A stretch of DNA of 64,000 bases from Burkholderiaceae bacterium (lineage in GTDB: Bacteria > Pseudomonadota > Gammaproteobacteria > Burkholderiales > Burkholderiaceae_B): NCBI GenBank assembly GCA_030728985.1, contig JANQYI010000009.1, positions 1 to 64,000 on the forward strand, written 5' to 3'. The position numbers and the translations under genes are program-made. Shown piece after piece: positions 1-64,000 of the stretch (the first letter of the stretch is position 1; each line of letters starts with the position of its first letter). The notes beneath the pieces are model-generated. The model made no database searches, was not told where the DNA came from, and saw only the letters and a program-made list of their open reading frames with translations.

Positions 1-23
1 TCCAACTTTTGGGGGTCAGTTCA
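1..23. mobile_element. terminal inverted repeat of an IS3-family-like element (edge of window)
   Basis: Read on the minus strand, bases 23 to 1 begin TGAACTGACCCCC and continue AAAAGTTGGA. This has the form of the outer ends of many IS3-family elements (TGnACTGACCCC followed by AAAGTTGGA). The tip TGA lies at 23, so the element body should extend to the left, outside the window. No transposase sequence is visible. It could equally be a solo remnant. The call rests only on remembered family end sequences. Confidence 0.45.
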
Positions 24-446
24 CGAAGGTGGCTAGTACCCAAGTGGGTTACCGGTGCAGCAGGAGCTAACGCCAGTTATAGGCATTTTAAGAATGCTAA
101 TTCCTTGTAGAGCTAATGTTTAATGCGTGTCAATCAGTATTTGCAGTATTTGTGAGTGACTGCGAGATTTCGCTAAATCCCCTGAGACACCCGTAAAAAC
201 TGAGATACTTGAACCATCGCCTCGTGGCGGAGAATGCCTTGGTGAGTGCCAATTTGAACCCCAAGGCAAGCCATCACACACGCTGCATGAACCTGCAAGC
301 CAGCACTTGGCGTTTTGCCGCAATTTCAGCAACACAGGTACGAGCGCATTTATCGAATCGGGTTACATGGGGGTTACACAGAGCGCACACATGAAAAAAC
401 CCAACCTTGCGAGTCGGGCTAAATCATTGTTTCTACTACAAAATAC
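24..446. other. about 420 bp without a supportable gene
   Basis: Only short open frames of 60-71 codons occur here. Their translations look like random sequence and none has a convincing ribosome binding site. The stretch lies between the IS-like end and the 3' end of a tRNA gene, which is where integrated elements commonly sit, so it may be debris of a mobile element. No direct repeat of the tRNA 3' end is visible inside it. Confidence 0.4.
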
Positions 447-525
<79 letters not shown>

Positions 526-557
526 ATGGCATAACTGACATTGCTTTTGACCGATGA

Positions 558-563
558 ATTATA
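558..563 (-). promoter_or_regulatory. candidate -10 box of the tRNA promoter
   Basis: The minus strand reads a perfect TATAAT 33 bp upstream of the mature tRNA 5' end. No good -35 hexamer is seen at 16-18 bp spacing. It would let the tRNA be transcribed independently of the rpoD operon that ends at 595. Confidence 0.4.
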
Positions 564-594
564 TCTCTTAGCCAAAAGCAGAAATAATAGGTCG

Positions 595-1239
595 CTATCT
601 TAGAAAATGCTTCTGTGCAAACACAAAAAGCTCCAACCTATTAGCTAGACCAAGCTTGCTGTAAATAGAACGCAAATGATTGCGAACGGTGTTTTCGCTG
701 ATCTCGAGATCCTTAGCGGTTTCACGCAAGACTTTCCCGCCACCTTCAACTACGGCTTTCACAACTAGCTTTTCCTTGGCCGTCAGTTCCGCAATTCGTT
801 TTTGCTCCTCAGACAACTCCTTGTCTTGGCTCAAGCCGCTAAAAATACGCGAAGCGATCTGACTATTAAACCAAAATTCACCCGCATGCACTTTAGAAAT
901 TGCCTTGAGAAGTTCTGTGCGATCCGCCTGAGGATTGATCAGTCCCCGCGCACCCTCTTTGAGCCAAACTTCGACATTCGAAGGCTCACGTTCGAGCGCC
1001 AGCAATAAAACCTTGGCATCGCTCATCGCATTAATACGCAACATCAAAGAGGGCTGCTCTTGCTCGGCATTTAACAACACCACATCGAAGCGGTCTGTTG
1101 TGGTGGTCAAAAACACAGCAAGCTCATCCCCCTTGGCGAACGTCCTGACAACGCGACAAGACGCCTCAGTACTAATCGAACAATCCAAAGCAGACTGCAC
1201 AAGAGGGCTCGGGTGAACCACCAAGACTTGGATTTGCAT
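595..1239 (-). CDS. LuxR/NarL-type regulator with degenerate receiver domain, coupled to rpoD
   Basis: A 214-residue protein with a receiver-like N-terminal half (about 1-115) and a LuxR-type helix-turn-helix (about 148-210, including TAKEKLVVKAVVEGG and SENTVRNHLRSIYSKLGL). It has NarL/FixJ architecture, but the phosphorylation site is missing. The phospho-acceptor Asp after strand 3 is Asn57 (VVLLN), the acidic pair after strand 1 is replaced by HP, and the conserved Lys position is Pro in GLINPQA. It is therefore probably an aspartate-less receiver that does not answer to a kinase. Its ATG overlaps the rpoD stop by one base (TAATG), so the two are likely translationally coupled. The target genes are unknown. 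Confidence 0.85.
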   Translation of the reverse strand: MQIQVLVVHPSPLVQSALDCSISTEASCRVVRTFAKGDELAVFLTTTTDRFDVVLLNAEQEQPSLMLRINAMSDAKVLLLALEREPSNVEVWLKEGARGLINPQADRTELLKAISKVHAGEFWFNSQIASRIFSGLSQDKELSEEQKRIAELTAKEKLVVKAVVEGGGKVLRETAKDLEISENTVRNHLRSIYSKLGLANRLELFVFAQKHFLR

Positions 1240-4007
1240 TACTGCCCTTCGAGAAAGCTCTTGAGCTTGTCCGAACGGCTTGGGTGGCGCAGCTTACGCA
1301 GTGCTTTAGCCTCTATTTGACGAATCCGCTCACGCGTGACATCAAACTGCTTGCCCACCTCCTCGAGCGTCTGGTCAGTGCTCATTTCAATACCGAAACG
1401 CATGCGCAGCACTTTAGCCTCTCGAGGCGTCAACGAGTCCAGGACTTCTTTGACCACATCGCGCATCGAGCCGTGCAATGCAGCATCTGCTGGCGCCAGC
1501 GTTGCCATGTCCTCGATAAAGTCACCCAAATGCGAATCGTCATCATCACCAATCGGCGTTTCCATCGAAATGGGTTCTTTTGCGATTTTGAGGATTTTAC
1601 GGATCTTGTCCTCTGGCATATCCATCTTGGAGGCCAGCGTCGCGGGATCAGGCTCGGCTCCCGTTTCCTGCAAAATCTGACGACTAATACGATTCATTTT
1701 GTTAATCGTCTCAATCATGTGCACAGGAATACGAATCGTACGGGCTTGGTCCGCGATCGAGCGCGTGATCGCCTGGCGAATCCACCAAGTGGCATAAGTC
1801 GAAAACTTGTAGCCGCGACGATATTCAAACTTGTCCACAGCCTTCATCAAACCAATATTGCCCTCTTGGATCAAATCCAAAAACTGAAGACCACGATTGG
1901 TGTATTTCTTGGCGATCGAGATCACCAGACGCAAGTTTGCTTCTGTCATCTCACGCTTGGCTTTACGGGCTTTGGCTTCGCCAGTCGCCATCTTCTTATT
2001 CACGTCTTTGAGATCTTTAAGCGGCAGCACGACGCGTACTTGCAAATCAATCAACTTTTGCTGAAGCTCCTGCACGGCAGGCACATGACGCTCGAGCGTA
2101 TTAGCATAGTCAGACGCAGCAGCCACCTCGCCCAGCACCCAGTTCAAGTTAGTTTCATTACCTGGAAACACTTTAATAAAGTGCGTACGCGGCATGCCAG
2201 CACGATCCACACACGTATGCAGAACCTGACGTTCGATTTTACGTACTTCTTCGACCTGCGCTCGCAGCGTATCGGCCAAACGCTCAACCATTTTGGCGGT
2301 AAAGCGAATGCCCATCAATTCATTCTGAATCGCCTCTTGCGCACCCAAGTAGGCTGCGGAGCGATAACCATCCGCCTCGTAGGCGGCGCGCATCTTAGCG
2401 AACTGGGCACCGACGATCTCAAACTTGGCTAAGCCTTTGATACGAAGGTCTTCGAGCTGCTTGCTACTCATACCGCCAGCAGGACCGTCTTCATCCGCTT
2501 CATCGGACACACCCGCACCCGCATACTCGGCGCCATCGTCGGGATCAACCAGACCATCAACAACCTCGTCGATTTGCGCCTGACCATCACGCACGCGCTG
2601 AATGTGATTCAAAATTTCGTTGACCGTGGTCGGGCAAGCCGAAATCGCCATGACCATGTGCTTGAGGCCTTCTTCGATCCGCTTGGCGATTTCAATTTCG
2701 CCTTCGCGCGTGAGCAACTCCACCGTACCCATCTCACGCATGTACATGCGCACCGGGTCTGTTGTGCGACCAAAGTCTGAATCGACCGTGGTCAGAGCGG
2801 CTTCGGCTTCGTCCTCGACGTCATCGTCAGACGTGGCGACAGGTGCGTTTTCACCCAACAATAACGTTTCAGCGTCTGGCGCCTGATCGTACACCGCGAT
2901 GCCCATGTCGCTAAACGTACTAATAATGCCGTCAATCGCCTCTGCGTCAACGAGATCATCGGGCAAATGGTCATTAATTTCACCATAAGTCAGATAGCCG
3001 CGATCCTTGCCGAGCTTGATGAGAGACTTCAAGCGATTACGACGCGCTTCATACTCCTCGGGCGTCACGGGACCGCGCGAAATCAAATCTTTCGCGTCGC
3101 CCTTGCCACGCTTACCGCGTTTGACTGGTTTGAAATCAGGTACGACTTCCACTTCGTGTTCGCCATCACCTGCATCCCCAAAATCAGCATCGTTGTTGCC
3201 TGGGTTTTTCGAGGGGCGACCTGGACGACGACCCGTTCCACCAGGGGGACGACCACTCGCCTTTTTAGGTGGACCTTCGCCATCGTCAATCGGAGGAGCA
3301 GGTTTAGAGACATCGACCTTACCGGGCGCTTTGGAAGAAAGCGGCGCAGGAGGCGCGGCTTTCAAAGGTGCTGATTTGACCGTAGGCGTCACGACCTTTG
3401 TGGCCGAGCTTTTGGCGACGACCTTAGTGGGCACCTTTTTTTCAGGCTTATCAGAGTCTTTGACGCTCACTTTGACTGCGGGCTTGGCCGAAACCTTTGC
3501 TGCTGGTTTGGGTGCAGGTTTCACGCCACTTTTGGCAGCGCTGACTTTATCGGATGTTACGGGTTTACTTTTTGAAGCCGACTTCATTGAATCCTTGACT
3601 GATTGAACTGCAGTTTTTGCTGCGGATTGTTTTGGAACAGGACGAGCCGTTGAAGACTTGACCACGGGTTTGTTGGCTTTAGCGCTGGCAGCAAGCTTGG
3701 TGGTTGACTGTGGTTTGGCGTTTGGCTTGGTGATTTGCTTGGTTATTTGCTTGGCGTTTGGCTTAGCACTTGGCTTAGCACTTGGCTTGGCTGCGGGCTT
3801 GGCTGCGGGCTTGGCAGAAACCTTTGGCGTTGGCTTCGCTGCTGTCTTGACCGCAGGCTGGCGCGAAGATTTTGCGACCTGCTTTGCCGCGGGCTTGGGA
3901 GAGGCCTTGGCGACGGGCTTAGAAGTCTTGGCGATAGGTTTAGTTGCAACTTTGGGTTTGGGTTTTGCAGCAGCCATTGTTTTTTTCTTGCCAAGGGGTT
4001 GAGTCAT
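1239..4007 (-). CDS. rpoD: primary sigma factor RpoD (sigma-70) with long Lys/Ala/Pro N-terminal extension
   Basis: This is the housekeeping sigma factor of RNA polymerase. From the ATG at 4007 (MTQPLGKKK, weak AAGAG upstream) the protein is 922 residues. Roughly the first 300 residues are low-complexity AKP-type repeats resembling histone H1 tails, then a glycine/proline-rich linker. Recognisable sigma regions follow: 1.1 ([18 protein letters not shown]), 1.2 ([17 protein letters not shown]), the non-conserved insert, region 2 ([30 protein letters not shown]), region 3, and region 4 with the -35-binding helix ([24 protein letters not shown]). A longer reading from a TTG at 4052 is disfavoured. 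It is the last but one gene of the rpsU-dnaG-rpoD operon. E. coli RpoD is 613 residues, so the extension is large. Confidence 0.97.
3719..3820. repeat. in-frame tandem 12-bp repeats in the RpoD N-terminal coding region
   Basis: Tandem copies of a 12-base unit lie head to tail: GCTTAGCACTTG at 3761 and 3773, GCTTGGCTGCGG at 3785 and 3797, with decayed copies on either side. They encode AKPS and AKPA tetrapeptides on the minus strand. Gain or loss of units keeps the reading frame, so repeat number may vary between strains. Confidence 0.8.
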
Positions 4008-4034
4008 GATCGCTCTTATATGTAGGAGTACGTT

Positions 4035-4061
4035 AAGCACGAGCCTGCCCAATCCGTGCTT
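4035..4061. other. inverted repeat in the dnaG-rpoD intergenic region
   Basis: AAGCACG (4035-4041) and CGTGCTT (4055-4061) form a perfect 7-bp dyad around a 13-base loop, 28 bp upstream of the rpoD start. No T run follows in the transcribed direction, so it is unlikely to terminate. It could be an RNA processing or stability hairpin in the dnaG-rpoD leader; that role is inference. Confidence 0.35.
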
Positions 4062-4108
4062 GATTCAAACACACGCTTGAGCTACCTAAACCGTTGATTT
4101 TAACCGAA

Positions 4109-6031
4109 TCAGGTGGTCTTACTCGTTTCGATTACCCACATTAGACGGGTAATGCTTTGAGAAAGTTCCTGATATTTTTGCTGAGAAGCTAAATTATTTA
4201 ATCCCAGCTCGATGAGTGCCTGCTGCTCTGCCTTCAAACTATCTAACTCAATCCGCCTGAGCGCATCCTCCCACTCGGATTGAGGATTAGGTAAGGATTC
4301 CTGAGACATCAGATCTTCTGCTACAGAAGCAAGCAAAATACCCAAATCAGCCCCGGGGTCCGCTGCCTGAATCAGTGCGCCAACATGGCGAGCACCAGAG
4401 GCCTGAACCAACACTATCAAATCCCGAACCATCTCCAGATGAGGGCCCCGAGCCAAGATTTCAACCTGCTGCTCCCCCATTTGATCGACTAACTCTGGAT
4501 GCGTCAGCAACAAACGCAATAAACGGCGAGCCAAGGGCGCGACAGACCGTCTGGAAACCCCTCGTCCAGCACTGTTACGCGCAGGCCGGGCCTGACGACC
4601 TTCCGCATTAGAAAAAGCCTCTTTTGGCGAAGAAGACCCTTCAAGATACGACTGACCTGGAGCATGTCGCTCATCAGCCGTTGTTGGCCCAAATGAAGTC
4701 GCATGACCGATGTCAGGCAAACCTGACATCCTGTGCGGGACCTCTTGGGCTAATAATTGATTCAACTCTTCTGGCGTAAACTGAACTAGGCGCGCCAACT
4801 CATTTTGTAACTGAACCTTGAGTGCAATCGTAGGAATCAGCGCCAACAAGGGCTTTGCCTCATGCACAAGGGCCGATCGTCCCTCTAATTCCTCGGTAGA
4901 GTGACGTGCCGACAACTCGTTGAGAAAAAATGTCGATAGCGCATCCGACTCGTTCAAGCAGGCCCGAAAGGCCTCCTCTCCAAATTTCCGGATATAACTA
5001 TCTGGATCATGTTCGGCAGGAAGAAATAAAAACCGGATAGATATATCATCTCGAAGAAGCGGTAAAGAAGCTTGTAAGGCACGCCAAGCGGCCCGACGGC
5101 CAGCACCATCTCCATCAAAACTAAAAATAATCTTGTCACTCACGCGTAACAACTTTTGAATATGCGTTGGCGTAGTCGCCGTTCCGAGTGTTGCCACCGC
5201 ATTCTTGACACCAAGCTGCGCCAAACCCACCACATCCATGTAGCCCTCGACTACGATGACGCAGCCTTCTGAACGGACAGCACTTCGAGCCTCAAACAAC
5301 CCATAAAGCTCGTTACCCTTTGAGAAAACAGGCGTTTCAGGCGAGTTGAGATACTTAGGTTCACCCTTGCCGATGATGCGTCCACCAAAACCAACAATTT
5401 CACCCTTTACGTTTCGGATCGGAAACATAATACGCTCCCGAAAACGATCATAGCGACGACCATCCTCGGACTCGATCACCAAACCCGATTCAACGAGTAT
5501 CGCATCGTCATAGCGGGGAAAAACGCTAGACAATGCTTGCCGATCAGCCGATGCCCAACCAAGACCAAACTCTTTGGCGATCATACCCGTCAGACCGCGC
5601 TCCTTGAGATAGCGAATGGCCGCAGAACTCTCGCGCAATTGCGCCAAATAGTGCTTTTGAGCAAGCTCAAGCACCTGGGTATGTTGGGAAATCTCTTCGC
5701 GACGTCGTGAGCTCGCGGCCTTTTGACTAGGAGAGCGATTTTCCTCGGGGACAGTCATACCCACTGCGCTAGCAAGGGTTCGAACAGCTTCTGGAAAGCT
5801 CGCGCCCGTGTGCTCGATCAGGAATGTAATCGCGCTACCATGCGCGCCACAGCCAAAGCAATGATAAAACTGCTTTGTTGGACTCACGGTAAAAGAGGGT
5901 GACTTTTCGTTATGAAAGGGACACAACCCAAGCAGGTTGATGCCCCCTTTCTTTAACTGCACATATCGTCCGACGACATCTGCGACATCGACTCGGGCAA
6001 GGAGATCCTGGATAAAGGAATCTGGGATCAA
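4109..6031 (-). CDS. dnaG: DNA primase DnaG
   Basis: Primase makes the RNA primers for chromosome replication at the fork together with the DnaB helicase. The 640-residue protein shows the N-terminal CHC2-type zinc finger (CPFHNEKSPSF then YHCFGCGAHG, about residues 38-66), the catalytic core, and a Toprim domain (VVEGYMDVVGLAQLG and FSFDGDGAGRRAA, about 260-330). The DnaB-interacting C-terminal region starts near 480. Length and domain order match the proteobacterial family. The ATG start gives the conserved opening MIPDSFIQDLLARVDVADVV. It lies between rpsU and rpoD in the conserved macromolecular synthesis operon. Confidence 0.97.
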   Translation of the reverse strand: MIPDSFIQDLLARVDVADVVGRYVQLKKGGINLLGLCPFHNEKSPSFTVSPTKQFYHCFGCGAHGSAITFLIEHTGASFPEAVRTLASAVGMTVPEENRSPSQKAASSRRREEISQHTQVLELAQKHYLAQLRESSAAIRYLKERGLTGMIAKEFGLGWASADRQALSSVFPRYDDAILVESGLVIESEDGRRYDRFRERIMFPIRNVKGEIVGFGGRIIGKGEPKYLNSPETPVFSKGNELYGLFEARSAVRSEGCVIVVEGYMDVVGLAQLGVKNAVATLGTATTPTHIQKLLRVSDKIIFSFDGDGAGRRAAWRALQASLPLLRDDISIRFLFLPAEHDPDSYIRKFGEEAFRACLNESDALSTFFLNELSARHSTEELEGRSALVHEAKPLLALIPTIALKVQLQNELARLVQFTPEELNQLLAQEVPHRMSGLPDIGHATSFGPTTADERHAPGQSYLEGSSSPKEAFSNAEGRQARPARNSAGRGVSRRSVAPLARRLLRLLLTHPELVDQMGEQQVEILARGPHLEMVRDLIVLVQASGARHVGALIQAADPGADLGILLASVAEDLMSQESLPNPQSEWEDALRRIELDSLKAEQQALIELGLNNLASQQKYQELSQSITRLMWVIETSKTT

Positions 6032-6046
6032 CGCTCAGACCATACG

Positions 6047-6070
6047 TAAACGGCGCAACGGATGCGCCGT
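6047..6070 (-). terminator. intercistronic hairpin/attenuator between rpsU and dnaG
   Basis: ACGGCGCA (6050-6057) and TGCGCCGT (6063-6070) form a perfect 8-bp stem with a 5-base loop, starting four bases after the rpsU stop. On the transcribed minus strand it is followed by only TTTACG, so termination should be partial. In E. coli a terminator at the same place lowers dnaG expression relative to rpsU; the same role is inferred here. Confidence 0.6.
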
Positions 6071-6073
6071 GGA

Positions 6074-6286
6074 TTAGTACATGCGCGGTGGCAATTGCTG
6101 GCTGCGAATACGCTTGTAATGGCGCTTAACGGCGGCAGCCTGCTTACGCTTGCGCTCAGCAGTGGGCTTTTCATAGAACTCGCGGGCGCGCAACTCTGTC
6201 AACAGACCAGTTTTTTCGATTGTGCGCTTGAAGCGGCGCAGTGCGGCTTCGAAGGGCTCGTTTTCTTTCAGACGAACGATAGGCAT
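6074..6286 (-). CDS. rpsU: 30S ribosomal protein S21
   Basis: The 70-residue basic protein begins [21 protein letters not shown] and ends in the usual Lys/Arg-rich tail ([16 protein letters not shown]). This is full length for betaproteobacterial S21. It binds the small subunit near the anti-Shine-Dalgarno sequence and helps initiation. First gene of the rpsU-dnaG-rpoD operon. Confidence 0.98.
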
Positions 6287-6335
6287 AGGATGCGTGACGT
6301 AAAAATAAAACAGTTAAACAACGAAACAGCCTTAA

Positions 6336-6344
6336 ATCATAGCA
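6336..6344 (-). promoter_or_regulatory. extended -10 promoter candidate for rpsU-dnaG-rpoD
   Basis: The minus strand reads TGCTATGAT, an extended -10 (TGn followed by TATGAT), about 50 bp upstream of the rpsU ATG. The -35 region is poor (CGTTCA at 17 bp). It is placed right behind the preceding gene stop, as expected for the operon promoter. Confidence 0.45.
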
Positions 6345-6352
6345 TAAATACG

Positions 6353-6891
6353 CTATTTTGAACGGTCTATAATGCTTTTTTCTTCTAAATCCAGCGGAGA
6401 CATGCTGTCGTAAATCTCAAAAGGCTGATGAATCCAAGGGTTGGACTTGAGCTTTTCGACGAAAAAGTCAGGCTCAACACTTGAGGAGGATTTGTACCAG
6501 ATCACCGCAGTCTTGACCGCCTCGATACTAGGGTAGGTTCGTAGCAAGTGTCGACAAACACCTTGGAGCGTATTCCCACTATCAACCAAGTCATCCACGA
6601 CCAGCACTCGACCCTTCAGTGTACCTTGGGTCATACTAATAAACGACGCAATTTCTAACGTACCCTGTGTATGCCCTTCATTTTCACGGTAACTGCTTGT
6701 TGCCAACACAGCAAGGGGCAAATTGAAAATGCGTGAAAAAACATCGCCGACCCTAAGTCCGCCTCTTGCCAAACAGAGTATTTGATCAAACTGCCAGCCG
6801 GACTGATTCACGAGGACAACTAGACGTTCGATCATGCGGTGGTAAGTGGCCCAATCCACCCAAATCTCTTGAGGTGACTCTGCTGTAGACA

Positions 6892-6892
<1 letters not shown>
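6353..6892 (-). CDS. phosphoribosyltransferase (hypoxanthine/xanthine-guanine type)
   Basis: A 179-residue type I phosphoribosyltransferase. The PRPP-binding loop VLVVDDLVDSGNT lies at about 96-108, and ARGGLRVGD at 42-50 fits the pyrophosphate-binding loop. Members of this family salvage purine bases by transferring them onto PRPP. Its ATG overlaps the purA stop (TAATG), so it is coupled to adenylosuccinate synthetase and a purine substrate is likely. The exact base (hypoxanthine, xanthine or guanine) cannot be read from sequence. Confidence 0.85.
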
Positions 6893-8196
<1,304 letters not shown>

Positions 8197-8267
8197 TCAA
8201 ACCAATCAGTATCAGAATAAATATCTCCAAGCACAGGGTGAAACATTGACCAACCCTGCGCCGAAGC

Positions 8268-9431
8268 CTAAAGAACTTGCTGAACCAGCCAACGACCATC
8301 GTGCCAAACAAGCTCACGATCAAAAACAAACTCATCGTGGGTAGCCGCCTCGCCAGGAAAAACCTGAACAACAATATTGCCACTGCGACGCAACTCCTGC
8401 ATCGCCTCGCGCAGTCCGGAATCCTGTCCTGAAGGCGCACGAATGGCCGGTGCTGGCAACGCAGGCAATAAACCCGCCACTAACTTACGCAGATCCAGGC
8501 TAAATCCCGTCGCAGGGCGGGCACGACCAAAGGCTCTGCTCACATCGTCGTAGCGCCCCCCCTGGACAATTGAATCGTGCCAACCCTCCGCATAAACAGA
8601 AAACGTTACCCCAGAGTGATAACCATAGGTCCCCACATCCGCCAAGTCGATACCCACGGAAACATCATCGAGCGCGGCAAGCAACTGCTCAAGCGTATCC
8701 AAAGACTGCATGACCTCGGGAATGGGGGGGAGAACTGCGCGTGCGCGCGCGAGGACGGAGACATCACCATACAGCTGAGGTAGTGCGCAAAGCGCCTGCA
8801 CTGTCGAGGGCTGGAGAGCCAGGGCCCCCTCTCCTAACAAACGTAACCCTGGGAGGTCTTTTTCGCGCAGCAACGCCATAATTTCATCTGCACAAAGCTG
8901 GGCGTGGTGATCGCTCTCAAGCAAGCTACGCACCAAGCCTGCATGGCACAAATCCAAGCGCACCACTTGAACACCAGCAAGTCTAGTACTCTCAAGAGCC
9001 AAACGAATAATTTCTAGGTCGGCTTCAACGCCTGCGTGACCATAGATCTCTGCACCGATTTGCAGCAACTCCCTGCTTGATAACAGGCCCGCTGGACGCG
9101 CATGCAACACCGGCCCGCAATAACATAACCGCGTCACGCCAGCGCGATTGAGCAAGTGCGCATCAATCCTTGTGACTTGAGGAGTCATGTCAGCACGAAC
9201 ACCCAAGGTGCGGCCAGACAACTGATCCACAAGCTTGCTGGTGCGCAAACTCAAGTCGCTTCCGGTACCGGAGAGCAACGAATCAATGTATTCGACCAAG
9301 GGCGGAGCCACCAACTCAAAACCGTAAGTACGGAATAAATCAAGCAGCTGCCTGCGCAGATCTTCTATACGGCGCGCCTCGGCTGGCAACATATCTGCCA
9401 AACTTTCTGGCAACAACCAATTGCCTTTCAT
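8268..9431 (-). CDS. hisZ: ATP phosphoribosyltransferase regulatory subunit HisZ
   Basis: HisZ is a catalytically inactive histidyl-tRNA synthetase paralogue that pairs with short-form HisG to catalyse and regulate the first step of histidine synthesis. The 387-residue protein (ATG at 9431, [19 protein letters not shown]) keeps the class II synthetase core: [34 protein letters not shown] and the C-terminal [24 protein letters not shown]. It lacks the HisRS anticodon-binding domain. An upstream TTG at 9464 would add 11 residues that look non-conserved. A true HisRS is also in this window at 17585-18877. Lies between hflC and purA. Confidence 0.93.
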
Positions 9432-9520
9432 GATCGCAAGAAAATATAAAAGGGTTGAGTCCAATAAGAACTAATAATGACCAATCGACATGCCCATACG
9501 CACAAAACGAACAGCCAAAC

Positions 9521-9555
9521 AAAAAGCGGCTTGGGGCGTAAGCCCGGCAAGCCGC
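9521..9555 (-). terminator. rho-independent terminator after hflC
   Basis: On the minus strand an 8-bp stem GCGGCTTG/CAAGCCGC (9555-9548 with 9533-9526), strengthened by an inner GGGC/GCCC pairing, is followed directly by TTTTTG. It lies 100 bp past the hflC stop and ends the hfq-hflX-hflK-hflC unit ahead of hisZ. Confidence 0.85.
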
Positions 9556-9654
9556 CAGAACAATCGTTAAAGCTTACAACATATTATACAGATTATCGAC
9601 GCGAAGTACGGTCACGAACAGGTGTGTTTTCTCGTTGGCAACCGCACTTACGCT

Positions 9655-10530
9655 CTATTTTTTTCCTTGTGGATTTTTAAGGTACTTGAAAAAATCGGAA
9701 CTTGGATCAACAACCAGTACGTCGCCTGACTTGCCAAAAGCTTCACGGTAGCCCTCAAGGCTCTTGTAAAAACTAAAGAAAGGCAAATCGGCACCGTAAG
9801 CCTTGGCATATAAGCCTGCGGCCTCAGCCTCACCCTCACCCATGATGGCCTCAGCACGGCCATAGGCCTTGGCTAGGATTTGCTCTCGCTCGCGGTCTGC
9901 CTCAGCGCGGATGCGTTCACCCTCGGCCGCACCAATTGAGCGCAACTCATTCGCAACGCGAACGCGTTCGGACTCCATGCGTCGATACACCGACTCGGAA
10001 ATTTCAGGCGCGAACTCAATGCGCTTGAGACGCACATCAACGATTTTGACACCCAGAGGCTCTGCCCGCTTGGCGACATTGTTTAAGACCTCGGTCATGA
10101 TGACATCACGCTCAAGAGAGACAACATCCTTAACCGTACGAATGTTGACTGAGGCGTTCAGTGCGTCTCTAATCTGAGCCTGCAAACGCTCTCTGGCCGC
10201 GCGCTCATTGCCGCCAAAAGTCACGTAATACAACCTTGGGTCGACAATACGCCACTTGACGAAGGAGTCGATCAACAAGTTCTTCTTTTCAGAGGTCTGA
10301 ATGCGTTCGGCTTCCTGCAAATCAATGGTCAGCAAACGCTTATCCAAGGTCACTACATTTTGAAATGGCGGTGGCAGCTTGAAATATAAGCCTGGCTTGG
10401 AAACAATTTTCTTGACTTCACCCAGCGCGAACACCAGAGCATAGTCACGCTCACGCACAATGAACACGGACGAGGAAAGCACGACCACGCCAATGAACAA
10501 GGCGATCAACAGGGGAAATAATCTTTTCAT
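9655..10530 (-). CDS. hflC: FtsH protease modulator HflC
   Basis: HflC and HflK form the large periplasmic SPFH cage around the FtsH protease and restrain degradation of membrane proteins. This 291-residue protein has an N-terminal membrane anchor (about 5-24, LFPLLIALFIGVVVLSSSVFIV). The band-7/SPFH domain follows (VREEDYALVFALGE-like start, LYFKLPPPFQNVVTLDKR), then a helical region rich in Arg/Glu/Ala (about 200-255). The ATG at 10530 is 16 bases after the hflK stop. Confidence 0.97.
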   Translation of the reverse strand: MKRLFPLLIALFIGVVVLSSSVFIVRERDYALVFALGEVKKIVSKPGLYFKLPPPFQNVVTLDKRLLTIDLQEAERIQTSEKKNLLIDSFVKWRIVDPRLYYVTFGGNERAARERLQAQIRDALNASVNIRTVKDVVSLERDVIMTEVLNNVAKRAEPLGVKIVDVRLKRIEFAPEISESVYRRMESERVRVANELRSIGAAEGERIRAEADREREQILAKAYGRAEAIMGEGEAEAAGLYAKAYGADLPFFSFYKSLEGYREAFGKSGDVLVVDPSSDFFKYLKNPQGKK

Positions 10531-10546
10531 GATTGTGTCCTCTGTG

Positions 10547-11824
10547 TTAACGACTGCCGCGATCGCGCGTCAGTGTGTTGAGAGACCCAGGCGCAGCAGG
10601 CCGGACGGGCGAAGTCTGCGTCATGGGGGCGGGAGCGTTCGTTTGAACGGGTGTATTAGCCATAGGATTGATACGCCGAGCCCCTTGAGCGGCTTGTTGC
10701 GTGATTTTATCGAGCGGCAAATAAAGCATGTTGTTCGAGCCAGAAGTATCGACTAGGATTTTGCTCGAGTTAGAATACATTTGCTGCATCGTCTCAAGGT
10801 ACATACGTTCGCGCAGAACCTCTGGCGCTTTGCGGTATTCGCCAAGCACACTGGTGAAGCGGGCGGTATCACCGACCGCATTACCGACCACACGGGCACG
10901 GTAACCCTCGGCCTGCTCGAGCATGCGGGAGGACTGTCCTGCCGCGAGAGGCACGATCTGGTTGCGATAAGCCTGACCTTCGTTAATCTGACGCTCGCGA
11001 TCCTGTCCGGCTTTGACAGCATCATCAAAAGCGGCCTGAACAGGCTCAGGAGGTTGGACGTTTTGAATCGCAACACTGCTCACCTGAATGCCGGTTTGAT
11101 AGCGATCCAGAATTTGCTGCATTTGCTTTTGAACCTCAGCGGCCACAGCCGTTCGGCCCTCATATAAAACAAAATCCATTGAACGCGTACCCACGACCTC
11201 TCTCATCGCCGACTGGGATACCTGGCGGACAGACTCGTCGGGATCTTTTGTTTTGAACAGATAATCGGGGGCGCCATCCGCACGCAACCTGTATTGCACG
11301 ACAAACTGAACGTCGACAATATTTTCGTCATCGGTCAACATCAGGGATTCGGGCAAGACACGGCTGCGCGCATTGCCACGGAAACCCACTTCAAACGTAC
11401 GCAACTGAGATAAGTTGACGATCTCCGCAGATTGAATCGGGGCAGGAATTCTCCACTGGAAACCAGCCTGAGCCGTGCTCTTGAATTGACCAAACTGGGT
11501 GATCACGGCGACCTGACCTTCTTGAACAATAAAGAAGCCGCTTGCCAACCACAGCACCACCGCCGCTGCAGCGATGACACCCAAACCAATTTTCGACTGA
11601 CGGGGAGTCGGCCCACCCGCACCAAGAGGCCCGCCGCTGTTTCCGCCACCGCGCTTGCCGCCGAACAAACCGCCGAGACGATTGTTGAAATCACGCCAGA
11701 CCTGATCCAGATCGGGGGGGCCATTGCCTTGTGGAGGACGACGAGGAGGCTCATTGCCGCCGCCGCCCTGGCCTCGACCCCAGCCAGGGTCATTCAGGTT
11801 GAATATTTTCGTAAGAGATCGCAT
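10547..11824 (-). CDS. hflK: FtsH protease modulator HflK
   Basis: Partner of HflC in the membrane SPFH complex that controls FtsH. The chosen ATG at 11824 gives 425 residues starting MRSLTKIFNLNDPGWG, the conserved HflK opening. A glycine/proline-rich cytoplasmic tail of about 75 residues follows, then one membrane segment (GVIAAAAVVLWLASGFFIV) and the SPFH domain (EGQVAVITQFGQFKSTAQAGFQWRIPAPIQ). The C-terminus is Pro/Thr-rich. The start lies inside the end of hflX (35-base overlap). A longer GTG reading at 11863 is possible but not conserved. Confidence 0.95.
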   Translation of the reverse strand: MRSLTKIFNLNDPGWGRGQGGGGNEPPRRPPQGNGPPDLDQVWRDFNNRLGGLFGGKRGGGNSGGPLGAGGPTPRQSKIGLGVIAAAAVVLWLASGFFIVQEGQVAVITQFGQFKSTAQAGFQWRIPAPIQSAEIVNLSQLRTFEVGFRGNARSRVLPESLMLTDDENIVDVQFVVQYRLRADGAPDYLFKTKDPDESVRQVSQSAMREVVGTRSMDFVLYEGRTAVAAEVQKQMQQILDRYQTGIQVSSVAIQNVQPPEPVQAAFDDAVKAGQDRERQINEGQAYRNQIVPLAAGQSSRMLEQAEGYRARVVGNAVGDTARFTSVLGEYRKAPEVLRERMYLETMQQMYSNSSKILVDTSGSNNMLYLPLDKITQQAAQGARRINPMANTPVQTNAPAPMTQTSPVRPAAPGSLNTLTRDRGSR

Positions 11825-12896
11825 TGTTTTCCGAGGTAGTAGCAAACTGACTAATTGCATCACGCAAACCGCTCAAGCCAGACCGCTTTTGAGCACTTAA
11901 AAAAACTCGACAAATCGTACCATGTTCGTCGACTTCAACACGAGATTCCAGTCCAACGAGGTCGGCTTTGTTGTAAACCATGATGCACGGAATATCCGAG
12001 GCACCAATGTCCAACAATACCTTATTCACCTCGGCAATTTGCTCGTCACGCTGAGGGCTGGCGGCATCCACGACGTGCAGTAATAAATCCGCCTGGGTCG
12101 CTTCTTCGAGTGTGGCTCGAAAAGCGGCAATCAGCGTAGGCGGCAAATCGCGAATGAAACCCACAGTATCTGAAAGGGTAATCTGTCCGGCCCCCTCAAT
12201 CCACAATCGACGCGTCGTCGTGTCAAGCGTCGCAAACAGCTGATCCGCAGCGTAAGCACCGGCTCGGGTCATTGCGTTAAATAGAGTCGACTTGCCAGCG
12301 TTGGTATAACCCACCAGCGAAACAGAGAGCGTGGCGCCCCGCGCACGCGCGCGACGTTGCGTTGAACGTTGGCGTTGGGCGCGCTCAAGGCGCTCACGCA
12401 AAAGTTTGACCTTTGAACCAATCATTCTACGGTCCATCTCGAGCTGAGACTCGCCTGGTCCACGCATCCCTATACCGCCTCTTTGTCTTTCGAGGTGAGA
12501 CCAAAGGCGGGTCAATCTAGTCGACAAATGCTGCAATTGCGCAAGCTCCACCTGGAGCTTTCCTTCATGGCTTTTGGCACGCAGCGCAAAAATATCAAGA
12601 ATGAGCGCAACACGGTCTACAACCCTGAGATTGAATTGGCGCTCAAGATTGCGTTGTTGGGCGGGCGAAAGCGGCTGATCAAAAAGAATGACTTGCGCTT
12701 CGGTTTCTTGAGCGAGATTCACGCCCTCCTCGACCTTGCCTGACCCAATAAAATAGGCGGCATCGGGCCTTTGGCGGCGAGCGGTCAGCGTTGCCACCAC
12801 ATCAGCTCCCGCACCCTTGGCAAGCAGCGCAAACTCTTCGGCATGCGCAACGTGATCAGGGGATCCGAGATCGACGCTAATGATTAGCGCACGCAT
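11790..12896 (-). CDS. hflX: ribosome-associated GTPase HflX
   Basis: HflX is a translational GTPase-like protein that splits stalled or heat-damaged 70S ribosomes. The 368-residue protein has the N-terminal HflX domain with the glycine-rich RGGIGMRGPGESQLEMDRR segment (139-157), a basic coiled linker (160-187), and the G domain: G1 GYTNAGKS (196-203), G3 DTVG (243-246), G4 NKAD (309-312). It sits 18 bp after hfq and overlaps hflK, the conserved hfq-hflX-hflK-hflC order. Confidence 0.96.
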   Translation of the reverse strand: MRALIISVDLGSPDHVAHAEEFALLAKGAGADVVATLTARRQRPDAAYFIGSGKVEEGVNLAQETEAQVILFDQPLSPAQQRNLERQFNLRVVDRVALILDIFALRAKSHEGKLQVELAQLQHLSTRLTRLWSHLERQRGGIGMRGPGESQLEMDRRMIGSKVKLLRERLERAQRQRSTQRRARARGATLSVSLVGYTNAGKSTLFNAMTRAGAYAADQLFATLDTTTRRLWIEGAGQITLSDTVGFIRDLPPTLIAAFRATLEEATQADLLLHVVDAASPQRDEQIAEVNKVLLDIGASDIPCIMVYNKADLVGLESRVEVDEHGTICRVFLSAQKRSGLSGLRDAISQFATTSENNAISYENIQPE

Positions 12897-12914
12897 GCAC
12901 TAATCCCAGTCTGC

Positions 12915-13163
12915 TTATTCAGCCTCTGCCTCAGCGGAAGCTTCGACGGGCAAGCTCACGGCGCGCGCTGGGACGACCGTTGAAATCGCATGTTTGTAGA
13001 CCATTTGCGTCACGGTGTTGCGAAGCAGCACGACATACTGATCAAAGGACTCGACTTGGCCCTGGAGCTTGATCCCGTTGACCAAGTAAATAGACACGGG
13101 GATGTGTTCCTTACGCAAGGCGTTCAGGAAAGGATCTTGTAACGTTTGCCCTTTATTGCTCAT
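12915..13163 (-). CDS. hfq: RNA chaperone Hfq
   Basis: Hexameric Sm-like protein that anneals small RNAs to mRNAs. The 82 residues include the Sm1 motif ([27 protein letters not shown]) and Sm2 ([14 protein letters not shown]), with the lead-in [19 protein letters not shown] that forms the proximal RNA face. The C-terminal tail is short and acidic (EASAEAEAE). First gene of the hfl unit. Confidence 0.98.
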
Positions 13164-13305
13164 TGGCAGGCTCCATATATTGTTGTTGACGACCCCACAT
13201 CGTGAAACATTTGCTGCGATGCGACGCCAATGATTACACTGTACAGGGTTTCCCCGCGGTGCGCCAGCAAATGAAACTTTTAGTTACCAATCCACTAGGC
13301 GTTGG

Positions 13306-14382
13306 TCATGCGCGCAAAATTGATTCGCAAGCAGCAAGGAGTTTGGCGCACTCTTCTTGCGTTCCAATCGTGATGCGCAAATATTGATCGATACGGGGTG
13401 TTTTAAAGTGACGCACGATGATATTTTTGTCACGTAAAGCCGCTGACAATGCAGCCCCATCCTTGGCAGGATGCTTAGCAAAAACAAAATTGGCCTTTGA
13501 GGGCAAGACATCGAATCCAAGCTTCTGAAGAGCAAGCGTCAACGTCGTTCTCAACGCCACCACCTCGTCGCGTGTTTTCTCAAAATACGCTTGATCTTCT
13601 ATGGCAGCCGTCGCCCCGGCGATGGCCAACCTATCCAAGGGATAAGAGTTGAAACAATTTTTAACGCGGTCTAAGCCCTGGATTAAATCAATATGGCCCA
13701 TGGCATAACCCACACGTAAGCCGGCTAAAGATCGGGATTTAGAGAGCGTGTGCACCACCAGCAAATTAGGATATTGATTGATCAAACTGGCTGCAGTGTC
13801 TGTTCCAAAATCAACATAGGCCTCATCCACCACCACCACGACGTGCTGATTGGCGGCAACAATGCGCTCAATCGCATCCAAGGCGTGCGCGGCACCCGTA
13901 GGGGCATTGGGGTTGGGAAAAATTATCCCACCCACGGCACCCACAGCCGCACCAGGCAGGTAATCTTCGACGCGAATATTGAGCTGATCGTCTAGGGCAA
14001 TGGTTTTGTATGCAATCTCATACAGACCGCAATACACAGGATAAAAGCTGTATGTGATGTCCGGAAATACAACAGGTTGCTCATGTTTAAGCAGCGCATG
14101 AAAAACATGCGCCAACACCTCATCGGATCCGTTGCCAACAAAGATTTGATCCGACGCCAAGCCATAACGACGCGCGAGCGACCGTCTCAATGCGAGCGCG
14201 GTTGGATCTGGATACAACCGCAGGTCATCGTTGGCATTGGCTTTAATCGCCTCAATCACCTTGGGTGATGGGCCAAAAGGATGCTCGTTCGTATTGAGCT
14301 TGATCAAATGTTGAACCAAGGGCTGCTCACCAGGAACATAGGGATCCAGCTTGGCTACCAAACTATTCCAGTAACGACTCAT
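13306..14382 (-). CDS. hisC: histidinol-phosphate aminotransferase
   Basis: PLP-dependent class I/II aminotransferase converting imidazole acetol-phosphate to histidinol-phosphate in histidine synthesis. The 358-residue protein has the substrate-binding [12 protein letters not shown] (29-40), NGSDEVL (84-90), PNPNAPTG (156-163), the DEAYVDF segment (186-192) and the Schiff-base lysine in [17 protein letters not shown] (Lys215). It lies between der and hfq, with a 142-bp gap to hfq that probably holds the hfq promoter. No other his biosynthesis gene except hisZ is in the window, so this may be one of two hisC copies. Confidence 0.93.
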
Positions 14383-14388
14383 GACAAC

Positions 14389-15789
14389 TCAATGATCAAC
14401 GAAAGGGTTGTAGGAAGATTTAAATTCGATCCGCAAAGGTGTGCCCGCCAACTCAAACGCGTCACGGAACCTATTTTCCAGATAGCGTCTATAAGAATCG
14501 GAAATCGCATCCAAGGCGTTGCCGTGAACAATAATCAAGGGAGGATTTTGACCGCCTTGGTGAGCGTAGCGCATTTTAGGTCTGAAAATACCCTTGCGCG
14601 GAGGGGGTTGTTGCTCAACGGCAGCTTGTAACTCACGGGTTAGACGTGGTGTCGATAGTTTCATAAAAGCCGCGGCATGGGCTGCATTGACGGAACGCAG
14701 CACTGTATTGATACCCTGACCTCTTAGTGCAGAAATCGTATGAACCCGGGCGAAAGACAAGAAACGTAGCTTACGGTCAAACTCGCGCTGGATCTTTTCG
14801 CGTTGCTCTTCATCGAGTCCATCCCATTTATTGATCGCGACGACAAGCGCTCGACCTGTTTCAAGGATAAACCCTGCAATATGCGCGTCTTGTTCGGACA
14901 CCTCGTGTTGCGCATCGATCATTAACAACACCACATTGCACGCCTCGATCGCTTGCAACGTTTTAATGACAGAAAATTTTTCAATCGCTTCGAACACCTT
15001 ACCGCGCTTGCGCAAACCAGCCGTATCAATCAGCGTATATTGCTTTCCACCTCGATCAAACTCGATCTCAATGGCATCGCGCGTCGTGCCTGGCATATCA
15101 AAAGCAATCACACGCTCCTCGCCTAAGAGCGTATTAATCAGCGTGGACTTTCCAACATTGGGGCGTCCGACAACCGCCAGTTTGATGCGATGCTTAATCT
15201 CAGGCTCAACGACCTCGCCCTCGGTCTTTAGGGAAGCTTCGGTTGGCTCGGTATCGTCCGCATCAAACTCTAGCTCTTCGGGTGCCGGCTCGCCGAGCCC
15301 CTCTAAAGCATGCTCAATCAAATCAGCGATGCCGTCCCCATGCGCTGCCGAAATAGCAACTGGCAAGCCAAGACCAAGCTCATGGAACTCTGCGACGGCA
15401 CTACCATGTTGCATGCCCTCAGCTTTGTTGACACACAAAATGACGCGCTGACCGAGCTTTCTAAGAAGACGAGAAATGTCGTGATCATGTGCATTGAGAC
15501 CTGCACGCGCGTCAACCATGAAAATGACAACATCCGCCTCAGCGATCGCCTGTTTTGTTTGACGCGCCATCTGATGAAGGATGCCCGTTTTGGCCACAGG
15601 CTCAAAGCCTCCTGTATCCACGACAATAAAGGGCGTATGACCGACGCGCCCCTCACCGTAGTGCCGATCACGAGTCAAACCCGAAAAATCAGCGACTAAG
15701 GCTGAGCGTGACCGCGTCAGACGATTAAACAGTGTGGATTTGCCCACATTGGGGCGCCCCACCAGAACAACGACAGGTTTAACAGACAC
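14389..15789 (-). CDS. der: ribosome biogenesis GTPase Der (EngA)
   Basis: Double-GTPase needed for 50S subunit assembly. The 466-residue protein has two G domains, each with G1 GRPNVGKST (11-19 and 208-216), separated by an acidic linker (about 168-200, [14 protein letters not shown]). A C-terminal KH-like domain starts near 375. The start is GTG, three bases after the bamB stop, without a strong ribosome binding site, so translation is probably coupled to bamB. Confidence 0.97.
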
Positions 15790-15792
15790 GAA

Positions 15793-16947
15793 TTATTTCA
15801 ACGCCAACATTACGAGCGCACCGTCACCCGTTTGAACAAGCACGCCTTGAGGCGTGGACAATAATGGAGAACGGATAGCACCGCCCCCTACAGAAGTTCG
15901 TGCCAGCATGCGACCATCCTCTTGCGCCAGGAAGTGCACGACACCCTCAAAATCTCCAAGAGCCACCGCAGCACCGAAGGCGGCCGGACCGGTCAATTTA
16001 CGATTTTGTAATGCTTCTTGCGTCCAAGCCACAGAACCATCTTGGATTTTTAGTGCCGAAACGACATCCGTCTGGTTAGGCGCATAGACATACTGAGCAT
16101 TCAGTGCCAACCCAGCGAGAGAAGAAAAATCCTTGAACCAGGCAGGACGACCTCCAGCCGCAATATCAAAACAAACGATTCGCCCCTGATAAGACACCGC
16201 GCACATGACTTGCCCCAATATGACTGGAGCGCCCACGACATCAATCACGCGTTCTAAATCGGTCGATCCCTTTGCAACGGCAACGATGCCTTCCCATTGA
16301 ATATCTCCCGACACCGCATTGATACCAAGCAGCTTTCCACCAGGTATTGCAGTCACAACTAAGCCTTCAAGCATCACCATTCGAGCAGGCGCACGCAAGG
16401 CAAGCGCAGGACCAGGCCTCTGGACACTCCAAATTCTATCGCCCGTTTCTGCGTTAAACGCCTGAATCCGGTAGTCACCACTTCGAACCACCACGACTCC
16501 ATAACCAACAATGGGAGGCACTGAAACATCGCTTGTCGCTTGAGCGCGCCACTTGACCTGGCCCGTTTCATCCAGCGCCACAACCGTGCCTTCTCTTGTC
16601 ACGACAGCCGTCACCTTGCCATCACTACCCGCACCCGCTGAAAGCCTCTTGTCAACCAACGTTCTCCAGACGACACCACCTGTTTGGAGATCAATCTTGG
16701 CGACAGCGCCGTCGGGAGTTGCGGCAAAGACAGTACTTTCGACAACCGTGGGGGCGAAGCCAAGGCCGGAGCCACTCCCGATCTGAGTTTTCCAATCAAC
16801 CTGTGCCGTCAGTCCAGGCAGGAACGACGCCAACGGAGTTGGCTTGTAACGATCATCACCACCAAACAGGCCGCACCCTGCCAGTGAGAAGGACAGAAGC
16901 ACTACAGCACCTGCTCGAACAAGACGTTCTGCAAAGGATGCGCGCAT
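15793..16947 (-). CDS. bamB: outer membrane assembly lipoprotein BamB
   Basis: Beta-propeller lipoprotein of the BAM complex that folds outer-membrane proteins. The 384-residue precursor has a signal peptide ending in lipobox LAGC (Cys25). A series of PQQ-like propeller blades follows (repeats such as GGVVWRTLVDKRLSAG, GDRIWSVQRPGP, GDIQWEGIVAVA). Length fits the family. The neighbouring order hisS-yfgM-bamB-der is conserved in proteobacteria. Confidence 0.95.
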   Translation of the reverse strand: MRASFAERLVRAGAVVLLSFSLAGCGLFGGDDRYKPTPLASFLPGLTAQVDWKTQIGSGSGLGFAPTVVESTVFAATPDGAVAKIDLQTGGVVWRTLVDKRLSAGAGSDGKVTAVVTREGTVVALDETGQVKWRAQATSDVSVPPIVGYGVVVVRSGDYRIQAFNAETGDRIWSVQRPGPALALRAPARMVMLEGLVVTAIPGGKLLGINAVSGDIQWEGIVAVAKGSTDLERVIDVVGAPVILGQVMCAVSYQGRIVCFDIAAGGRPAWFKDFSSLAGLALNAQYVYAPNQTDVVSALKIQDGSVAWTQEALQNRKLTGPAAFGAAVALGDFEGVVHFLAQEDGRMLARTSVGGGAIRSPLLSTPQGVLVQTGDGALVMLALK

Positions 16948-16949
16948 AC

Positions 16950-17582
16950 CTAGACTCCTAATGAATCGAGTTTGAGTTTCACTATCGGCGTCAATGGGTT
17001 GGTGGCGCCAAAGGACTCAATTGCCTGATTCCAAGCTTTGCGGGCCTCAGCAACTTGCCCCTGGGCAGCAAGGACATCGCCGCGACGATCGGCAAACAAG
17101 CCCTCAAAGGAAGGGGGGGCGTCCTTGAGTTGGGACAACGCCTGGTCGTATTCTTTTTGGTCAAGAAACAGGGCAGACAGTCGTAAACGGGCAACGGGGA
17201 CTAACGCAGCATGTTTTGTTTGAGCAAGCCATTCAAGCTGCGCGCGTGCGCCAGATATGTCTTTGCGCGATACCAATGCGGAGGCGGCAACCAGTGCTCC
17301 CCGGGCTGCATAATCGGTCGCAGCATAATCGCTGCGAAGTGTCTTCATGGCGGCATTAATTCGAGCGACCGACTCCTCGCCTTGTGAGCGTCCTGCCTCT
17401 TCGAGTGCTTCAAAATAGCCCCTGGCCTGTGACGCTTGATGACCTTCGTACCACTGCCAACCCCGCCAGCCACCAACCGTCGCCGTTGCGACAATCAATA
17501 CTGTCAAGATCAAGGTACCGTACTTGTTCCACCAGGCTTTAATCTGGTCTAGTTGTTCTTGCTCGTCGGGATCGTAAGCCAT
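16950..17582 (-). CDS. yfgM: YfgM-family membrane-anchored TPR protein
   Basis: Ancillary SecYEG/periplasmic chaperone-network protein family. The 210 residues hold a short cytoplasmic N-terminus (MAYDPDEQEQLDQIKAWWNKYG), one membrane helix (about 23-43, LILTVLIVATATVGGWRGW) and a periplasmic TPR-like helical domain (LSALFLDQKEYDQALSQL and similar). The ATG at 17582 is two bases after the hisS stop codon, and bamB follows directly. Confidence 0.9.
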   Translation of the reverse strand: MAYDPDEQEQLDQIKAWWNKYGTLILTVLIVATATVGGWRGWQWYEGHQASQARGYFEALEEAGRSQGEESVARINAAMKTLRSDYAATDYAARGALVAASALVSRKDISGARAQLEWLAQTKHAALVPVARLRLSALFLDQKEYDQALSQLKDAPPSFEGLFADRRGDVLAAQGQVAEARKAWNQAIESFGATNPLTPIVKLKLDSLGV

Positions 17583-17584
17583 GC

Positions 17585-18877
17585 CTAATTAACCTTATCT
17601 TTCAAAAACGCCACTAAATTTTCCAGCGGCACGAGTTGCTGCGCGAGCGCATCAGACTGCCCTTCGAGACGCAACATTTTGACGGATGCTGCACCAGAAG
17701 CGAGCTCATCGCCCCCAAGAATAACCGCAATCTGAGCACCGCTCCCATCCGCGCGCTTGAACTGCGATTTAAAACTGCCTGAACCGGCGTGAACAATCGT
17801 CGAAATACCTGCATCACGCAAGCGCTCAGCTAACAATGCAGCCTGCCGTTGCGCTGCATCACCTTGATGAATCAAGTAGACCGAACACTCAGGCCTTAGA
17901 TTTTGGGGCTGGTACTGCCCCCACAAGTCCATCAGCCGTTCCATGCCGATTGCGAAACCCACCGCAGGCGCAGGCTTGCCGCCCAACAGCTCAATCAAAC
18001 CATCGTAGCGACCACCGCCACAAACAGTGGCTTGAGCACCAAGCTTATCTGTGACGAATTCGAATACGGTCAAATTGTAGTAATCCAGACCCCTAACCAT
18101 TCTTGGATTTAACCGGTAGCTCACCCCAGCGTCGTCCAAACGGTCACAAACTCCCGCAAAGTGGGCACGCGAACCTTCACCCAAAAAGTCGAACAACTTC
18201 GGTGCGGCATCAGCCATCGCCTGCATCGCAGGATTTTTAGTGTCCAACACACGCAGCGGATTGGTATACATCCGTCTTAAGCCTTCCTCATCCAGCACAT
18301 CCTTGTGCGCTTCGAGGTGAGCGATGAGAGCGGCTCGGTGCGCCGCCCGCTCCTCGCCCTGCCCAAGAGAATTGAGCTCAAGCTGCACATCCTTAATGCC
18401 CAAGACCTTCCAGAGACGCGTCACCATCACGATCAGCTCAGCATCGATATCCGGTCCCGCCAAACCAAGAGCTTCGACATCAATCTGATGAAACTGTCGA
18501 TAGCGCCCGCGCTGCGGTCTTTCATGACGAAAGACCGGCCCCATTGCATACACGCGCTGAGGACGTTCATACAACAAGTTGTGTTCGATGGCAGCGCGCA
18601 CCATGCCAGCCGTAAACTCTGGGCGCATCGTTAACGACTCACCATTTAGTGAGTCAGTAAAACTATACATTTCCTTTTCAACAATATCCGTCACCTCACC
18701 AATCCCACGAGTAAAAAGTCGAGTGTGCTCAAGGATTGGCGTGCGCATGTTGCGATAGCCATAGTCAGATAACCAACGACGCACAAGCTCTTCGAGCTGC
18801 TCCCAGCGGGCGCCGGAATCTGGCAATGCGTCATTCATGCCGCGTACCGCGGTGACCTTTGTAAATACTTGTGTCAT
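17585..18877 (-). CDS. hisS: histidyl-tRNA synthetase
   Basis: Charges tRNA-His with histidine. The 430-residue class II synthetase shows motif 2 ([21 protein letters not shown]), the HisA signature ([11 protein letters not shown]) and motif 3 ([13 protein letters not shown]). The C-terminal anticodon-binding domain (about 330-425) is present, which separates it from the HisZ paralogue at 8268-9431. Lies between ispG and yfgM with 8- and 2-base gaps. Confidence 0.98.
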
Positions 18878-18885
18878 AAATAAAC

Positions 18886-20172
18886 TTATCTCACGTGAGC
18901 GCCGTAACGGCGTGCGACGTAATCTTGGACAATCTTTTGAAACTCTTGGGCGATGTGATCACCCTTGAGTGTGACCGTGCGCTCACCGTCGACAAAAACA
19001 GGCGCTGAAGGCACCTCTCCCGTACCGGGCAAACTGATGCCAATGTCAGCATGGCGGCTCTCACCAGGACCATTCACCACACATCCCATCACCGCGACAT
19101 TCATCGATTCGACGCCAGGAAACTGCGTTTTCCAAGTTGGCATTTGTTCGCGCAAATAGGTCTGGATTTGATCAGCAAGTTCTTGAAAAACCGTACTACT
19201 CGTTCGCCCGCAACCCGGACACGCCACAACCATTGGCGTGAAAGCACGCAAACCCATTGTCTGCAAAATTTCCTGTCCAACAACGACCTCACGCGTTCGA
19301 TCGCCTCCGGGCTCAGGCGTCAATGAAATGCGAATCGTGTCGCCAATACCTTCCTGAAGCAATACGCTCAGGGCCGCTGTCGAAGCCACAATGCCTTTGC
19401 TGCCCATACCAGCCTCGGTCAAACCTAGGTGCAGAGGATAATCGCACCGCGCAGCGAGATCGCGGTATACCGCGATCAGATCTTGCACATGGCTGACCTT
19501 GCAAGAAAGAATAATGGCATCGCCCGATAAGCCCAGCTCTTGCGCGCGCTCAGCGTTGCTGATCGCGGACACCACCAATGCATCCCGCATCACGGCACGT
19601 CCATCTCGCGGCTGAGCCAGCTTAACGTTGTCATCCATCATGCGCGCCAGCAATTCGTGATCCAGACTTCCCCAGTTCACACCAATACGGACCGGCTTTT
19701 GATAACGGCAGGCAACCTCAATCATCTGGGCAAAATTATCATCCCGCTTTTTTCCTCCTCCCATATTGCCTGGATTGATACGGTATTTGGAGAGCGCCTG
19801 CGCGCAATCAGGAAATTGGGTGAGGAGCTTATGTCCGTTGTAATGAAAATCGCCCGCAAGAGGGACTGAAATGCCCATGCGGTCGAGCTGCTCACGAATG
19901 GCGATGACCTCGCGCGCTGCCTCGGGAGTATTCACCGTAATGCGCACGATTTCAGAACCGGCAAGCGCAAGCTCTTTGACTTGAATCGCCGTGGCAATCG
20001 CATCCGCCGTATCGGTATTGGTCATAGACTGCACCACCACGGGCGCGCCACCACCAATCAAAACTTTCTGGCTTCCCCAAGCCACCTCAGCTTGCCTGGT
20101 CAGACGGCGCGCCGACGGACCCATCTCGCCATGAGTGGAAGCGGAATCAACGGAGACATTGACCTGACTCAT
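18886..20172 (-). CDS. ispG: 4-hydroxy-3-methylbut-2-en-1-yl diphosphate synthase IspG
   Basis: Iron-sulfur enzyme of the MEP isoprenoid pathway that reduces MEcPP to HMBPP. The 428-residue protein has the TIM-barrel start ([32 protein letters not shown]). The C-terminal 4Fe-4S domain carries [10 protein letters not shown] and [12 protein letters not shown], giving the three cluster cysteines. Its ATG overlaps the rodZ stop (ATGA). Confidence 0.97.
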
Positions 20173-20663
20173 TTAAATAAGGCCTCAATCCAGTCGGGCA
20201 CCATCGCCGCAGGCAATAACCCTTGCCAAACTGCAATTCCCAATACAGTCAACACAATCAGACAAATCAACACCACCCAAGGCCATCCACCCGAATGAGG
20301 GACGTGCTCAACATGATGTGTACCCAAGCTGCGTGTCGACGTATGGTTCGCGATCCCCCCCTGCACACTGCCGATGCGAGCTTGGAGTGTGGCCTCCAAA
20401 GGCTTGGAGTCGATGCCAAGAAGCTTTGCGTAACTCCTGACCATGCTTCGAAGCGCCAAACCCTGGGGCAATGTATCAAAACTTTCGGACTCCAAAGCCT
20501 CGATATGTCGGGCAGAAAACTTGAGTCGAACAGCGACATCCTCGGTTGAGAATCCCTTGGAAACCCTCAGGGCACGCAAAGAGCCTGCAGAAGTAATCAG
20601 CTCTTTCGGAGCCGGGGCGGACTCTGTCCGCAAAGGACTGCTCAAATCAAGCTGCTCACTCAT
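20169..20663 (-). CDS. rodZ: short RodZ-like protein (HTH plus one membrane helix)
   Basis: A cytoplasmic helix-turn-helix of the RodZ type (about 28-95, [31 protein letters not shown]), then a linker and one membrane helix (about 127-148, [20 protein letters not shown]). Only about 15 residues follow the membrane segment, so the periplasmic beta domain of typical RodZ is absent and the protein is only 164 residues. RodZ links MreB to the elongation machinery; whether this short form does so is inference. Its stop and start overlap ispG and rlmN by ATGA junctions. Confidence 0.8.
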
Positions 20664-21859
20664 ACATGCGTCTCCTTGATGGGGATCATTTTTCTTGTAG
20701 CCATCTTTTCACTTAGATTTGTGCGATCCTTGACCTCGCCCGCAAGCTGACCGCAAGCCGCATCGATATCATCGCCGCGCGTTTTACGGACTGTTGTCAC
20801 AATCCCCGCATCCATCAGATGTTGCGCAAAGATCCTAATGCGCGAAGCCAAGGAGCGCTTAAGTCCTGAGCCTGGAAAAGGATTGAAGGGAATCAAATTG
20901 AGTTTGCAATGAATACGACGCGCGAGATCGATCAACTGCTTGGCATGCTGATCGCTGTCATTGACGCCATCAAGCATCACGTATTCAAACGTAATAAAGT
21001 CTCTCGGCGCAAACTCCAGATAACGCTCGCAAGCAGCAAGTAGTTCATTGAGTGGATATTTTTTGTTGAGGGGTACCAACTCATCGCGCAGCGCATCATT
21101 TGGTGCGTGCAAAGAAACAGCGAGCGCGACCGGACAGTCCTGGGACAAGCGATCCATCATGGGGACAACTCCCGAGGTCGACACCGTCACGCGCCTGCGC
21201 GATAAACCATAGGCATTGTCATCAAGCATCATGCGCAAGGCGGCAAGCACCGGCTCGTAGTTGAGCAAAGGCTCGCCCATACCCATCATGACTACATTGC
21301 TGATAAGGCGCGTATCGCTTGTCACGGCCATTGCATTTGAACTCAAGACTGAGCCCGCCTTAGGGCTAGAGGACTGCATGGGCGAAGGGATACGGGCCGA
21401 AGCCAGATCTTGCATCAACTCGTGCCGCGCCCACCAAAGTTGTCCAATAATCTCTGCCGCAGTGAGGTTTCGATTAAAGCCCTGATGACCCGTCGAACAA
21501 AATCTGCAGGCGACATTGCAGCCTGCTTGACTCGAAATACATAGTGTTCCGCGATCATCTTCGGGAATAAAGACCGATTCGATCGCATTGCCCTGCCCCA
21601 CATCAAACAGCCACTTTCGAGTGCCATCCGTAGAGCGGTGCTGAGTTAAAACCTTGGGAGCTTGAACGACGCATGATTGCTCGAGTTGCGCGCGAAAGTC
21701 GCGTGCAAGATCGGTCATATCGTCGAATTGACTCGTGCCTCGCTGATGCACCCATTTTTGCAACTGCCGGGCACGAAATGGCTTGCCCCCCCACTGCCCC
21801 ACTAGCTGGGTCAGTGCCGGAGCGTCAAGCCCAAGCAAGTTGATCGGTTCAGGATGCAT
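20660..21859 (-). CDS. rlmN: 23S rRNA/tRNA A2503/A37 C2-methyltransferase RlmN
   Basis: Radical SAM methyltransferase that makes 2-methyladenosine in 23S rRNA and some tRNAs. The 399-residue protein (ATG at 21859, [16 protein letters not shown]) has the cluster motif Cys114-x3-Cys118-x2-Cys121 (GCNVACRFC), [13 protein letters not shown] and [10 protein letters not shown]-terminal cysteine (DIDAACGQL) fits the catalytic methyl-carrier. About 35 residues rich in Ser/Pro/Ala (about 151-187) are inserted just before [10 protein letters not shown]. The TTG at 21880 would add seven residues. Confidence 0.95.
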
Positions 21860-21889
21860 GCGCGATGTGCCACGAGCCAAGCAACCGAA

Positions 21890-22315
21890 TTAACGGCTGT
21901 GGATGTTAATTTCAGGGAAAAAGAAGGCAATCTCTGCCTTCGCCGTTTCAGGAGCGTCAGAGCCGTGAACCGCGTTAGCGTCAATGCTGTCAGCGAAATC
22001 AGCACGGATGGTGCCTTTTTCTGCTTTCTTGGGGTCTGTTGCACCCATCAGATCACGGTTTGTCTGAATCGCGTTTTTACCCTCGAGGGCTTGAACGAAA
22101 ACAGGACCAGAGATCATGAAATCCACCAAGTCTTTGAAAAAAGGACGGGCACTGTGAACCGCATAAAAACGCTCTGCGTCAGCACGCGACAAATGCATCA
22201 TGCGCGCGGCGATCACTTTTAAGCCAGCGCCTTCAAAGCGGGCAATAATCTGACCAACGACATTTTTTGCCACTGCATCAGGCTTGATAATCGAGAGGGT
22301 ACGTTCGACTGACAT
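21890..22315 (-). CDS. ndk: nucleoside diphosphate kinase
   Basis: Transfers the gamma phosphate between nucleoside tri- and diphosphates. The 141-residue protein begins [15 protein letters not shown] and carries the active-site His117 in [12 protein letters not shown], plus the nucleotide-binding [15 protein letters not shown]. The ATG at 22315 is preceded by GGAG at good spacing; a TTG at 22327 is not needed. First gene of the ndk-to-hisC run. Confidence 0.98.
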
Positions 22316-22471
22316 GTAAAACTCCAATAAATCTCAATAAAAACAGGGACTTTGCGTGTGCTAACCCTAGCCCTTGATTCTAGCATGCCACATCTGCCCA
22401 CAACACCCTAAAATAGCGTGTTATTCGCTATTCGGCGATGCCTTGCGACCCAACTTTTACCGGATATTTTG

Positions 22472-25345
22472 ATGAATCAGCCCAATACGACCCCAGACGG
22501 GGAACTTTCCAAAAGTTTTGAACCTGCCACCCTCGAGGCGCGCTGGTATCAGGAGTGGGAAAAACGGGGCTATTTTGCCGCGGGTCAGCACACCCAGGCT
22601 GGTCCTGGCGCGGGCGTCCCCTATGCGATTCAGTTTCCCCCACCCAATGTGACGGGAACCCTGCACATGGGGCATGCCTTTAACCAGACCATCATGGACG
22701 GTTTGATCCGCTATCACCGCATGCTGGGGCATGACACGGTGTTTGTCCCAGGTACGGATCACGCGGGTATTGCCACCCAGATCGTGGTCGAACGCCAGCT
22801 GGATGCTCAGAAAACCTCGCGTCATGACCTTGGTCGCGAAAAGTTCATCGAAAAGGTCTGGGAATGGAAAGAACTATCCGGAAACACCATCACCAATCAG
22901 GTGCGTCGACTGGGCGCCTCCGCCGACTGGCCACGCGAATACTTCACCATGGACAAGCAAATGTCAGCTGGCGTGGTGGAAACGTTTGTTCGACTCTTTA
23001 AGCAAGGTTTGATTTATCGCGGCAAACGCCTAGTCAACTGGGATCCAAAGCTCCTGACGGCGGTTTCGGATCTCGAGGTGCAATCCGTCGAGACCGACGG
23101 TCATCTCTGGCACATCACTTACCCCTTTGTCGAGGGTCCCCAAACCATTACCCATGAGGACGGTCGACAAGAAAGCATCCAAGGCATGACGATTGCCACC
23201 ACCCGCCCTGAAACGATGCTTGCCGACGGAGCATTGTGTGTCCATCCTGAGGATGCACGCTATCAGCACCTTGTTGGAAAAATGGTCGATCTCCCCCTTT
23301 GCGATCGCCAGATTCCGATCATTGTGGATGATTTCGTCGACCCTGCCTTCGGGACGGGTTGCGTCAAAATCACGGGCGCACATGACTTTAACGACTATGC
23401 CTGCGCCATGCGACACAACCTGCCCTTGATTGTGATTTTTACGCTTGACGCAAAAATCAATGAACAAGGTCCACCACAGTTTCGTGGTCTCGACCGCTAC
23501 GAGGCACGTAAAGCGGTTGTTGCAGAGCTCGACGCAAAAGGATTTTTAGTTAAAGTCGACGCCCACAAAATGATGCAGCCTCGGGGTGATCGGACTGGCG
23601 AGGTTCTCGAACCCATGCTCACCGATCAATGGTTCGTGGCCATGAGCAAGCCTGCACCCGCCAACACGCTGCACCCGGGTAAGAGTATTACCGAAGTCGC
23701 GTTGGACGTTGTAGCCAAAGGAGAGGTTGAATTCTTTCCCAGCAACTGGACGACCACGTATAACCAGTGGCTCGAAAACATTCAGGACTGGTGCATTTCA
23801 CGTCAATTGTGGTGGGGCCATCAAATTCCTGCTTGGTATGCGCCCGACGGTCAAGTATTCGTGGCGCACGACGAACAAGATGCCTTGAAGCAGGCCCAAG
23901 ACGCCGGCGTCCAAGGGCCGCTGGTACGCGATCCAGACGTGCTGGACACATGGTTTTCGTCGGCGTTAGTTCCCTTCACCACCATGGGCTGGCCTGAAAA
24001 AACTCCAGATTACGATCGTTACTTGCCTTCCAGCGTCTTAGTCACAGGTTTTGACATCATCTTTTTCTGGGTCGCCCGCATGGTGATGATGACTACGCAC
24101 CTGACCGGTCAAGTCCCCTTTAAGCACGTATACGTTCACGGCCTGATCCGCGATGCAGAGGGTCAGAAAATGAGCAAATCAAAAGGAAACACGCTCGATC
24201 CAGTAGATCTGATTGACGGTGTTGATTTGGAAACACTAGTCAAAAAACGGACCTTCGGCCTGATGAACCCCAAGCAAGCGGGCGCCATTGAGAAAGCGAC
24301 TCGCCGCCAGTTTCCCGAGGGTATCCCTGCCTTTGGAAGCGATGCCCTGCGTTTTACGATGTCCGCTTACGCCACACTCGGTCGCAATATCAATTTTGAT
24401 CTTAAGCGCTGCGAGGGATACAGAAATTTTTGTAACAAGCTATGGAACGCCACCCGCTTTGTATTGATGAACACCGAGGGGCAGGATATGGCACCCGTCG
24501 ACGCAAGCGCGCAAAGCTTCGTTGACAAATGGATCATTAGCCGACTTCAACTACTCGAGCTTGATGTCGCGAAGGGATTCGCCGACTATCGCTTCGACAA
24601 TATCGCCAATGCGCTTTATCACTTTGTCTGGGACGAGTATTGCGACTGGTACCTAGAGCTTTCCAAAGTTCAAATTCAGAACGGTACGCCCGAGCAGCAA
24701 CGGGCAACGCGCCGCACGCTGATTCGGGTGTTGGAAGCGATTCTCCGGTTAATGCATCCAATCATGCCCTTCATCACCGAAGAGCTATGGCAAAAAGTTT
24801 CCCTTGTTGCCGGTAAGCGATCCGCGGATGAGGTCTCGAGCGTTTCCATACAGCCTTTTCCTCAGGCCGATTTACAAGCCATGGATGCACAGGCCTGCGC
24901 GCAAGTAGATCTGCTCAAAGGTCAAGTCGAGGCTGTTCGTGCCCTACGTGGTGAAATGAATCTCTCGCCCGCGGCACGGGTTCCCTTGATTGTCGAGGGT
25001 CCCCAAGACATGCTGCTACAGCATGCGCCGTATCTTGCCGCGCTGGCTAAGCTCTCGGGGGTTGACGTCGTGAACACCTTACCCGACGATGGCGCGCCTG
25101 TTCAGGTTGTCGGTCAAACGCGACTGATGCTCAAAGTGGAGATTGATGCCGCTGCGGAACAAATACGCCTAGACAAAGAAATCGCCAGACTTGAAGGTGA
25201 AATCAACAAGGCCCAGGCCAAGCTTTCAAACGAGTCATTTGTTGCCCGCGCACCTGCGGCTGTGGTCGAGCAAGAGCAAAAACGTGTCGCACAATTTGGC
25301 GAGACACTCGCTCAAGTCAAAGGGCAACGCGCTAGATTAGATTGA
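22472..25345 (+). CDS. valS: valyl-tRNA synthetase
   Basis: Charges tRNA-Val and edits mischarged threonine. The 957-residue class I synthetase has the HIGH-type motif HMGH (65-68, [15 protein letters not shown]), the CP1 editing domain ([32 protein letters not shown]), KMSKS at about 565, and the C-terminal tRNA-binding coiled coil (about 890-957). The ATG at 22472 is preferred over an upstream GTG at 22418. Divergent from ndk; its 3' end overlaps the convergent trmD by 14 bp. Confidence 0.97.
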
Positions 25346-26120
25346 GTAAAAACTGCTCATCCGCTTTGGTGAGCAAGCCTTGTTGTCTTGCTTGCTCGAG
25401 CAAATCGGGGCGATTTTTAGCCGTGAGTGCAAGAGACTGCTCACGGCGCCAGCGCGCAATATTGGCATGGTTTCCAGACAATAAAACGGGAGGCACTGGC
25501 TGATCCCACAGCACCTCAGGTCGGGTGTAATGTGGGCTGTCCAGCAGGCCTGAAATAGAGGCCTGAAAAGAGTCCTGCAGAGAAGAGTCACCGTGATGAA
25601 GAGCGCCTGGCATCAGCCTGACGGCAGCATCAATCATGGCAAGTGCTGCGACTTCGCCCCCAGACAAAACAAAGTCTCCGAGGGACCATTGTTCATCGAC
25701 GCACTCATCGATCAATCTCTGATCCACACCTTCGTAGCGGCCGCAGACAAATATTGCACCCTCGGAATGTGCGAGATGAGCCGCATCCGCCTGCTCAAAG
25801 CGCTTGCCAGCCGGCGACAACAAGATAACCGGAGCAGCAGACGCAGGGATGACAGCAGGTATAACCTGGGAGGAAAAAGTCTCACCTCGGGCGGCATGGA
25901 CAGCGAGTATCGTTTGCTTGAGCGGCTCGGCCATCATCACCATACCAGGGCCGCCACCATAGGGACGGTCGTCAACCGTCCGGTGTACATCCTCGGTAAA
26001 ATCGCGCGGATTCCATGCTTGAAGCGTCCAGATTCCTTGGTTGTGGGCGCGTCCCGTCACCCCCAAGTCGCGCACCACACCAAACATATCAGGAAACAAG
26101 GTGATGACGTCAATACGCAT
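25332..26120 (-). CDS. trmD: tRNA (guanine-37-N1)-methyltransferase TrmD
   Basis: Methylates G37 next to the anticodon to prevent frameshifting. The 262-residue SPOUT enzyme opens [13 protein letters not shown]. It has the trefoil-knot SAM loops ([35 protein letters not shown]) and the C-terminal helical domain. Two adjacent ATGs (26123, 26120) are possible. It follows rimM by a few bases. The usual next gene rplS is not present; instead trmD runs tail to tail into valS. Confidence 0.96.
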
Positions 26121-26129
26121 CATGAGGCC

Positions 26130-26771
26130 TTAGAGTTCGAGAGGCCAATCAGTTTCGATTCGACGAGCCGCAATGTCAACATGCTGGACATGTGCAGCAA
26201 CAAAAGGCACCAAAATCTCTTCGGGACGGCCTTTGGTATCAAGAATGACTGTGGGCGGATGCTCCTCAGAAGGGACTTGATCACCCTCGAGCCCCATCCT
26301 CTGTACACGCAGAATCGCATGCGCGCCGTTGTCAACAACTTCAAGGACTAAACCGACGAGTTGAGCATCGCTATAGACATAACAATTCTCAAGATCTACC
26401 CAATAAAACTCATCGGCTTGCGCTTTGGGAAAGAATTGTCTGGAAACATGCACGGTGTACCCGCGCAGGGACTCAGCCAGATCACGATCATCCACCTGCT
26501 CCAGATCCGCAACAATCGAAGCGCCTTGTGGGCGAACTTGCTTGACAGTGTGCGGACGAAACTTGACAGCGTCTGAAGACTCAGCTGATTGAAAAGAAGG
26601 AGGAAGAGAAAAAATAGGTGGAGCTAACCACCAGACAGGTGCTGCCCGCAAAACCAAACTTTGCGCTGAATGCGGTTGTACTTTGACCCAACCTCGTACG
26701 CCATACGCTGACACGATACGACCTAATTCGATTAGGTCATCCGGCGCTTGTTGAGCGCCTATGTCAGCCAT
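26130..26771 (-). CDS. rimM: 16S rRNA processing protein RimM
   Basis: 30S assembly factor that binds ribosomal protein S19. The 213-residue protein has the N-terminal RimM barrel (ELGRIVSAYGVRGWVKVQP) and the C-terminal PRC-barrel (FYWVDLENCYVYSDAQLVGLVLEVVDNGAHAILRV, ILVPFVAAHVQHVD). About 30 extra residues (WWLAPPIFSLPPSFQSAESSD) lengthen the N-terminal barrel. Part of rpsP-rimM-trmD. Confidence 0.94.
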   Translation of the reverse strand: MADIGAQQAPDDLIELGRIVSAYGVRGWVKVQPHSAQSLVLRAAPVWWLAPPIFSLPPSFQSAESSDAVKFRPHTVKQVRPQGASIVADLEQVDDRDLAESLRGYTVHVSRQFFPKAQADEFYWVDLENCYVYSDAQLVGLVLEVVDNGAHAILRVQRMGLEGDQVPSEEHPPTVILDTKGRPEEILVPFVAAHVQHVDIAARRIETDWPLEL

Positions 26772-26802
26772 GGCGGTATACGAAGTCAGTCAAACGATGC
26801 GA

Positions 26803-27063
26803 TCAAGCCGCTGTCGCGACTTTTGCAGAGAAGTCTTTGACCAGACGGGCAACCGCTGGAGACAACTGCGCACCCACTCCTGTCCAATATTGGACACGAT
26901 CAAGCGCAATACGAAGACGCTCTTCGTTTGCATTTGCAACTGGGTTGTAAAAACCAACGCGCTCAATGAAACGACCATCACGGCGATCACGGGAATCGGT
27001 CGCAACGAGGTTGTAAAAAGGACGTTTCTTGGAGCCGCCACGGGCTAGGCGAATCACCACCAT
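26803..27063 (-). CDS. rpsP: 30S ribosomal protein S16
   Basis: The 86-residue protein begins [34 protein letters not shown], the S16 signature. The ATG at 27063 has AGGGA about 8 bases upstream; a longer frame starting at 27129 lacks conservation. First gene of the rpsP-rimM-trmD unit. Confidence 0.98.
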
Positions 27064-27098
27064 ACGTAATCCCTTGAAAATGTTCAGTAAAGCCTGCA

Positions 27099-27107
27099 AG
27101 TATAGCA
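27099..27107 (-). promoter_or_regulatory. extended -10 promoter candidate for rpsP-rimM-trmD
   Basis: The minus strand reads TGCTATACT, an extended -10, about 35 bp upstream of the rpsP ATG in the gap after tusA. The -35 region is weak. Confidence 0.45.
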
Positions 27108-27142
27108 CCAAACAACGCGCGTCCAGCATTTATTTCAAATGA

Positions 27143-27385
27143 CTATTTCAAACGACGCTCTAAATAATGCGTCACGCTGCCCTCTTGCTCGACCTGCGCG
27201 AGCAGAGCATTGCCAGTTTGCTTGCAAAAAGCCTGAAAATCACGAACCGCACCCCGGTCCGTTGTAATCACGCGCAACACGTCACCGGCATGGAGCGTGG
27301 CCAAGGCCTTTTTTGCCCGCAAAATAGGCAAAGGACAGGCCATGCCAGTAGCATCCACCGTCTCTTTGAATACCGGAGGCGTCAT
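27143..27385 (-). CDS. tusA: sulfurtransferase TusA-family protein
   Basis: An 80-residue SirA/TusA-like protein. The family carries persulfide sulfur for tRNA thiolation and other sulfur transfers. The CPxP motif is present ([15 protein letters not shown], active Cys17), as is the [12 protein letters not shown] helix. Its ATG overlaps the alaS stop (ATGA). Because the chromosome may hold other TusA-like proteins, the exact pathway is not certain. Confidence 0.85.
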
Positions 27386-30015
27386 TTGGCTTCGACCCAG
27401 GCTTTTACGCTGGCCAAACTGGCTGGCAAAGCCGCCAAGTCGGTACCCCCACCCATCGCCATTTCTGGACGACCGCCCCCCTTGCCTCCAATCTGTCCCG
27501 CAACAAAACCGACTAATTCGCCTGCCTTGATCTTGGCATGGAGGTCAGGCGTGATACCCGCCACCAAACTGATTTTGCTATCGGCCGAGGCGGTCGCCAG
27601 CAATACAACGGCAGATTTAAGACGGTCTTTGAGTTGATCCACCATCGAGCGGAGATCTTTGGGATCGACACCCTTGACCTCAGTGACCAGCAATTTAAAA
27701 CCAGCAGGCATTTCAATCGCGGCCTCTGTCAGTGAGTGACCGGCATTGGATGCAAGTTTCGCACGTGCTTGGTCAAGCTCTTTTTCCGTGGCTTTCAACT
27801 GATCTTGCAATAATCCGATTCTCTCAGGGAGCTCGGCAGGCTGAGTTTTCAACGCGGCGGCCGCGCGCTGGACAGTCGCATTTAATTGCTGGACCCAAGC
27901 CAACGCATTCGCGCCAGTCACCGCCTCGATACGCCGAACGCCAGCGGCAACACCGCCTTCGGTGATCACCTTGAACAATCCAATATCACCCGTACGCGCG
28001 ACGTGCGTGCCACCACAAAGCTCGCGTGAAAAGCCGATGTCGAGCACGCGCACGCTGTCACCATACTTTTCACCAAACAACGCAACCGCTCCGCCTTTAA
28101 CCGCATCGTCATACGACATAGTCTGTGCAACTGCGGCCTGATTATTCAACACCTCAGCATTGACAATCGCCTCCACGCGCGCGATCTCCTGTTCGGACAA
28201 CGGGGCATCATGGGCAAAGTCGAAACGCGTCTTGTCGCCATCAACCAGAGAGCCACGCTGCTGGACATGCCCTCCCAGCACCTGACGCAAAGCCTTGTGC
28301 ATTAAGTGCGTTGCAGAATGGTTGCGCACCGTACGGGAGCGTTGCTCGGCATCGACCGTCGCGGTCACCGGATCGCCCACAGAAAGGACGCCAGAAGCGA
28401 GACGACCATGATGACCAAACACGCCGGGCTGAATCTTTTGTGTGTCAAGCACATCAAACTGTGTCGTGCCGGCCGTCAAAGATCCCGTATCGCCCACTTG
28501 ACCACCGGACTCCGCATAAAAAGGTGTGTTGTCAAGCACGACAATCGCATCTTGTCCCGCCGAAATACGCTCAACAGCAGCACCTCCCACATAGAGCGCC
28601 AAAACCTTGCCCGGACGCTGAAGATGTTCGTAACCCTCAAAGACGGTCTGCGCGCCTGAATAAGAGAGGCCCTCGACCATCTTGAATTTACCTGCCGCAC
28701 GCGCTTGATCTCTCTGGCGCTCCATGGCGACCTCAAAACCCGCCTGATCAACATCGACTCCGCGCTCGCGACATATATCCGCAGTCAGATCAACAGGGAA
28801 CCCATAAGTGTCATAAAGCGTAAAAAGCGTATTGCCGTCCAGAATCTGTGTCTGGTCCTTTTGAACAACAGGCAATGCAGACAGGGCCGCATCCAAAATC
28901 TTCATGCCATGCTCAAGCGTTTCGCCAAAGCGCTCCTCTTCTTGGCGCAAGACTTGCTCCACTCGCGCTGCATTGTTGGCGAGCTCGGGATATGCCTCAC
29001 CCATTTGCTTAACCAGATCAGGCACTATTTTGTAGAAAAAAGGCTGGCTTTGACCGAGCTGATAGCCATGGCGCAATGCGCGACGAATAATGCGGCGCAA
29101 CACATACCCCCTGCCCTCGTTACTGGGGATGACACCATCCACGACGAGAAAACAACATGCGCGGATATGGTCAGCAATGACCTTGAGCGAGTTGTTAGAT
29201 AGATCTTTGCAACCCGTCTCACGCGCGGCGGCGGCGATCAGCGCCACAAACAAATCAATCTCGTAATTGGAGTGCACATGCTGCAATACAGCCGCAATTC
29301 GCTCAAGCCCCATACCCGTATCGACGCAAGGCTTTGGCAGCGGCGTCATCTTGCCAGCGGCATCCCGTTCGAACTGCATAAACACCAAGTTCCAAATTTC
29401 GATATACCGATCGCCGTCCTCCTCCGGAGAGCCTGGAGGTCCTCCCCAAATGTCTGCGCCGTGATCATAGAAAATCTCAGTGCAAGGACCGCAAGGACCT
29501 GTATCCGCCATCTGCCAGAAATTGTCCGATGCGTAACGGCTACCTTTATTGTCTCCGATGCGGATAATGCGCTCAGGCGGGACACCGATTTCTTTTTCCC
29601 AGATTTCATACGCCTCGTCGTCTTCTTGGTACACCGTCACCCAAAGTTTTTCCTTGGGTAGGCCGTACGCGCCGGTCAGCATTTCCCAGGCGAAAGCGAT
29701 GGCATCACGCTTGAAATAGTCACCGAAACTAAAATTACCCAGCATCTCAAAAAAGGTGTGATGCCGCGCGGTGTAACCTACATTTTCCAGATCGTTGTGC
29801 TTGCCGCCGGCTCGTACGCTGCGTTGAGAGGAAGTTGCGCGCGTGTAGGGGCGAGCGTCCTTGCCCGTAAAAACGTCTTTAAACTGAACCATGCCCGAAT
29901 TGGTAAACAAAAGGGTAGGATCATTGCCAGGCACCAATGATGACGATGGCACGATCGTGTGCCCTTTGGACTGGAAGAACTGCAAAAATTTCTGGCGGAT
30001 TTCGGTCGTTTTCAT
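27382..30015 (-). CDS. alaS: alanyl-tRNA synthetase
   Basis: Charges and edits tRNA-Ala. The 877-residue class II enzyme opens [29 protein letters not shown]. It has motif 2/3 residues ([38 protein letters not shown]), editing-site zinc ligands (NHSATHLMH and [13 protein letters not shown]) and the C-terminal glycine-rich C-Ala domain ([15 protein letters not shown]). Full length. Confidence 0.98.
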
Positions 30016-30084
30016 CGTGCGGCATCAAATAAGAGAAAAAGACGAGGCTGCGTTGAGACAACGCACCCTCAAGAATAGAGATAG

Positions 30085-30090
30085 ATTATA
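30085..30090 (-). promoter_or_regulatory. candidate -10 box of the alaS promoter
   Basis: The minus strand reads a perfect TATAAT 70 bp upstream of the alaS ATG, in the 163-bp gap after pilV. No convincing -35 hexamer sits at the right distance. A small dyad (ACCCC/GGGGT, 30121-30136) without a T run lies further upstream. Confidence 0.4.
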
Positions 30091-30178
30091 CGGGTTGCAC
30101 CCATCGCTTTAGGCTGGCGCACCCCATGCTGGGGGTATCTTGCCTAGCTCAGCACCTTGCTGCAAGCCAAACAGTCAG

Positions 30179-31228
30179 TCAGTTCAGGCAAAGGTAAGTA
30201 AAAAACTCGTTGTAAGAATGAAATGGATAACGCCAAACAGAAATGAGCGAGGGTGTGTAACCCTTGGGACAAGAGCAATCTCCGGTCATGGGGTTACGTC
30301 GATCAATATTGATTTCTGCAAGAGCATGGCAAGGAGAGTTAATACTCTCAATGTAATGGCCACCCCCAGACCTGGTGCTGTTTTGCCAAATACCGCCTTG
30401 GCAGACTAACAGGCCTGTTGCGCTGGACTGAGCGATCAAGCCCTCGGCCTCACACCCAGCGCCTTGATTTGCCACAGCGGCAAGTTGCAAATACTCACCA
30501 CTAGAAACGCGTCCCCCCGCCGTCACGCCACCTCCAGCCGACAATGGGCCTATCACATCAAGTTTGGCACCCAACTGAACATCGCGGCGCTCCTTCTGCC
30601 TCAAAAAACTGACTAGCGCGCTGGAGTCGTAAAAGCTGTGCAGAACGATCGATCCAATGGGTAAGGGCGCCATGTCGGACCTCGGTGGATTAGGCAGGTC
30701 AAGCGAGGGACCGCGCACCCGTTGCGGCGAAAGCGGCGTGACGCTCGCACCACGCCCGCCCAAAGAGGCAAGCACCTTTCCTAAACGGGTCATGGTACCG
30801 GCCGGATGACGTTGTGAATGTTGGGGTATCGCAATAGTGAGCGCCTCGAGCTTGCACCCTTGTGTCAAACACAAGCCAGTCGGCTTAACCAGCCTGACGC
30901 TGGTTTCATACTCAAGAGGAGCGCGCAAAGAGAATCCCCTGGGCAAATGCCCAGCTTGAATCAACTCATTCAGTGAAGGACGCCACACATCTTGATAATG
31001 TTTTGACGACGTGTCCTTGTCAGACAATCCGGTCAAAAGGTCTGCTTGTCGCACCAGCATCTGATCCACAGACTCCTTGACGGCGATTAACCATCTCGCC
31101 AGAGCCTCAGACGCAGCATCCTCGGACTGCTGAACCCAGGCTGAGGCTGACCAAACACCGATCAGCGAAGTCAATGCTGTCACCATGATCATTTCGATCA
31201 AAGAAAATCCGCTTTGCTCAACACGCAT
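30179..31228 (-). CDS. pilV: type IVb pilus minor pilin / tip adhesin PilV
   Basis: A 349-residue prepilin-like protein with a short leader and the cleavage/N-methylation site G7-F8-S-L-I-E12, followed by a hydrophobic stalk. Towards the C-terminus it has the PilV-type repeat-like segment (LGAKLDVIGPLSAGGGVTAGGRVSSGEYLQL) and GLLVCQGGIWQ, then a short cysteine-rich end (CSCPKGYTPSLIS). In R64-type pili PilV is the tip adhesin. No recombinase gene or inverted repeats of a shufflon are seen, so the tip appears fixed. Overlaps pilS by one base (TGATG); last gene of the locus. Confidence 0.85.
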   Translation of the reverse strand: MRVEQSGFSLIEMIMVTALTSLIGVWSASAWVQQSEDAASEALARWLIAVKESVDQMLVRQADLLTGLSDKDTSSKHYQDVWRPSLNELIQAGHLPRGFSLRAPLEYETSVRLVKPTGLCLTQGCKLEALTIAIPQHSQRHPAGTMTRLGKVLASLGGRGASVTPLSPQRVRGPSLDLPNPPRSDMAPLPIGSIVLHSFYDSSALVSFLRQKERRDVQLGAKLDVIGPLSAGGGVTAGGRVSSGEYLQLAAVANQGAGCEAEGLIAQSSATGLLVCQGGIWQNSTRSGGGHYIESINSPCHALAEINIDRRNPMTGDCSCPKGYTPSLISVWRYPFHSYNEFFTYLCLN

Positions 31229-31905
31229 CAGCGAATCACAAACTCAAAAATATTACGGTCGCCGCTCAAACATTGAGCATCCGCCAACAAGGGGTTATAT
31301 GGAGTGACGGGTTCATGCAAGCTGTCTTTCACTCTAACCGGACCCCCACTACCTGAAATAGTCACCACATCTGAAATACGTTGCAAAATAGAGGCCAGCC
31401 CCGGACATGCAGCATGATTGACATCATTGAGCGTCAATAAAAACGCCGAACCTACAGGTGCCCCGGATAACGCGTAGGGCGCCACCCGTATGACACCCCG
31501 ACCCGAAACACCTTGTCCACCCAAGCCATGGGCCACATTGGCACCCGCACCCTCGCCAGAAACGGCCACGACACTGGAACCACGCAAAGAATTTGCAAGC
31601 ACTCGGGTATCCACCCCGGCATAAGGGCTGGCGCCAAATCCATGCGTCGTGACCTTGAGGCGAGCGACAAAACGCTGAAGTTCTTCGGCCACCCGGGGAA
31701 CCTTACTTTCAACAACGTAGCCCTGAATTGCGGGGATTCCAACGATCGCCAGCAACATCATGATGGTGGTCACAATTGAAATCTCAATCAGCGAAAAACC
31801 TGACTGACCATGAAATGCGCTCTTTGGCTTCAAACCTCTCGCTGGTAACCGCGCAGAGATACGCGATAGTTGACGAGGAGGCGTAATGACGACATCAAAT
31901 GACAT
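31228..31905 (-). CDS. pilS: type IVb major prepilin PilS
   Basis: A 225-residue prepilin with an unusually long leader of 36 residues ending at G36, then FSLIE (Glu41 at +5) and the hydrophobic helix IVTTIMMLLAIVGIPAIQGYVV. Long leaders are typical of type IVb pilins. The globular part has two cysteines (ACPG and AQCLSG) that could form the C-terminal disulfide loop. AGGAT lies 7 bases upstream of the ATG. A 75-bp gap separates it from pilR, the largest in the locus, and may carry a separate promoter for the abundant pilin. Confidence 0.87.
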   Translation of the reverse strand: MSFDVVITPPRQLSRISARLPARGLKPKSAFHGQSGFSLIEISIVTTIMMLLAIVGIPAIQGYVVESKVPRVAEELQRFVARLKVTTHGFGASPYAGVDTRVLANSLRGSSVVAVSGEGAGANVAHGLGGQGVSGRGVIRVAPYALSGAPVGSAFLLTLNDVNHAACPGLASILQRISDVVTISGSGGPVRVKDSLHEPVTPYNPLLADAQCLSGDRNIFEFVIR

Positions 31906-31980
31906 GAAATAATCCTATAAAAATTGACCATGGACTGAGAGACTTAAAAACAACCGCTGTCTCGGGATGTCTGAAACGCG

Positions 31981-33126
31981 TTAACGGGAATAATGCAAAC
32001 TCAAGGCCTGTCTGAGCTCATCAAAAACCTGTGCATGCCAAAACGCAATCCCGAGCACAACACTTAAAGCAAACAATAATGCGCCCCAGCGTAAGTAAAG
32101 GGCTTGAGTACCGATCCGCTTGACTGCGTGAAGCTCCGTCCTTAAACGCGTGCGATGCAAGGCCTCGTCTAAGCCTAGGGTCCGAGTCAGATCCGTGAAA
32201 TACCACCAGATTTCAGGATCAATCAATCCGGTGTTTAAGGCTTCCGTCGTTTGAGCGCCAAGGTCTAGTCGCGTAATCATGGCGGATAGATGCCTAGCAA
32301 ACCAAGGCGAGGCGCCTTGGGCTTGAAGTGAAATTGCGTCGCGTAAACGGGCTCCATGACAACCGCCCGGACTCAGCGTCACCGCAAGTAAGGAGATAAA
32401 GCGTAGGGTTTGAACCCTTCGGTAAAACGCCCAAGGACCGATACGATCCGCAAAACCACGAAACTTGCCCGTCCAGTTTGCGAACGACCAGAACAAGCCA
32501 ACCATACCCACAAGAAGCAACAGACCCAAAAAAGGCCATGCGACGATCAAGCCCTCTTCCGTGGCAAACAAGGCCTTTGTCCAGGATGAAAAAAACTCAT
32601 GAGGAACCGCAGAAAAAACTTGTCTGAATTGTTTTGCCGTAAAAATAGGGATAGACAAAATCGAACCGAAGGCCATCAACAATCCCGCGACACCGACAAA
32701 GGCCGTCGACACCAACAGCGAGCGCGCGTGATCAATCAATCTCACAACATTGGCGAGTTGACGCAAGGTTCTAGTCAGCGCGTGTGCACCGGCATACTGT
32801 GCGGATTGAATGGCTAACAAATCTTCGAGCGGCAAGGTCGCGCTCCAAGTCGCAAATAAATCACCGCCCGCCTGAGGAAATCGTTCTAACCATGTACGCG
32901 ACAAAACGCCACGCGCACTCATCGAGTTGTAGCGTAAAGCATCGTCTTGAAAAACATTGAGTAGCGTTTTTGAGCCGCCGGTCGTATCAATTAAATCGGC
33001 CAGATACTCATAATAGTCAGCCCGCTGAGACCTGAACGACCAAGCAGCAATTTGTACGCCAATAGTTTTCCAAAACGAGGGCCAACGGCTGAAACGATAA
33101 GAGCGTAGCCATTCATCAACGGGCAT
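31981..33126 (-). CDS. pilR: type IVb pilus inner-membrane platform protein PilR
   Basis: A 381-residue polytopic protein of the PilC/GspF superfamily with three membrane helices (LVSTAFVGVAGLLMAFGSIL, AWPFLGLLLLVGMVGLFWSF, WGALLFALSVVLGIAFW) and cytoplasmic four-helix domains between. It forms the platform on which the assembly ATPase PilQ acts. Identity is supported mainly by topology and its place between pilQ and pilS. The ATG lies 11 bases inside the end of pilQ. Confidence 0.85.
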   Translation of the reverse strand: MPVDEWLRSYRFSRWPSFWKTIGVQIAAWSFRSQRADYYEYLADLIDTTGGSKTLLNVFQDDALRYNSMSARGVLSRTWLERFPQAGGDLFATWSATLPLEDLLAIQSAQYAGAHALTRTLRQLANVVRLIDHARSLLVSTAFVGVAGLLMAFGSILSIPIFTAKQFRQVFSAVPHEFFSSWTKALFATEEGLIVAWPFLGLLLLVGMVGLFWSFANWTGKFRGFADRIGPWAFYRRVQTLRFISLLAVTLSPGGCHGARLRDAISLQAQGASPWFARHLSAMITRLDLGAQTTEALNTGLIDPEIWWYFTDLTRTLGLDEALHRTRLRTELHAVKRIGTQALYLRWGALLFALSVVLGIAFWHAQVFDELRQALSLHYSR

Positions 33127-34825
33127 CTACATCTCCAAACGAAGACATCACGCCAAACGTTTGCTCGACACTTCTCGGATCGACCAAACCAGACCACACC
33201 TTAAAAAGAGCACACTGTCTTGCGCTTTTCCCATGCATATTTGAATCATCTATCGGACTTTTTCTGCGTTGCTCAAACCATTGATGCAAAGCTAAACCAT
33301 TTTTCTGTCTGAGACCCACCAAAAATTTTGGTTCTTGAGACGGCTCGATGAGTTCTGCCGCAACGGTACGACCAGCGACCCCCACCAACTCAGGCAGTCC
33401 TCTTAAGCAATGGTCACAACCTTGCACCGATCTAAATCTTAAGCGCTCCCGCGAGAGCCCAGACTGATCCTCGAGCATGCCAATCCAGGCCCGTCGCCAT
33501 TGCGGCGATCGGACCTGATTGAGAGCGCATCGCCATCTATCCAACTGAACGATTTGCTCGTGGTTTAGTGCACACCCCGTACATAAGAGAGGCAAGAGAC
33601 ACTGAAACACCAGTAACTTTAAAATGCCTGGCGTCGACAACAAATCCCGCGGCACCCCGATAAAACTGGACGCCAAACGCTCCGGCACCCAAAGTGCGGA
33701 ACCTGCATGCACCGTTGTATAAAGACTGATACCCGAGCCCGCAAGGTCAGAGAACGCCCGCCCTCCTGCCGAATCCCTGATCTCGCCAATCAGCAAATCA
33801 TTCATCGCGGAACGTTTAAATGCTTTGAGCTTATTGTCAAAAACACTCAACTCATCCTCATCGACTGATCTCGAAACAGTATTTTGAAGCGCGTGAGGAA
33901 TAAAATATTCGGCAGGATCTTCTAATGTAATCACTTTGCGATGCGTTGGAATCTCTCGCATCAGCGTGGCGAGTGTTGTTGACTTGCCTGAGCCGACTGT
34001 CCCCGCCAGGACAATCGCTCCGCCCTGAGTCAAACACGCTCTTCGCAACGCTGCGATTTGAGACTCCAGATAACCGAGTTCAGAAAGTTCCGGCGTCAAT
34101 TCGGTCGAATCTTGAATTAATAGTCGCAAACAAACCGAAGGTCCTTGATCGGTTGATAAGGAAGCCCAGCGCAAACACACTCTCTGGCCTCCTAGTTCTC
34201 GCATCACGCGCCCTTGCTGCTCTATTGTGGGGTCAAACACCGCGCCATTTCCGCCTTCAATATCCATCCAAGTCACCGCAAGCATCCCAAGTACCGTCGC
34301 TGTTGGCAAATGGGCGTATCGCTCAGGACAAACATATCGGCCATCAATCGTAAAAAAAACAGCGGACTCGCTCTGAGCGCGTTTTACATTAAAGTGAATA
34401 TCACTGGCGCGATGTTCAAGCGCCCAAAGAAAAATGGCATTGATGGCTTGAGACAAAGCACTTCCCGTCACGGATGGCTCGGATATCTGTTGGATTGCCT
34501 GCCCCGCAGAACTCATACTTTTAGTCACTGCGATCAGCAATGTGGGAGACAACACAAATAAAGGATTCGCGCATAGTTTGTACCCGCGTCGCGTCATAAG
34601 CTCCAAGAGCGCGCCGGTCTGGTCATCGTGATAATGCTGACTCAATACAAACAAACCTGCAGAGCCGTCACTAAAAAGCACAGGGCACATGCGGGAAGCC
34701 AGCCCAATCACATCAAGCTCTTTGATCAGCGTTCGTATGAACGACGGGGAGAGTTTTTCTAACTCTCCTTGTGTTCGAATCTCTCGAAGGATATGTTTTG
34801 ATCGCATTGATCTGAGCACAGTCAT
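33116..34825 (-). CDS. pilQ: type IVb pilus assembly ATPase PilQ (GspE/PilB superfamily)
   Basis: Secretion ATPase that powers pilin assembly. From the ATG at 34825, which overlaps the pilP stop as ATGA, it is 569 residues. It has Walker A GTVGSGKS (275-282), an Asp box (VITLEDPAEY, 298-307), Walker B LIGEIRD (345-351) and a His box YTTVHAG (369-375). A C-terminal pair of CxxC-like motifs (CTGCALN, CDHCLRG) fits the zinc-binding tetracysteine of this superfamily. An upstream TTG at 34885 is not needed. No second, retraction-type ATPase is in the locus. Confidence 0.92.
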   Translation of the reverse strand: MTVLRSMRSKHILREIRTQGELEKLSPSFIRTLIKELDVIGLASRMCPVLFSDGSAGLFVLSQHYHDDQTGALLELMTRRGYKLCANPLFVLSPTLLIAVTKSMSSAGQAIQQISEPSVTGSALSQAINAIFLWALEHRASDIHFNVKRAQSESAVFFTIDGRYVCPERYAHLPTATVLGMLAVTWMDIEGGNGAVFDPTIEQQGRVMRELGGQRVCLRWASLSTDQGPSVCLRLLIQDSTELTPELSELGYLESQIAALRRACLTQGGAIVLAGTVGSGKSTTLATLMREIPTHRKVITLEDPAEYFIPHALQNTVSRSVDEDELSVFDNKLKAFKRSAMNDLLIGEIRDSAGGRAFSDLAGSGISLYTTVHAGSALWVPERLASSFIGVPRDLLSTPGILKLLVFQCLLPLLCTGCALNHEQIVQLDRWRCALNQVRSPQWRRAWIGMLEDQSGLSRERLRFRSVQGCDHCLRGLPELVGVAGRTVAAELIEPSQEPKFLVGLRQKNGLALHQWFEQRRKSPIDDSNMHGKSARQCALFKVWSGLVDPRSVEQTFGVMSSFGDVDAR

Positions 34826-35238
34826 GGCTGACGTCGACCAAGGCAAAGGACTTCTCGATGCTCTGATTTTTTTAAATGAACGCAAGGAGGCGAGATACGT
34901 TCCAAGGTATAAAGAACAGAACGACCTGACATCGGTTGCGATCGGCGACTCTTAAATACATGTGGTTCTGAGTCAAGTAAAACCTCAGCGGTCAGCGCAT
35001 GACCCACACCATAAATTGCGAGTAATACGTTCTCCGTCCCGAGTGCGGTCACGGGTCCAGGTTCTGCAAGAGGGCCCACAACTTTTTGACGTGCGGAAAG
35101 AAGCGCGGCTTGAGTATCGAGTTGTAATAACTCTTCAATCACGGTCGGCGCCTCGGCGTTTGCGTTGACGGGTTGTGAGGCAAGCAAATGAAGCGCGATG
35201 ACGATCCGCTTGAAATCAACCTTATTCAAAAAGCTCAA
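34822..35238 (-). CDS. pilP: type IVb pilus biogenesis protein PilP
   Basis: A 138-residue protein with a likely signal peptide (FKRIVIALHLLASQPVNANA) followed by the short helix typical of the family (ELLQLDTQAALLSARQKV) and a small C-terminal domain. PilP links the inner-membrane PilO to the secretin. The start is TTG at 35238, supported by an AGGAG ribosome binding site about 7 bases upstream and by 17 bases of overlap with pilO. No better ATG exists. It overlaps pilQ as ATGA. Confidence 0.78.
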   Translation of the reverse strand: MSFLNKVDFKRIVIALHLLASQPVNANAEAPTVIEELLQLDTQAALLSARQKVVGPLAEPGPVTALGTENVLLAIYGVGHALTAEVLLDSEPHVFKSRRSQPMSGRSVLYTLERISPPCVHLKKSEHREVLCLGRRQP

Positions 35239-36544
35239 AAATATCTCCTGTCAGATTTACCGTTAATGCACTTCGACGAATGCCTTGACCCATAACGGCA
35301 CCAAGTTCAAGCTTTAAACTTCGCCAGCGCACAGGCACCAAAAGTCCCTGAAGCACGGATATCGACCGCAAAGGGCCTTTGATCGCAATCATGCGTCGCT
35401 TCATTGGTTTGATAAAAGCTGGCTTTTGCGCAACCATACCCAGCGAATTAACTGGCGCAGGCAGGGTAATCTGTGTGCCAGATCCTATTTGAATAGACTC
35501 AAAGACAGGCGTCACACTTTGCAAATAGCTCAACCAATCTTTGAGAGAAACCGAAGGGGAAGTCAGTTCGAAAGCGCTGGCGGCACCCAAGACCTTCCAA
35601 CGCATCACGGCATGGTCAAGATCCGGAAACTCTACTGTCCAGCCTTCTGGCTTGGCCGCATCGAGCAGCCGACTCATCGCCAATCGGTGCTTTCTCTGGT
35701 AGTTAGCGGCACAATGCCAATCCATGTTTGACGGTTCACATACGATTTGTTGAAGTTTCCAGCCGCCGGGGCTGACCGGAGCTTGATGCCAAGCATGGAT
35801 CACCTTGAATAATTGCTCAGGAGGATGAATCGGATGCGCGGTCGCAAAACCCTCCAATACGCGCTGCCACAAAACACGATCACTCTCTTGTGGCTGTACC
35901 CTCAAGTCTGCAGCTTCTCGCGGAAACCATGACCAAGACAATCCCGTCGCGAGGAGCCCTAAGCCAATCAGACAGAGAGAGAGATACTTGCGTAATGGCA
36001 ACTTCTGAAGGCGCGTATGTCCACTCAGATTCGCTCGCATCCAATCCGGCTGAAGTGAGGCGTCTAACAAGGCATACCTCAGAACTTTAAGATTTGGAAA
36101 TCGTTCTTTGAGAACAAGTAGAGCGGCGTCAGCCTCGTCAATACTGTCAAACCAACGATCAGTTTGCGCCAGAACCAGACCTCCGTTCGCCGCTACAAAC
36201 CAATACCCCCTCTCAGGGATAAAACAAATGGCGGCGATCACTCCCTCTTGATGCGCTAGGGCAAATATCGCTCCCGCTGCATGAAATGACCGAGTTCGCT
36301 CCGGGAGATTGCTTGAGTCACTCACGTCACCTTTATGTATGATTCCGCAACCAACAACTGCGGTCATGCCGCCCTTGATTAAATAATGTGTCGCACGTAA
36401 AGATCTGGCTCTTTGTCGCCCAAGCTTTGTCGGATCACCGCCCACAAGAGGCGTCCAATCAAGTCCAAAAACAAGATACTCCCGATTCGAAAGAGACATC
36501 ACATGCGTGCCGCGCTGCCCACTTGAGGCAATACTTTGCTGCAT
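35222..36544 (-). CDS. pilO: type IVb pilus biogenesis protein PilO (PilO2 family)
   Basis: A 440-residue bitopic protein. It has a cytoplasmic N-terminal domain of about 185 residues (ICFIPERGYWFVAANGGLVLAQTDRWFDS), one membrane helix (YLSLCLIGLGLLATGLSW) and a periplasmic domain to the end. This is the layout of the PilO2 proteins of R64-like pili, not of the small PilO of type IVa systems. The ATG at 36544 follows the pilN stop within a few bases (TGACGATG). Confidence 0.83.
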   Translation of the reverse strand: MQQSIASSGQRGTHVMSLSNREYLVFGLDWTPLVGGDPTKLGRQRARSLRATHYLIKGGMTAVVGCGIIHKGDVSDSSNLPERTRSFHAAGAIFALAHQEGVIAAICFIPERGYWFVAANGGLVLAQTDRWFDSIDEADAALLVLKERFPNLKVLRYALLDASLQPDWMRANLSGHTRLQKLPLRKYLSLCLIGLGLLATGLSWSWFPREAADLRVQPQESDRVLWQRVLEGFATAHPIHPPEQLFKVIHAWHQAPVSPGGWKLQQIVCEPSNMDWHCAANYQRKHRLAMSRLLDAAKPEGWTVEFPDLDHAVMRWKVLGAASAFELTSPSVSLKDWLSYLQSVTPVFESIQIGSGTQITLPAPVNSLGMVAQKPAFIKPMKRRMIAIKGPLRSISVLQGLLVPVRWRSLKLELGAVMGQGIRRSALTVNLTGDIFELFE

Positions 36545-36546
36545 CG

Positions 36547-38172
36547 TCAAATGCCCTCCTCGACTTGGGCGGTCACCATGATCAGCGTCGCTGTACGTGT
36601 TTGCTTAGCGCGATTCGAACCCCCGAGCACCAGTGGCGCCTCTGACGTCAAACGACTGCGCTCCGAATCGTCATGCTTGGAATCGAAACCCGAGATCAGC
36701 ATCGGCTGACCCGCTTTGAGTGCGACTTGCTGTACCGTGCCGTGACCGTCAATCGTGATTTGCTGAATTTGCAAACGACTGTTTGCTTCTCCTACAACCA
36801 CCGACTTAAGAGGTTGAGCCACCGTATTGTCATACGCCACGGAGAGCAATATTTGGCCATTTTCCTGCGCATCCGGCACGAGCGTCAAAAATGCCCCCAC
36901 TGTTTCTTCTTTTTGACTGACGGACACCGAACCCAAACCGGAGCGCGTGACTGATGCCCCCGACTCCGCAGCTTGAGTAGACTTGACTTGATCGATATAA
37001 GAAAAGGTCGTTCTGACGGCATGCGTGACAGGCCGTCGATTCAAGGTCAAGACCGGAATCGTGACATGGCGCAGAACGGTCCCGTATTTTGATAACGCTC
37101 TTAGTACGGCTTGACTCTGCACCGCTGTCGAAGGTCGCGCGGACATCATGGCAGTTGCTCCGGCCACGGAGGTACCGCCAAGGGTGCTGGACAAAGACAC
37201 TGCCACTTTTCCTTGCTCCCATAATGAGTCCCAATCCAAACCAAGCTCAGCATCCTCATTGGTGACGAGCGTGATCTCCTCGAAGATGAGTCGTACGCGT
37301 CGCGTCAAAATTCGATTTTCTCTTTCGAGATAGCGGGCGACTTCACCTAAAACCTCTGGAGTGTCGGTAATCACAATAGAAGTCGATGCGCCAGGCTGCG
37401 CTGCAATCATGGCCGATCGCGTTAAAAAAGGTTCGAGTCGTTGCTGAATGGCAAGCAAGACATGCTGCTCGGAGGCTACGAGCGAGGTACGAGATGAGTT
37501 ATCAAACCCCCCACTTTTACTGTTCGCTGTTCGACCTAGCCTTGCATCTGCATGCGCGGACAACGTGAGTGCCCGCACGTCAAAAATGCGCGTTTCTGTA
37601 CGATAAAACTCTAATGCCTGGTCGCGATAACGCCACAAAACGCCTAGACGTCTTGTCAGGATGTCGAGAACCTCAGGCAGCGGTCTGGCGCCTATCGGCA
37701 TCTGACTTTTAACGATCGCCATATTCGCCGCTTGAACCGCGGTTGTATTCGAACGGGGTAAAAAGTGATCAATGGGTAGTAGCGCTTCGGGCTTGATGCG
37801 CACAGGTATGTTGGTCGCTTGGGTAATGCGCTCAGCCAAGGTAGGCAAATCCACTCGGCCATCCCGATACATGAGCGTCGTATCGATCTTTGCTCTCAAT
37901 GCACTTGGCAGAGTAACGTCGCGGGCAAGGGGGATAGCCCGTCCCATCAGCCAAGGCTTGTCAATGCTCTGCTGACGCGCTTTATCCTTTGGCGCTCGCG
38001 TCGCAATCTCAAAGTGTTGGTGCTTTTGATCAATGAGCCCTGCTGTCTGTTTTACGCGTCCCTCCTGTTGCTTGAGGCGATGATTCAAAGCGCATCCTGA
38101 AAGATTGAGTAGCAATATCCAGACAAGACTCAACACGAGTCTTTGCCATCCATCAAAAAGAAAATGACTCAT
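36547..38172 (-). CDS. pilN: type IVb pilus secretin lipoprotein PilN
   Basis: Outer-membrane secretin that forms the pilus exit channel. From the ATG at 38172 (ATGA overlap with the preceding stop) it is 541 residues with signal peptide and lipobox LSGC (Cys27). The N-domains include STN-like sequence (VDLPTLAERITQATNIPVRIKPE). The secretin core includes ASTSIVITDTPEVLGEVARYL, the beta-hairpin gate region and the C-terminal VALKAGQPMLISGFDSK. BfpB/PilN-type secretins are lipoproteins and need no separate pilotin. Confidence 0.92.
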   Translation of the reverse strand: MSHFLFDGWQRLVLSLVWILLLNLSGCALNHRLKQQEGRVKQTAGLIDQKHQHFEIATRAPKDKARQQSIDKPWLMGRAIPLARDVTLPSALRAKIDTTLMYRDGRVDLPTLAERITQATNIPVRIKPEALLPIDHFLPRSNTTAVQAANMAIVKSQMPIGARPLPEVLDILTRRLGVLWRYRDQALEFYRTETRIFDVRALTLSAHADARLGRTANSKSGGFDNSSRTSLVASEQHVLLAIQQRLEPFLTRSAMIAAQPGASTSIVITDTPEVLGEVARYLERENRILTRRVRLIFEEITLVTNEDAELGLDWDSLWEQGKVAVSLSSTLGGTSVAGATAMMSARPSTAVQSQAVLRALSKYGTVLRHVTIPVLTLNRRPVTHAVRTTFSYIDQVKSTQAAESGASVTRSGLGSVSVSQKEETVGAFLTLVPDAQENGQILLSVAYDNTVAQPLKSVVVGEANSRLQIQQITIDGHGTVQQVALKAGQPMLISGFDSKHDDSERSRLTSEAPLVLGGSNRAKQTRTATLIMVTAQVEEGI

Positions 38173-38942
38173 GCTCGGACACCATCGACGAGAGTACGAT
38201 CGCAAGCTTCAGCCAAGGGGACAACACGCAACACTTGATTGGCATAAAAACACGGTTGTAACGGCCTATCTGACAACTCAGTTGCCTCAATCAGCGCGCG
38301 CACGGAGCTGACGAAATCATCTGAAAAATTTGCAGTAGCTGTCAACGGAATATCAACATCTACGGCCCAGTGCTCAGCTTGAAATCTCCACCCACTTAAA
38401 CCGGCCCAACGCGCCAGCGCTTGCCTGAGATTGACGTCTGTTTCAATCACGGCATAAAACGGTGGAGAAACAGATTTGACAGGAACGGCAGCAACGACCA
38501 CAGCTTCTGGCGGAGCCGAGTGCGAGCTTGAGTCAGGGTTCACTGCGCTTGCCTGCCCCGTCACTGGCGACAATATTCGACGCGCTTGTGCTTGTTGGTG
38601 CGCCCCTCGAAATACGAGTCTCGTCCAAGCACCCTTGAGCCTAGTGTAGGGACCTTGGCGCTCGTAAGAAACAAGCTGCTCTCCAGCCTCTGTAAAACCA
38701 AAGATCGCAGGCAATGGCTGTCCCGGCTGCCACTGCAGCCACGTATGTGTCGCATCTGAGAATACCTGCATTGGTGCGACAGCTCTATCACCTGACAAGC
38801 GCCATGAAAAGTCCAGAGCGCCTTTTGGTATCGCGCTTGGATTGTCACCCGGGCTTATTCTCCAACCCGGGGCTGACCCAGTGCAAGCTTGCAATGACAT
38901 CACAAACACTAAAAAGGCACTGCCAGTCCAAGTCCTTAACAT
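38169..38942 (-). CDS. PilL-like lipoprotein: VirB9/TrbG-like region fused to a TcpQ-type domain
   Basis: A 257-residue lipoprotein (signal peptide, lipobox LQAC, Cys20). Residues about 40-115 (PMQVFSDATHTWLQWQPGQPLPAIFGFTEAGE) resemble the beta-rich region of VirB9/TrbG conjugation proteins. After a Pro/Ser linker, residues about 165-245 (VNLRQALARWAGLSGWRFQAEHWAVDVDIPL ... NQVLRVV) resemble the TcpQ/PilL C-terminal domain, which in toxin-coregulated-type pili stabilises the secretin. First gene of the pil locus, coupled to pilN. The VirB9 likeness is by eye and less certain than the TcpQ likeness. Confidence 0.75.
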   Translation of the reverse strand: MLRTWTGSAFLVFVMSLQACTGSAPGWRISPGDNPSAIPKGALDFSWRLSGDRAVAPMQVFSDATHTWLQWQPGQPLPAIFGFTEAGEQLVSYERQGPYTRLKGAWTRLVFRGAHQQAQARRILSPVTGQASAVNPDSSSHSAPPEAVVVAAVPVKSVSPPFYAVIETDVNLRQALARWAGLSGWRFQAEHWAVDVDIPLTATANFSDDFVSSVRALIEATELSDRPLQPCFYANQVLRVVPLAEACDRTLVDGVRA

Positions 38943-39036
38943 TTTTACATCGCATTTGTTTGAGGACGGTTATGTTGGCCCCTAAGCTTTCGTCCGACAA
39001 TTGCATGTAATACGCATGGATAAATCAACACCAATG

Positions 39037-39064
39037 AAAAACGGAGCCCGCAGGCTCCGTTTTT
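39037..39064 (-). terminator. rho-independent terminator after the solute-binding protein gene
   Basis: A perfect 12-bp inverted repeat (AAAAACGGAGCC / GGCTCCGTTTTT) with a 4-base loop; on the minus strand it ends in TTTTT. It lies 20 bp past the stop of the gene ending at 39084 and isolates the pilus locus from upstream transcription. Symmetric A and T runs would also let it work on the plus strand. Confidence 0.9.
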
Positions 39065-39083
39065 CTCTAGCAAAAAAAGTATT

Positions 39084-40409
39084 TTATTTACGTCTTGGTG
39101 CAGGTGCAGGGGCGTCCTGTGACAAAACCTTTGCTTGATCAACCCCCTTGGTCAACGCCTCGACGGGCGGCGTGCCGCCAGAAAGAGCGGCATCGAACTC
39201 GCGGCTCAAAATCGGCTCGATTTGAGGATAGTTGCGCAAACGAAATCCGCGGCTGTTAGGATCTTTGACGTTGCGCATACTGTCCACGAGTTGTCGTGCT
39301 CCCGGAATACGATCGTAAAACGCCGCATCACCTGTACGGAAGGCGGCATCTGTCAATGGCAGAAAACCGGTGCGTTGATGCCATGCCGAAGCAATGACCG
39401 GCTGGGCAAGGAAAGACAGGAATGACATTGTCGCTTTGTCCTGCTCTTTGGTGTGACCAGAGGTGGCCCACAGTGCGGCTCCACTCACATAAGGTGCACC
39501 CGGTGTTCGAACAACCTGTTCATAAAAAGGCAAAGGTGCCACACCATAGCTCAGACCTTTGGCGCTCTGCATACGAGCCAACGCACCCGAAGTCGTTGTA
39601 ATCACTGCACAACGATTATCAGCGAACATCGCATCAGCCTCGGTGCCGTTGCTATTAAAGGGAAAGAGGTCTGAACGTTTCCAGCTCACCATGATGGATA
39701 AATGGCGCATAAATACAGGGTCAAGCAAATTCAGTTGTGCGCCGCGAACCTTGTTATCCAAACCATTTTTTGGCGTGACATACAGAGCGCCATTGATCGG
39801 TGCCATATTTTCAAGGTGGGTGGTCACTTGATGACTCGTGGCGAAAGGACATTCAAAGTTCGCCTTGTCCCTCAAGAGGAGTAGGTGATCTTGTAACTCG
39901 GGCCATGTTCTGGCGGGCTTATTGAAATCCAAGCCAGCCCTTTTATAGCCATCGACGTTATAAAACATCACAGGAATTTCGGCCATGTACGGAAAAGCCA
40001 TCAGGCGACCTTGTCCGTCACGCATAAATCCCGTTGTTTGAGTTAGAAACCAGTTGGCATCCCTCATTGGATATTGCTTTAACAACTGATGCAGAGGGAT
40101 GATGTCCTTGTGCTGAGCGATGATTTCCGGTGAGCGGTTATCTGCCAGCTGGACTAAATTTGGCTTGCGCTTTTCTGCGACAGCCTTTTCACCTGCTTTG
40201 CGAAGTGCGTCCTGATTAGGAAAAGCTCTCAAGACAACATTGACCTCTTTTTGTTCATTGTTGAATCGTCGGGCGATTTTCTCGAACTCTGACTTATGAA
40301 CCGAAGTCATGGTGTGCCAGACTTCGATATTGACGGGGTTGGCCTGTGCGGGAAGCACAAGAACACAAGACAAACCGAGCACTGCAGCAATACGCTTTAG
40401 AAGGGTCAC
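39084..40409 (-). CDS. extracellular solute-binding protein (family 1, UgpB-like), orphan
   Basis: A periplasmic binding protein of the sugar/glycerol-3-phosphate ABC family: signal peptide (TLLKRIAAVLGLSCVLVLPAQA), IEVWHTMTSVHKSEFEKIARRFNNEQ, then LMAFPYMAEIPVMFYNVDGYKRAGLD. The GTG at 40409 gives a normal 24-residue signal peptide and has AGGA 8 bases upstream. An ATG at 40469 that overlaps the upstream stop as ATGA would add 20 residues. Length is 441 residues. No permease or ATPase gene is adjacent, so its partner transporter is elsewhere or it serves another role. The C-terminus is Pro/Ala-rich (APAPAPRRK). Confidence 0.82.
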   Translation of the reverse strand: MTLLKRIAAVLGLSCVLVLPAQANPVNIEVWHTMTSVHKSEFEKIARRFNNEQKEVNVVLRAFPNQDALRKAGEKAVAEKRKPNLVQLADNRSPEIIAQHKDIIPLHQLLKQYPMRDANWFLTQTTGFMRDGQGRLMAFPYMAEIPVMFYNVDGYKRAGLDFNKPARTWPELQDHLLLLRDKANFECPFATSHQVTTHLENMAPINGALYVTPKNGLDNKVRGAQLNLLDPVFMRHLSIMVSWKRSDLFPFNSNGTEADAMFADNRCAVITTTSGALARMQSAKGLSYGVAPLPFYEQVVRTPGAPYVSGAALWATSGHTKEQDKATMSFLSFLAQPVIASAWHQRTGFLPLTDAAFRTGDAAFYDRIPGARQLVDSMRNVKDPNSRGFRLRNYPQIEPILSREFDAALSGGTPPVEALTKGVDQAKVLSQDAPAPAPRRK

Positions 40410-40465
40410 GCTGAAAATCCTATGGATAGAATTCAAATACACAAGACCTTTGTGCACGGTAAAAA

Positions 40466-41509
40466 TCATTTTACTGCGGCAATGTCTGCTTCGGATGTAA
40501 AAGCATCGGCAAAGAATGCTTCGTCCGGTAATGCGCACTGGGTAACAAACTCCCGACGAGCAGACTCCACCACAATCGGCGCTCCGCACGCGTAAACCTG
40601 ATGGCCCATCAGACTTGGGAAGTCTTGCATGACAGCCCGGTGAACAAACCCAGTCCGTCCGGTCCAACCGTCTTCGGGTAGCGCATCAGAAACCACCGGG
40701 ATGAACTTGAAGTTTGGCAAGGTTTTTACCCAATGCTGCGCAAGTTCGCTCATATAGAGATCCACCGGACGTCTTCCACCCCAGTACAGGGTGACCGGGC
40801 GCTGGATGTTTTGATGCGCCATGTGTTCAATAATCGCCTTGATGGGTGCAAAGCCTGTTCCGCTGGCCAACATCACGATCGGCAAGTCGCTGTCTTCACG
40901 CAAGAAAAAAGAACCGAAAGGACCCTCTACACGCAAAATTTCACGCTCTTTCATTTGGGTCGCGCCGGCACCAAACACATGATCCGTGAACAAACCGCCT
41001 GGAAGATGACGGATATGCAACTCAAGGGCAGCCGCATCATGTGGAGGATTGGCCATAGAGTAGCTACGTCGCTTGCCATCTTTTAAGATGATTTCAACGT
41101 ATTGACCCGCATAAAACCGAAAGCTCTCGGTCGCGGGCAGTTGCAGTTTCAACAGTGCGACATCAGACGCCGGACGCTCTATTGAGGTCACGCGTGAAGG
41201 TAATTTGCGAATCTGAATATCCGAAGCCAGACGAATCTCTCGGGATTCGATGACGAGATCAGAGGTGGCACGCGCCTGACACAGCAAGGTAAAGCCCGCA
41301 TGAGTTTCTTCGGGCGTCAAAATCTGTGCGGCGCTATTACCACACTCGACGGTCCCCGACACCACCCGTGCCTTGCATGTCGAGCAGGCTCCACTGCGGC
41401 AGCTGTATGGCAACAAAATGCCCGCTGCAAGTGCGGCATCCAAGACGCTTTTATCGGGATCCGCGGGAAACTGATGCAGGCTGGGTTGAACGGTGACTTG
41501 GAACGACAT
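40466..41509 (-). CDS. 2Fe-2S ferredoxin / FAD-NAD(P)H reductase fusion (AscD-like)
   Basis: A 347-residue electron-transfer protein. The N-terminal plant-type ferredoxin domain has the cluster motif CRSGACSTCKARVVSG with the fourth cysteine in FTLLCQ (about 35-76). An FAD-binding barrel follows (YAGQYVEIILKDGKRRSYSMAN, RxYS motif), then an NAD-binding domain (VMLASGTGFAPIKAIIE, YWGGRRPVDLYM, VYACGAPIVVESAR). It resembles CDP-6-deoxy-delta-3,4-glucoseen reductases and phenol hydroxylase reductase components. Such stand-alone copies are common in Burkholderiales and their substrate is not settled. It ends overlapping the region of the solute-binding protein start. Confidence 0.85.
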   Translation of the reverse strand: MSFQVTVQPSLHQFPADPDKSVLDAALAAGILLPYSCRSGACSTCKARVVSGTVECGNSAAQILTPEETHAGFTLLCQARATSDLVIESREIRLASDIQIRKLPSRVTSIERPASDVALLKLQLPATESFRFYAGQYVEIILKDGKRRSYSMANPPHDAAALELHIRHLPGGLFTDHVFGAGATQMKEREILRVEGPFGSFFLREDSDLPIVMLASGTGFAPIKAIIEHMAHQNIQRPVTLYWGGRRPVDLYMSELAQHWVKTLPNFKFIPVVSDALPEDGWTGRTGFVHRAVMQDFPSLMGHQVYACGAPIVVESARREFVTQCALPDEAFFADAFTSEADIAAVK

Positions 41510-41557
41510 GGCAATACCTAAAAAAGGGCGTGAATAGTAATGTGCAGCATTTTATCT

Positions 41558-43867
41558 TTAAAGTACGGGCGATAGGATCGGTTCTTTGGAACGAATATCG
41601 AGCAGTCTACCTTTGCGCGCACGCTTGGAAATATAGATCTCCAACAAGCTACCACTGAGGATATCTTGGACCTGCTTTGTCCGGTAGGTACCGGTGACCC
41701 GTAAGCCGGCTTTCGATACAGGTACGGTCTGCACCAACACATCAGGCGCGTCGATTCCCATCAAAATGGTACCGCGACCACCAGAGGCGAGACTCTTGAC
41801 TTCATCTAAGGCGATAATCAGCATCTTGCCTCGTGATGTCAAGAAAGCCACATGAGAGGCCTGAGCAAAAAGCGGTACAGGACGTAACAGACGGTCTTTT
41901 TCCTCAAGCGTCACAAACTGCTTGCCCGCACGTTGGCGGCTGGTCATATCGGAGACTTTGGTCGAAAAACCAAAGCCTTGACGCGTACTGAGCAGCCATT
42001 TGCTGTCCGTTGCGGCAGCGATCATATGTTCGATATGGGAGCCGGGCTCGAGATCAATCATAGAGGTCACAGGTGCGCCATCACCGCGCGCCGAGGGCAG
42101 CCCTGAGATGGCTACGCTGTAAACACGACCATTATCACCAAAAGCAATCAACGCGTCCGTGCTGCGACACTCAAACACACCATAAGGACCATCACCCGCT
42201 TTGAAGTTGAATTGGGCAACGTCGTGACCGTGTCCCTGGCGGGAGCGTAACCAACCTTTTTGAGACACGATGACTGTGACAGGTTCATCAAGGACGCGGA
42301 CCTCTTTGACGGCACGCTCGGCGACCTCAATCAAGGTGCGACGCTCATCGCCATAAAGTTTTGAGTCGGCCTCGATCTCTTTGATAACAAGCTTTTTGAG
42401 CGCCGTAGGCTGTTCGATCAACTCTTGCAGCTTTTGTTGCTCAGTTTTCTTTTCCGCCAACTCTTGTTCAATTTTGAAGCCTTCAAGTCGGGCAAGCTGA
42501 CGAAGACGCATGTCAAGAATATCGTCAGCTTGACGCTCGCTTAAATTAAAGCGCACCATCAAAGCGGGACGCGGTTCGTCGGACTCGCGAATGGTTTGGA
42601 TGACTTCATCCACGTTCAGATATACCAACATCCGCCCTTCGAGCACATGGATGCGATCGGTGATCTTGTCAAAACGATAGCGCGTGCGACGAAGAACCGT
42701 GCTGGTGCGAAAGCCGATCCACTCCAGCAACACATCGCGCAGCCCCTTTTGTCGGGGTCTATGATCCGTGCCAATACACACCAGATTCATGGCAACACTC
42801 GTTTCCATGCTGGTCATCGCTAAAAGCGTCGTGACAAACTCTTCACGATCAATTTTTGAGGTTTTAGGCTCAAACACTAAACGAACAGCAGCATCCTTGC
42901 CTGACTCGTCACGCACTGCATCCAGCAAAGCGAGCACCTGTGTTTTGGTCTGCTGCTGCTCGGGTGTTAAGGCTTTCTTGCCTGCTTTAACTTTAGGGTT
43001 GGTCAGATCCTCGATTTCTTCAAGCACTTTTTGGCAGGAAGCACCGGGTGGCAACTCGTGCACAACCAGTTGCCACTGACCCCGCGCCATTTCCTCGAAT
43101 TGCCAGCGGGCGCGCGCTTTGAGCGAGCCACGACCCGTTTGATAAATTTGCTCAATTTCCGCGGGTGCTGTGATGATCTGGCCACCACCTGCAAAATCGG
43201 GCCCCGGGACCATTTGATAGAGATCTGCATCGGCAAGCGCGGGATTTTTAATCAGTGCGACGCAAGCCGCGGCAATTTCGCGCAAATTGTGCGCGGGGAT
43301 TTCAGTTGCCATGCCGACCGCGATACCAGAAGCGCCGTTGAGCAACATCACGGGCAAGCGTGCCGGAAGCATCGAGGGCTCTTGGTGGCTGCCGTCGTAG
43401 TTGGGGATGAAATCAACGGTGCCTTCGTCGAGCTCATCAAGCAACAGGCGCGCAAACGGCGTGAGCCGTGCCTCCGTATAGCGCATCGCCGCCGCATTAT
43501 CGCCATCTCTGGAACCAAAGTTACCTTGTCCGTCAATGAGGGGATAACGCAGGGAAAACTGCTGCGCCATTCTGACTAAGGCGTCATAGGCGGCCTGGTC
43601 ACCATGCGGGTGGTATTTACCCAATACATCGCCCACCACGCGGGCAGATTTGACAGGCTTGGCACCCGACTGCAAACCCATGGCTTGCATGGCATACAAA
43701 ATCCTGCGCTGGACGGGTTTTTGTCCATCCCCCACATCAGGCAGCGCGCGTCCGCGCACAACAGACACTGCGTAATCGAGGTAGGCTTGTTCAGCGTACA
43801 AGCCAAGGGTCAAGGATGCATCGGCATCGCTTGGGTCAAACAAACCAGGTTGAGAACCGTCAGTCAT
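41558..43867 (-). CDS. parC: DNA topoisomerase IV subunit A
   Basis: Cleavage/rejoining subunit that decatenates replicated chromosomes. The 769-residue protein has the GyrA/ParC core ([37 protein letters not shown]), the catalytic tyrosine in [13 protein letters not shown], and a C-terminal domain with degenerate beta-pinwheel blades (about 500-769), shorter than GyrA. Directly follows parE (TAA then ATG). Confidence 0.97.
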
Positions 43868-45829
43868 TTAGATATCAACCTCTGCGAGATTGCCTTTTTC
43901 TTCAAGCCAAGTTCGACGGGCGCCGGACTCGCCTTTACCCATCAACATGTCAAACATTTGTGTCGTTGCGGTCTGATCGAGCGCACCGTAACCGACAGGC
44001 AGCATGCGCCGCGTGTCGGGATTCATGGTGGTTTCCCACAACTGCGTGGGACTCATTTCGCCGAGACCCTTAAAGCGACTGATATCCCAGGAGCCTTCGC
44101 GCACGCCTTCTTTGCGAAGCTTGTCCTGCACGGCCTCGAGCTCGCCTGTATCCAAACAGTAGACCTTGCGAGCGGGCCGCTTACCCAAGGCCGGCACATC
44201 CACGCGAAAGAGCGGGGGTCGCGCGACAAAAACATGCCCGAGTTCGACTAAGCGTGGAAAATGCTTGTAAAAGAGTGTCAACAACAGTACCTGAATGTGG
44301 GAGCCATCAACGTCCGCGTCAGAAAGGATGCAGACGCGCCCATAGCGCAAGCCTGAAAGATCTGGCGTGTCATTCGGGCCGTGAGGATCCACACCAATCG
44401 CCACAGCGATATCGTGAATTTCGTTATTGGCGAACAAGCGATCCCGATCGACTTCCCAAGAGTTCAACACTTTTCCGCGCAAAGGCAGAATGGCTTGAAA
44501 CTCTTTGTCACGTCCCATCTTGGCAGAGCCACCAGCGGAGTCACCCTCGACGAGAAAAACTTCGGTACGAGCCGTATCAGAGGACTCGCAGTCCGTCAGC
44601 TTGCCCGGTAGAACGGCCACGCCTGAGCTTTTACGTTTCTCGACTTTTTGGGCTGAACGCGCACGTGCCTGCGCCTGTCGGATCGCCAGCTCTGCGAGCT
44701 TTTTGCCATACTCAACATGGCTGTTGAGCCACAAGTCCAAGGATGTGCGGACAAAGCCGCCGACCAAACGCACCGCATCCCGACTGTTTAAGCGCTCTTT
44801 GATCTGCCCCTGAAACTGGGGATCAAGGACCTTGGCGGACAATACAAAACTCGTGCGCGCAAAAACATCCTCGGGGAGCAGCTTGACCCCTTTTGGTAAC
44901 AAACTATGCAACTCGGCGAACCCCTTCACGGCTGCGAAAAGACCTTCGCGCAAACCCGACTCGTGCGTACCACCAGCAGGCGTTGGAATGAGGTTGACAT
45001 AAGACTCGCGCACCACATTGCCCTCATCGGCCCAAGCGACCACCCACTGGGCGCCCTCACCCTCGGCGAAGCTCTCATGGTCGGCTGAGGCAAACTGCTC
45101 GCCCCCAAACAGCGGAACACGCAACTCCAACCCCTGCAGTGCTTCGGTCAGATAACCCGCGAGTCCATCTTGGTATTGCCAGGTCCGCGTCTCTCCCGTT
45201 TTTTCGTTTAGATAGGTGACTTTGACACCCGCCATCAGCACCGCCTTGCTGCGAAGCAAATGCATCAGCTCATGCGTCGGGATCACCGCAGAGTCAAAAA
45301 ACGAAGCATCCGGCCAGACTCTGACTCGGGTACCTGACTTTTTACGGGCTAGCTCTGGAACGACTTTGAGTGGCGCTGCAACATCGCCATTAGCAAACTC
45401 CATGCGGTGGGCGGTACCTTCGCGCCACACCACAAGCTCAACACGCTTGGACAAGGCATTGGTGACTGAGACGCCCACGCCATGCAACCCGCCAGAAAAA
45501 GCATAGGCACCGCCACCCTTTTTATCGAACTTTCCTCCCGCATGCAGTCGCGTAAAGACAAGCTCGGCGACAGGGGCTTTTTCCTCAGGATGCAGTCCAA
45601 CAGGAATACCGCGGCCATCGTCCTCGACCGTGATGCTGCCATCAGTTTGCGTCGTGACCAGAATGTGCTTACCAAATCCTGCCAAGGCTTCGTCAGCTGC
45701 GTTATCAATCACCTCCTGAATAATATGGAGAGGATTTTCCGTTCGGGTATACATGCCAGGACGTTGACGGACCGGCTCAAGCCCTTTTAGGACGCGGATG
45801 GATGATTCGTTGTAGGACTTTGTACTCAA
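43868..45829 (-). CDS. parE: DNA topoisomerase IV subunit B
   Basis: ATPase subunit of topoisomerase IV. The GHKL domain has EVIDNAADEALAGF, VEDDGRGIPVG and YAFSGGLHGVGVSVTNALS. The Toprim domain has VEGDSAGGSAKMGRD and ILSDADVDGSHI. The best start is TTG at 45829, which gives MSTKSYNESSIRVLKGLEPV, matches the family N-terminus and has GGGGA five bases upstream. The frame could also begin at a TTG at 45880, adding 17 residues unlike the family. Length is 653 residues. Confidence 0.95.
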   Translation of the reverse strand: MSTKSYNESSIRVLKGLEPVRQRPGMYTRTENPLHIIQEVIDNAADEALAGFGKHILVTTQTDGSITVEDDGRGIPVGLHPEEKAPVAELVFTRLHAGGKFDKKGGGAYAFSGGLHGVGVSVTNALSKRVELVVWREGTAHRMEFANGDVAAPLKVVPELARKKSGTRVRVWPDASFFDSAVIPTHELMHLLRSKAVLMAGVKVTYLNEKTGETRTWQYQDGLAGYLTEALQGLELRVPLFGGEQFASADHESFAEGEGAQWVVAWADEGNVVRESYVNLIPTPAGGTHESGLREGLFAAVKGFAELHSLLPKGVKLLPEDVFARTSFVLSAKVLDPQFQGQIKERLNSRDAVRLVGGFVRTSLDLWLNSHVEYGKKLAELAIRQAQARARSAQKVEKRKSSGVAVLPGKLTDCESSDTARTEVFLVEGDSAGGSAKMGRDKEFQAILPLRGKVLNSWEVDRDRLFANNEIHDIAVAIGVDPHGPNDTPDLSGLRYGRVCILSDADVDGSHIQVLLLTLFYKHFPRLVELGHVFVARPPLFRVDVPALGKRPARKVYCLDTGELEAVQDKLRKEGVREGSWDISRFKGLGEMSPTQLWETTMNPDTRRMLPVGYGALDQTATTQMFDMLMGKGESGARRTWLEEKGNLAEVDI

Positions 45830-45900
45830 GTTATCCCCAAGATCTGTGGAAAAGTTCGCCCATTTTACGGAAATTGGCAATTGGGGTGCGGCAAGCCCTT

Positions 45901-45923
45901 ATCTGCTCAAAAATTGAGCAGAT
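45901..45923. promoter_or_regulatory. perfect 10-bp-arm palindrome between parE and trxA
   Basis: ATCTGCTCAA, three A, TTGAGCAGAT: a perfect 23-bp dyad in the divergent intergenic region, 72 bp upstream of the parE start and 195 bp upstream of trxA. There is no transcription end to serve here, so an operator for a dimeric regulator or a parE leader hairpin is more likely than a terminator. The regulator is unknown. Confidence 0.5.
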
Positions 45924-46003
45924 TGATCGCCTCAAACACTCAGGCTAAAAATGCCCACTTCGTTGAAAAGTGATCATCGAGTTCATCGGATTAGCTCAAA
46001 TTG

Positions 46004-46012
46004 TGCTTTAAT
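46004..46012 (+). promoter_or_regulatory. extended -10 candidate promoter for trxA-rho
   Basis: TGCTTTAAT (TGn followed by TTTAAT) lies about 105 bp upstream of the trxA ATG. The -35 region is not recognisable. Low-certainty call from motif shape only. Confidence 0.3.
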
Positions 46013-46117
46013 GAATAAACGCAGTCGAAAAATGCCCTGTTGCAGGTAGTTTTAATCAACGAACGGGCTCGTCTGAGATTCTTACAGACCTATCACTGAA
46101 ATACCCTAGAGAAAATC

Positions 46118-46444
46118 ATGAGTGAACACATCAAAAACGTAAGCGATGTCAGCTTCGATGCGGACGTATTGAAATCCTCTCAACCTGTGCTGGTGGACTA
46201 TTGGGCTGCTTGGTGCGGCCCATGCAAGATGATCGCCCCCATGCTCGAAGAAGTGGCCACTGAGTTTGCCGGAAAAGTCACTGTCGCCAAACTAAACGTT
46301 GACGAAAATCAGGAAACCGCAGCAAAGTTTGGTATCCGCGGCATTCCAACGCTGATGTTATTCAAGGACGGTAAAGTCGCAGCAACCAAGGTTGGCGCTT
46401 TATCCAAATCCCAACTCACAGAATTTTTAAAAGGCGCGATCTAA
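46118..46444 (+). CDS. trxA: thioredoxin
   Basis: The 108-residue general dithiol reductant. It has the WCGPC active site (Cys33, Cys36 in [13 protein letters not shown]), the cis-proline in [11 protein letters not shown] and full family length. It is followed after 142 bp by rho, the conserved trxA-rho order in proteobacteria. Confidence 0.98.
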
Positions 46445-46586
46445 TTCGTTTCCACGCGCGGGCCCTTTCGTGGTCCGCCATCGACTCTGCTTAGCGCGAA
46501 CTGTTCTCCGCACGTTTCTTTTTAACCCTCTTGTTTTTTGACCCTTGACTTCTCTTTTACGAAGCCACTTTTCCAGATAAAGATCA
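46445..46586 (+). other. rho leader (142 bp)
   Basis: The gap between trxA and rho is longer than most in the window and pyrimidine-rich in its second half. In E. coli the rho leader is the site of autogenous Rho-dependent attenuation. The same function is possible here but no specific site can be pointed out. A short stem GGGCC/GGTCC lies near the beginning. Confidence 0.35.
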
Positions 46587-47843
46587 ATGCACCTCAATGA
46601 ACTGAAGGCGCAGCACGTTTCGCAGCTGCTAGAAATGGCCGCCGGCCTTGAAATCGAAAACGCCAACCGCCTGCGTAAGCAAGAACTGATGTTTACGATC
46701 ATGAAGCGACGGGCCAAACAAGGCGAACAAATTTTTGGTGATGGTGTGCTCGAAGTGCTACCCGACGGCTTTGGGTTTCTGCGCTCCCCGGACACATCGT
46801 ATTTAGCCAGCACGGACGATATCTACATTTCTCCGTCGCAAATTCGTCGCTTTAACCTTCATACGGGCGACTCAATCGAAGGTGAGGTTCGAACACCCAA
46901 GGACGGCGAGCGCTATTTTGCCCTAGTCAAAGTCGACAAGGTTAATGGCTTTCCCCCTGAGGCCATCAAGCACCGGATCATGTTTGAAAACTTGACGCCG
47001 CTGCATCCCGATAAGGTGATGACGCTTGAACGAGACATTAAGAGCGAGGAAAACCTTACGGGTCGCATTCTGGATATTTTTGCGCCAATCGGTAAAGGTC
47101 AACGCGGCCTGATCGTCGCAAGTCCCAAATCCGGAAAAACGGTCATGATGCAGCACATCGCACACGCGATCACGACAAATTTTCCCGATGCAGTGATGAT
47201 TGTGATGTTGGTTGACGAGCGTCCCGAGGAAGTCACCGAAATGCAACGTACGGTGCGCGGCGAAGTCGTGGCCTCCACGTTCGATGAGCCCGCAACGCGC
47301 CACGTTCAAGTCGCCGAAATGGTGATCGAACGCGCCAAGCGCCTCGTCGAAATGAAAAAAGACGTGGTCATTTTGTTGGACTCGATCACGCGTCTGGCAC
47401 GCGCTTACAACACCGTCGTGCCAGCCTCCGGCAAGGTATTGACAGGTGGTGTCGATGCCAACGCGCTCCAACGGCCAAAGCGTTTTTTTGGTGCTGCCCG
47501 TAATTTGGAAGAAGGGGGTTCCCTCACGATTATCGGTACTGCGCTGATTGAAACCGGCAGCCGTATGGACGAAGTCATCTACGAAGAATTCAAAGGCACA
47601 GGTAATTCCGAGGTTCACCTCGAGCGTCGTTTGGCTGAAAAGCGTGTTTACCCTGCGATCAACCTCAATAAATCCGGCACACGCCGCGAAGAGTTGCTCA
47701 TCAAACCCGATCTGCTCCAAAAAATCTGGGTACTTCGCAAGTTTATCCACGACATGGACGAAGTCGAAGCCATGGAATTCATCATGGACAAAATGCGCTC
47801 GACAAAGAACAATGCTGAGTTCTTTGACATGATGAAAAAGTAA
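46587..47843 (+). CDS. rho: transcription termination factor Rho
   Basis: Hexameric RNA helicase that terminates transcription. The 418-residue protein has the N-terminal helix bundle and RNA-binding cold-shock-like domain ([32 protein letters not shown]). The RecA-type motor follows with P-loop SPKSGKT (179-185), Walker [17 protein letters not shown] and the Q-loop region [14 protein letters not shown]. Ends two bases from the convergent yhdP stop. Confidence 0.98.
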
Positions 47844-47845
47844 AT

Positions 47846-50800
47846 TTATCCACCGGGATCCGGTAGACTTTTTACGGGTGTTGGCACACCCACTGGGATG
47901 AGTTCAGGTTCATCCCACGTTCCTTTCACTTCGTATTTTGCGCTCATCGCCCGCTCGATCGGATTACGTAATAAAAATTGCGTCACGAGCGCACTCAGTC
48001 CGGCAATCGGATTGACCACGAAAGCGGTGGCGAGCGCGGCACCACTCATATCTAGGAGCGGACGAACATCCGCTTGCATATTCCAGATTTTTTGAGTCAA
48101 GTCCGAACCGCCTGTCAGCGCAATACGCGCGATAGGACTTCGCACCACAAGATTTTCTGTTTTGGCGAGACCTTGGTTTAGAGTCAAATCCCCTTTAATG
48201 CTATTCCAGGGGAAGCCGTCCTTGAACTCATCTCCTGTTCGAAAATTTAAACTCAGAATTCTTTGAAGCGACTGCAGGGAAAGGACCTCAAGAAGGCGAG
48301 CACTGCGCGAGTTCACATGCTGAAATACACCGTCCTTGAGATCAATATTGACCTCCCCATTCAAACCTGTATAGGTAAATAACCAAGGAAAATTCAACCA
48401 GCGAATCTTTGCCTTGACCGTGCCTGAACCTTCATGCACGCGGTTTTCATGCCCGAGTTGATCGGACAACTTTCCTAAATTTGAAATGCTTAGCAGGGCA
48501 TCAAGATTGAAACCACGTTCGGGCCCTTTCAACAGCCAGTCGCCCTTGGCGGTCAATTTTGCATACGGATTCGTGAGTTCAAGCGCATTGATCATCCAGC
48601 GCGATCCCTTGTCGGCGTTGGCGCCTACAAGATGCAAAGTACCTAATGGACTACCAAAAAGCGTAAATTCCTCGATAGACAAGTCAATCGCGGGTATGGA
48701 TGACCACTGCTTTTCATCAATCACCTCAGATTTGGGAGGCCCTCCTGCCGGCTCATGCGGCGTGCCGACAGAGAGCTTTGAAAACCGCGCAACAACAGGA
48801 CCGACTAAACCGCGTGGACCCGTCGTCCAAGAGGCAACGCCCTGAGTTTCCCTGGACTCAAGTTGTGCTGACCATGCTTGGCTCGTCTTTCTATTCAGTA
48901 TTAAATTCAACTCGCTAAGCGTCAACTCAGCAAAGACAAACTCCGGGGAACGTACTCGCAACTGTTGTAAGCGCGGAAAAAGTTCGGGAGCAGAAGAGCC
49001 CGTATTGAGCTTATTGGACGCCGTGAGCTGGTCGGTCAGCGATTTCCAGTCGTTCCAATTCACGCGGTCGAAACCAAGATTGACTGTGAGACCGGAGGGA
49101 GGAAGTACTGCAGCGCCCCCCATTACAATCGCACCGCGAGAAAAATAGGAGGAATTACGTCCGTTTGGGACATGCTCGAATCGAGCGTTGAGCACATTTC
49201 CTAAGCTTACGGTCAACGCATCTCTGAACGTTTTGCCTTGCTTAAGCGTCTGTAGTCGAACTGTCAGCGGACGTTTAAGGCCAGCGGGCTTGCCTAGGGG
49301 CGGCGGTAACTTAATCGTCAGCCCCTCCAGAGTCGAACGAACTTCGACATCGATGTTGCCCGACTGCGTCTCTTTTATATCAGCTTGATACGTCGTTTTT
49401 CCCGTAACGGCCAGCAGCGAACTCAGTTTTTGATACTTTTCCGCAGCAATGCTTGTAAGCGCCCCTTCTATCTTGATTTCGCGTAATTTCGGGCTCCACT
49501 CACCAGTCAAAGAAACAGGGCCGCCCAGAGCAAGACCACGCATATCTTTGACAACGACAACATCATCATTGAACTCAATGACACCATTGATTTTTTCAAC
49601 CGGTATACCCTCTTTTTTGAGGGCAACCGAGGCATCAGATAACTTGAACTGGCCCTTGAGCAAGTTAACTCGCTGCTGGTCCAGATCAAAATCAACAGAC
49701 AATGGCATGGATGCTTGTCCTTTTATTTCCAGTGTCTCGACCCGCTTACCCAAGTCATGCTGTATGGGTGTTCGATTCAGTACAGCCAAATAATCCTGCG
49801 CTAGACCAGAACTATGCAAGCGAATAGAGAGATTAGGATTTAAATCCAAGTCAGGCGCCAGGACTTCAAGCTCTGAAATTTGTATGGGCCTTGCGTGCAT
49901 ACCCATGACTTGGGCTTGATCGCTTTTAATGGTCAAGCCAACATTGTTGAAAAGCAGCTTGCCGTTCAAGATTGTGACCGCGGGCCACTGGGGCTGATTG
50001 GGCTCGACATAGTCATAATCGATCAATACTTGGTCGATATCTCCCTCAAGTCGGAAAATACCCGCCGCTTTAACCGACTCTTTACCCGACGCTTTTATTG
50101 GGGCATTAAAAGGAAAGTGAGAAAGATCTCCTTGGAGCGTCAAGTTGAGCTGTTTGAGCGCACCGCTGCGAATCGCGCGACGCAACCACTCTCTGGACTC
50201 ACCACTGACTTGCGTCGTGACATATTGGTGGAGATTTTTAGGATCGACCGAATCAAAAGTCCCTGTCACATCCACGACCCCGGGCGAAGACGCCTGTCCT
50301 TGGGTCCACTTACCGCGAAGCTGCGCATTCATTTTGCCTGACTCCAGCGCAAGTTGCGTGGCAGTGACTTGAAGCTTTTGACTTCCGTTACGGTTCCATT
50401 GCGTGTTAGCGGACACATCTCCGATTAAAAGAGTCCGGGGCTCAAACAGACTAGACTCGAGTCGTAAACCTTGCGCACTCAGCGTGAGAGAAGCTCCCAG
50501 TCGATTGGGGCTACGCTCGAAAAGCAGCCATTCCTTTTCTGGGAAAAGATCACCCAACCAGCCACTCAAACGCGCCTCGAGATGATCGGCTCGGATCACG
50601 CTTGAATCGCCGCGATCCAAATGTAGCGCTGCATGCGATCCCGCAAAATCGATCGTCGCCCGTCCAATACGTCCTGCGTTCATCGTCAACCAGAGGCGCG
50701 TGGCAAAACGTCCCTCCGCTGTTGGAATATCGAGCCAAGGAGACCACGCGGTGGGCTGGGCATCATTGACTTGCATAAAAATTTCGATCTCGCCCTGCTC

Positions 50801-51490
50801 ATGAGAGGCCAGAGGATTAAACATATTATCGGTTCGGGCGATAAGTTCGATCGTGCTGCCGAGCTCATGCGGCAAACTCGCACTCATCCGCATTTGATGG
50901 CGAAAGATACTATTTGTGATGTTGAAACTGATCCCTTCAATTGCAAGCTCTGGGGCTTCTCTCAGATGATCGTTCCAATAGAAAGTCGCATCACGTACGG
51001 TAATTTGATCCTGACTCAGCAACCATCGAACCGCTGGGGTTTGCGTTGAAAAACTGAACCTATCCGAGGTTTGATCATCGAGAACGATCGAAGCGAGCAC
51101 AATTTGGCGGTCTGCCCTGCGGCTACCAGACAGCTGAATGCCGTTGACTTCAATCTGCCGAAAACGCAAATCCTGGGCGAAGAGACTCCGCCAGGACACG
51201 ACTGCGAACGCCTCAGGTACGTACAGCAACTCAAGATTGGTCTGAGGATCCCGTAGCCTGAGGTTTTCGAGCGCCAAGGTCGGATTGAGGCCCGACCAGC
51301 TCGCAGCGATTTCGCCCATCGTGACATGCGCGCCCAGCGCACTGGACAAGCGCTTTTCAATGACGGGGCGCCATTCATTGATGTGTGGCAAAACCAGGTA
51401 CCGCACTCCCAGCATCGCGGTCGCCGCAAGGAAATAAAGTAGCAAAAGTGCGATGAGTAGAAAACGAAGTGTTTTTTGAACGAATTTCAA
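47846..51490 (-). CDS. yhdP: YhdP-family AsmA-like envelope protein
   Basis: A 1214-residue protein with one N-terminal membrane helix ([24 protein letters not shown]) and a very long periplasmic beta-rich region. It closes with an AsmA-like C-terminal domain ([28 protein letters not shown]-type sequence, [18 protein letters not shown]). YhdP proteins are thought to bridge the inner and outer membranes and move phospholipids. No ATG is available; the start is probably the TTG at 51490 (KFVQKTLRF), with a poor ribosome binding site. Divergent from glnE. Confidence 0.9.
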
Positions 51491-51571
51491 AACCCAGTAT
51501 TGCCTATAAAAGATAAGTCACTAGAATATAACCAGCCTAACATTCATTTTAACTTGACGACACGCTTGCCC

Positions 51572-54349
51572 ATGACCGACTCCTCTCTGACGCATGCAAT
51601 GACCTGGTCGGGCGTTTTACGTCGCCTTGGCAGCAGTCACCCCGAGTTCACCCTATGGCTAGAACGGGAATACTCGCAGCCCGTGACCTCAGAAAGAATC
51701 GAAAGCTGGTTAATTGAACTCTCTGGTCAAACATCAGCCAGTCACGTGCTAAATACCGTCGATTGCAAGAAAGTGCTCCGACAGCTCCGGAAACGTACTT
51801 TTTACCTCTTGATGGTGAGGGACTTGGGGGGCGATGCGGATCTTGAGGAAGTGGTGGGCGCAATGACCGTTTTGGCGGATCTTTGCGTAAGCCAAGCCTA
51901 TCGAACCGTCATGCAAGACTTAGTGGCTGTCCATGGAACGCCACGCGACCCAATCAGCAAACTCCCGCAAGAAATGATGATCATAGGCATGGGAAAACTG
52001 GGCGGGTGCGAACTGAATGTGTCCTCAGACATCGATCTTGTCATGCTATACGGCGAAGAAGGTGAAACCGACGGACCCAGACCGCTCAGCCATCACGAGT
52101 TTTATGCGCGCCTGACCCGCAAAATGATGCCGATCTTATCCGAGGCGGATGCCGACGGACAGGTTTTTAGGACCGATTTGCGCCTGCGTCCCGATGGTGA
52201 CTCTGGATCAGTGGCCTGGAGTTTGGATGCTTTTGAGCAATATCTTTTTACGCAAGGTCGGGAATGGGAACGTTACGCATGGCTCAAAGGCCGCATGATT
52301 CCCGTCAAAGCCTTCGAACAAAGTGACCCGACCGCTGGGATGCAACAAGCCGAGAGCCTGCGCTTACCTTTCGTATATCGAAAGTATTTTGATTTTGATG
52401 CGTTGGCCGCTCTGCGCGCTCTCCGGGAACGGATTCGTCAAGACTGGCAGCGTAAAGTGCTGGCGCGCCCCGGAGTGGACTCGACGCACAATATCAAACT
52501 AGGCGATGGCGGAATTAGAGAGATCGAATTTGTTGTGCAGCTCTCGCAACTGATTCGGGGTGGACGTATGCCAGCGCTCCAACAAAGAGGCTTGTTATCC
52601 GCGCTTGAAGCGCAGCGGCGCGCTGGCATCTTGACAGAAGAGCATGCTGACAAGCTTGCTCAAGCTTATCGCTTTTTACGTCGGGTCGAACACGCACTTC
52701 AATATGCGGAAGATGCCCAAACACATCTCTTACCCCAGACAACCGAGAGGATGGCCGAGCTCGCCGCAGCGATGCGCATGAGTCTTGAGGCGTTCGAACA
52801 CACATTAAAACAACATCGCGACTTTGTAGAGCAGACCTTTCGAGACGCCTTTCGCATCGCAGGCTTAGGGGATGACAACCATGCAAACCCTCCGAGCGCT
52901 GCATCAAACCAAGCTCAAGAGTCCGCCTTGCATGCCATTGCGAAATTTGGCGAACACGCCCAAACACTGACCGCACGTATTGAGAGCTTCCTCGATAGTC
53001 ACCGCATTCGCGCGCTATCGACAAGCAGTCGCAACAGAATCGACACCTTGCTTCCAATCGCGCTTGAGGCGGCGTGTCAAACTAAGCAACCCATGGTGAC
53101 CGTGTTGCGGCTGTTGGATTTGATCGAATCGATTTCCCAGCGGAGTGCATATGTTGCGCTTCTTGCCGAGTATCCAGAAACGCTCGCGCGGATCGCGCGC
53201 ATGATGGCAGCAAGTCCTTGGGCCGCGCAATACTTGACTCAAAATCCAGTCGTCCTAGATAGTTTAATTGCGTGGCGCGCCCTCATGGAGCCCGTCGATT
53301 ATGCGCGAGTAGAGGCTGCGATGCGCGCGGACCTGGATGCCTGCCTGTTGCCAGATGGTAGTGTGGATGTCGAGCAGCAAATGAATATGATGCGCGATAT
53401 TCAGCGTCAAATCAGCTTTCAACTGCTAGCGCAAGATCTTGAAGGTGTCTTGACGGTCGAAAGTCTCGGCGACCAGCTCTCCGCGCTCGCCGATGTGTTG
53501 CTCAATGAGACATTACATCGGGTTTGGCCGCTCATCGCCAAGCCGGACAGCCAGGGAATATTGCCTCCCTTGAGGATGGCGATCATCGCCTATGGTCGAC
53601 TCGGTGGCAAAGAACTGGGGTACTCCTCCGATCTTGACTTAGTCTATCTATATGACGACCCCCGCGAGGACGCGACCGAAATCTACACCAAACTTGGTCG
53701 TCGCATGACCTCTTGGCTCTCCACAATGACCTCTTCCGGTCGACTCTATGAGGTGGATCTACGTCTGCGCCCTGACGGTGACGCCGGTCTTTTAGCCGTG
53801 GCCGTCGACGCTTTTAAAACATATCAGCTCGACAAGGCATGGCCTTGGGAGCATCAGGCGTTGACGCGGGCAAGATTTGCCGCAGGAGACGCGACGGTCG
53901 GTCAACGTTTCGAGGAAATTCGTCATGAGATTCTCACCCTCGAACGCAAGAGCGAGCCCTTTGCGCAGGAGGTTCGTCAAATGCGGAAGAAAATGACGGC
54001 GGGACACCCAAACACCAGTCCGGATTTTGACATCAAACACGACTCGGGCGGCATGGTCGACCTAGAGTTTGTGACGCAATATCTTGTCCTCACTCAGGCG
54101 CATAAACACCCCTCCTTGCTCGGCAATTTGGGCAATATCGCGCTGTTACGTCTCTGCGCCGAGGCGGGCCTGATCAATTCCGAACTCGCAGCCAAGAGTG
54201 GTGATGCCTATCGCAATTTGCGTCGCGCGCAGCATCAATGTCGACTTCAAGGCGCAGACAAAGCACGCGTGCAGCAAGATCAATTACAAACAGAACGCGA
54301 GACGATCCGTAAACTCTGGAGCGCGGTCTTGGGCGCACCGCTTGCATGA
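51572..54349 (+). CDS. glnE: bifunctional glutamine synthetase adenylyltransferase/deadenylyltransferase
   Basis: Controls glutamine synthetase activity by adding or removing AMP in response to PII. From the ATG at 51572 it is 925 residues. Two nucleotidyltransferase domains are visible: [22 protein letters not shown] (deadenylylation half) and [24 protein letters not shown] (adenylylation half). Helical GlnD-PII-uridylyltransferase-like domains lie between and after. A longer frame to 51476 would overlap yhdP and lacks conservation. Confidence 0.96.
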
Positions 54350-54392
54350 AACAGTCTAAAATCAACATATTGTTCTTGACTCCATCGATATC

Positions 54393-55094
54393 GTGAAAGA
54401 CGCTCTTCGTCCCTCCCTCGCTCTGCCCGAAGGCCGCTCCAAGGTTTTGTTGCACTCATGCTGTGCGCCGTGCTCGGGCGAAGTCATGGAAGCCATGCTT
54501 ATGGCCGGCATTCGGTACGATATTTTTTTCTACAACCCTAATATTCACCCCGTCAAAGAATACGAAATACGCAAAAACGAAAATATTCGTTTTGCTGAAA
54601 AGCACGGCATCGGTTTTATTGATGCCGATTACGATGTGGACAATTGGTTTGATCGTATTAAAGGCTTGGAAAATGAGCCTGAACGCGGCGAGCGCTGTAC
54701 GCAATGTTTTGACATGCGTTTCGAACGGACGGCGCTTTATGCCTACGAGCACGGCTACGACACGATTACCAGTTCGCTCGGCATTTCTCGCTGGAAAGAC
54801 ATGAATCAAATCAACGGCTCCGGAGAACGTGCCGCCGCTCGCTACGAGAACTTGCTGTATTGGACGTATAACTGGCGTAAACATGGCGGCTCGGCCCGCA
54901 TGATAGAAATCAGCAAACGTGAGGCGTTTTATCAGCAAGAGTATTGCGGCTGCGTCTACTCGCTGCGAGATACCAACAGGCACCGCCGCTCGCAAGGTCG
55001 AGATCGTATCGCGCTAGGCGTTAAATTTTATGGCCGCGAAGAAATATTGACGCCCACGCTTCCTGAAAAGCTTGGTCAGCCAAAGTCCGAATAA
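54393..55094 (+). CDS. queH: epoxyqueuosine reductase QueH
   Basis: Last step of queuosine synthesis in tRNA, reducing epoxyqueuosine. The 233-residue protein of the former DUF208 family has paired cysteines in [10 protein letters not shown] (about 22-31), [10 protein letters not shown] (about 100-109) and QEYCGCVYS (about 184-192), which bind the iron-sulfur cluster and adjacent metal. GTG start at 54393. Non-orthologous to QueG; no queG is in the window. Confidence 0.92.
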
Positions 55095-55111
55095 AAAGAC
55101 GGATTGACGTT

Positions 55112-55987
55112 TTATTTCCCCCGCACGGCCAGACTCGCACTAAAAATCGCAGCCATCATCACCGCCGCACCGACAAGCATGCGGGCTGAAGGCATTTGAT
55201 CAAACAGCATCCAGGCAAAAAGAATCGCATACAGCGGCTCGGATGCGACCACCAGACCCGCTGTCCTGGCGGGTAGCTGTCTCAGGCTCGAGACGAACAG
55301 CCAGTGAGCCAGTCCGGTACAAACCATCCCCAACGCCGCAATCAACAACCAATCTGAGACGCTGACTTGCCCTAAAGATGAGGCAACCCAGGGGAACAGA
55401 AAGATAAAAACAAACGCATTTTGAAGACCTGCGACTTGAAAAGCGTTGATGTGGCTCAATCTGCGTCGATTCAATACCGCCAACACTCCAAAAGCGGCTC
55501 CAGACAACACCCCCCAGACAAGCCCCTCGGTTCCCTGATCAGCCCATTCAAAAGACGGTGTGATTAACACAAGACCAAGACTGACTAACAACAAACGTAA
55601 CCATTCGGCTCGCCCAACTTTTTCCCGCAACAATATGGCCTCGATGAGCGTGATAAAGGCGGGAAAGCTCGCGAAACCAAGTGTAGCGACCGCAACCCCA
55701 CCCACTTTGACCGCAAAGAAGAAAGTCACCCAATGCACGGCAAGCATGGCGCCGCTGAATAAAAAGGCCGCCGGTTGTCTGCGCCAAGAAGCGTTCGTGC
55801 TTGCCCACTGAGCGCTCTCTTTTGAAAAAAGACGGCTCAATACGATTAACGTGAACACGGCAAATAAAGCGCGCCCCCACGTGATCATCAACGCATCAGC
55901 GGTAATCAGGGCACCGAAAATCCCGGTCGCGCCAAACAGTATCGCGACGAAATGAATCGCAAACAAAGACTGCAATCGTGTCAGCAA
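55112..55987 (-). CDS. EamA-family (DMT superfamily) transporter
   Basis: A 291-residue protein with about ten hydrophobic helices in two EamA repeats (first half from AIHFVAILFGATGIFGA, second half from GLVWGVLSGAAFGVLAVLNRR), ending in a positive tail. Family members export amino acids or related metabolites; the substrate is not predictable. The TTG start at 55987 is preceded by AGAGG. It converges on queH and is 49 bp downstream of the racemase gene in the same direction, so they may be cotranscribed. Confidence 0.83.
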   Translation of the reverse strand: MLTRLQSLFAIHFVAILFGATGIFGALITADALMITWGRALFAVFTLIVLSRLFSKESAQWASTNASWRRQPAAFLFSGAMLAVHWVTFFFAVKVGGVAVATLGFASFPAFITLIEAILLREKVGRAEWLRLLLVSLGLVLITPSFEWADQGTEGLVWGVLSGAAFGVLAVLNRRRLSHINAFQVAGLQNAFVFIFLFPWVASSLGQVSVSDWLLIAALGMVCTGLAHWLFVSSLRQLPARTAGLVVASEPLYAILFAWMLFDQMPSARMLVGAAVMMAAIFSASLAVRGK

Positions 55988-56036
55988 GCGACCTCTAAAC
56001 CGTCTGGGGTTTCGTTAGGGTTTCGTTCAAATTTCG

Positions 56037-56777
56037 TCAGCGCTTGGGCCAGCCTAGCGGAGCGGCCCAGCCTGTATACACCTTGGGCAATGGGGTCGCA
56101 TAGTCACCGTGTTTGCTCGTTCCGAGTCCCAACGCGCTGAGCGCCTCGGCAAACTTGACGGCCACAGCGACACCATCGATGACAGGCACACCCAAGCGTT
56201 GGGTCAAGGTGTGACAAAGTGTTGTCATGCCTGCACAACCCAAGACAATGGCACCACTGCGATCTCGGCTCAAGGCCTCACGCGCGGCATGCTCGATTTG
56301 TCCAATGATGTCTTCACCCCCATCTTCTAAATCGAGCACGGCGATATCGGTGCCATGCACGCCTCGACATTGATGTTCAAAGCCATAGCGTTGCACTAAG
56401 CGCTCAGCGATGATGCATGTCCGTGTCATGGTTGTCACCACTGAAAAACCGGTCGCGAGCATGCTGGCGGCATGAAAGGCAGCTTCCGCGATGCCCAACA
56501 CGGGGGCGGCCGTTGCCTCACGCGCGGCCTCTAATCCTGGGTCGCCAAAACACGCTAGAACGACCGCATCAGGCCGCCAAGTTTCGGCGAGTTTGACTTG
56601 CTCCGCCACACCCGCAGCGGCGAAAGCTTCGTCGTAATGCCCCTCGATCGATAAAGGACCAAAGCTGGGTTGAGTTGCAACAATTTCTGTCGTTGAATGC
56701 GCCACTGCCTGAGCGCCTTTTGCAATCGCAGCCGTCATCGCAGTAGAGGTATTAGGGTTTATGAGAAGTAGTTTCAT
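56037..56777 (-). CDS. Asp/Glu/hydantoin racemase family protein
   Basis: A 246-residue cofactor-independent racemase starting MKLLLINPNTS (ATG at 56777). The two catalytic cysteines of the family are present: Cys76 in LACFGDPG and Cys181 in VLGCAGM. The family includes hydantoin and allantoin racemases and related decarboxylases. Hydantoin/allantoin-type activity fits the residues but not exclusively. It is transcribed divergently from the ABC importer, and two NtrC-like sites lie 44-100 bp upstream of its start, so a nitrogen-source role is likely. Confidence 0.85.
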   Translation of the reverse strand: MKLLLINPNTSTAMTAAIAKGAQAVAHSTTEIVATQPSFGPLSIEGHYDEAFAAAGVAEQVKLAETWRPDAVVLACFGDPGLEAAREATAAPVLGIAEAAFHAASMLATGFSVVTTMTRTCIIAERLVQRYGFEHQCRGVHGTDIAVLDLEDGGEDIIGQIEHAAREALSRDRSGAIVLGCAGMTTLCHTLTQRLGVPVIDGVAVAVKFAEALSALGLGTSKHGDYATPLPKVYTGWAAPLGWPKR

Positions 56778-56820
56778 CGGTTTTCTTGGTTTACCTTGGT
56801 TACTATTGAAACAAAGCTCT

Positions 56821-56837
56821 TGCACCAAACTGGATAA
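56821..56837. promoter_or_regulatory. NtrC-like binding site 1
   Basis: TGCACCAAACTGGATAA matches the enteric NtrC consensus TGCAC-Y-N5-R-GTGCA at 9 of 12 defined positions, with a perfect left half. Centre is about 154 bp upstream of the predicted sigma-54 transcription start, a usual enhancer distance. Confidence 0.5.
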
Positions 56838-56859
56838 AAATGCCCCAAAATGGGCATAG

Positions 56860-56876
56860 AACACTAGAGTGGTGCA
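56860..56876. promoter_or_regulatory. NtrC-like binding site 2
   Basis: AACACTAGAGTGGTGCA matches the same consensus at 10 of 12 defined positions, with a perfect right half. Its centre is 39 bp from that of site 1. A third weaker dyad, TGCCC-N6-GGGCA (56841-56856), lies between them. Confidence 0.55.
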
Positions 56877-56956
56877 GCCAAACTTAAAAAGTTTAAAGAG
56901 AATTGAAAAAAATAGGGTCGTCTGCGCGTAACTTAAGACGTACTTTACTCAAAGAA

Positions 56957-56972
56957 TGGCACGATTTTTGCT
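56957..56972 (+). promoter_or_regulatory. sigma-54 (RpoN) -24/-12 promoter of the ABC importer
   Basis: TGGCACG, four bases, TTGCT: a full match to the sigma-54 consensus with GG (56958-56959) and GC (56970-56971) at the required 10-bp spacing. The predicted transcription start is near 56983. Downstream is the importer operon at 57136. Confidence 0.85.
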
Positions 56973-56982
56973 TAGTAAAAAG

Positions 56983-56998
56983 ACGTATTTCAATACGT
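56983..56998. repeat. ACGTATT dyad with flanking ACGTACT boxes
   Basis: ACGTATT-TC-AATACGT is a perfect 16-bp dyad at the predicted transcription start. Single boxes ACGTACT lie at 56938-56944 and 57002-57008. The four copies share the consensus ACGTAYT and could be operators for an unidentified regulator. Confidence 0.5.
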
Positions 56999-57135
56999 AA
57001 AACGTACTACTGGTCATGCATCGGTCACGTTGGTTCACACCAGCTGGAGGTAGACAACTCAGACCGGTCTAAAAGTATCAGATTTGCAGCACAACCTGTT
57101 AGCTATATTTTTACAACCGAATTAATGGAGTTTCC

Positions 57136-58812
57136 ATGAAACAACACACCTTGATTTCCCGCTTGGTCGGCAAACCACTCGGATTAACCGTCCTGACCGC
57201 GGCGCTTGCTTTGGGCGCAGCGATGCCTGCTTCGGCGCAAGAAAAAGTGCTGCGCATTGGCATGACTGCTGCAGATATTCCACGCACATTGGGTCAGCCT
57301 GACCAAGGTTTCGAGGGCAATCGTTTCACCGGTATCCCGATGTACGATTCGTTGACACAGTGGGATCTCTCCAAGACAGACGTCCCGAGCGTGGTGATCC
57401 CCGCTCTTGCTACCTCTTGGGCAGTGGATGCCAACGACAAGAAGAAATGGGTCTTTAAACTGCGTCCAGGCATCAAATTTCACGATGGCTCAGCCGTCAA
57501 TGCCGATGTTATCGTCTGGAACGTTCAAAAAGTACTTGATAAAAATGCGCCACAATTTGACGCTTCTCAAGTTGGTGTGACCGCTTCGCGCATGCCAACA
57601 CTGCGCAGTGCGAAAAAAATTGATGATTTGACTGTCGAATTGACAACCAGCGAACCCGATGCGTTCCTGCCTATCAATCTGACCAACCTGTTCATCGCAT
57701 CGCCCGCCCATTGGAACAAAAAGCTTTCTGCCGTGCCTGCGTCTGTGACAGCTCCAGCAGATCGCTCCAGACAAGCTTGGGCTGCTTTTGCTGCCGACCC
57801 TTCGGGTAGTGGCCCCTTCAAGATGGCACGCTTTGTTCCCCGCGAGCGCCTCGAGATGGTCGCCAACAAAGACTACTGGGACCCAAAGCGAAAGCCAAAA
57901 ATCGACCGCGTTGTTTTGTTACCGATTCCTGAGGCTAATGCACGCACAGCTGCACTTCTCTCCGGACAAGTAGACTGGATTGAAGCGCCAGCACCTGACG
58001 CAATGCCACAGATCAAGCAGCGCGGCTTTACTATCTACAGCAACCCCCAGCCTCACGTCTGGCCCTGGCAGCTATCCTTCGCTGAAGGTTCGCCTTGGCT
58101 TGACAAGCGTGTGCGCCAAGCCGCTAACCTCTGCGTGGATCGCGAGGGTCTCAAGACGCTACTTGGTGGCATCATGGGCATTCCTAAGGGCACCATGGCC
58201 CCAGACCACCCTTGGTTTGGTAAGCCTTCTTTTGACGTGAAATACGATCCAAAAGCTTCGCAAAAGCTGATGGCTGATGCAGGTTTCTCAGCGGCAAAGC
58301 CTTTAAAAGTTAAGGTGCAGATTTCGGCTTCCGGTTCAGGTCAAATGCAACCACTGCCGATGAACGAATTCGTGCAAGAGTCACTGAAAAAGTGCTTCTT
58401 TAACGTCGAATTCGATGTGATCGAGTGGAATACCTTGTTCACTAACTGGCGTAAAGGTGCGAAGGATCCATCGGCCAACGGTGCCAATGCCACCAACGTC
58501 AGCTTCTCGGCCATGGATCCATTCTTTGGCATGGTTCGTTTCAGCAGCAAGAGTACCTTCCCACCCGTGTCAAACAACTGGGGTTACTACAACAACCCAC
58601 AAGTTGAAGCACTCGTGACCAAGGCACGTAATACGTTTGATGCAAAAGAGCGTGATGTTGCTTTAGCCAATCTTCATACGCAAATCGTCAACGATATCCC
58701 TTTTGTTTGGATTGCCCACGACGCAGGTCCTCGCGCGATGAGTAAGCGAGTTAAAGATGTTGTGCAACCACAAAACTGGTTTATCGACATTGCGACAATG
58801 AACATGCAGTAA
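57136..58812 (+). CDS. oligopeptide/opine-type ABC transporter substrate-binding protein (family 5)
   Basis: A 558-residue periplasmic binding protein with a signal peptide cleaved after ASA (Ala34). It has the family 5 core: DSLTQWDLSKTDVPSVVIPALATSW, WVFKLRPGIKFHDGSAVNADVIVWN and the C-terminal lobe AANLCVDREGLKTLL. The family binds peptides, nickel chelates, opines, glutathione or other nitrogenous ligands. The ligand is not readable here, but the sigma-54 promoter and adjacent racemase suggest a nitrogen source. A terminator directly after the gene should make it the most abundant product of the operon. Confidence 0.9.
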   Translation: MKQHTLISRLVGKPLGLTVLTAALALGAAMPASAQEKVLRIGMTAADIPRTLGQPDQGFEGNRFTGIPMYDSLTQWDLSKTDVPSVVIPALATSWAVDANDKKKWVFKLRPGIKFHDGSAVNADVIVWNVQKVLDKNAPQFDASQVGVTASRMPTLRSAKKIDDLTVELTTSEPDAFLPINLTNLFIASPAHWNKKLSAVPASVTAPADRSRQAWAAFAADPSGSGPFKMARFVPRERLEMVANKDYWDPKRKPKIDRVVLLPIPEANARTAALLSGQVDWIEAPAPDAMPQIKQRGFTIYSNPQPHVWPWQLSFAEGSPWLDKRVRQAANLCVDREGLKTLLGGIMGIPKGTMAPDHPWFGKPSFDVKYDPKASQKLMADAGFSAAKPLKVKVQISASGSGQMQPLPMNEFVQESLKKCFFNVEFDVIEWNTLFTNWRKGAKDPSANGANATNVSFSAMDPFFGMVRFSSKSTFPPVSNNWGYYNNPQVEALVTKARNTFDAKERDVALANLHTQIVNDIPFVWIAHDAGPRAMSKRVKDVVQPQNWFIDIATMNMQ

Positions 58813-58823
58813 GCTTGTTAAGG

Positions 58824-58858
58824 CTCGCCACATCGTGAGGATGTGGCGAGTTTTTTTT
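58824..58858 (+). terminator. intercistronic terminator/attenuator in the ABC operon
   Basis: CTCGCCACATC (58824-58834) and GATGTGGCGAG (58840-58850) form a perfect 11-bp stem with a 5-base loop, followed by eight T. It lies 12 bp after the binding-protein stop and 56 bp before the first permease gene, so read-through must feed the rest of the operon. Confidence 0.92.
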
Positions 58859-58913
58859 GTGCAGCGTTTTAAGATATTTTTGATATAAAACCCTTTTCCT
58901 GAGACCTCCTCTA

Positions 58914-59867
58914 ATGCTGAGCTTTCTTCTGAGGCGTCTGGTTTACACCCTCCCTATCATGGTAGGCGTAGCACTCGTCTGTTTCTCCCTGGTTCATCTG
59001 GCGCCAGGAGATCCCCTAATGGCAATCTTGCCCCCGGATGCATCACAAGACTTACGCGATCAACTGATTGAACTCTATGGTTTTAATCGTTCCTACCCTG
59101 AACAATTTTTTCATTGGGTGTGGCGCGCTATTCAAGGAGATCTCGGCACCTCCATCGCAACAAACCGACCCGTCACGGACGAAGTACTCAAAGCGGTCAG
59201 TAATACCCTCAGGCTCGCGGTATTTGCGACCATCATCGGTTTTATTTTTGGCAGCTTATTTGGTTTTGTTGCGGGTTACTTCCAGAACTCTTGGGTCGAT
59301 AAAGCAGCCTCCCTGACTTCCGTGCTAGGTGTAAGCGTGCCTCACTATTGGCTCGGCATGGTGATGGTCATCATTTTTAGCTCAACCCTCATGTTGCTTC
59401 CTCCAGGAGGAGCGGGGCCGGGTGGTTCGGCGGACTGGATCTGGAACTGGGAGCATATGAAGCATCTCATTTTGCCCGCCGTCACCATGAGTGTGATTCC
59501 AATGGGTATCATCGCCCGCACCGTTCGCGCACTGGTCGCGGATATTTTGGCCCAGGAATTTATTGTTGGCTTACGGGCCAAGGGTATGACTAATGTAGGG
59601 ATCTTCATGCACGTCGTGAAAAACTCTGCACCGACTGCATTGGCCGTCATGGGTTTGCAGCTTGGTTACCTGCTCGGCGGATCTATTCTGATCGAAACCG
59701 TATTTTCCTGGCCGGGAACGGGATTTTTACTCAATGCAGCGATCTTCCAACGAGACTTACCTCTTTTGCAGGGCACGATTCTTGTGCTTGCGATGTTTTT
59801 CGTTGTGCTCAACATGATCGTAGATGTCATTCAGACCCTGCTCGATCCTCGCATCGCGCGTAGCTAA
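58914..59867 (+). CDS. ABC transporter permease (DppB/OppB type)
   Basis: A 317-residue inner-membrane permease with six predicted helices starting MLSFLLRRLVYTLPIMVGVALVCFSLVHLAPGDPL, the hallmark opening of DppB-type proteins. The EAA-loop region is RALVADILAQEFIVGLRAKG. Forms the translocation channel with the following permease. Confidence 0.93.
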   Translation: MLSFLLRRLVYTLPIMVGVALVCFSLVHLAPGDPLMAILPPDASQDLRDQLIELYGFNRSYPEQFFHWVWRAIQGDLGTSIATNRPVTDEVLKAVSNTLRLAVFATIIGFIFGSLFGFVAGYFQNSWVDKAASLTSVLGVSVPHYWLGMVMVIIFSSTLMLLPPGGAGPGGSADWIWNWEHMKHLILPAVTMSVIPMGIIARTVRALVADILAQEFIVGLRAKGMTNVGIFMHVVKNSAPTALAVMGLQLGYLLGGSILIETVFSWPGTGFLLNAAIFQRDLPLLQGTILVLAMFFVVLNMIVDVIQTLLDPRIARS

Positions 59868-59883
59868 GGAACAGGGAACTCAT

Positions 59884-60777
59884 ATGCTTAATATCACTGT
59901 TGACCCCTCTAAAGTCCCTGCCGTAGTCATGGAGAGATCCACTGGCTATTGGAAAAACGTCGGTCAACGCTTTATGCGCGACAAGGTTGCCGTTGGTGCG
60001 GGTATTGTCATCCTGATTTTGCTGATCATGGCTGTTTTTGGACCTTGGCTCGTGCCGCACGACCCCTTTCAGTCGTCCATCATGAAGCGGCTCAAGCCCA
60101 TCGGTTTTCCTGACCATCTTCTGGGGACCGATGAATTAGGTCGCGATATGCTAAGCCGTCTCGTGGTGGGCACCAAGCTCTCCCTGTTTATGGGCATTAC
60201 GCCTGTAATCCTAGCGTTTGGCATTGGCTCTGTGATTGGCCTGGTCGCCGGTTATGCCGGTGGCAAAATCAACACGGTGATTATGCGTACGATCGACGTG
60301 TTTTATGCCTTTCCTTCTGTGCTCTTGGCGATTGCGCTTTCCGGTGTCTTGGGTGCGGGTATCACCAACTCACTCATCTCACTGACCATCGTCTTTATTC
60401 CCCCCATTGCACGCGTGGCGGAAAGCGTGACCACACAGATTCGAGGTCGTGACTTTGTCGACGCAGCCCGTGCCTCAGGTGCAAGCGCCTTCACCATCGT
60501 GCGCGTGCACGTCTTGGGTAACGTCTTAGGACCCATTTTCGTTTACGCGACAAGCTTGATCGCCGTGTCCATGATTTTGGCCTCCGGCTTGAGTTTTCTG
60601 GGCTTGGGCGTCAAGCCTCCCGAGCCAGAGTGGGGGCTGATGCTCAATACGCTTCGCACCGCGATCTATATTCAACCTTGGATCGCCGCCCTGCCCGGCG
60701 TGATGATTTTTGTGACTTCGATTGCCTTTAACCTGCTCTCGGATGGCCTGCGTACCGCCATGGAGATCAAGAACTAA
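59884..60777 (+). CDS. ABC transporter permease (DppC/OppC type)
   Basis: A 297-residue permease (ATG at 59884, preceded by AAGGA and AGGGA). It has an N-terminal helix (VGAGIVILILLIMAVFGPWLV), the DppC-type motif HLLGTDELGRDMLSRLVVGTKLSL and the EAA loop (FVDAARASGASAFTIVRVHVLGNVLGP). It overlaps the next gene as TAATG. Confidence 0.93.
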   Translation: MLNITVDPSKVPAVVMERSTGYWKNVGQRFMRDKVAVGAGIVILILLIMAVFGPWLVPHDPFQSSIMKRLKPIGFPDHLLGTDELGRDMLSRLVVGTKLSLFMGITPVILAFGIGSVIGLVAGYAGGKINTVIMRTIDVFYAFPSVLLAIALSGVLGAGITNSLISLTIVFIPPIARVAESVTTQIRGRDFVDAARASGASAFTIVRVHVLGNVLGPIFVYATSLIAVSMILASGLSFLGLGVKPPEPEWGLMLNTLRTAIYIQPWIAALPGVMIFVTSIAFNLLSDGLRTAMEIKN

Positions 60778-61832
60778 TGAATACCACTGTGAAAAACAAT
60801 ACAGATATCGGTGGTCAGGCGCAACCCCTACTGATGGTCAAAAACTTGATCAAGCACTTTGCGCTGAAAAAAGACATGCTTGGTCGAGGTGGTGGTGTGG
60901 TACGCGCCGTCGACGGCATCGACTTTATGGTCCGCAAAGGAGAAACGCTTGGCGTGGTCGGTGAGTCAGGCTGTGGCAAATCCACCACCGCTCGTTTACT
61001 GATGAATCTCATCACCCCTGACAATGGCGATATCATTTTTGACGGGCTGTCCGTTGGCAGTCGTGAACTTTCCCTCAAAGAATTTCGCCGTCAAGCACAA
61101 ATGGTGTTTCAAGATAGCTACGCCTCGCTCAACCCTCGCCTGACGATCGAGGACTCCATTGCGTTTGCTCCTCAAGTTCATGGCGTTTCAAAGGATGAGT
61201 CGATTGAACGCGCGAGAGATCTCTTGCGTCGTGTCGGCCTCGATCCTGTTCGCTTTGCCGAACGCTACCCGCATGAGTTGTCCGGTGGACAGCGTCAACG
61301 TGTCAATATTGCGCGCGCTTTGGCGTTGCAATCACGACTGATTATTTTGGATGAGGCAGTCTCAGCGCTAGACAAATCGGTCGAAGCGCAAGTGTTGAAC
61401 TTGTTGCTTGATCTCAAGGAGGACTTCGGTCTGACCTACGTCTTCATCAGCCATGACTTGAATGTGGTGCGCTACGTCTCGGATCGCGTGATGGTGATGT
61501 ATCTGGGCCAGGTGGTCGAGATCGGCGAATGCGAAACACTCTTTGAGACACCCCAACACCCCTACACCCGGGCGTTGCTGTCCTCAGTCCCCTCAATGGA
61601 TCCGGATAATCGTACGGAGGAACCTCCTCTGGCCGGCGATCCTCCAAACCCAATCAATCCTCCCTCCGGCTGCCGTTTTCACACGCGCTGTGTGCATGCC
61701 CAAGCAGTCTGTTCAGAAAAAATGCCTCCTCTGGCCATGAGCAAAGACGGGCATGGTGTGGCATGTCTCATGCACGTCGTCAACAGTGGTCACACTGAGG
61801 CGCACAAAGCCGCTCAGGAGGCCGCATCATGA
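60777..61832 (+). CDS. ABC transporter ATP-binding protein (DppF/OppF type)
   Basis: A 351-residue ATPase with Walker A GESGCGKS (62-69), Q-loop MVFQDSYASLNPR, signature LSGGQRQR (about 168-175), Walker B LIILDEAVSALD and the H-loop ISHD. The C-terminal extension carries the oligopeptide-transporter cysteine motif (GCRFHTRC ... C ... ACLM). This extension may bind an iron-sulfur cluster in the family. Confidence 0.93.
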   Translation: MNTTVKNNTDIGGQAQPLLMVKNLIKHFALKKDMLGRGGGVVRAVDGIDFMVRKGETLGVVGESGCGKSTTARLLMNLITPDNGDIIFDGLSVGSRELSLKEFRRQAQMVFQDSYASLNPRLTIEDSIAFAPQVHGVSKDESIERARDLLRRVGLDPVRFAERYPHELSGGQRQRVNIARALALQSRLIILDEAVSALDKSVEAQVLNLLLDLKEDFGLTYVFISHDLNVVRYVSDRVMVMYLGQVVEIGECETLFETPQHPYTRALLSSVPSMDPDNRTEEPPLAGDPPNPINPPSGCRFHTRCVHAQAVCSEKMPPLAMSKDGHGVACLMHVVNSGHTEAHKAAQEAAS

Positions 61833-62821
61833 CTCAAGAAAAACCTTTTATTGATATTCGCAATCTGACTGTCACGTTTACCGGGGGTCGCAAACCCGTC
61901 CGAGCCGTTTCGGGTGTCAGTTTGTCCGTCAAACGTGGCGAAGTCGTTGCGCTAATCGGTGAATCGGGTTCTGGGAAGAGTGTGACCTTGCGCTCAATCC
62001 TGCGACTCCACAACGAACAAAAATCTAAGCTTGAAGGCCAAATCATCGTAGGCGATCAGGATGTGGTCAGTTTATCCAATGCGGATCTGTCTGCATTTAG
62101 GGGGAAAGTCGCTTCCATGATTTTTCAAGAGCCCTTGCTAGCCCTTGATCCCGTCTATACCGTAGGCGAACAAATCATCGAAGCCATTTTGCGTCACGAG
62201 AACATTGGTAAAGAGGCTGCGCGGGCCCGCGCCCTGTCGCTGTTTGAGCGTGTCCGCATTCCAAGTCCAGAGCGCCGGCTAGATGCCTACCCGCATGAAA
62301 TGTCCGGCGGGATGCGACAGCGCGCCATGATTTCTTTGGCCTTAGCTAGTCATCCACAGCTCTTGCTTGCGGACGAACCCACGACGGCGCTTGATGCCAC
62401 GGTGCAAATTCAGATTCTGCTGCTGTTGCGCGAGCTTCAGCGCGAGCTTGGCCTCTCCGTGATTTTTGTGACCCACGACATCGGCGCAGCGGTCGAGGTC
62501 GCGGATCGTATTGCTGTCATGTATGCGGGTCGTATCGTTGAGGAAGGCACGACGCGTACACTGATGCGCACACCGAGGCATCCCTACACACGCGCGCTAC
62601 TCAAGAGCTTGGCGCATGGGAATGTGGCAAAAGGCACTCGACTTGAGACGATCTCGGGATCGCCACCTGATCTGAGTAATTTGCCACCGGGTTGCGTGTT
62701 TGCGGATCGCTGCAGCTTGGCACTTGACTCTTGCCGTGAAAGCGTCCCTGAGATTATCAAGATCACACCTGACCACAGCGCACGCTGCCACCGTACGGAT
62801 CAGACAGCCGTCGCAGTTTAG
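61829..62821 (+). CDS. ABC transporter ATP-binding protein (DppD/OppD type)
   Basis: A 330-residue ATPase with Walker A GESGSGKS (44-51), Q-loop MIFQEPLLALDP, signature MSGGMRQRAMISLAL and Walker B LLLADEPTTALD. The C-terminal motif GCVFADRCSLALDSC has the usual cysteines. Its ATG overlaps the stop of the preceding ATPase (ATGA). The two ATPases are in F-then-D order, the reverse of dppDF. Confidence 0.93.
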   Translation: MTQEKPFIDIRNLTVTFTGGRKPVRAVSGVSLSVKRGEVVALIGESGSGKSVTLRSILRLHNEQKSKLEGQIIVGDQDVVSLSNADLSAFRGKVASMIFQEPLLALDPVYTVGEQIIEAILRHENIGKEAARARALSLFERVRIPSPERRLDAYPHEMSGGMRQRAMISLALASHPQLLLADEPTTALDATVQIQILLLLRELQRELGLSVIFVTHDIGAAVEVADRIAVMYAGRIVEEGTTRTLMRTPRHPYTRALLKSLAHGNVAKGTRLETISGSPPDLSNLPPGCVFADRCSLALDSCRESVPEIIKITPDHSARCHRTDQTAVAV

Positions 62822-62828
62822 AGACGCT

Positions 62829-62876
62829 CTCAGGAATGAGGCGAAATGCTCGAGCGTCACCCGCCTCATCCCTGAG
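62829..62876. terminator. long imperfect hairpin between convergent genes
   Basis: CTCAGG-A-ATGAGGCG (62829-62843) pairs with CGCCTCAT-C-CCTGAG (62862-62876), 14 of 15 pairs, in the 70-bp gap between the ABC operon and clpB stops. There is no T run on either side, so it is not a classic intrinsic terminator. An end-of-transcript stabilising structure is possible. Confidence 0.45.
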
Positions 62877-62891
62877 CCTGATTACTAGCGT

Positions 62892-64000
62892 TTATTGCAG
62901 GGTACGTTCAAACACGAACTTACCTTCGCGCCAATCGACGGGGACGACGTCTTTTGGACCAAATTTGCCCTGAAGGATCAGCTTGGCAATTGGATTTTCC
63001 AACTGCTGCTGAATCGAACGCTTGAGCGGCCTTGCACCAAATACGGGATCAAAGCCCTCCCGAGCGAGTTCGGCCAGTGCGGCATCCGACACCTCAAGAC
63101 GCATTTCCTGCTGCTCCATCCGCCGCGCCAAACGATTGATCTGAATCCCTGCGATTTTTTCAATATGCTGGCTTTGCAAAGCGTGGAAAACAACAACTTC
63201 ATCGATCCGGTTCAAGAACTCTGGTCGGAAGTGCTGTTTGAGCTCCTCCCACACGACTTCTTTGACGGCCTCGTAAGGCTTACCGACCATCGCCTGGATA
63301 TACTGCGAGCCCAGATTCGATGTCATCACGATCACCGTGTTGCGAAAGTCCACCGTACGTCCTTGACCGTCGGTGAGGCGACCATCATCCAACACCTGCA
63401 ATAGGACATTAAATACATCCGGATGCGCTTTTTCCACCTCGTCAAGCAAAATCACACTATAGGGCTTGCGACGCACCGCTTCAGTCAGATAACCGCCCTC
63501 TTCGTAGCCGACATAACCTGGAGGCGCTCCGATCAAGCGTGCGACAGAGTGTTTCTCCATAAACTCACTCATGTCGATCCGAATCAGATGCTCATCAGAA
63601 TCAAACATAAAGTCCGCGAGCGCGCGGGTGAGCTCAGTCTTACCCACCCCTGTTGGCCCCAGAAACAGAAATGAACCATAAGGTCTTGACGGGTCAGACA
63701 AACCCGCACGGGAGCGACGAATCGCATCCGCGACCAAGCCGACGGCCTCGTCCTGTCCGATCACGCGCTCGTGCAAGCGCTCTTCCATTTTGAGCAACTT
63801 ATCACGCTCACCTTGCATCATTTTCGAGACAGGAATACCGGTCGCGCGAGATACCACCTCGGCGATTTCCTCCGCGCCAACCTGAGTACGCAGAAGCTTG
63901 GGTCGTTCACCTGGAGCCTTCGCGTCAGCAGAGCCCTCTGCAGCTTTGAGTCGTGACTCCAGGTCTGGCAAAGTGCCATACTGAATCTCAGCGAGCTTAT
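62892..64000 (-). CDS. clpB: ATP-dependent disaggregase ClpB, C-terminal part (truncated by window edge)
   Basis: The frame is open to the right edge ([17 protein letters not shown] at the margin), so the N-terminal part lies outside the window. Visible are the end of the coiled-coil middle domain and NBD2: Walker A GPTGVGKT, the pore loop GYVGYEEGG, Walker [12 protein letters not shown], arginine finger/sensor region [15 protein letters not shown] and [18 protein letters not shown]. The ending [14 protein letters not shown] is ClpB-like. ClpB works with DnaK to rescue aggregated proteins. Confidence 0.96.

Follow-up and report, generated by a model that had tools for sequence, protein, structure and literature searches.

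In Burkholderia cenocepacia, a dipeptide ABC importer, the urea, nitrate and ureide genes, and growth on allantoin are reported to be NtrC-dependent (PMC5491218), and in a comparative reconstruction of NtrC regulons across Proteobacteria, urea, nitrate and similar genes appear as expansions specific to particular taxa (PMC5343134). The word "racemase" is absent from the main text of the latter study (PMC5343134), and a literature search on allantoin racemase and NtrC together found no paper. Here we analysed a 64-kb stretch of DNA (the window) from a freshwater bacterium, whose assembly spans 2.35 Mb at 86.7% completeness and whose relatives include, by record title, Zwartia species and many metagenome bins. 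The region studied very probably represents an NtrC-activated sigma-54 promoter of a five-gene ABC importer, induced under nitrogen limitation and serving the scavenging of organic nitrogen. With NtrC-sigma-54 promoters of nitrogen-scavenging transporters, such as those of glnK-amtB, urtA and nrtA and of the NtrC regulon of B. cenocepacia H111, it shares the -24/-12 element, the type of half-site and the enhancer distance (PMC5491218). The H111 NtrC regulon also resembles the present one in its NtrB, NtrC and RpoN proteins and its nitrogen-scavenging cargo, which there includes the dipeptide importer and ureide genes (PMC5491218). The present system differs in its three degenerate phased sites, in having another importer of the SBP_bac_5 family and an allantoin-racemase-like gene in divergent orientation, and in that NtrC is the sole strong activator detected. 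This type of switch is well known, and the importer promoter is a well-supported addition to the known NtrC regulon; it adds a deeply conserved importer to the regulon of the Burkholderiales, and tentatively points to a nitrogen source of the ureide or amide type rather than peptides. The promoter, site array, operon, sole strong activator and their conservation are all evident from the sequence.

The importer operon comprises five genes on the plus strand (57136-62821). A domain scan identified the first as encoding an SBP_bac_5 substrate-binding protein of 558 aa (57136-58812), and profile scans identified the remainder as a DppB/GsiC-type permease (58914-59867), a DppC/GsiD-type permease with an OppC_N domain (59881-60777), and two ATPases with oligo_HPY tails (60777-61832 and 61829-62821), the second of which closes the operon. 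This constitution of one SBP_bac_5 protein, two permeases and two oligo_HPY ATPases is that of the DppA/OppA/GsiB-type importers; unlike in those systems, the binding protein here falls far under the NCBIfam cut-offs. Its score was below every cut-off listed (best match 106 bits, against 600), including those of DppA (83 bits, against 1005), OppA (73, against 947) and GsiB (63, against 594), and specificity for peptides, nickel or glutathione is not supported by these profile comparisons. Divergent from the operon lies a gene for an allantoin-racemase-like protein of 246 aa (56037-56777, minus strand), recognized by a PF01177 domain scan and matches to solved chains, followed on the same strand, after a gap of 49 nt, by a gene for an EamA-type transporter (55112-55987; domain scan). 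Among relatives in the genus, two genes beside the EamA gene (c11 and c12) were read by eye as encoding a glycosyltransferase and a ChbG/YdjC-type deacetylase.

Relatives of the binding protein were drawn from 110 loci, consisting of 30 together with the best 80 of 583 confirmed matches, mostly close relatives. Removal of 17 duplicates and of two loci with too short an upstream sequence left 91 listed upstream regions, in which the start codons of partly aligned relatives were picked automatically; as these loci are phylogenetically related, counts among them are not independent. Genomes are denoted by G numbers (G000 being the window's own genome) and loci by L numbers. Three of the loci (L063, L072 and L075) derive from metagenome bins titled Bordetella parapertussis; the locus relates them to Zwartia, and these labels look wrong.

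The initial annotation had described a full-consensus -24/-12 element with a transcription start at 56983, and both features are borne out. The element TGGCACGATTTTTGCT, at 56957-56972 on the plus strand, matched TGGCACGNNNNTTGCW with zero mismatches in a pattern search, carries the GG and GC doublets at standard spacing, and places the predicted +1 at 56983. It is the sole perfect match on either strand of the window, and 4000 dinucleotide shuffles of one strand of the region 56778-57135 produced none. Conservation among relatives was pronounced: the pattern TGGCAYRNNNNTTGCW occurs exactly in 65 of the 91 listed upstream regions and with one mismatch in 23 more, giving 88 regions with at most one mismatch and three exceptions (L058, L128 and L135), against no exact regions and a mean of 1.4 one-mismatch regions (maximum 4) in ten rounds of shuffling. 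Relatives retaining the element include four titled Beijerinckiaceae or Rhabdaerophilum. Starting at the predicted +1, we also identified a perfect palindrome, ACGTATTTCAATACGT (56983-56998), the only zero-mismatch match in the window and a possible operator; in an alignment of eight loci it was found solely in the window and its four closest relatives. Searches for Rfam elements near the promoter returned two sub-threshold matches only (E 0.57 and 0.86).

Upstream of this element, the two NtrC-type sites previously annotated at 9 and 10 of 12 consensus positions, together with a distance of 44 bp between the racemase start and the first of them, were confirmed. Site 1, TGCACCAAACTGGATAA (56821-56837, 9 of 12), combines a perfect left half with a weak right half, while site 2, AACACTAGAGTGGTGCA (56860-56876, 10 of 12), has a perfect right half; the ATG of the racemase begins at 56777. 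Overlooked in the initial annotation was an intermediate NtrC-like element, TGCCCCAAAATGGGCAT (56841-56857), which matches 7 of 12 positions, follows site 1 by 20 bp and precedes site 2 by 19 bp, and is a candidate NtrC site in its own right. No exact copy of the full consensus occurs in the intergenic region of the window, an observation that counts against NtrC control. Searches with the full-length consensus were uninformative as evidence, yielding 57 matches in the window at up to three mismatches against 87 expected, and 233 in the genome at up to two mismatches against 163 for the reversed pattern. When the 179-nt stretch from the racemase start to the -24 element was shuffled, a single site as good as the best one appeared in 41 of 4000 cases and a pair as good in 8 of 4000. 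Judged on sequence, the sites are individually weak, and their weight comes from conservation.

This conservation was examined in 21 genus loci in which the divergent racemase is complete; L038, which carries a racemase fragment and lacks a GCACCA half-site, was omitted from the count. In 18 of the 21 loci, a TGCAC[CT]A half-site corresponding to site 1 was found at an offset of 40-59 from the start codon of the racemase; 15 loci have a TGC[ACT][CT]CA element that follows site 1 at exactly 20 bp, and in 14 site 1 is followed by a CAC[CT]A-type site at 39-42 bp. Across the genus, three predicted sites rather than two make up the phased array. When read on the minus strand (56857-56840), the intermediate site resembles a terminator, with a hairpin and a T run directed towards the racemase; one such hairpin was found in the region against a shuffle mean of 0.6. 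The left arm of the hairpin is not kept in L030-L033, and the terminator reading is disfavoured relative to an NtrC site. Extending the analysis to the listed relatives, the top hexamers recovered de novo from 20-220 nt upstream of the -24 element were GCACCA and GGTGCA, which we take to be the NtrC half-site. Occurrences were counted in 85 loci (the 91 listed, after exclusion of the three that lack the promoter and of three in which less than 150 nt of upstream sequence is available): TGCACC is present upstream of the -24 element in 48 and absent in 37, against a shuffle mean of 13.0 loci, and is present in 27 of a thinned set of 54, against a mean of 8.2 and a maximum of 16 in 200 shuffles. 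Its density upstream of the -24 element reaches 4.18 per kb, compared with 0.24 for the motif reversed, counted over the same sequence, and with 0.29-0.92 for TGCACC in untranslated and coding stretches.

The proteins needed to operate such a promoter are encoded in the genome. RpoN was recognized with TIGR02395 at 423 bits (cut-off 277), and NtrC, encoded directly after an NtrB that also exceeds its cut-off, with TIGR01818 at 670.6 bits (cut-off 558.6). A search of G000 with PF00158, the activator domain profile, gave one strong match, NtrC itself at 234.8 bits; the other five matches, at 20-29 bits, lie above Pfam's low cut-off, far under the true activator, and one of them corresponds to an ORF of the window that we read as clpB-like. 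Across the 32 genomes of the genus set, in which activators were counted at E <= 1e-30, exactly one was found in 22 genomes, among them G005, G014 and G016, which are listed as 98-100% complete. The family model was applied to classify the activator as NtrC in G000 only; elsewhere in the genus the single activator is predicted to be NtrC from the same profile span and a frame of about 500 aa. Because 22 of the 32 genomes have exactly one activator, sigma-54 promoters in this genus would almost necessarily be NtrC promoters, and NtrC is the predicted near-obligatory activator of the single-activator genomes. Two of these 22 have no importer match and two have fragments only; all of the remaining 18 carry an exact TGGCAYRNNNNTTGCW upstream of the importer, and where 150 nt or more of sequence is available upstream of the -24 element (17 genomes), the TGCACC half-site is present in 15. 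Sigma-54 in the genus appears to serve NtrC alone, in which case the sigma-54 regulon could be read as the NtrC regulon, offering a simple setting for tests of enhancer architecture.

Searching the entire genome for TGGCACGNNNNTTGCT identified six exact places, compared with two for the reversed pattern, a background that weighs against NtrC-sigma-54 control of the importer. The first is the importer promoter, and the four others examined precede urtA (TIGR03407 over cut-off), a gene for an NrtA/CmpA-like binding protein (PF13379, with nitrate-transport relatives in the PDB), a P-II gene (180.4 bits, cut-off 181) and a TorF family porin gene. The sixth, on contig C35, is identical in its 16 letters to the P-II one, and the contig looks like a near-duplicate. 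Contigs C22 and C35 are identical in their -24/-12 letters and both have TGCACTTACATACTGCA sites close to the contig start, probably as a result of redundant assembly. At the P-II promoter the same layout of strong half-sites was observed, at -138 and -108 from the -24 element, and the sites of the nitrate-type promoter were located at -80 and -59. Convincing NtrC half-sites are lacking at the urtA and TorF promoters, which counts against a simple site rule and against NtrC control of the importer.

Control of the importer by NtrC and sigma-54, as originally proposed, is nevertheless supported by the deep conservation of the promoter, the enrichment of half-sites and the presence of NtrC as sole strong activator, all of which were observed at the sequence level. 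Under nitrogen limitation, NtrB would phosphorylate NtrC, which would then bind the three sites, phased at about 20 bp and centred near -154, -134 and -115, and through DNA looping drive open-complex formation by an RNA polymerase-sigma-54 holoenzyme parked at the -24/-12 element. The importer would thereby be induced to scavenge an organic nitrogen compound, and the racemase, probably linked to it in function, would have a separate promoter, adjacent to the NtrC array and not dependent on sigma-54. We infer NtrC binding and activation, and likewise the substrate of the importer discussed below.

Against this reading, the region might hold an ordinary sigma-70 promoter with a -24/-12 match arising by chance. 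The one sigma-70-like match found in the region (9 of 12) lies on the minus strand and is equalled in number by shuffles, and the retention of the -24/-12 element in nearly all listed relatives contradicts such a promoter; we consider it exceedingly improbable and rejected it. A more serious alternative accepts the sigma-54 promoter as genuine and assigns it to another, locus-specific enhancer-binding protein that is missing from the assembly, TGCACC being either the site of that protein or incidental. A second activator could indeed be absent from an assembly of this completeness, since 9 of the 32 genus genomes carry 2-7 activators (and G013, 89% complete, has zero PF00158 matches at the same threshold), and both this diversity and the 37 listed loci without TGCACC weaken the case for NtrC. 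So do two single-activator genomes, G003 and G014 (the latter 100% complete), neither of which has a TGCACC half-site upstream; in G014 the best full NtrC site has four mismatches, yet the promoter is intact. Because G014 is without a good NtrC site, we raised the weight of this alternative slightly and lowered that of NtrC control slightly. It nonetheless seems highly unlikely, given that most of the genus possesses a single activator, in some cases in genomes that are 98-100% complete, and that the promoters readable in these genomes are invariably exact and mostly accompanied by a half-site which is that of NtrC.

NtrC may further act in both directions, repressing (or, less likely, activating) the racemase from the same array; this is compatible with NtrC activation of the importer, and we regard it as a somewhat unlikely extension of it. 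In its favour, the array begins close to the racemase start, and in 14 of the 21 genus loci 46-47 nt separate the start codon of the racemase from site 1, whose distance from the -24 element varies from about -110 to -175. Because the offset from the racemase start is fixed while the distance to -24 varies, the racemase side seems to be where the array is anchored, probably in overlap with the promoter of that gene. The importer gene is present in 28 of the 32 genus genomes, including all 22 that have a racemase, and a functional link between the two is likely. Activation by NtrC normally needs sigma-54, and no divergent sigma-54 promoter for the racemase is conserved in the genus: on its strand the best -24/-12 candidate has four mismatches in the window and three to four in the eight closest loci (window included), while other genus loci (L037, L043, L045, L051 and L055) have two-mismatch candidates at scattered positions. 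The importer promoter also persists in some genus genomes where the racemase was not found, such as G014, which has no racemase at E <= 1e-60 and an intact importer promoter. Of the earlier proposal that the racemase belongs to the same response, the functional linkage is therefore likely to stand, whereas shared sigma-54 activation is unsupported in the face of this lack of a conserved -24/-12 element. Separately, in L038 (G003) and its duplicate L067 the racemase aligns over residues 1-125 only (68%), with an ORF of 122 aa, possibly reflecting a decaying racemase beside an intact importer and promoter.

The "hydantoin/Asp-Glu-type" label given to the racemase in the initial annotation proved too broad. 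Its nearest solved chain is 3qvj, titled "putative hydantoin racemase", with 128 of 236 aligned residues identical (54.2%), which we take to be the Klebsiella allantoin racemase, and it also matches the allantoin racemase 5lfd at E 3e-47. Cysteines at positions 76 and 181 are common to the solved relatives and presumably catalytic. The predicted protein thus resembles an allantoin racemase, sharing PF01177 and the cysteine pair with the HpxA-type enzymes of the Asp/Glu/hydantoin racemase family; unlike in the HpxA-type setting, no allantoinase gene adjoins it. Elsewhere in the genome we identified a PuuE-type gene of the allantoinase family (TIGR03212 at 517.6 bits, cut-off 424.6) and three genes of the hydantoinase/carbamoylase family. 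Also observed were more distant racemase relatives, 28-41% identical, beside the importer in L081, L083, L108, L109, L116, L126, L129 and L132, and a further PF01177-like cluster in five long loci (L174, L175, L184, L185 and L195; one member scanned). Association of this importer with the racemase superfamily may have arisen more than once.

Further indications of the substrate came from the neighbours of the importer in 35 longer loci of 11-19.5 kb, in 31 of which the binding protein is more than 65% identical. Automatic ORF calls in GC-rich loci were contaminated by antisense ORFs, and neighbour counts use clusters 0, 2 and 29 only. An amidase-family cluster is present in 17 of the 35 loci, directly following the last ATPase gene in seven that were compared (L172, L186, L187, L188, L193, L198 and L199) and similarly placed in L194, and an M20 cluster is present in 14. 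Domain assignments were made on scanned representatives, namely the amidases of L172 and L187 and the M20 enzymes of L172, L173 and L187; those of L172 and L173 belong to the allantoate amidohydrolase subfamily, over its cut-off. The M20 gene of G062 runs divergently from the importer, and beyond its end lie a homologue of the racemase (46% identical) and genes that we named urease-like by reading their sequence. Because the neighbours are an amidase, an allantoate-amidohydrolase-type M20 enzyme and an allantoin-racemase-like protein, a ureide- or amide-type nitrogen compound is suggested as the substrate; we prefer it to plain peptides, with rather less than even confidence.

A distinct arrangement of the promoter was identified among Hydrogenophaga-like relatives. 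In 10 of the 91 listed upstream regions (L069, L084, L104, L107, L119, L123, L127, L129, L134 and L138) the palindrome TTGCATACAA exactly overlies the -12 element, to which it contributes the TTGC. In all ten a second copy, of the form TTGTATACAA in two of them, lies 78-176 bp from the first, in the interval separating the promoter from the divergent gene. A single copy elsewhere was seen in three other listed regions. The long loci L187, L194, L199 and L201 of this group contain no copies of the TTGCATACAA 10-mer besides these two. Three of them (L187, L194 and L199) have a gene of the GntR family close to the operon; two of these genes were scanned and encode GntR and FCD domains, and that of L194 was assigned by BLAST cluster. 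None was seen in L201, which spans only 11.9 kb. Together with the known form of such operators, this co-occurrence makes the palindrome a putative GntR-type operator. Searches for an orthologue of the regulator in the genus gave only matches of 37-41% identity, in 9 of the 32 genomes, and none in G000 at E <= 1e-30. With close to an even chance of being correct, we propose that the Hydrogenophaga-like promoters form a two-key lock, in which a GntR/FCD repressor would occupy an operator over the -12 element and a second copy towards the racemase, so that NtrC and the ligand of the repressor, namely the substrate, must agree, and that the repressor would tie in the racemase, with the window genome relying on NtrC alone. 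On the minus strand of this group we also found a TGGCAAG-N4-TTGTA element with two mismatches that overlaps the region of the GntR-type operator, as do one-mismatch matches in L115 and L123.
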